Assembly (NCBI GenBank): GCA_947378615.1 | Contig: CANCKV010000021.1 | Location: 1-13,778 of the forward strand | DNA: 13,778 bases | Source of the DNA: Chitinophagaceae bacterium | GTDB lineage: Bacteria; Bacteroidota; Bacteroidia; Chitinophagales; Chitinophagaceae | Direction: 5' to 3' | Part shown: in pieces, positions 1-13,778 of the stretch | Layout: every line of letters starts with the position of its first letter | Position numbering within the stretch: the first letter of the stretch is position 1 | Notes under the pieces: generated by a model | Seen by the model: only the letters and a program-made list of their open reading frames with translations | The model's database searches: none | Told to the model about the DNA's origin: nothing | Made by a program: the position numbers and the translations under genes

Positions 1-720
1 GATAATATGATGAATCTGGAATTGTTGTTCTTTGCATCAAAAGCAACAGGCGATACCTCTTTCAAACATATTGCCATCACTCATGCGCTAACTACCATGA
101 AAAACCATATTCGTCCTAATTTTAGTACCTATCATGTAGTAAATTATGATTCAATTACGGGGAAACCATTGCAACGTGAAACTTTTCAGGGCTATGCCAA
201 TAACTCTACTTGGGCAAGAGGTCAGGCATGGAGTATTTATGGTTTTACAATGGTATATCGGGAAACAGGAGACAAACGTTTCTTGGAGACAGCACAACAT
301 TTAGCTGATTTCTTCTTGAATAATGCAAGACTACCAAAGGATAAGATTCCTTATTGGGACTTTAATGTAAATCAACCCGGCTATACTCCACAGTTTAAGT
401 ACGATTCGTCATCATACAAAGAAATTCCAAGAGATGTTTCTGCTGCGGCAATAGTGGCATCTGCCCTGTTTGATTTAAGTAAATTTTCTGGAAAGAAAGG
501 CAATACTTATCAAGCAGCTGCGGTTGAAATACTCAAGTCAATTGCATCTTCTCAATATACTGCGGAAGTAGGCAGTAATAATAATTTTATTCTCAAACAT
601 GTCACAGGAAGCTTCCCTCATGGTTCTGAAATAGATAAGCCATTGGTTTATGCAGATTATTACTATTTGGAAGCCATGTTGAAATATAAAAAATTCTTGG
701 ATAAATCAATAAATAACTAA
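1..720 (+). CDS. Unsaturated glucuronyl hydrolase, GH88 (5' end missing)
   Basis: This is the C-terminal 239 codons of a GH88 enzyme; the frame is already open at base 1 (Asp-Asn-Met-Met-Asn-Leu), so the Met codons at 7 and 10 are internal. GH88 proteins hydrate the 4,5-double bond of unsaturated uronic acids that polysaccharide lyases leave at the non-reducing end, which releases the sugar. Visible family landmarks are D-N-M-M-N-L at bases 1-18, whose Asp aligns by my recollection with the catalytic Asp149 of the Bacillus sp. GL1 enzyme, WARGQAW at 211-231, R-D-V-S-A-A-A at 430-450 and DYYYLEAM at 655-678 near the C-terminus. They lie in the order expected for the (alpha/alpha)6 barrel. The signal peptide, if any, is outside the window. 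The GH39 gene starts 4 nt downstream, so the two are probably co-transcribed. Family assignment is firm; the substrate is unknown. Confidence 0.9.
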   Translation, partial: DNMMNLELLFFASKATGDTSFKHIAITHALTTMKNHIRPNFSTYHVVNYDSITGKPLQRETFQGYANNSTWARGQAWSIYGFTMVYRETGDKRFLETAQHLADFFLNNARLPKDKIPYWDFNVNQPGYTPQFKYDSSSYKEIPRDVSAAAIVASALFDLSKFSGKKGNTYQAAAVEILKSIASSQYTAEVGSNNNFILKHVTGSFPHGSEIDKPLVYADYYYLEAMLKYKKFLDKSINN

Positions 721-724
721 ATAA

Positions 725-2314
725 TTGATAAAGAGATTGAATAAGATATTAGTAGCGTTTTTGGTCATCACAGGCATTGTGTTTTCTAAACAGACATTTT
801 CTCAAGAAAACAAGTCTGTTAGTCGCACAATTTCTGTTGATGTGTCTAAAGAAAAAGGACACACCATCAAGGCTTGGAAAAAATGTATTGGTGCAGGAAG
901 GGCGAATGAAGGATTACGTGCCGATTGGCAGGAACAATTGAGACAGGTAAAAAAAGATTGTGGATTTGAATATATACGTATGCACGGATTGTTGCATGAT
1001 GATATGGGCGTTTATTTTGAAGATGAAAAAGGTAATCCCATCTATAATTGGCAGTATATCGATAAGCTACATGACTTTCTATTAAGTATCAATATCAAAC
1101 CCTTTGTTTCATTGACGTTCATGCCAAGTGCCTTGTCTAGTGGAACAAAGACGCAGTTTTGGTGGAAAGCAAACATCAATCCTCCAAAGTCTTATCAGAA
1201 ATGGAGTGACCTTATTAAGGCTTTAACGGAACATTTTACAGAAAGATATGGAAAGGAAGAAGTGAAGAATTGGTATTTTGAAGGATGGAACGAACCTAAC
1301 TTGAAAGGTTTTTGGACGGGTGATATGCAGGAATTCTTTAAGTTATATGATGCGAGTGTACATGCTATCAAGAGTATATGTCCTGATTACAAAGTAGGTG
1401 GACCAGGTACAGCTGGAAATGGTTGGGCAAAGGAAATGATTGACTATTGTAAACAAAATAATTGTCCTATTGACTTTATCTCCACCCATAACTATGCGGT
1501 AAAACATGGTTTCTTAGATGAAAATGGCAAGATGGGTGCAATATTCAACAATAACCCAAAAGCAATTTCAGATGGTGTAATCAAAGTTCGTCATCAGATA
1601 GATAGTTCCTCAATGCCTAATTTGGAATTGCATTATACAGAATGGAGCTCATCTTCTACTCCAAGAGACCCTATTCATGATGCCTATCATTCTGCTGCTT
1701 TTATCTTGGATAAGATTAAAGGGACAGAAAATGCGGCTAACTCCATGTCTTATTGGGTGTTTACAGACATTTTTGAAGAACAAGGGCCAAGGACAACTCC
1801 TTTTCATGGTGGTTTTGGTCTGATGAATTATCAGGATATTAAGAAACCTGCCTATTTCACTTATCAATTCCTAAATAAATTGGGTAATACTGAATTGAGA
1901 AATACAGATGCAGCTTCATGGGTATGTAAAAGCGACAACGGTAATATTCAGGCTTTGTTTTGGGATTTCACTATCACTCATCCTGGCGATTCTGTTTTAG
2001 ACCAAGTATATTATAAAAGGGATTTACCATCAAAGGACAAGGGTACGGTACACTTGAAATTGACAAATGTGCCTAAAGGAAAATACAACCTGAAGGTGAC
2101 AAAAGTTGGTTATAAAAGTAACGATGCATACGCGACGTATTTGCAATTAGGGTCACCTAATCAATTGACAAAGAAACAGGTTGAAACTATTAAGGAGGCA
2201 AATGCAGGCAATCCTGTTATTTCAAAACAAGTGGAAGTGAAAGGGGATGGCAAGTTTGGGTATCAATTACCAATGAGAGAGAATGATGTGTATTTGGTGG
2301 AGTTGGAAAAGTAA
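725..2314 (+). CDS. GH39 family glycosidase (beta-xylosidase-like), secreted
   Basis: The 529-residue protein has a Sec signal peptide (about residues 1-26, Lys/Arg then a hydrophobic run, ending near TFSQ) with no lipobox Cys, so it is probably soluble in the periplasm. A TIM barrel covers about residues 45-405. WYFEGWNEPN (183-192) carries the expected acid/base Glu190, and LHYTEWSSS (302-310) the expected nucleophile Glu306; both are GH39 hallmarks of this retaining clan GH-A family. A beta-sandwich of about 120 residues closes the protein. Known GH39 activities include beta-xylosidase and alpha-iduronidase, so the sugar is not fixed by sequence alone. The start is TTG: no in-frame ATG occurs until residue 86, which would remove the signal peptide. 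A second TTG at 737 gives a shorter but still plausible signal peptide. The 4-nt gap after the GH88 stop suggests translational coupling. Confidence 0.9.
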   Translation: MIKRLNKILVAFLVITGIVFSKQTFSQENKSVSRTISVDVSKEKGHTIKAWKKCIGAGRANEGLRADWQEQLRQVKKDCGFEYIRMHGLLHDDMGVYFEDEKGNPIYNWQYIDKLHDFLLSINIKPFVSLTFMPSALSSGTKTQFWWKANINPPKSYQKWSDLIKALTEHFTERYGKEEVKNWYFEGWNEPNLKGFWTGDMQEFFKLYDASVHAIKSICPDYKVGGPGTAGNGWAKEMIDYCKQNNCPIDFISTHNYAVKHGFLDENGKMGAIFNNNPKAISDGVIKVRHQIDSSSMPNLELHYTEWSSSSTPRDPIHDAYHSAAFILDKIKGTENAANSMSYWVFTDIFEEQGPRTTPFHGGFGLMNYQDIKKPAYFTYQFLNKLGNTELRNTDAASWVCKSDNGNIQALFWDFTITHPGDSVLDQVYYKRDLPSKDKGTVHLKLTNVPKGKYNLKVTKVGYKSNDAYATYLQLGSPNQLTKKQVETIKEANAGNPVISKQVEVKGDGKFGYQLPMRENDVYLVELEK

Positions 2315-2324
2315 AATCGACCAC

Positions 2325-2360
2325 TGATTAGAGTGATTAGAGTAAATAGAGTGATTTAGG
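2325..2360 (+). repeat. Four tandem 9-bp repeats between GH39 and GH2 genes
   Basis: Four consecutive 9-mers fill this stretch: TGATTAGAG (2325-2333), TGATTAGAG (2334-2342), TAAATAGAG (2343-2351) and TGATTTAGG (2352-2360). The first two are identical; the third and fourth each differ at two positions. The array starts 10 nt after the GH39 stop codon and ends 5 nt before a hairpin. It may be a binding site, a slippage-prone tract or simply microsatellite-like spacer; nothing in the sequence decides this. Confidence 0.8.
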
Positions 2361-2365
2361 AATCA

Positions 2366-2398
2366 AAGGAAGGCTTCGCTTTGAGCGAAACCTTCCTT
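2366..2398 (+). other. Strong hairpin in the GH39-GH2 spacer
   Basis: The left arm 2366-2380 pairs with 2384-2398 through 14 base pairs with a single C/A mismatch (2374/2390), leaving a TTG loop at 2381-2383. The stem is more GC-rich than its surroundings. No T-run follows on either strand, so it is not a standard intrinsic terminator. It ends 18 nt before the GH2 start codon and could set the relative expression of the two genes through mRNA stability, processing or partial termination. Confidence 0.75.
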
Positions 2399-2416
2399 AA
2401 AGTAATAACGATAAAA

Positions 2417-5400
2417 ATGAAGAGATTAAGTATTTGGACACTTGTTTTGTTTTTCTTATTTAGTGGCTTCGTTTCTTATGCCCAAAATAGGATTACCACC
2501 GATTTGTCTGGAAGTGGATGGAGACTTTGGAAAGATGAAGACACTACTTGGAAACAGGATGTCGTTTTCTTACCTCCTGTAACTCTTTCAACACTACCTA
2601 TTCATCCTCCAACAGGTGGATGGGATGAATTGAGTAATAAAAATGGATTGAATGTAAATGTTCCAGGCACTGCAGAAGAGTATTTACAAAAAGTATCAAG
2701 CCCTGAAGGGGATATTAAAGGGGTTAGTTGGTGGTATCGCAACATTCAGATACCTGTTACAAGTTCAAATCGTAAGGTTTTAATTCGTTTTGAATCTGCC
2801 CGTTACCGTTCGGAGGTATTTATCAATCATAAATTAGTGGGGTACGATTTGATAGGAAACACCCCTTTTGAGGTTGACATTACCAATGAAGTAAAACAAG
2901 GCGAAACTGTACAGTTGGCAGTGAGAATTACCGACCCGGGTGGTGATTTTGATTGGAGGGATTGGGTAAATATCCCTTGGGGTAAAGTGAATGTTGGAGG
3001 TAGTCATGGTTTTGGTGGTATCATAGGAAGGGTTCAATTGATTTCTTGCAATCCCATTTATATAGATGATATCTATATGCAGAATACCCCCGAATATCAT
3101 ACTGCAAATGCTATTATTACCCTTAATAATTCTTCTCAAAAGTCAGAAAAGACCAACTTGTCTATTTCTGTCAGGGATAAGAAAGACCCTTCAGTAGAGA
3201 TATTTCATACCGAACTCAAAGACTTGATGATTAAACCGGGGCAGGATTCTATTTCTATCAAGATAAATGCACCTGCTGCCAAATTATGGGATGTTGACAA
3301 TCCGAATCTTTATACCTGTACCGTTTCCTTGGGAAATAAGTCAAAAACAATGGATGAAGACAAGAAAACTTTTGGTTTCCGTTGGTTTGAGTTGGCTGGC
3401 ATTGGTACAGATGCGATGTATCGCTTGAATGGAAAACGTATAATGTTAAGAACTTCGATTAGTTGGGGATTTTGGCCGGTAAATGGGTTGATTCCTACAC
3501 CTGAAATGGCTGAAAAACAAATCAGATTAGCAAAAACATTTGGATTGAATATGTTGAACTTTCATCGTTGTATCGGGTCGCCGATAGTAATGGAAAAGGC
3601 CGATGAGATTGGGTTGTTATATTATGAAGAACCCGGTAATTATAGGGGAGGAAATACCGACCTTTTTGCAAGGGCCTGTATGCGTGAGAAAATTTGTAGA
3701 ATGGTCAAGAGAGACCGTAGCCATCCTTGTATGATTATTTATACCCTGCAGAATGAGATGCGTAATGTGGATTCATTGATATTCCTTTCACAAAAAAGCG
3801 ATATGAAGGCGGCACACGAAATTGACCCATCAAGGGTGATAGTCCGTACTTCTGCATGGGCGGTTGAGGGGATAGATAAAGACGACCAATCTAAACTTCA
3901 TACCCGCCCCTTTGATACGACACAATATATGAGTGGCTATTATGATTTTCATCGTGCTAGTGGTCCTCATACTTGGAATCAATCCTTTTATAAGAATCCA
4001 ACCAATTATTATGGTTATACCACAAATGCCAAAGAAATTGTTTATTGGGGAGAAGAAGGGGCGTTGTCCACTCCATCTAGACTTGAACTCATTAGGAATG
4101 ACATTAAAAAGAATCCAAATTTAGGGTGGGATGGAGCCTTGTATCTCGATGAATACAAACAGTTTGAAAATTTTATCAAGCAAAAGAAACTCGAAACCGT
4201 ATTTCCTTCTGTAGATGCATTGACGACTGCAATGGGAAAAATCTCCTTAGAACATCAGGGAAGAAAAATAGAAAACGTTAGGATTGGTAATGTGACAGAT
4301 GGTTATGCCATCAATGGATGGGAATCGGAAATAGTGGAAAATCATTCTGGAATTGTAGATTGTTATCGCAATCCAAAGGCCGACCCTGCAATTCTTTCCT
4401 ACTATAACCAACCACTTTATGTGGCAGTAAAACCCCGCAAACAAGTAGTGGAATTACCCGGAGATGTGGTGGTGGATTTCTTTATGGTCAATGAAAAGAA
4501 CCTCAATGGGAATTTCAATTTAGCTATCGATGCAAAAGACCCCGCAGGCAAGACAATATTCTCCAAACAAATTCCTGTTACCATTTCAGGTGGAGATGTG
4601 TTTGGTCAATTGATTTCTGATGGTATTACTATCCCTGTAAATACAATTGGTGGCATGTATAAATTATCATCTTCAATCATTGATGCATCTGGGAAAACAG
4701 TTGCTATCGGACATGATGATGTATTTGGAGTAGATTGGAAAACTCAAACTATCAAGGGAAATGGAGCAGTCTGGGAATTTGGAAATAGTATCAAAGACTT
4801 CTTTAAGAATCAAAAACAAAAAGAAGTGCCCAAATATTCAAACGATACTAAAGAATTGGATTGGATGATTGTTGCCCGTTCACCAAAAGGGGGAGATATT
4901 GAGATGATACCAACCGATCAATTACGTGATGAGACTGGAAAAGCAAAGGGGTTAACTGGGAAATATTATATTGGCTATAACTTCGAAAAACAAGCAGCAA
5001 AACAAAATGAAAGAAATGTAAATATTGCCGTTAACGATGGTGCTACACCCCACCCAAGTGTAACTGCCACCAACAATTATAGCATCAAATGGGAAGGAAC
5101 AATTGTTCCTCCTTATACAGGCACCTATTATTTTCAGATGGAATTGGCTTATGGTGATGTTGGTGATTTGATAGTTGATGGCAAGAAACTGACTTTTAAT
5201 CCCAAAAAGAAATGGGTTACGGGTAATGTACAATTAGAGGAAGGGAAGGCAGTCAATATATTAGCAACATTACAACACCACAATGCTTATTCTTCTTGTA
5301 AGTTATTATGGGGTATGCCTGATCCAGACCCAATTGAGGGGCAGTCGCTTATCAATCGGGTGAAAAATGAGGGCACTACCCTTATTATTCTTGACAAAGC

Positions 5401-5803
5401 CGACACATGGATGAAATTGATTGAAAAGAATACGGCTATTAAATATACAAAAGCGTTTAAGGTAGGTGCCAATTGGTTGGGCGGTGTTGCCTTTGTAAAA
5501 TCACATCCTCTTTTCAAAGATTTGCCTGTCAATCAAGGACTCAATTGGCCTTATGAGGCTGTTGTACATAATGGCAATGAACGTTTGGGATTAGAAATGG
5601 AAGGAGAGGAATTGGTAGTAGGCAGCTACCATAGTTACCCGCAAAAGTTAGGTACGAGTGTGGGCGTAATTAATTGTGGAAAGGGTAAAATTATCTTCTC
5701 TACCCTTGACATTGCAGGTAATTTACATTCTTTAGAATCTACTTCAGGAGTGGCTAAGAAACTATTAGGTAATTATCTTGATTTCGCAATGGAGAAGAAG
5801 TGA
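2417..5803 (+). CDS. GH2 family glycosidase with PA14 domain, secreted
   Basis: A 1128-residue protein, longer than a basic GH2 enzyme. A signal peptide (about 1-23, ending SYAQ, no lipobox Cys) is followed by the GH2 sugar-binding jelly roll (about 25-215), an immunoglobulin-like domain (about 216-320) and the TIM barrel (about 325-600). The acid/base Glu is expected in LQNEMRN (Glu447); the nucleophile is probably Glu546 or 547 in YWGEEGALS. More beta domains follow, then a PA14 domain (about 845-967, starting GLTGKYY, with YTGTYYFQM and DLIVDGKKL) and a C-terminal alpha/beta region resembling a glutamine-amidotransferase-like fold (about 975-1128). GH2 enzymes are retaining exo-glycosidases on beta-galactosides, mannosides, glucuronides or arabinosides; the substrate cannot be assigned. 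An upstream TTG at 2381 would put 12 extra residues ahead of the signal peptide and lies in a hairpin loop, so ATG 2417 is preferred. The gene is probably in one operon with GH88 and GH39. Confidence 0.88.
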   Translation: MKRLSIWTLVLFFLFSGFVSYAQNRITTDLSGSGWRLWKDEDTTWKQDVVFLPPVTLSTLPIHPPTGGWDELSNKNGLNVNVPGTAEEYLQKVSSPEGDIKGVSWWYRNIQIPVTSSNRKVLIRFESARYRSEVFINHKLVGYDLIGNTPFEVDITNEVKQGETVQLAVRITDPGGDFDWRDWVNIPWGKVNVGGSHGFGGIIGRVQLISCNPIYIDDIYMQNTPEYHTANAIITLNNSSQKSEKTNLSISVRDKKDPSVEIFHTELKDLMIKPGQDSISIKINAPAAKLWDVDNPNLYTCTVSLGNKSKTMDEDKKTFGFRWFELAGIGTDAMYRLNGKRIMLRTSISWGFWPVNGLIPTPEMAEKQIRLAKTFGLNMLNFHRCIGSPIVMEKADEIGLLYYEEPGNYRGGNTDLFARACMREKICRMVKRDRSHPCMIIYTLQNEMRNVDSLIFLSQKSDMKAAHEIDPSRVIVRTSAWAVEGIDKDDQSKLHTRPFDTTQYMSGYYDFHRASGPHTWNQSFYKNPTNYYGYTTNAKEIVYWGEEGALSTPSRLELIRNDIKKNPNLGWDGALYLDEYKQFENFIKQKKLETVFPSVDALTTAMGKISLEHQGRKIENVRIGNVTDGYAINGWESEIVENHSGIVDCYRNPKADPAILSYYNQPLYVAVKPRKQVVELPGDVVVDFFMVNEKNLNGNFNLAIDAKDPAGKTIFSKQIPVTISGGDVFGQLISDGITIPVNTIGGMYKLSSSIIDASGKTVAIGHDDVFGVDWKTQTIKGNGAVWEFGNSIKDFFKNQKQKEVPKYSNDTKELDWMIVARSPKGGDIEMIPTDQLRDETGKAKGLTGKYYIGYNFEKQAAKQNERNVNIAVNDGATPHPSVTATNNYSIKWEGTIVPPYTGTYYFQMELAYGDVGDLIVDGKKLTFNPKKKWVTGNVQLEEGKAVNILATLQHHNAYSSCKLLWGMPDPDPIEGQSLINRVKNEGTTLIILDKADTWMKLIEKNTAIKYTKAFKVGANWLGGVAFVKSHPLFKDLPVNQGLNWPYEAVVHNGNERLGLEMEGEELVVGSYHSYPQKLGTSVGVINCGKGKIIFSTLDIAGNLHSLESTSGVAKKLLGNYLDFAMEKK

Positions 5804-6069
5804 ATGAATTAATAATTGAGAATGGATAGTTGATTGACTTAAATAGGGGATGATTTGGCAGTCAGGTTTATCAGAGATAATTGATGCCTATTAAGCAAAT
5901 ATTCATTAAGGTGAGGGATTGTATTCATTGGATGTTTGAAGTATTGAATTGATAAAAAAATGATATGAATATGTGTATAATATATAAGATAAATATTAAG
6001 GACAGAAGTCCTAGTTGATTTGTGTAACATTCACTCAATTTAATTTTTAAGTATAAAACGGTTCTCTTT
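5804..6069. other. Intergenic spacer, no gene seen
   Basis: This AT-rich gap separates the glycosidase genes from the giant surface protein gene. I find no convincing coding frame, RNA gene or T-tailed terminator for the GH2 gene. It contains a short inverted repeat (AGGAC at 5999-6003 and GTCCT at 6008-6012, loop AGAA), too small to call a terminator, and a possible promoter near its right end. Confidence 0.7.
6019..6048 (+). promoter_or_regulatory. Possible Bacteroidota-type promoter for the giant gene
   Basis: TTTG at 6019-6022 and TAATTTTT at 6041-6048 (seven of eight positions match TAnnTTTG) are separated by 18 nt. This resembles the -33/-7 elements recognised by the Bacteroidota primary sigma factor. 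Transcription would then begin near 6055, leaving a leader of about 15 nt before ATG 6070 or about 48 nt before ATG 6103. Such matches occur by chance in AT-rich DNA. Confidence 0.35.
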
Positions 6070-9000
6070 ATGAATTTTAATAATAACAAAAAACGCTCAA
6101 GTATGAAAAAAAGTAAATTTTTATTGATTCTCCTTGCTGGATTATTCAGTTTTATGGCAGGTAATGCTACAAACTATTATTACAATGCAGCCACACCTGC
6201 AAATGACATAACCAATAAGGCCAATTGGTATGTCAATAACACCACCTATAATGGAGGAAATCCAAGTAGCTTTACCACTGGAAATACCTATATTATCTCA
6301 GGAATAGGCGCATCTGTTACTATAACAGGAGCTTTTAATCTGGGAGGCGGAACACTTCAAGTAGGTGATGGCACTAATGCCTGTACTTTTACGATTCCCT
6401 CGGGATTTGCAGTTACAGGAACTATTACTGTTTCAGCAAGCGCTACTTTAATAAATCAAAATGCAACTACCCCTACTTTGGGTACGCTATCTGCGGGCAG
6501 TACGGTAACTTTTGCAGGTTCTGGTGTTCAGACCATTCCCGCAAAAACTTACGATAACTTATCTGTAACTAATACGGGTGCAACTGTTTCAGTTGCTGGA
6601 GGTATAACGGTTAATAATGTTCTCACCATCGCAGATGGTGCTAACTTAAATATGGTTACTTCTTCTTTAACCTGTGGTGCTAGTTTTTCAACGAGTAATA
6701 ACGCTGGAACAGGAACTGGTATTCTCCAGACACAGAATACAGGAGGGTCAGGTGCAATTAATACCACAGCTCTAAGTGCTGGTGCGACATTTAACTTTAC
6801 TGTCCGATACAATGGTGCTTCAGCTCAGACTTTACCTCAAAAAACAAATACTTTCCTCAACCTAACAATTGCTAATTCAATTAGTGTTGGGATGTATACG
6901 GGTTATACAATTAATGGAACGTTGACGATAATGGATGGTTGTAGATTAAATACAGGTACCAACAGTTCTACTCTTTCAGGAACTTTTACTACAAGTAATG
7001 GAGGTGGAATTGGTACGGGAAGGCTAGTTATTCAAAATAATAGTGCTACTCCTTTACCTGCAAATAAAACTTATAATTTTGAAGTATATTATAATAGTTT
7101 AAACCTGAATCAAACAATTGTTGCAGGCAGCTATACGAAATTAGATGTGTCGCAGAATACGACTACTAGTTCAACGGGTACTACTAATCCTATAGTTGTT
7201 GCCTCGGCTACAGGAATAGCAGTTGGTCAATCAATAGTTGGAACAAATATTCCTGCAAATACCACAGTTACTGCTGTTTCTGGCACCTCTATTACTTTAT
7301 CAAATGCACCCACTGCTACCATAACCGGCACTATATTATTAGGTCCAATTAGCACTGCCACTACTACTACCTCTTCCACAGGTACCACTAATCCTATTGT
7401 TGTTGCATCAGCCACTGGCATAGCGGTTGGTCAGTCTGTTTCAGGAACAAATATTCCAGCTAGCACTACTGTTAGTGCTGTTTCTGGTACATCTATAACA
7501 TTATCATCAGCACCAACTGCTACTATAACTGGTAATATAACCTTTACAGGTTTTGGTACAAGAACATTGGCTTCTGGTACTATGTCCGTTTCTAGTTCTT
7601 TCATTCCTGGTATATCTAATTCATATACCGTTTCCTCTGGTAATACTTTAAGTCTTGGTTATACAGGAACACTTCCAACTTTAGGGTCAAACAATCCATC
7701 CTATTACAACCTTTCCGTGACTAGCGGTACAATTACTGCTAGTGATAATATTGCCGTCAGTAATGGTCTAAATATTAACAGTAGTGCAACACTCGATATG
7801 GCCGCTTATACATTATCTGTAAGTAGCACTTCCAACTATGTCCAATCTACAAGTGCAGGAGGACTACAGCCAAATTCAAATATAGTTTACTTGTCAGCAG
7901 CTAATGCAAGTATTGCAGTAGGACAACCAGTAACCAACCAATATATAACAGAAGGCACAACAGTTAGTGCTGTAACTACACCTGCTGCTGCATCTTCCTC
8001 TACATCTTCCACAGGTACAACAAACCCCATTGTTGCGACATCTGTTACAGGAACAATTGTAGTGGGAATGCCAGTTACTGGTACAAATATTCCAACAAAC
8101 ACAATTGTAACTAATGTTAGCGGTACTTCTATTACTTTGTCAAAAGCTCCAACGGCAACAGTGACTGGGACTATCACATATAGTACTTTTACTCAAGTAA
8201 CATTGACAAACAATGCCTCTGCTTCCACACCTAATGGATATGCAAATTCAAATACCTATAATCCTGTCTTTGGTACCGCCACTTCTGGGAATGGAACTTT
8301 AAAAACTGCATGCCCAACCGCTACTTCAACTACGCCAATAACATCTAGTAAAATTTGGGCATTTACGGTGAATTACTATGGTAATGCCGCACAAACAATC
8401 CCAAGTGGTAGTTCCTTCTCTAGTCTTACAAATAGCAATACCACTGCATCCGTATCTGCTGGAGGTAGTTTTACTGTCAATAATGTTCTAACTATCGCAG
8501 ATGGAGCTAACTTAAATATGGGTACTTCATCACTAACCTGTGGTGCTAGTTTTTCAACAAGCAATAATTCAGGAACAGGAACTGGTATTCTACAAACACA
8601 GAATACTAGCGGGTCTGGTGCTATTAATACCACAGCTATTAGTGCTGGCGCAATATTTAATTTTACTGTAAAGTATAATGGAGCATCAGGTCAAACATTA
8701 CCTCAAAGGGGTAACACATTCCTTAACTTAATAATTGCCAATACAAGCGGCGTTGGTATGTACACAGGCTACACTATAACTGGAACATTGACAATAATGG
8801 ATGGTTGTAGATTAAATACAGGCACGAACAGTTCTACTATTTTGGGAACTTTTTCAACTAGTAATGGTGGTGGAACAGGTACAGGTAAATTGAATTTGCA
8901 ATATAGTACCACTACTCCTGTACCTGCGGGAATTACCTACAATTTCGAAGTGGATTACAGTAGTACTTCTTCCCAAACCATTATTGGAGGAAACTATACT

Positions 9001-12000
9001 ATATTAGATGCCTCTAATACAGGCACAGCCGCAAGGACCTTGGCTTCTGGCATTGTTGCCGTTTCTACTTCATTCATACCTGGATCAACTGGAACATATA
9101 CGGTTACCTCTGGCAACACTTTGAGTTTAGGTTACACCACTTCACTGCCTACACTAGGTACAAACAACCCCAATCTATATAATTTAGCCATTTCAGATGG
9201 CACTGTTACAGCATCTAGTTCTCTTTCGATTGGTGGCTCATTCTCAATTTCGGGTGGTACATTCATAGCACCTTCTGGAAATTTTAACGTTGCGGGCAAT
9301 TGGAGCAATACTGGCGGCACTTTTACACATAATAGTGGTACGGTAGTGTTGAATGGTGCAAGTCAAGTTTTAACTGGTGCTACCACTTTCAATAATTTTA
9401 CAAAGAGTGTAGTTACCGCCGCTACTCTTACCTTACCTGCCGGATTAACTCAAATATTTGAAGGCACACTATCATTAAATGGTGCAACTGGTCAATTATT
9501 GACAATTGCTTCGAGTACTGGCAACACTGTTGCTAGTATCAATCCAACTGCAACGAATATTTATAATGTGGCAGTCAGCTATAATACAAATACAAGCGGT
9601 ACAACAATTAATGCAACTAATTCAAATGATAATGGAAATAATTCTGGATGGGGATTCGTTGCTGCTAGCACTTGGACAGGTGCGAATAGCACCAATTGGA
9701 ACGATGCTAATAACTGGAGTCCAACGGGTGTGCCTTCTTCGGGCGCAATTGTAACGATTACAACTGGAAGTAGTAATAATTTAGCGATAGAAGTCTCTCC
9801 TACTGTAGCAAGCCTTACGATTAGTTCAGGAAATACAGTTACTTTGAATAGCGGTAATACCCTAACAATTTCTGGGGTATTCAGTAATTCAGGTATTTTC
9901 AATGCGGTATCGGGTAGCACAGTTGTTGTTTCAGGAGTTTCAGGTATATCTGGCATTGGCACAAACAGTTTCAATAACCTGACTATCAATAGTGGAGCTT
10001 CATTGACTGGAGGCATTTTTACTGTTTCAGGTGCTTTTACAAACAATGGAACTTACACTGCTTCGGGTGGTACAGTAACTTTCAATGGTACTGCTGCTCA
10101 AACAGTGCCTACAGGTACCTATTACAACCTATCTATTTCAAATACTACTAATAAAGTTACATCAGCAGGGAATATCACGGTTAGTAATGGAATCAACATA
10201 GCCAATGGTGCAACTTTTGATATGTCCACCTACCAATTAATCAATAATGGCACTGCCAACTATGTATCTTATACAAGTGGGGGTGGTCTTCAAAACTCAA
10301 ATACGGTTAATTTGGCTACTGTAAATGCAAATATTGCTGTTGGTCAATCAGTATCCAATCTGTTCATACCAGAAGGTACAACAGTGTCTAGTGTAACTAC
10401 GCCAGCGGCTGCTTCTTCTAGTACCTCTTCAACTGGTACCTCAAACCCAATTGTAGCGACATCTGTAACAGGAACAATTGTAATTGGGCAGCCTGTTTCT
10501 GGCACGAATATTCCTTCAAATACTTTTGTAACGAATGTTTCTGGCACTTCTATTACTCTGTCTAAAGCACCAACTGCAACCATTACTGGAACAATCTCCT
10601 TTAGTAGTTTTACTCAAGTAACCTTGTCAACAAATGCCACTTCAACCATTGGAAATACAAATACTTATTTCATAGTCTTTGGGGCGGCTACTTCTGGTAA
10701 TGGGACATTAAATATTGGATGTCCTACCACTACTTCTGCAACACCGATAACTGCCAATAAAATTTGGGCATTTGCAGTAAATTATAATGGAACTGCTCCA
10801 CAATCAATACCTACGGGTAGTACATTTTCTAGTTTAACGAATAGCAATACAGGCGGAACTGTTTCATCTGCAAGCATGACAATCAATAATATTTTGACTC
10901 TATTAGATGGTGCAACCATAGATATGGGTACTGGTATTTTTTCATGTGGGGGTAATACAGATTATACAAATTTTTCAACAAGTAATGGTGGAGGTACTGG
11001 CACCGGAAAACTTTCAACTAAGAATACATCTGGTTCAGGTGCAATCAAATCTAATTATAATAGTTATACTTGGAATTTTACGGTAGAATATGCAGCAACT
11101 ACAGCAGGTCAAACAACTTCACAGGGTGGACAATCCTATAAGAACCTGATTATTTCCAATACTTCTGCTAGTGGCGTTGGTTTATATACGGGTGCTACAG
11201 TTAATGGAACAGTCACCATCAATTCAGGTAGTAAATTAAATATAAGTACTACCATGTATCTTTCAGGTAATTATACAACGAGTGGTACTGGTATCCTCAC
11301 TAATGCCAACCCTTCTGGAGGTTTGACTGCAGGAAGAACCTATTCTTTTGAGGTGGATTATACAAGTGGCTCTTCACAGACAATTGTGGCTGGTAATTAT
11401 ATGAGCTTAAATGGAACTGGCAACAACAGGACGCTAAGCGGCACTATTTCCATTGCAGGTGTCTTTACACCTGGCAGTGGTACTTATACCACTACAGGTA
11501 GTACAGTAGTATTTGCAGGTACTTCTGGAGTACAAACAGTGCCTGTAATTCCATATACTAATTTATCCATTACCAATACTTCTGGTACTGTTTCTGCTAG
11601 TGGTGCCCTCGCCATTTCTGGTATCATAAACATTGCTCAAGGTGCAACTTTTGATATGGGTTCTAACCAATTGACTGGAGCATTTACTACAACTGGTACT
11701 GGAACGCTCAATACAGCATGTATTACCAATCCTGCCATCACATTGGGTAGGACATTGTCTTTTGCTGTTAATTACAATGCAATAACAGGTGGGCAGTATT
11801 TCGGCGGCACTTACAATAATGGGGTGACTTTCAGCAATACGAGTGGTATCAATACTGCAGCAAGTTCAATGTCTGTTAGTGGTGTATTGGCAATTCCTGA
11901 TGCAGGCAGCACCATCAAAATGTTAACCAACCAATTGCAAGCAAGTATTAATTCGTCAAATGCAACAACCACAACAGGTTCAACTAGCGTTACTTTATCG

Positions 12001-13778
12001 GCTACAAATGCTGGCATAATTGCAGGTATGTCTGTAAATGGTACAAACATACCATTGGGTACTACCGTAAGTGCTATCAGTGGAAAGACATTGACACTAT
12101 CACAACCCGCAATTGGTGCAAACTCTAATTGTTTCTTGGTATTTAATTTCTCAACAAGTGGCAGCGGATTATTAGAAACACAAGTTCCCGCTTCATCAGG
12201 GGCAATCGTTCCTGCTATTTACAGTTTTACTGTAAAATATAACAATTCGGTTGCATCAACTTTACAAACGCTACCGCATGGTATTACATCATTTAATAAC
12301 CTGATTATTGCAAATACTGGTGGTTCAGCGGGTCTATTTGGAAACATTACGGTAAATGGTACGCTTACTTTATCTTCTAGTATTGATATTGGCAATTATA
12401 ACCTATCATTAGCGAATGTACCGGGTGGCTTTAATAGTAGTAATTATATTTTTGGCAATAGCAATGGTTCCTTGACAGTTAATTCTGTTGGATCAGGAAC
12501 GGTCGTATTCCCAATTGGCACAGCGACAGATTATACACCTTTAACTTTTAGTGGAACGACAAATACACCAAATATTACAGTGAGTGTAGGTTCTACATTC
12601 ACAAATACACCTGCCAATGTAAATAATCTAGTGAATCTTCAATGGTCAATATTAGCGAGTACTGCAAGTAGCTCAAATGTTACTTACCAATACAATACTG
12701 CAAATGTGGGAAGTAGCTATTCAAATGTAGGAGCATTATTGGGCACTTATTCAAGTGGAGCCTATTCTGAATCTTCCTTAGGTTCGGTTAGTGGTAGCAA
12801 TCCGTTTAGTGTTACAAAATCTTCCTTGACTTTACCTACTGGAAGTGCCAGTCTATTTGGCATTGGCAATCAATATGCCTTTATTGCGACAAAACCAGCT
12901 GCCCCGAGTATTGGAACAGTTACTTCCAGTAACCAACAGGTCTCTGTCGCTTTCACAGCCCCTTCTAATAATGGCAGTACGCCCATTACAGTTTATACTG
13001 CAACTTCTAATCCTGGAGGTCTTATAGGAACAGGTTCTTCAAGTCCTGTTACAGTCTCAGGATTGACAAATGGCTTAACTTATACATTTACGGTAACAGC
13101 CACTAATTCTGTTGGAACAAGTGTTGCAAGTGCAGCATCTGCATCGGTTATACCTGCAACAGTTCCTGACGCTCCTGCTTATGATACGGCGATTGCTGAT
13201 AATAAACAAGTTTATATTAGCTATACAGCACCTGTAAGCAATGGTGGTTCTGCGATTATTGACTATACTATTACTGCAATTCCTACTTCAGGTAGCCCTA
13301 TTTTAAGGACGGGTATTACGGCTAATCCTTATACTTTCAATGGGTTAACAAATAATATATCTTATACCTTTACGGTAGCTGCAAGAAACACCGTAGGTAC
13401 TGGTTCAACACGTACCACAAATACCTCAACGCCTTCTGCCATTACCATTTGGAATGGTACCACTTGGAGTGCAGGTATTCCTGACCAAAACCAAGCAGCC
13501 GTCATAGCGGCACCATTAACAAACAACACACCTCTTGAATGTACTAAGTTTACTGTGAACCCAGGTGTGACTTTTGTAAACAACAGTACTTTGACTATTG
13601 ACAGTACACCTATTACCATCAATGGAACGGTAAAAGGTACTGGAACAATAGTATTGTCTGGTTCATCAACACAAACAATTGCCGGAAAAGGTGTGGTAGG
13701 TAATATTACCGTCAGCAATCCCTTTGGTGTATTGGTTTCAGGCGGAGACAGCCTTGCGATTACAGGTATATTAAACTT
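6070..13778 (+). CDS. Giant repeat-rich secreted surface protein (3' end missing)
   Basis: I read this frame codon by codon and found no stop from 6070 to the window end: 2569 codons plus 2 nt. The first in-frame ATG after the stop at 6025 is 6070; ATG 6103 (MKKSKFLLILLAG) gives a more compact signal peptide and is a real alternative start. Cleavage is expected near FMAGNA. The mature part is Ser/Thr/Asn/Gly-rich and poor in charged residues. It is built of beta repeats with the signature V-x-Y/F-N-G-x-x-Q-T-I/L/V-P followed by Y/F-x-N-L-x-I-x-N, typical of large Bacteroidota surface proteins. W-rich units appear near 6226, 9673 (TWTGANSTNWNDANNW) and 13450 (IWNGTTWSAGIPD). A stretch with VVFPIGTATDYTPLTF (about 12475-12891) looks like a beta-sandwich, followed by two FN3 domains. 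A type IX sorting domain probably lies beyond the window. The likely role is adhesion, gliding or matrix formation; no catalytic domain is visible. Confidence 0.9.
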   Translation, partial: MNFNNNKKRSSMKKSKFLLILLAGLFSFMAGNATNYYYNAATPANDITNKANWYVNNTTYNGGNPSSFTTGNTYIISGIGASVTITGAFNLGGGTLQVGDGTNACTFTIPSGFAVTGTITVSASATLINQNATTPTLGTLSAGSTVTFAGSGVQTIPAKTYDNLSVTNTGATVSVAGGITVNNVLTIADGANLNMVTSSLTCGASFSTSNNAGTGTGILQTQNTGGSGAINTTALSAGATFNFTVRYNGASAQTLPQKTNTFLNLTIANSISVGMYTGYTINGTLTIMDGCRLNTGTNSSTLSGTFTTSNGGGIGTGRLVIQNNSATPLPANKTYNFEVYYNSLNLNQTIVAGSYTKLDVSQNTTTSSTGTTNPIVVASATGIAVGQSIVGTNIPANTTVTAVSGTSITLSNAPTATITGTILLGPISTATTTTSSTGTTNPIVVASATGIAVGQSVSGTNIPASTTVSAVSGTSITLSSAPTATITGNITFTGFGTRTLASGTMSVSSSFIPGISNSYTVSSGNTLSLGYTGTLPTLGSNNPSYYNLSVTSGTITASDNIAVSNGLNINSSATLDMAAYTLSVSSTSNYVQSTSAGGLQPNSNIVYLSAANASIAVGQPVTNQYITEGTTVSAVTTPAAASSSTSSTGTTNPIVATSVTGTIVVGMPVTGTNIPTNTIVTNVSGTSITLSKAPTATVTGTITYSTFTQVTLTNNASASTPNGYANSNTYNPVFGTATSGNGTLKTACPTATSTTPITSSKIWAFTVNYYGNAAQTIPSGSSFSSLTNSNTTASVSAGGSFTVNNVLTIADGANLNMGTSSLTCGASFSTSNNSGTGTGILQTQNTSGSGAINTTAISAGAIFNFTVKYNGASGQTLPQRGNTFLNLIIANTSGVGMYTGYTITGTLTIMDGCRLNTGTNSSTILGTFSTSNGGGTGTGKLNLQYSTTTPVPAGITYNFEVDYSSTSSQTIIGGNYTILDASNTGTAARTLASGIVAVSTSFIPGSTGTYTVTSGNTLSLGYTTSLPTLGTNNPNLYNLAISDGTVTASSSLSIGGSFSISGGTFIAPSGNFNVAGNWSNTGGTFTHNSGTVVLNGASQVLTGATTFNNFTKSVVTAATLTLPAGLTQIFEGTLSLNGATGQLLTIASSTGNTVASINPTATNIYNVAVSYNTNTSGTTINATNSNDNGNNSGWGFVAASTWTGANSTNWNDANNWSPTGVPSSGAIVTITTGSSNNLAIEVSPTVASLTISSGNTVTLNSGNTLTISGVFSNSGIFNAVSGSTVVVSGVSGISGIGTNSFNNLTINSGASLTGGIFTVSGAFTNNGTYTASGGTVTFNGTAAQTVPTGTYYNLSISNTTNKVTSAGNITVSNGINIANGATFDMSTYQLINNGTANYVSYTSGGGLQNSNTVNLATVNANIAVGQSVSNLFIPEGTTVSSVTTPAAASSSTSSTGTSNPIVATSVTGTIVIGQPVSGTNIPSNTFVTNVSGTSITLSKAPTATITGTISFSSFTQVTLSTNATSTIGNTNTYFIVFGAATSGNGTLNIGCPTTTSATPITANKIWAFAVNYNGTAPQSIPTGSTFSSLTNSNTGGTVSSASMTINNILTLLDGATIDMGTGIFSCGGNTDYTNFSTSNGGGTGTGKLSTKNTSGSGAIKSNYNSYTWNFTVEYAATTAGQTTSQGGQSYKNLIISNTSASGVGLYTGATVNGTVTINSGSKLNISTTMYLSGNYTTSGTGILTNANPSGGLTAGRTYSFEVDYTSGSSQTIVAGNYMSLNGTGNNRTLSGTISIAGVFTPGSGTYTTTGSTVVFAGTSGVQTVPVIPYTNLSITNTSGTVSASGALAISGIINIAQGATFDMGSNQLTGAFTTTGTGTLNTACITNPAITLGRTLSFAVNYNAITGGQYFGGTYNNGVTFSNTSGINTAASSMSVSGVLAIPDAGSTIKMLTNQLQASINSSNATTTTGSTSVTLSATNAGIIAGMSVNGTNIPLGTTVSAISGKTLTLSQPAIGANSNCFLVFNFSTSGSGLLETQVPASSGAIVPAIYSFTVKYNNSVASTLQTLPHGITSFNNLIIANTGGSAGLFGNITVNGTLTLSSSIDIGNYNLSLANVPGGFNSSNYIFGNSNGSLTVNSVGSGTVVFPIGTATDYTPLTFSGTTNTPNITVSVGSTFTNTPANVNNLVNLQWSILASTASSSNVTYQYNTANVGSSYSNVGALLGTYSSGAYSESSLGSVSGSNPFSVTKSSLTLPTGSASLFGIGNQYAFIATKPAAPSIGTVTSSNQQVSVAFTAPSNNGSTPITVYTATSNPGGLIGTGSSSPVTVSGLTNGLTYTFTVTATNSVGTSVASAASASVIPATVPDAPAYDTAIADNKQVYISYTAPVSNGGSAIIDYTITAIPTSGSPILRTGITANPYTFNGLTNNISYTFTVAARNTVGTGSTRTTNTSTPSAITIWNGTTWSAGIPDQNQAAVIAAPLTNNTPLECTKFTVNPGVTFVNNSTLTIDSTPITINGTVKGTGTIVLSGSSTQTIAGKGVVGNITVSNPFGVLVSGGDSLAITGILN
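6595..7158 (+). repeat. Block C, copy 1 of the giant gene
   Basis: This 188-codon block starts AGGITVNNVLTIADG and ends KLDVSQN. It contains two solenoid-like units (FNFTVRYNGASAQTLP, YNFEVYYNSL) and two Cys codons (SLTCGA, MDGCRLN). It matches 8458-9018 closely at both protein and DNA level, including a 29-bp exact string inside the segment encoding IMDGCRLNTG. The similarity marks a fairly recent internal duplication. Confidence 0.9.
7159..7335 (+). repeat. Portable module A1 (59 codons)
   Basis: The core reads STGTTNPIVVASATG, then VGQSIVGTNIP, then AVSGTSITLS and TATITGTI. It matches module A2 at 53 of 59 residues by hand count. It lies between block C1 (ending LDVSQN) and block E1 (starting RTLASG), a position occupied by only a few codons in the sister repeat near 9019-9033. 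Confidence 0.9.
7363..7539 (+). repeat. Portable module A2 (59 codons)
   Basis: In tandem with A1 with a start-to-start period of 204 bp, joined by a 27-bp linker. Six residues differ from A1, while 27 of the 53 identical residues use a different synonymous codon by hand count. The duplication is therefore old relative to its protein conservation. Confidence 0.9.
7561..7740 (+). repeat. Block E, copy 1 (60 codons)
   Basis: The block runs from RTLASG through SFIPG, SGNTLSLGYT and LPTLG to the NLSVTSGTITA end. It has the same length as 9034-9213 and about two thirds identical residues. It follows the A1-A2 insert and leads directly into block D1. Confidence 0.88.
7873..7992 (+). repeat. Degenerate module B3 next to A3
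   Basis: Forty codons with NIVYLSAANASIAVGQPV and EGTTVSAVTTPAAA. This resembles a shortened and diverged A module (V-x-L-S-x-A, I-A-V-G-Q, T-T-V-S-A-V). An equal-length counterpart is at 10294-10413. Confidence 0.7.
7996..8175 (+). repeat. Portable module A3 (60 codons)
   Basis: Carries STGTTNPIVATSVTG, VGMPVTGTNIP, NVSGTSITLSKAPTA and VTGTI. It has one codon more than A1/A2 and matches A4 at 53 of 60 residues by hand count. It sits inside block D1. Confidence 0.88.
8458..9018 (+). repeat. Block C, copy 2 of the giant gene
   Basis: This 187-codon block starts AGGSFTVNNVLTIADG and ends ILDASN. It includes FNFTVKYNGASGQTLP, the two Cys sites (SLTCGA, MDGCRLN) and YNFEVDYSSTSSQTI. It is the closest sister of 6595-7158. 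It is followed almost at once by block E2 with no A module between, so it preserves the 'empty site'. Confidence 0.9.
9034..9213 (+). repeat. Block E, copy 2 (60 codons)
   Basis: Starts RTLASG and contains SFIPG, SGNTLSLGYT and LPTLG, in register with 7561-7740 without gaps. After it the similarity to block D stops and non-repeated sequence follows until 10165. Confidence 0.88.
9670..9960 (+). other. W-rich unit opening a new repeat section
   Basis: The encoded TWTGANSTNWNDANNW and SPTGVP, followed by two short beta repeats with SGNTVTL and SGNTLTISG, form a unit common at section starts in large Bacteroidota secreted proteins. Related but weaker W units lie near 6226 and at 13450. They appear to divide the protein into at least three sections. 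Confidence 0.6.
10294..10413 (+). repeat. Degenerate module B4 next to A4
   Basis: Forty codons with NTVNLATVNANIAVGQSV and EGTTVSSVTTPAAA, the exact-length counterpart of 7873-7992. It is a diverged relative of the A module. Confidence 0.7.
10417..10596 (+). repeat. Portable module A4 (60 codons)
   Basis: Carries STGTSNPIVATSVTG, IGQPVSGTNIP, NVSGTSITLSKAPTA and ITGTI. It shares the extra codon with A3 and is placed at the same point of block D2. Confidence 0.88.
10861..11409 (+). repeat. Block C, copy 3 (divergent)
   Basis: Aligns with C1 and C2 through TINNILTLLDGATIDMGTG, FSTSNGGGTGTGKL, GVGLYTG and YSFEVDYTSGSSQTI. The first Cys is kept (FSCGG) but the second is lost (NSGSKLN in place of MDGCRLN). 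No A module follows it. Confidence 0.75.
11821..12420 (+). repeat. Degenerate block C4 split by a module
   Basis: Weak C-type pattern: SVSGVLAIPDAG and NQLQAS, then module A5, then FSTSGSGLLETQ, YSFTVKYNNS, LQTLPHG, FNNLIIANTGG and VNGTLTLSS. The interruption falls where C1 and C2 read LTCGA-SFSTSNN without an insert. Confidence 0.6.
11959..12120 (+). repeat. Portable module A5 (divergent)
   Basis: About 54 codons with TGSTSVTLSATNAG, AGMSVNGTNIPLGTTVSAI and SGKTLTLSQPA. It keeps the A-module frame (G-x-x-V-x-G-T-N-I-P-x-x-T-x-V-x-x-I/V-S-G) but diverges elsewhere. It sits inside block C4. Confidence 0.72.
12895..13158 (+). other. Fibronectin type III domain 1
   Basis: About 88 residues starting PAAPSIGTV, with VSVAFTAPSNNG, ITVYTAT, SGLTNGLTYTFTVTATNSVG and an ending SVIPAT. 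The order P-x-x-P, A-P-x-x-N-G-G/S, L-x-N-G-x-x-Y-x-F-x-V-x-A-x-N is classic for bacterial FN3. It is probably a spacer or ligand-contact domain. Confidence 0.88.
13162..13440 (+). other. Fibronectin type III domain 2
   Basis: About 93 residues: VPDAPAYDTA, VYISYTAPVSNGGSAIIDY, NGLTNNISYTFTVAARNTVG, ending TSTPSA. It directly follows the first FN3 domain and leads into the W unit at 13450, where a new repeat section begins. Confidence 0.88.

Follow-up and report, generated by a model that had tools for sequence, protein, structure and literature searches.

What is the short module that recurs at three different sites of one giant repeat protein: a domain in its own right, or one more repeat of its host? 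The question arises from a stretch of 13,778 bases (hereafter the window, meaning the whole stretch analysed), which is the entire contig C21 of a Chitinophagaceae bacterium assembly (3.66 Mb, 590 contigs, 67.7% complete). A preliminary description of these letters had proposed a plug-in domain that moves independently of its host repeats and had pointed to similar strings in phage tail-fibre-like proteins and large adhesins. Our follow-up leads us to regard the module as probably a small all-beta, optional loop insert that can nest within its own kind, is found in unrelated extracellular and virion proteins, and would add weak binding or spacing there.

Host gene and genomic context

The module copies lie in a single open reading frame, whose internal repeats we mapped by a gapless diagonal scan:

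6070..13776, plus strand: host open reading frame, 2569 aa, a repeat scaffold with its 3' end missing at the contig end

Its only Pfam match above cut-off is fn3, near the C-terminus, and a scan of the frame against NCBIfam gave no match. The nearest database relative is P0001 (3142 aa), with 69% identity over 93% of the searched region. On contig C13 (3-2420), the C-terminal fragment L023 shares 95% identity with the final 155 residues of the host frame; it may be the missing end from another strain, or a paralogue. PF18962 (Por_Secre_tail, the T9SS sorting domain) matches above cut-off at the ends of both P0001 and L023, and P0002 carries an above-cut-off match too. Because P0001 and the C13 fragment end in this domain, the host protein, whose own end is cut off, is likely exported by the type IX system.

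Upstream of the giant gene, window positions 1-5803 hold one GH39 and one GH2-PA14 gene, together with a fragment that matches GH88/GH127 at sub-cut-off level, a gene order as in a putative polysaccharide-use cluster. An intergenic short tandem repeat of period 9 lies at 2325-2356. For the related giants P0006, P0008 and P0003, database entries give PF09093 together with PF09092 in two and PF02839 (CBM_5_12) in the third; PF02278 is additionally listed for P0006. We take PF09093, PF09092 and PF02278 to be polysaccharide-lyase domains.

Five related copies of one module

The module is ~57 aa long and occurs five times in the host frame:

7168..7344 (aa 367-425), plus strand: module A1, leading member of a tandem pair that occupies the loop from LDVS to RTLASG
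7372..7548 (aa 435-493), plus strand: module A2, second of the tandem pair
8008..8187, plus strand: module A3, nested in block D1; the insert including linkers spans about 7975-8190
10426..10602, plus strand: module A4, nested in block D2; the insert including linkers spans about 10396-10611
11962..12147, plus strand: module A5, a diverged copy between LQAS and FNFSTSG

A profile built from the five window copies recovers each of them (i-E 9e-24 to 2e-26), and a wider profile built from relatives recovers all five again; since the window copies were included in both profiles, neither is an independent test. The copies are thus where the preliminary description had placed them. Its claim of one shared signature needs correcting for A5, which lacks the STGTTNPIV start and is more distant, at 39% identity to A1.

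A1 and A2 share 85% protein identity and 75% DNA identity, with dS about 1.0 and dN/dS 0.135, close to the values between duplicated scaffold blocks (three pairs; dS 1.1-1.5, dN/dS 0.13-0.21). Given these values, the protein sequence of the two is under constraint, and neither is a recent copy of the other at the DNA level. We also considered a mobile DNA element carrying the module; the silent-site divergence of A1 and A2 speaks against recent copying only. Across 52 aligned copies, full invariance is limited to two glycines, with one Ile and one Ser coming close to it. Elsewhere, L081 (genome G003) and L083 (genome G006) carry six and four tandem modules in one protein, an arrangement unlike nesting.

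Occupied and empty sites

Sister repeats within the same protein lack the module at matching positions:

8998..9051, plus strand: empty LD.S/RTLASG site of scaffold copy 2 (LDASNTGTAARTLASG at 9004-9051), 0 modules
about 11401..11442, plus strand: empty LD.S/RTLASG-type site of scaffold copy 3 (LNGTGNNRTLSG), 0 modules
6670..6699, plus strand: empty counterpart of the A5 site (TCGA-SFSTSN)
8536..8565, plus strand: empty counterpart of the A5 site (TCGA-SFSTSN)

Empty sites at 9004-9051, about 6670 and about 8536 had been pointed out before and are confirmed; the one at about 11401-11442 was absent from that account. A pattern search for the LD.S/RTLASG site in the collected proteins returned 20 rows, three of them from the near-duplicates P0003, P0005 and P0006. 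We disregarded one P0004 row, which fuses two distant motifs, and identified separately the occupied instances in L076 and P0001 that the pattern had missed. This site holds two modules in window copy 1. It holds one in L025, in L076 (near-duplicate P0003), in one of the P0001 instances, and in P0004 and P0007. It holds none in window copies 2 and 3, another P0001 instance, P0002, both instances in P0008, both in L066, and L065 and L068 (near-duplicates P0006 and P0005). At the A5-type site, one pattern found 3 occupied and 17 empty instances; the counts at both sites depend on the search patterns. Homologues of the host therefore do lack the module at matching sites, as do 60 of 120 SusD proteins described below. 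By these comparisons, homologous hosts differ at one and the same site in whether they carry the module, as would be expected of a portable domain.

One module inside the hairpin of another

The preliminary description had treated block D (7873-8175 and 10294-10596) as plain scaffold into which a module was inserted. The insertion stands; the plain scaffold does not, as the flanks are, at the level of sequence, the two halves of a diverged outer module:

7873..7974, plus strand: N-terminal half of the D1 outer module, ending GTTVSAV
8191..8226, plus strand: C-terminal half of the D1 outer module (TQVTLTNNASAS), rank 3 of 2114 unmasked starts
10294..10395, plus strand: N-terminal half of the D2 outer module, ending GTTVSSV
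10612..10647, plus strand: C-terminal half of the D2 outer module (TQVTLSTNATST), rank 1 of 2114 unmasked starts

Block D reads ...IAVGQPVTNQYITEGTTVSAV, then A3, then TQVTLTNNASAS, that is, outer half, inner module, outer half. The profile recognises the N-terminal halves on their own, at 35 bits for D1 and 36 bits for D2 and at 26-39 bits over all cases. As a test of the C-terminal halves, we fused each N-terminal half in silico with all 18-residue stretches of its protein that lie clear of known modules and ranked the true flank among them. Besides D2, the true flank came first in L065 of genome G011 (1/3504) and in L068 of genome G008 (1/3502), both genomes belonging to the window's genus, and second in L025 of the window's own genome (2/1712). 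The third rank of D1 corresponds to the second distinct place, the rivals ahead of it being D2's own flank. Two further nesting cases in L068 are weak, with ranks 9/3502 and 21/3502.

Split copies recur well beyond the window. We surveyed 49 proteins with 152 module matches, three of these proteins being near-duplicates of loci already in the collection, and found 14 N-terminal part-matches ending at or before model position 43. A full module follows within 12 residues in 13 of the 14; in the fourteenth (L025), the insert is module-like by eye and unrecognised by the profile. After removal of duplicates, 10 distinct split copies remain, with breaks at model positions 37-42 of 52; no part-match ends before position 37, and shorter halves might be too weak for detection. 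Visual inspection added two nested copies, in P0002 and P0007. One nested position, marked by the common flank FSGQQTT, is unsplit in L066 (G011) and split in L068 (G008) and L025 (the window's own genome). As the profile matches place them, A3 and A4 are inserted in the hairpin of an outer module, each a passenger within a companion domain. Tandem duplication alone cannot produce the resulting N-N-C-C order, which requires insertion into the hairpin.

Copies cluster by site

In a tree of 127 modules with few resolved branches, copies from one site tend to group together: the tree needs 12 changes of site, where shuffling gave a mean of 31.4. After each other, the closest rows to A1 and A2 are nested copies from other species. 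AU tests on 30 of 32 chosen rows, two SusD rows being absent, rejected neither a single clade for the LD.S site (p 0.388) nor a single clade for the nested set (p 0.603). Because copies cluster by site and the AU tests reject neither clade, we dropped the idea that the module jumped repeatedly between sites of these giant proteins. The plug-in proposal is supported in its main part: the module is an optional unit, with 0, 1 or 2 copies at the LD.S site and with presence in 60 of 120 SusD proteins, where its state changed 7 times, 4 of them forced. Its independent movement between sites of these giants is not borne out by the clustering or the tests.

Changes of module state in SusD lipoproteins

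The module also resides in SusD/RagB lipoproteins, namely L086 and L087 (Pfam PF07980/PF14322) and L188 (by homology). L188 has 2120 SusD homologues at E 1e-30; in the best 120 of them, the module is present in 60 and absent from 60, and 17 aligned rows show a clean gap at ...LNNLYTAT/DARKAVNIGVYG.... We built a SusD tree of 122 proteins with the insert removed, comprising 119 of the 120 homologues (one short fragment was dropped) and the three loci. On this tree, obtained by a quick search, the module state changes 7 times, and 4 changes are forced by supported branches. Of the results here, the SusD tree gives the best evidence of repeated gain or loss of the module as a unit. SusD proteins and phage adaptors are not known to be beta solenoids, and the presence of the module in both speaks, indirectly, against its being an integral coil of a solenoid.

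Taxonomic spread and viral hosts

A profile search of 59 genomes (E up to 1e-3) found the module in the window's own genome, in 10/12 genomes of the same genus and in 2/46 others. In a sample of 296 Bacteroidota (E up to 1e-5), it occurs in the window's own genome and in 3/295 others. A scan of named genomes gave at least five module loci, at least three of them in Verrucomicrobia. One of the loci on a Verrucomicrobia contig, L184, is a 2050-aa frame with ten module matches, so that the module family extends beyond Bacteroidota and phages.

Viral contigs scanned with A2 yielded 159 stretches encoding relatives, of which we retained 80. Most retained loci encode a protein of at most about 380 aa with a single module near its midpoint or its initial third, several of these proteins being cut by contig ends. 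We scanned eight of these viral proteins: five match SU10_adaptor (PF24175, head-tail adaptor), one matches Baseplate_wedge (PF23786), one matches DUF4815 and one gave nothing above cut-off. The one module-less adaptor compared, from the marine phage MW574966, lacks the module at the corresponding place. With a phage-derived copy as query, 207/50,697 phage records matched at a lax threshold (E up to 1; best 3e-6). By name, 206 of the 207 are cyanophages, and among the phage matches listed 37 of 40 are annotated 'fibre'. A tblastn search of A2 against phage and plasmid collections gave nothing at E 0.01, for which the low-complexity filter or the size of the collections is perhaps responsible. 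The phage connection drawn in the preliminary description is thus borne out, with the module found in viral adaptors, a baseplate wedge and cyanophage tail fibres. Taken with SusD, these profile matches put the module in unrelated kinds of host, as would be expected of a portable domain.

Around two of the viral loci, 7 of ten neighbour proteins match PHROGs, nearly all of unknown function; one of these neighbours matches tail fibre and head decoration too. Further along, the adaptors L104, L139 and L147 contain a second, distinct insert rich in GGSGYVSGTYYNVPL-like letters, a region that matches tail-fibre, baseplate and head-closure PHROGs. With this second, different insert, the adaptors seem to accept more than one portable module.

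Family matches and predicted structure

We found no convincing Pfam match for the module (8 copies, then 52 copies) and no convincing NCBIfam match (52 copies). GvpU matched 1/52 copies at E 0.0049. We rejected PASTA (PF03793), which matched 2/52 copies at E up to 0.1 (best 0.0079). Ig-family Pfam matches were absent from 8 copies at E up to 10 and from 52 copies at E up to 0.1. The family phrog_5838 (virion structural protein) was matched by 7 of 8 copies, with a best E of 1.6e-7. In phrog_5838, 6005 and 6002 (virion structural protein) and in phrog_10467 (unknown function), this module forms part of larger proteins, as matches of the module set and of whole viral proteins show, but these are whole-protein clusters and offer no model of the module itself. 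In sequence searches of the PDB, the decoration protein 8eci was the only full-length match, a weak one (E 0.054 for an 8-row and 0.24 for a 52-row profile); its profile alignment, which is not significant, runs across nearly the whole module. The single copy A4 gave a best E of 0.37, and polyubiquitin matches were rejected as sums of repeats worth 3-4 bits each. A literature search turned up no description of the module in the portions of the sources it covered, and a letter-string query gave unrelated work only.

AlphaFold2 modelled the nested piece (window aa 590-728, 40 rows) with strands only, at a mean pLDDT of 80.7 and a pTM of 0.67. By block, pLDDT is about 78-89 in the outer N-terminal half, 77 in the linker, 83-92 in most of the inner module and about 80 in the outer C-terminal half. 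The nested piece is thus predicted to be all-beta. Between the outer strands 42-47 and 119-123, the model has a strand in the linker (52-58) and the inner module's final strand (109-115). A putative two-stranded stalk would fit this layout.

Comparison with known systems

Among known architectures, the split domains of RTX adhesins come closest. In the sections of the reports drawn on here, such split domains project a ligand-binding domain, and in AhLap of Aeromonas hydrophila another insert in turn interrupts the projected vWFA domain (PMC12077191; PMC10865825). Common to both systems would be a giant surface protein and a domain held within the fold of a companion, budding off axis (PMC12077191, in the part used). 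The adhesin companion, as these sections present it, is an Ig-like domain (two cases) or an RTX roll, its passenger comes from another family and export is of type I, whereas platform and passenger in the window protein are both members of the ~57-aa family, and a sorting domain of type IX is found in the relatives. We found neither RTX repeats nor type I secretion here: no Pfam match of the host frame up to E 1 is to RTX, and the relatives end in PF18962.

Ig-like domains of tailed-phage virion proteins are promiscuous and measure 80-100 residues. Like them, the module is small, optional in virion proteins and also found in bacterial surface proteins. Unlike them, it has about 57 residues, shows no Ig-family match and is inserted in loops. 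For the tail and neck proteins of phages, the part of the literature consulted describes domain shuffling (PMC10684548).

Interpretation and alternatives

Copies of the module, their presence or absence at matching sites, nesting in one hairpin of its own kind and occurrence in unrelated hosts are facts at the level of sequence. On the reading that we favour, the module would be a small domain, all-beta and lacking its own model in Pfam and NCBIfam, that is optional in the loops of unrelated proteins. In the window, it would occupy loops of a giant beta-repeat protein, assumed to be a solenoid, with a T9SS sorting domain at the ends of its closest relatives. Block D would have one copy sitting in the hairpin of another, making the outer copy a split platform for the inner. 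The module would fold alone and face solvent, and it may add weak binding of a ligand (perhaps a glycan), by analogy with RTX adhesins, or else bulk and spacing at the cell or virion surface. We lean towards glycans because of the neighbouring glycoside hydrolases, the SusD hosts and the lyase and CBM accessions in P0003, P0006 and P0008. The module would have spread by within-gene duplication and, now and then, by passing from one gene to another or between phages and bacteria.

The most serious alternative is that the module mainly serves as a structural stiffener or spacer, enlarging the protein or padding a crowded surface, and itself binds no ligand. This is a real possibility, although we lean somewhat against it. 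In its favour, the 52 aligned copies have no invariant polar or aromatic residue, and the module appears in neck, fibre and baseplate proteins and surface lipoproteins alike. Against this, the dN/dS of about 0.14 between A1 and A2 indicates constraint, though maintenance of the fold could explain it, and the domains that emerge from split domains in RTX adhesins are taken as ligand-binding in the passages we rely on (PMC12077191).

A more ambitious version of the favoured reading has a self-nesting family whose own hairpin is the preferred landing site, exchanged between virion proteins of tailed phages and outer-surface proteins of Bacteroidota (SusD and the type-IX-exported giants), both binding the same surface glycans. 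We consider this combination doubtful.

We think it unlikely that ordinary lineage-specific evolution of beta repeats, by unequal crossing-over in one gene family, would account for the module without independent domain status. Its concentration in one genus (10/12 against 2/46 other relatives, and 3/295 other Bacteroidota) would fit such a history, as would the tandem arrangement of A1 and A2, their divergence and dN/dS at the level of duplicated scaffold blocks, and the clustering of copies by site. However, SusD and phage adaptors carry this very module as an insert, viral baseplate and tail-fibre proteins contain it too, and the N-N-C-C order of nesting is impossible by tandem duplication alone. 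Finally, the flanks of block D might resemble module halves by chance in a low-complexity, beta-rich protein full of Thr, Ser and Val, where many positions gain something when joined and two of the seven cases rank only 9 and 21, yet this is very improbable given that in three proteins the flank right after the inner module outranks all other positions (2114, 3504 and 3502 positions in all), that the N-terminal half alone scores 26-39 bits and that a break in the same stretch recurs at 10 distinct places.

On the favoured reading of an optional, self-nesting loop insert, a module without a family model links bacterial surface proteins (SusD and the giants) with neck, baseplate and fibre proteins of phages, and a profile for it would annotate many such proteins. 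The SusD homologues, 60 with and 60 without the module among the best 120, amount to a natural experiment on the effect of an inserted surface module. Self-nesting in one hairpin would be an unusual route to split domains.
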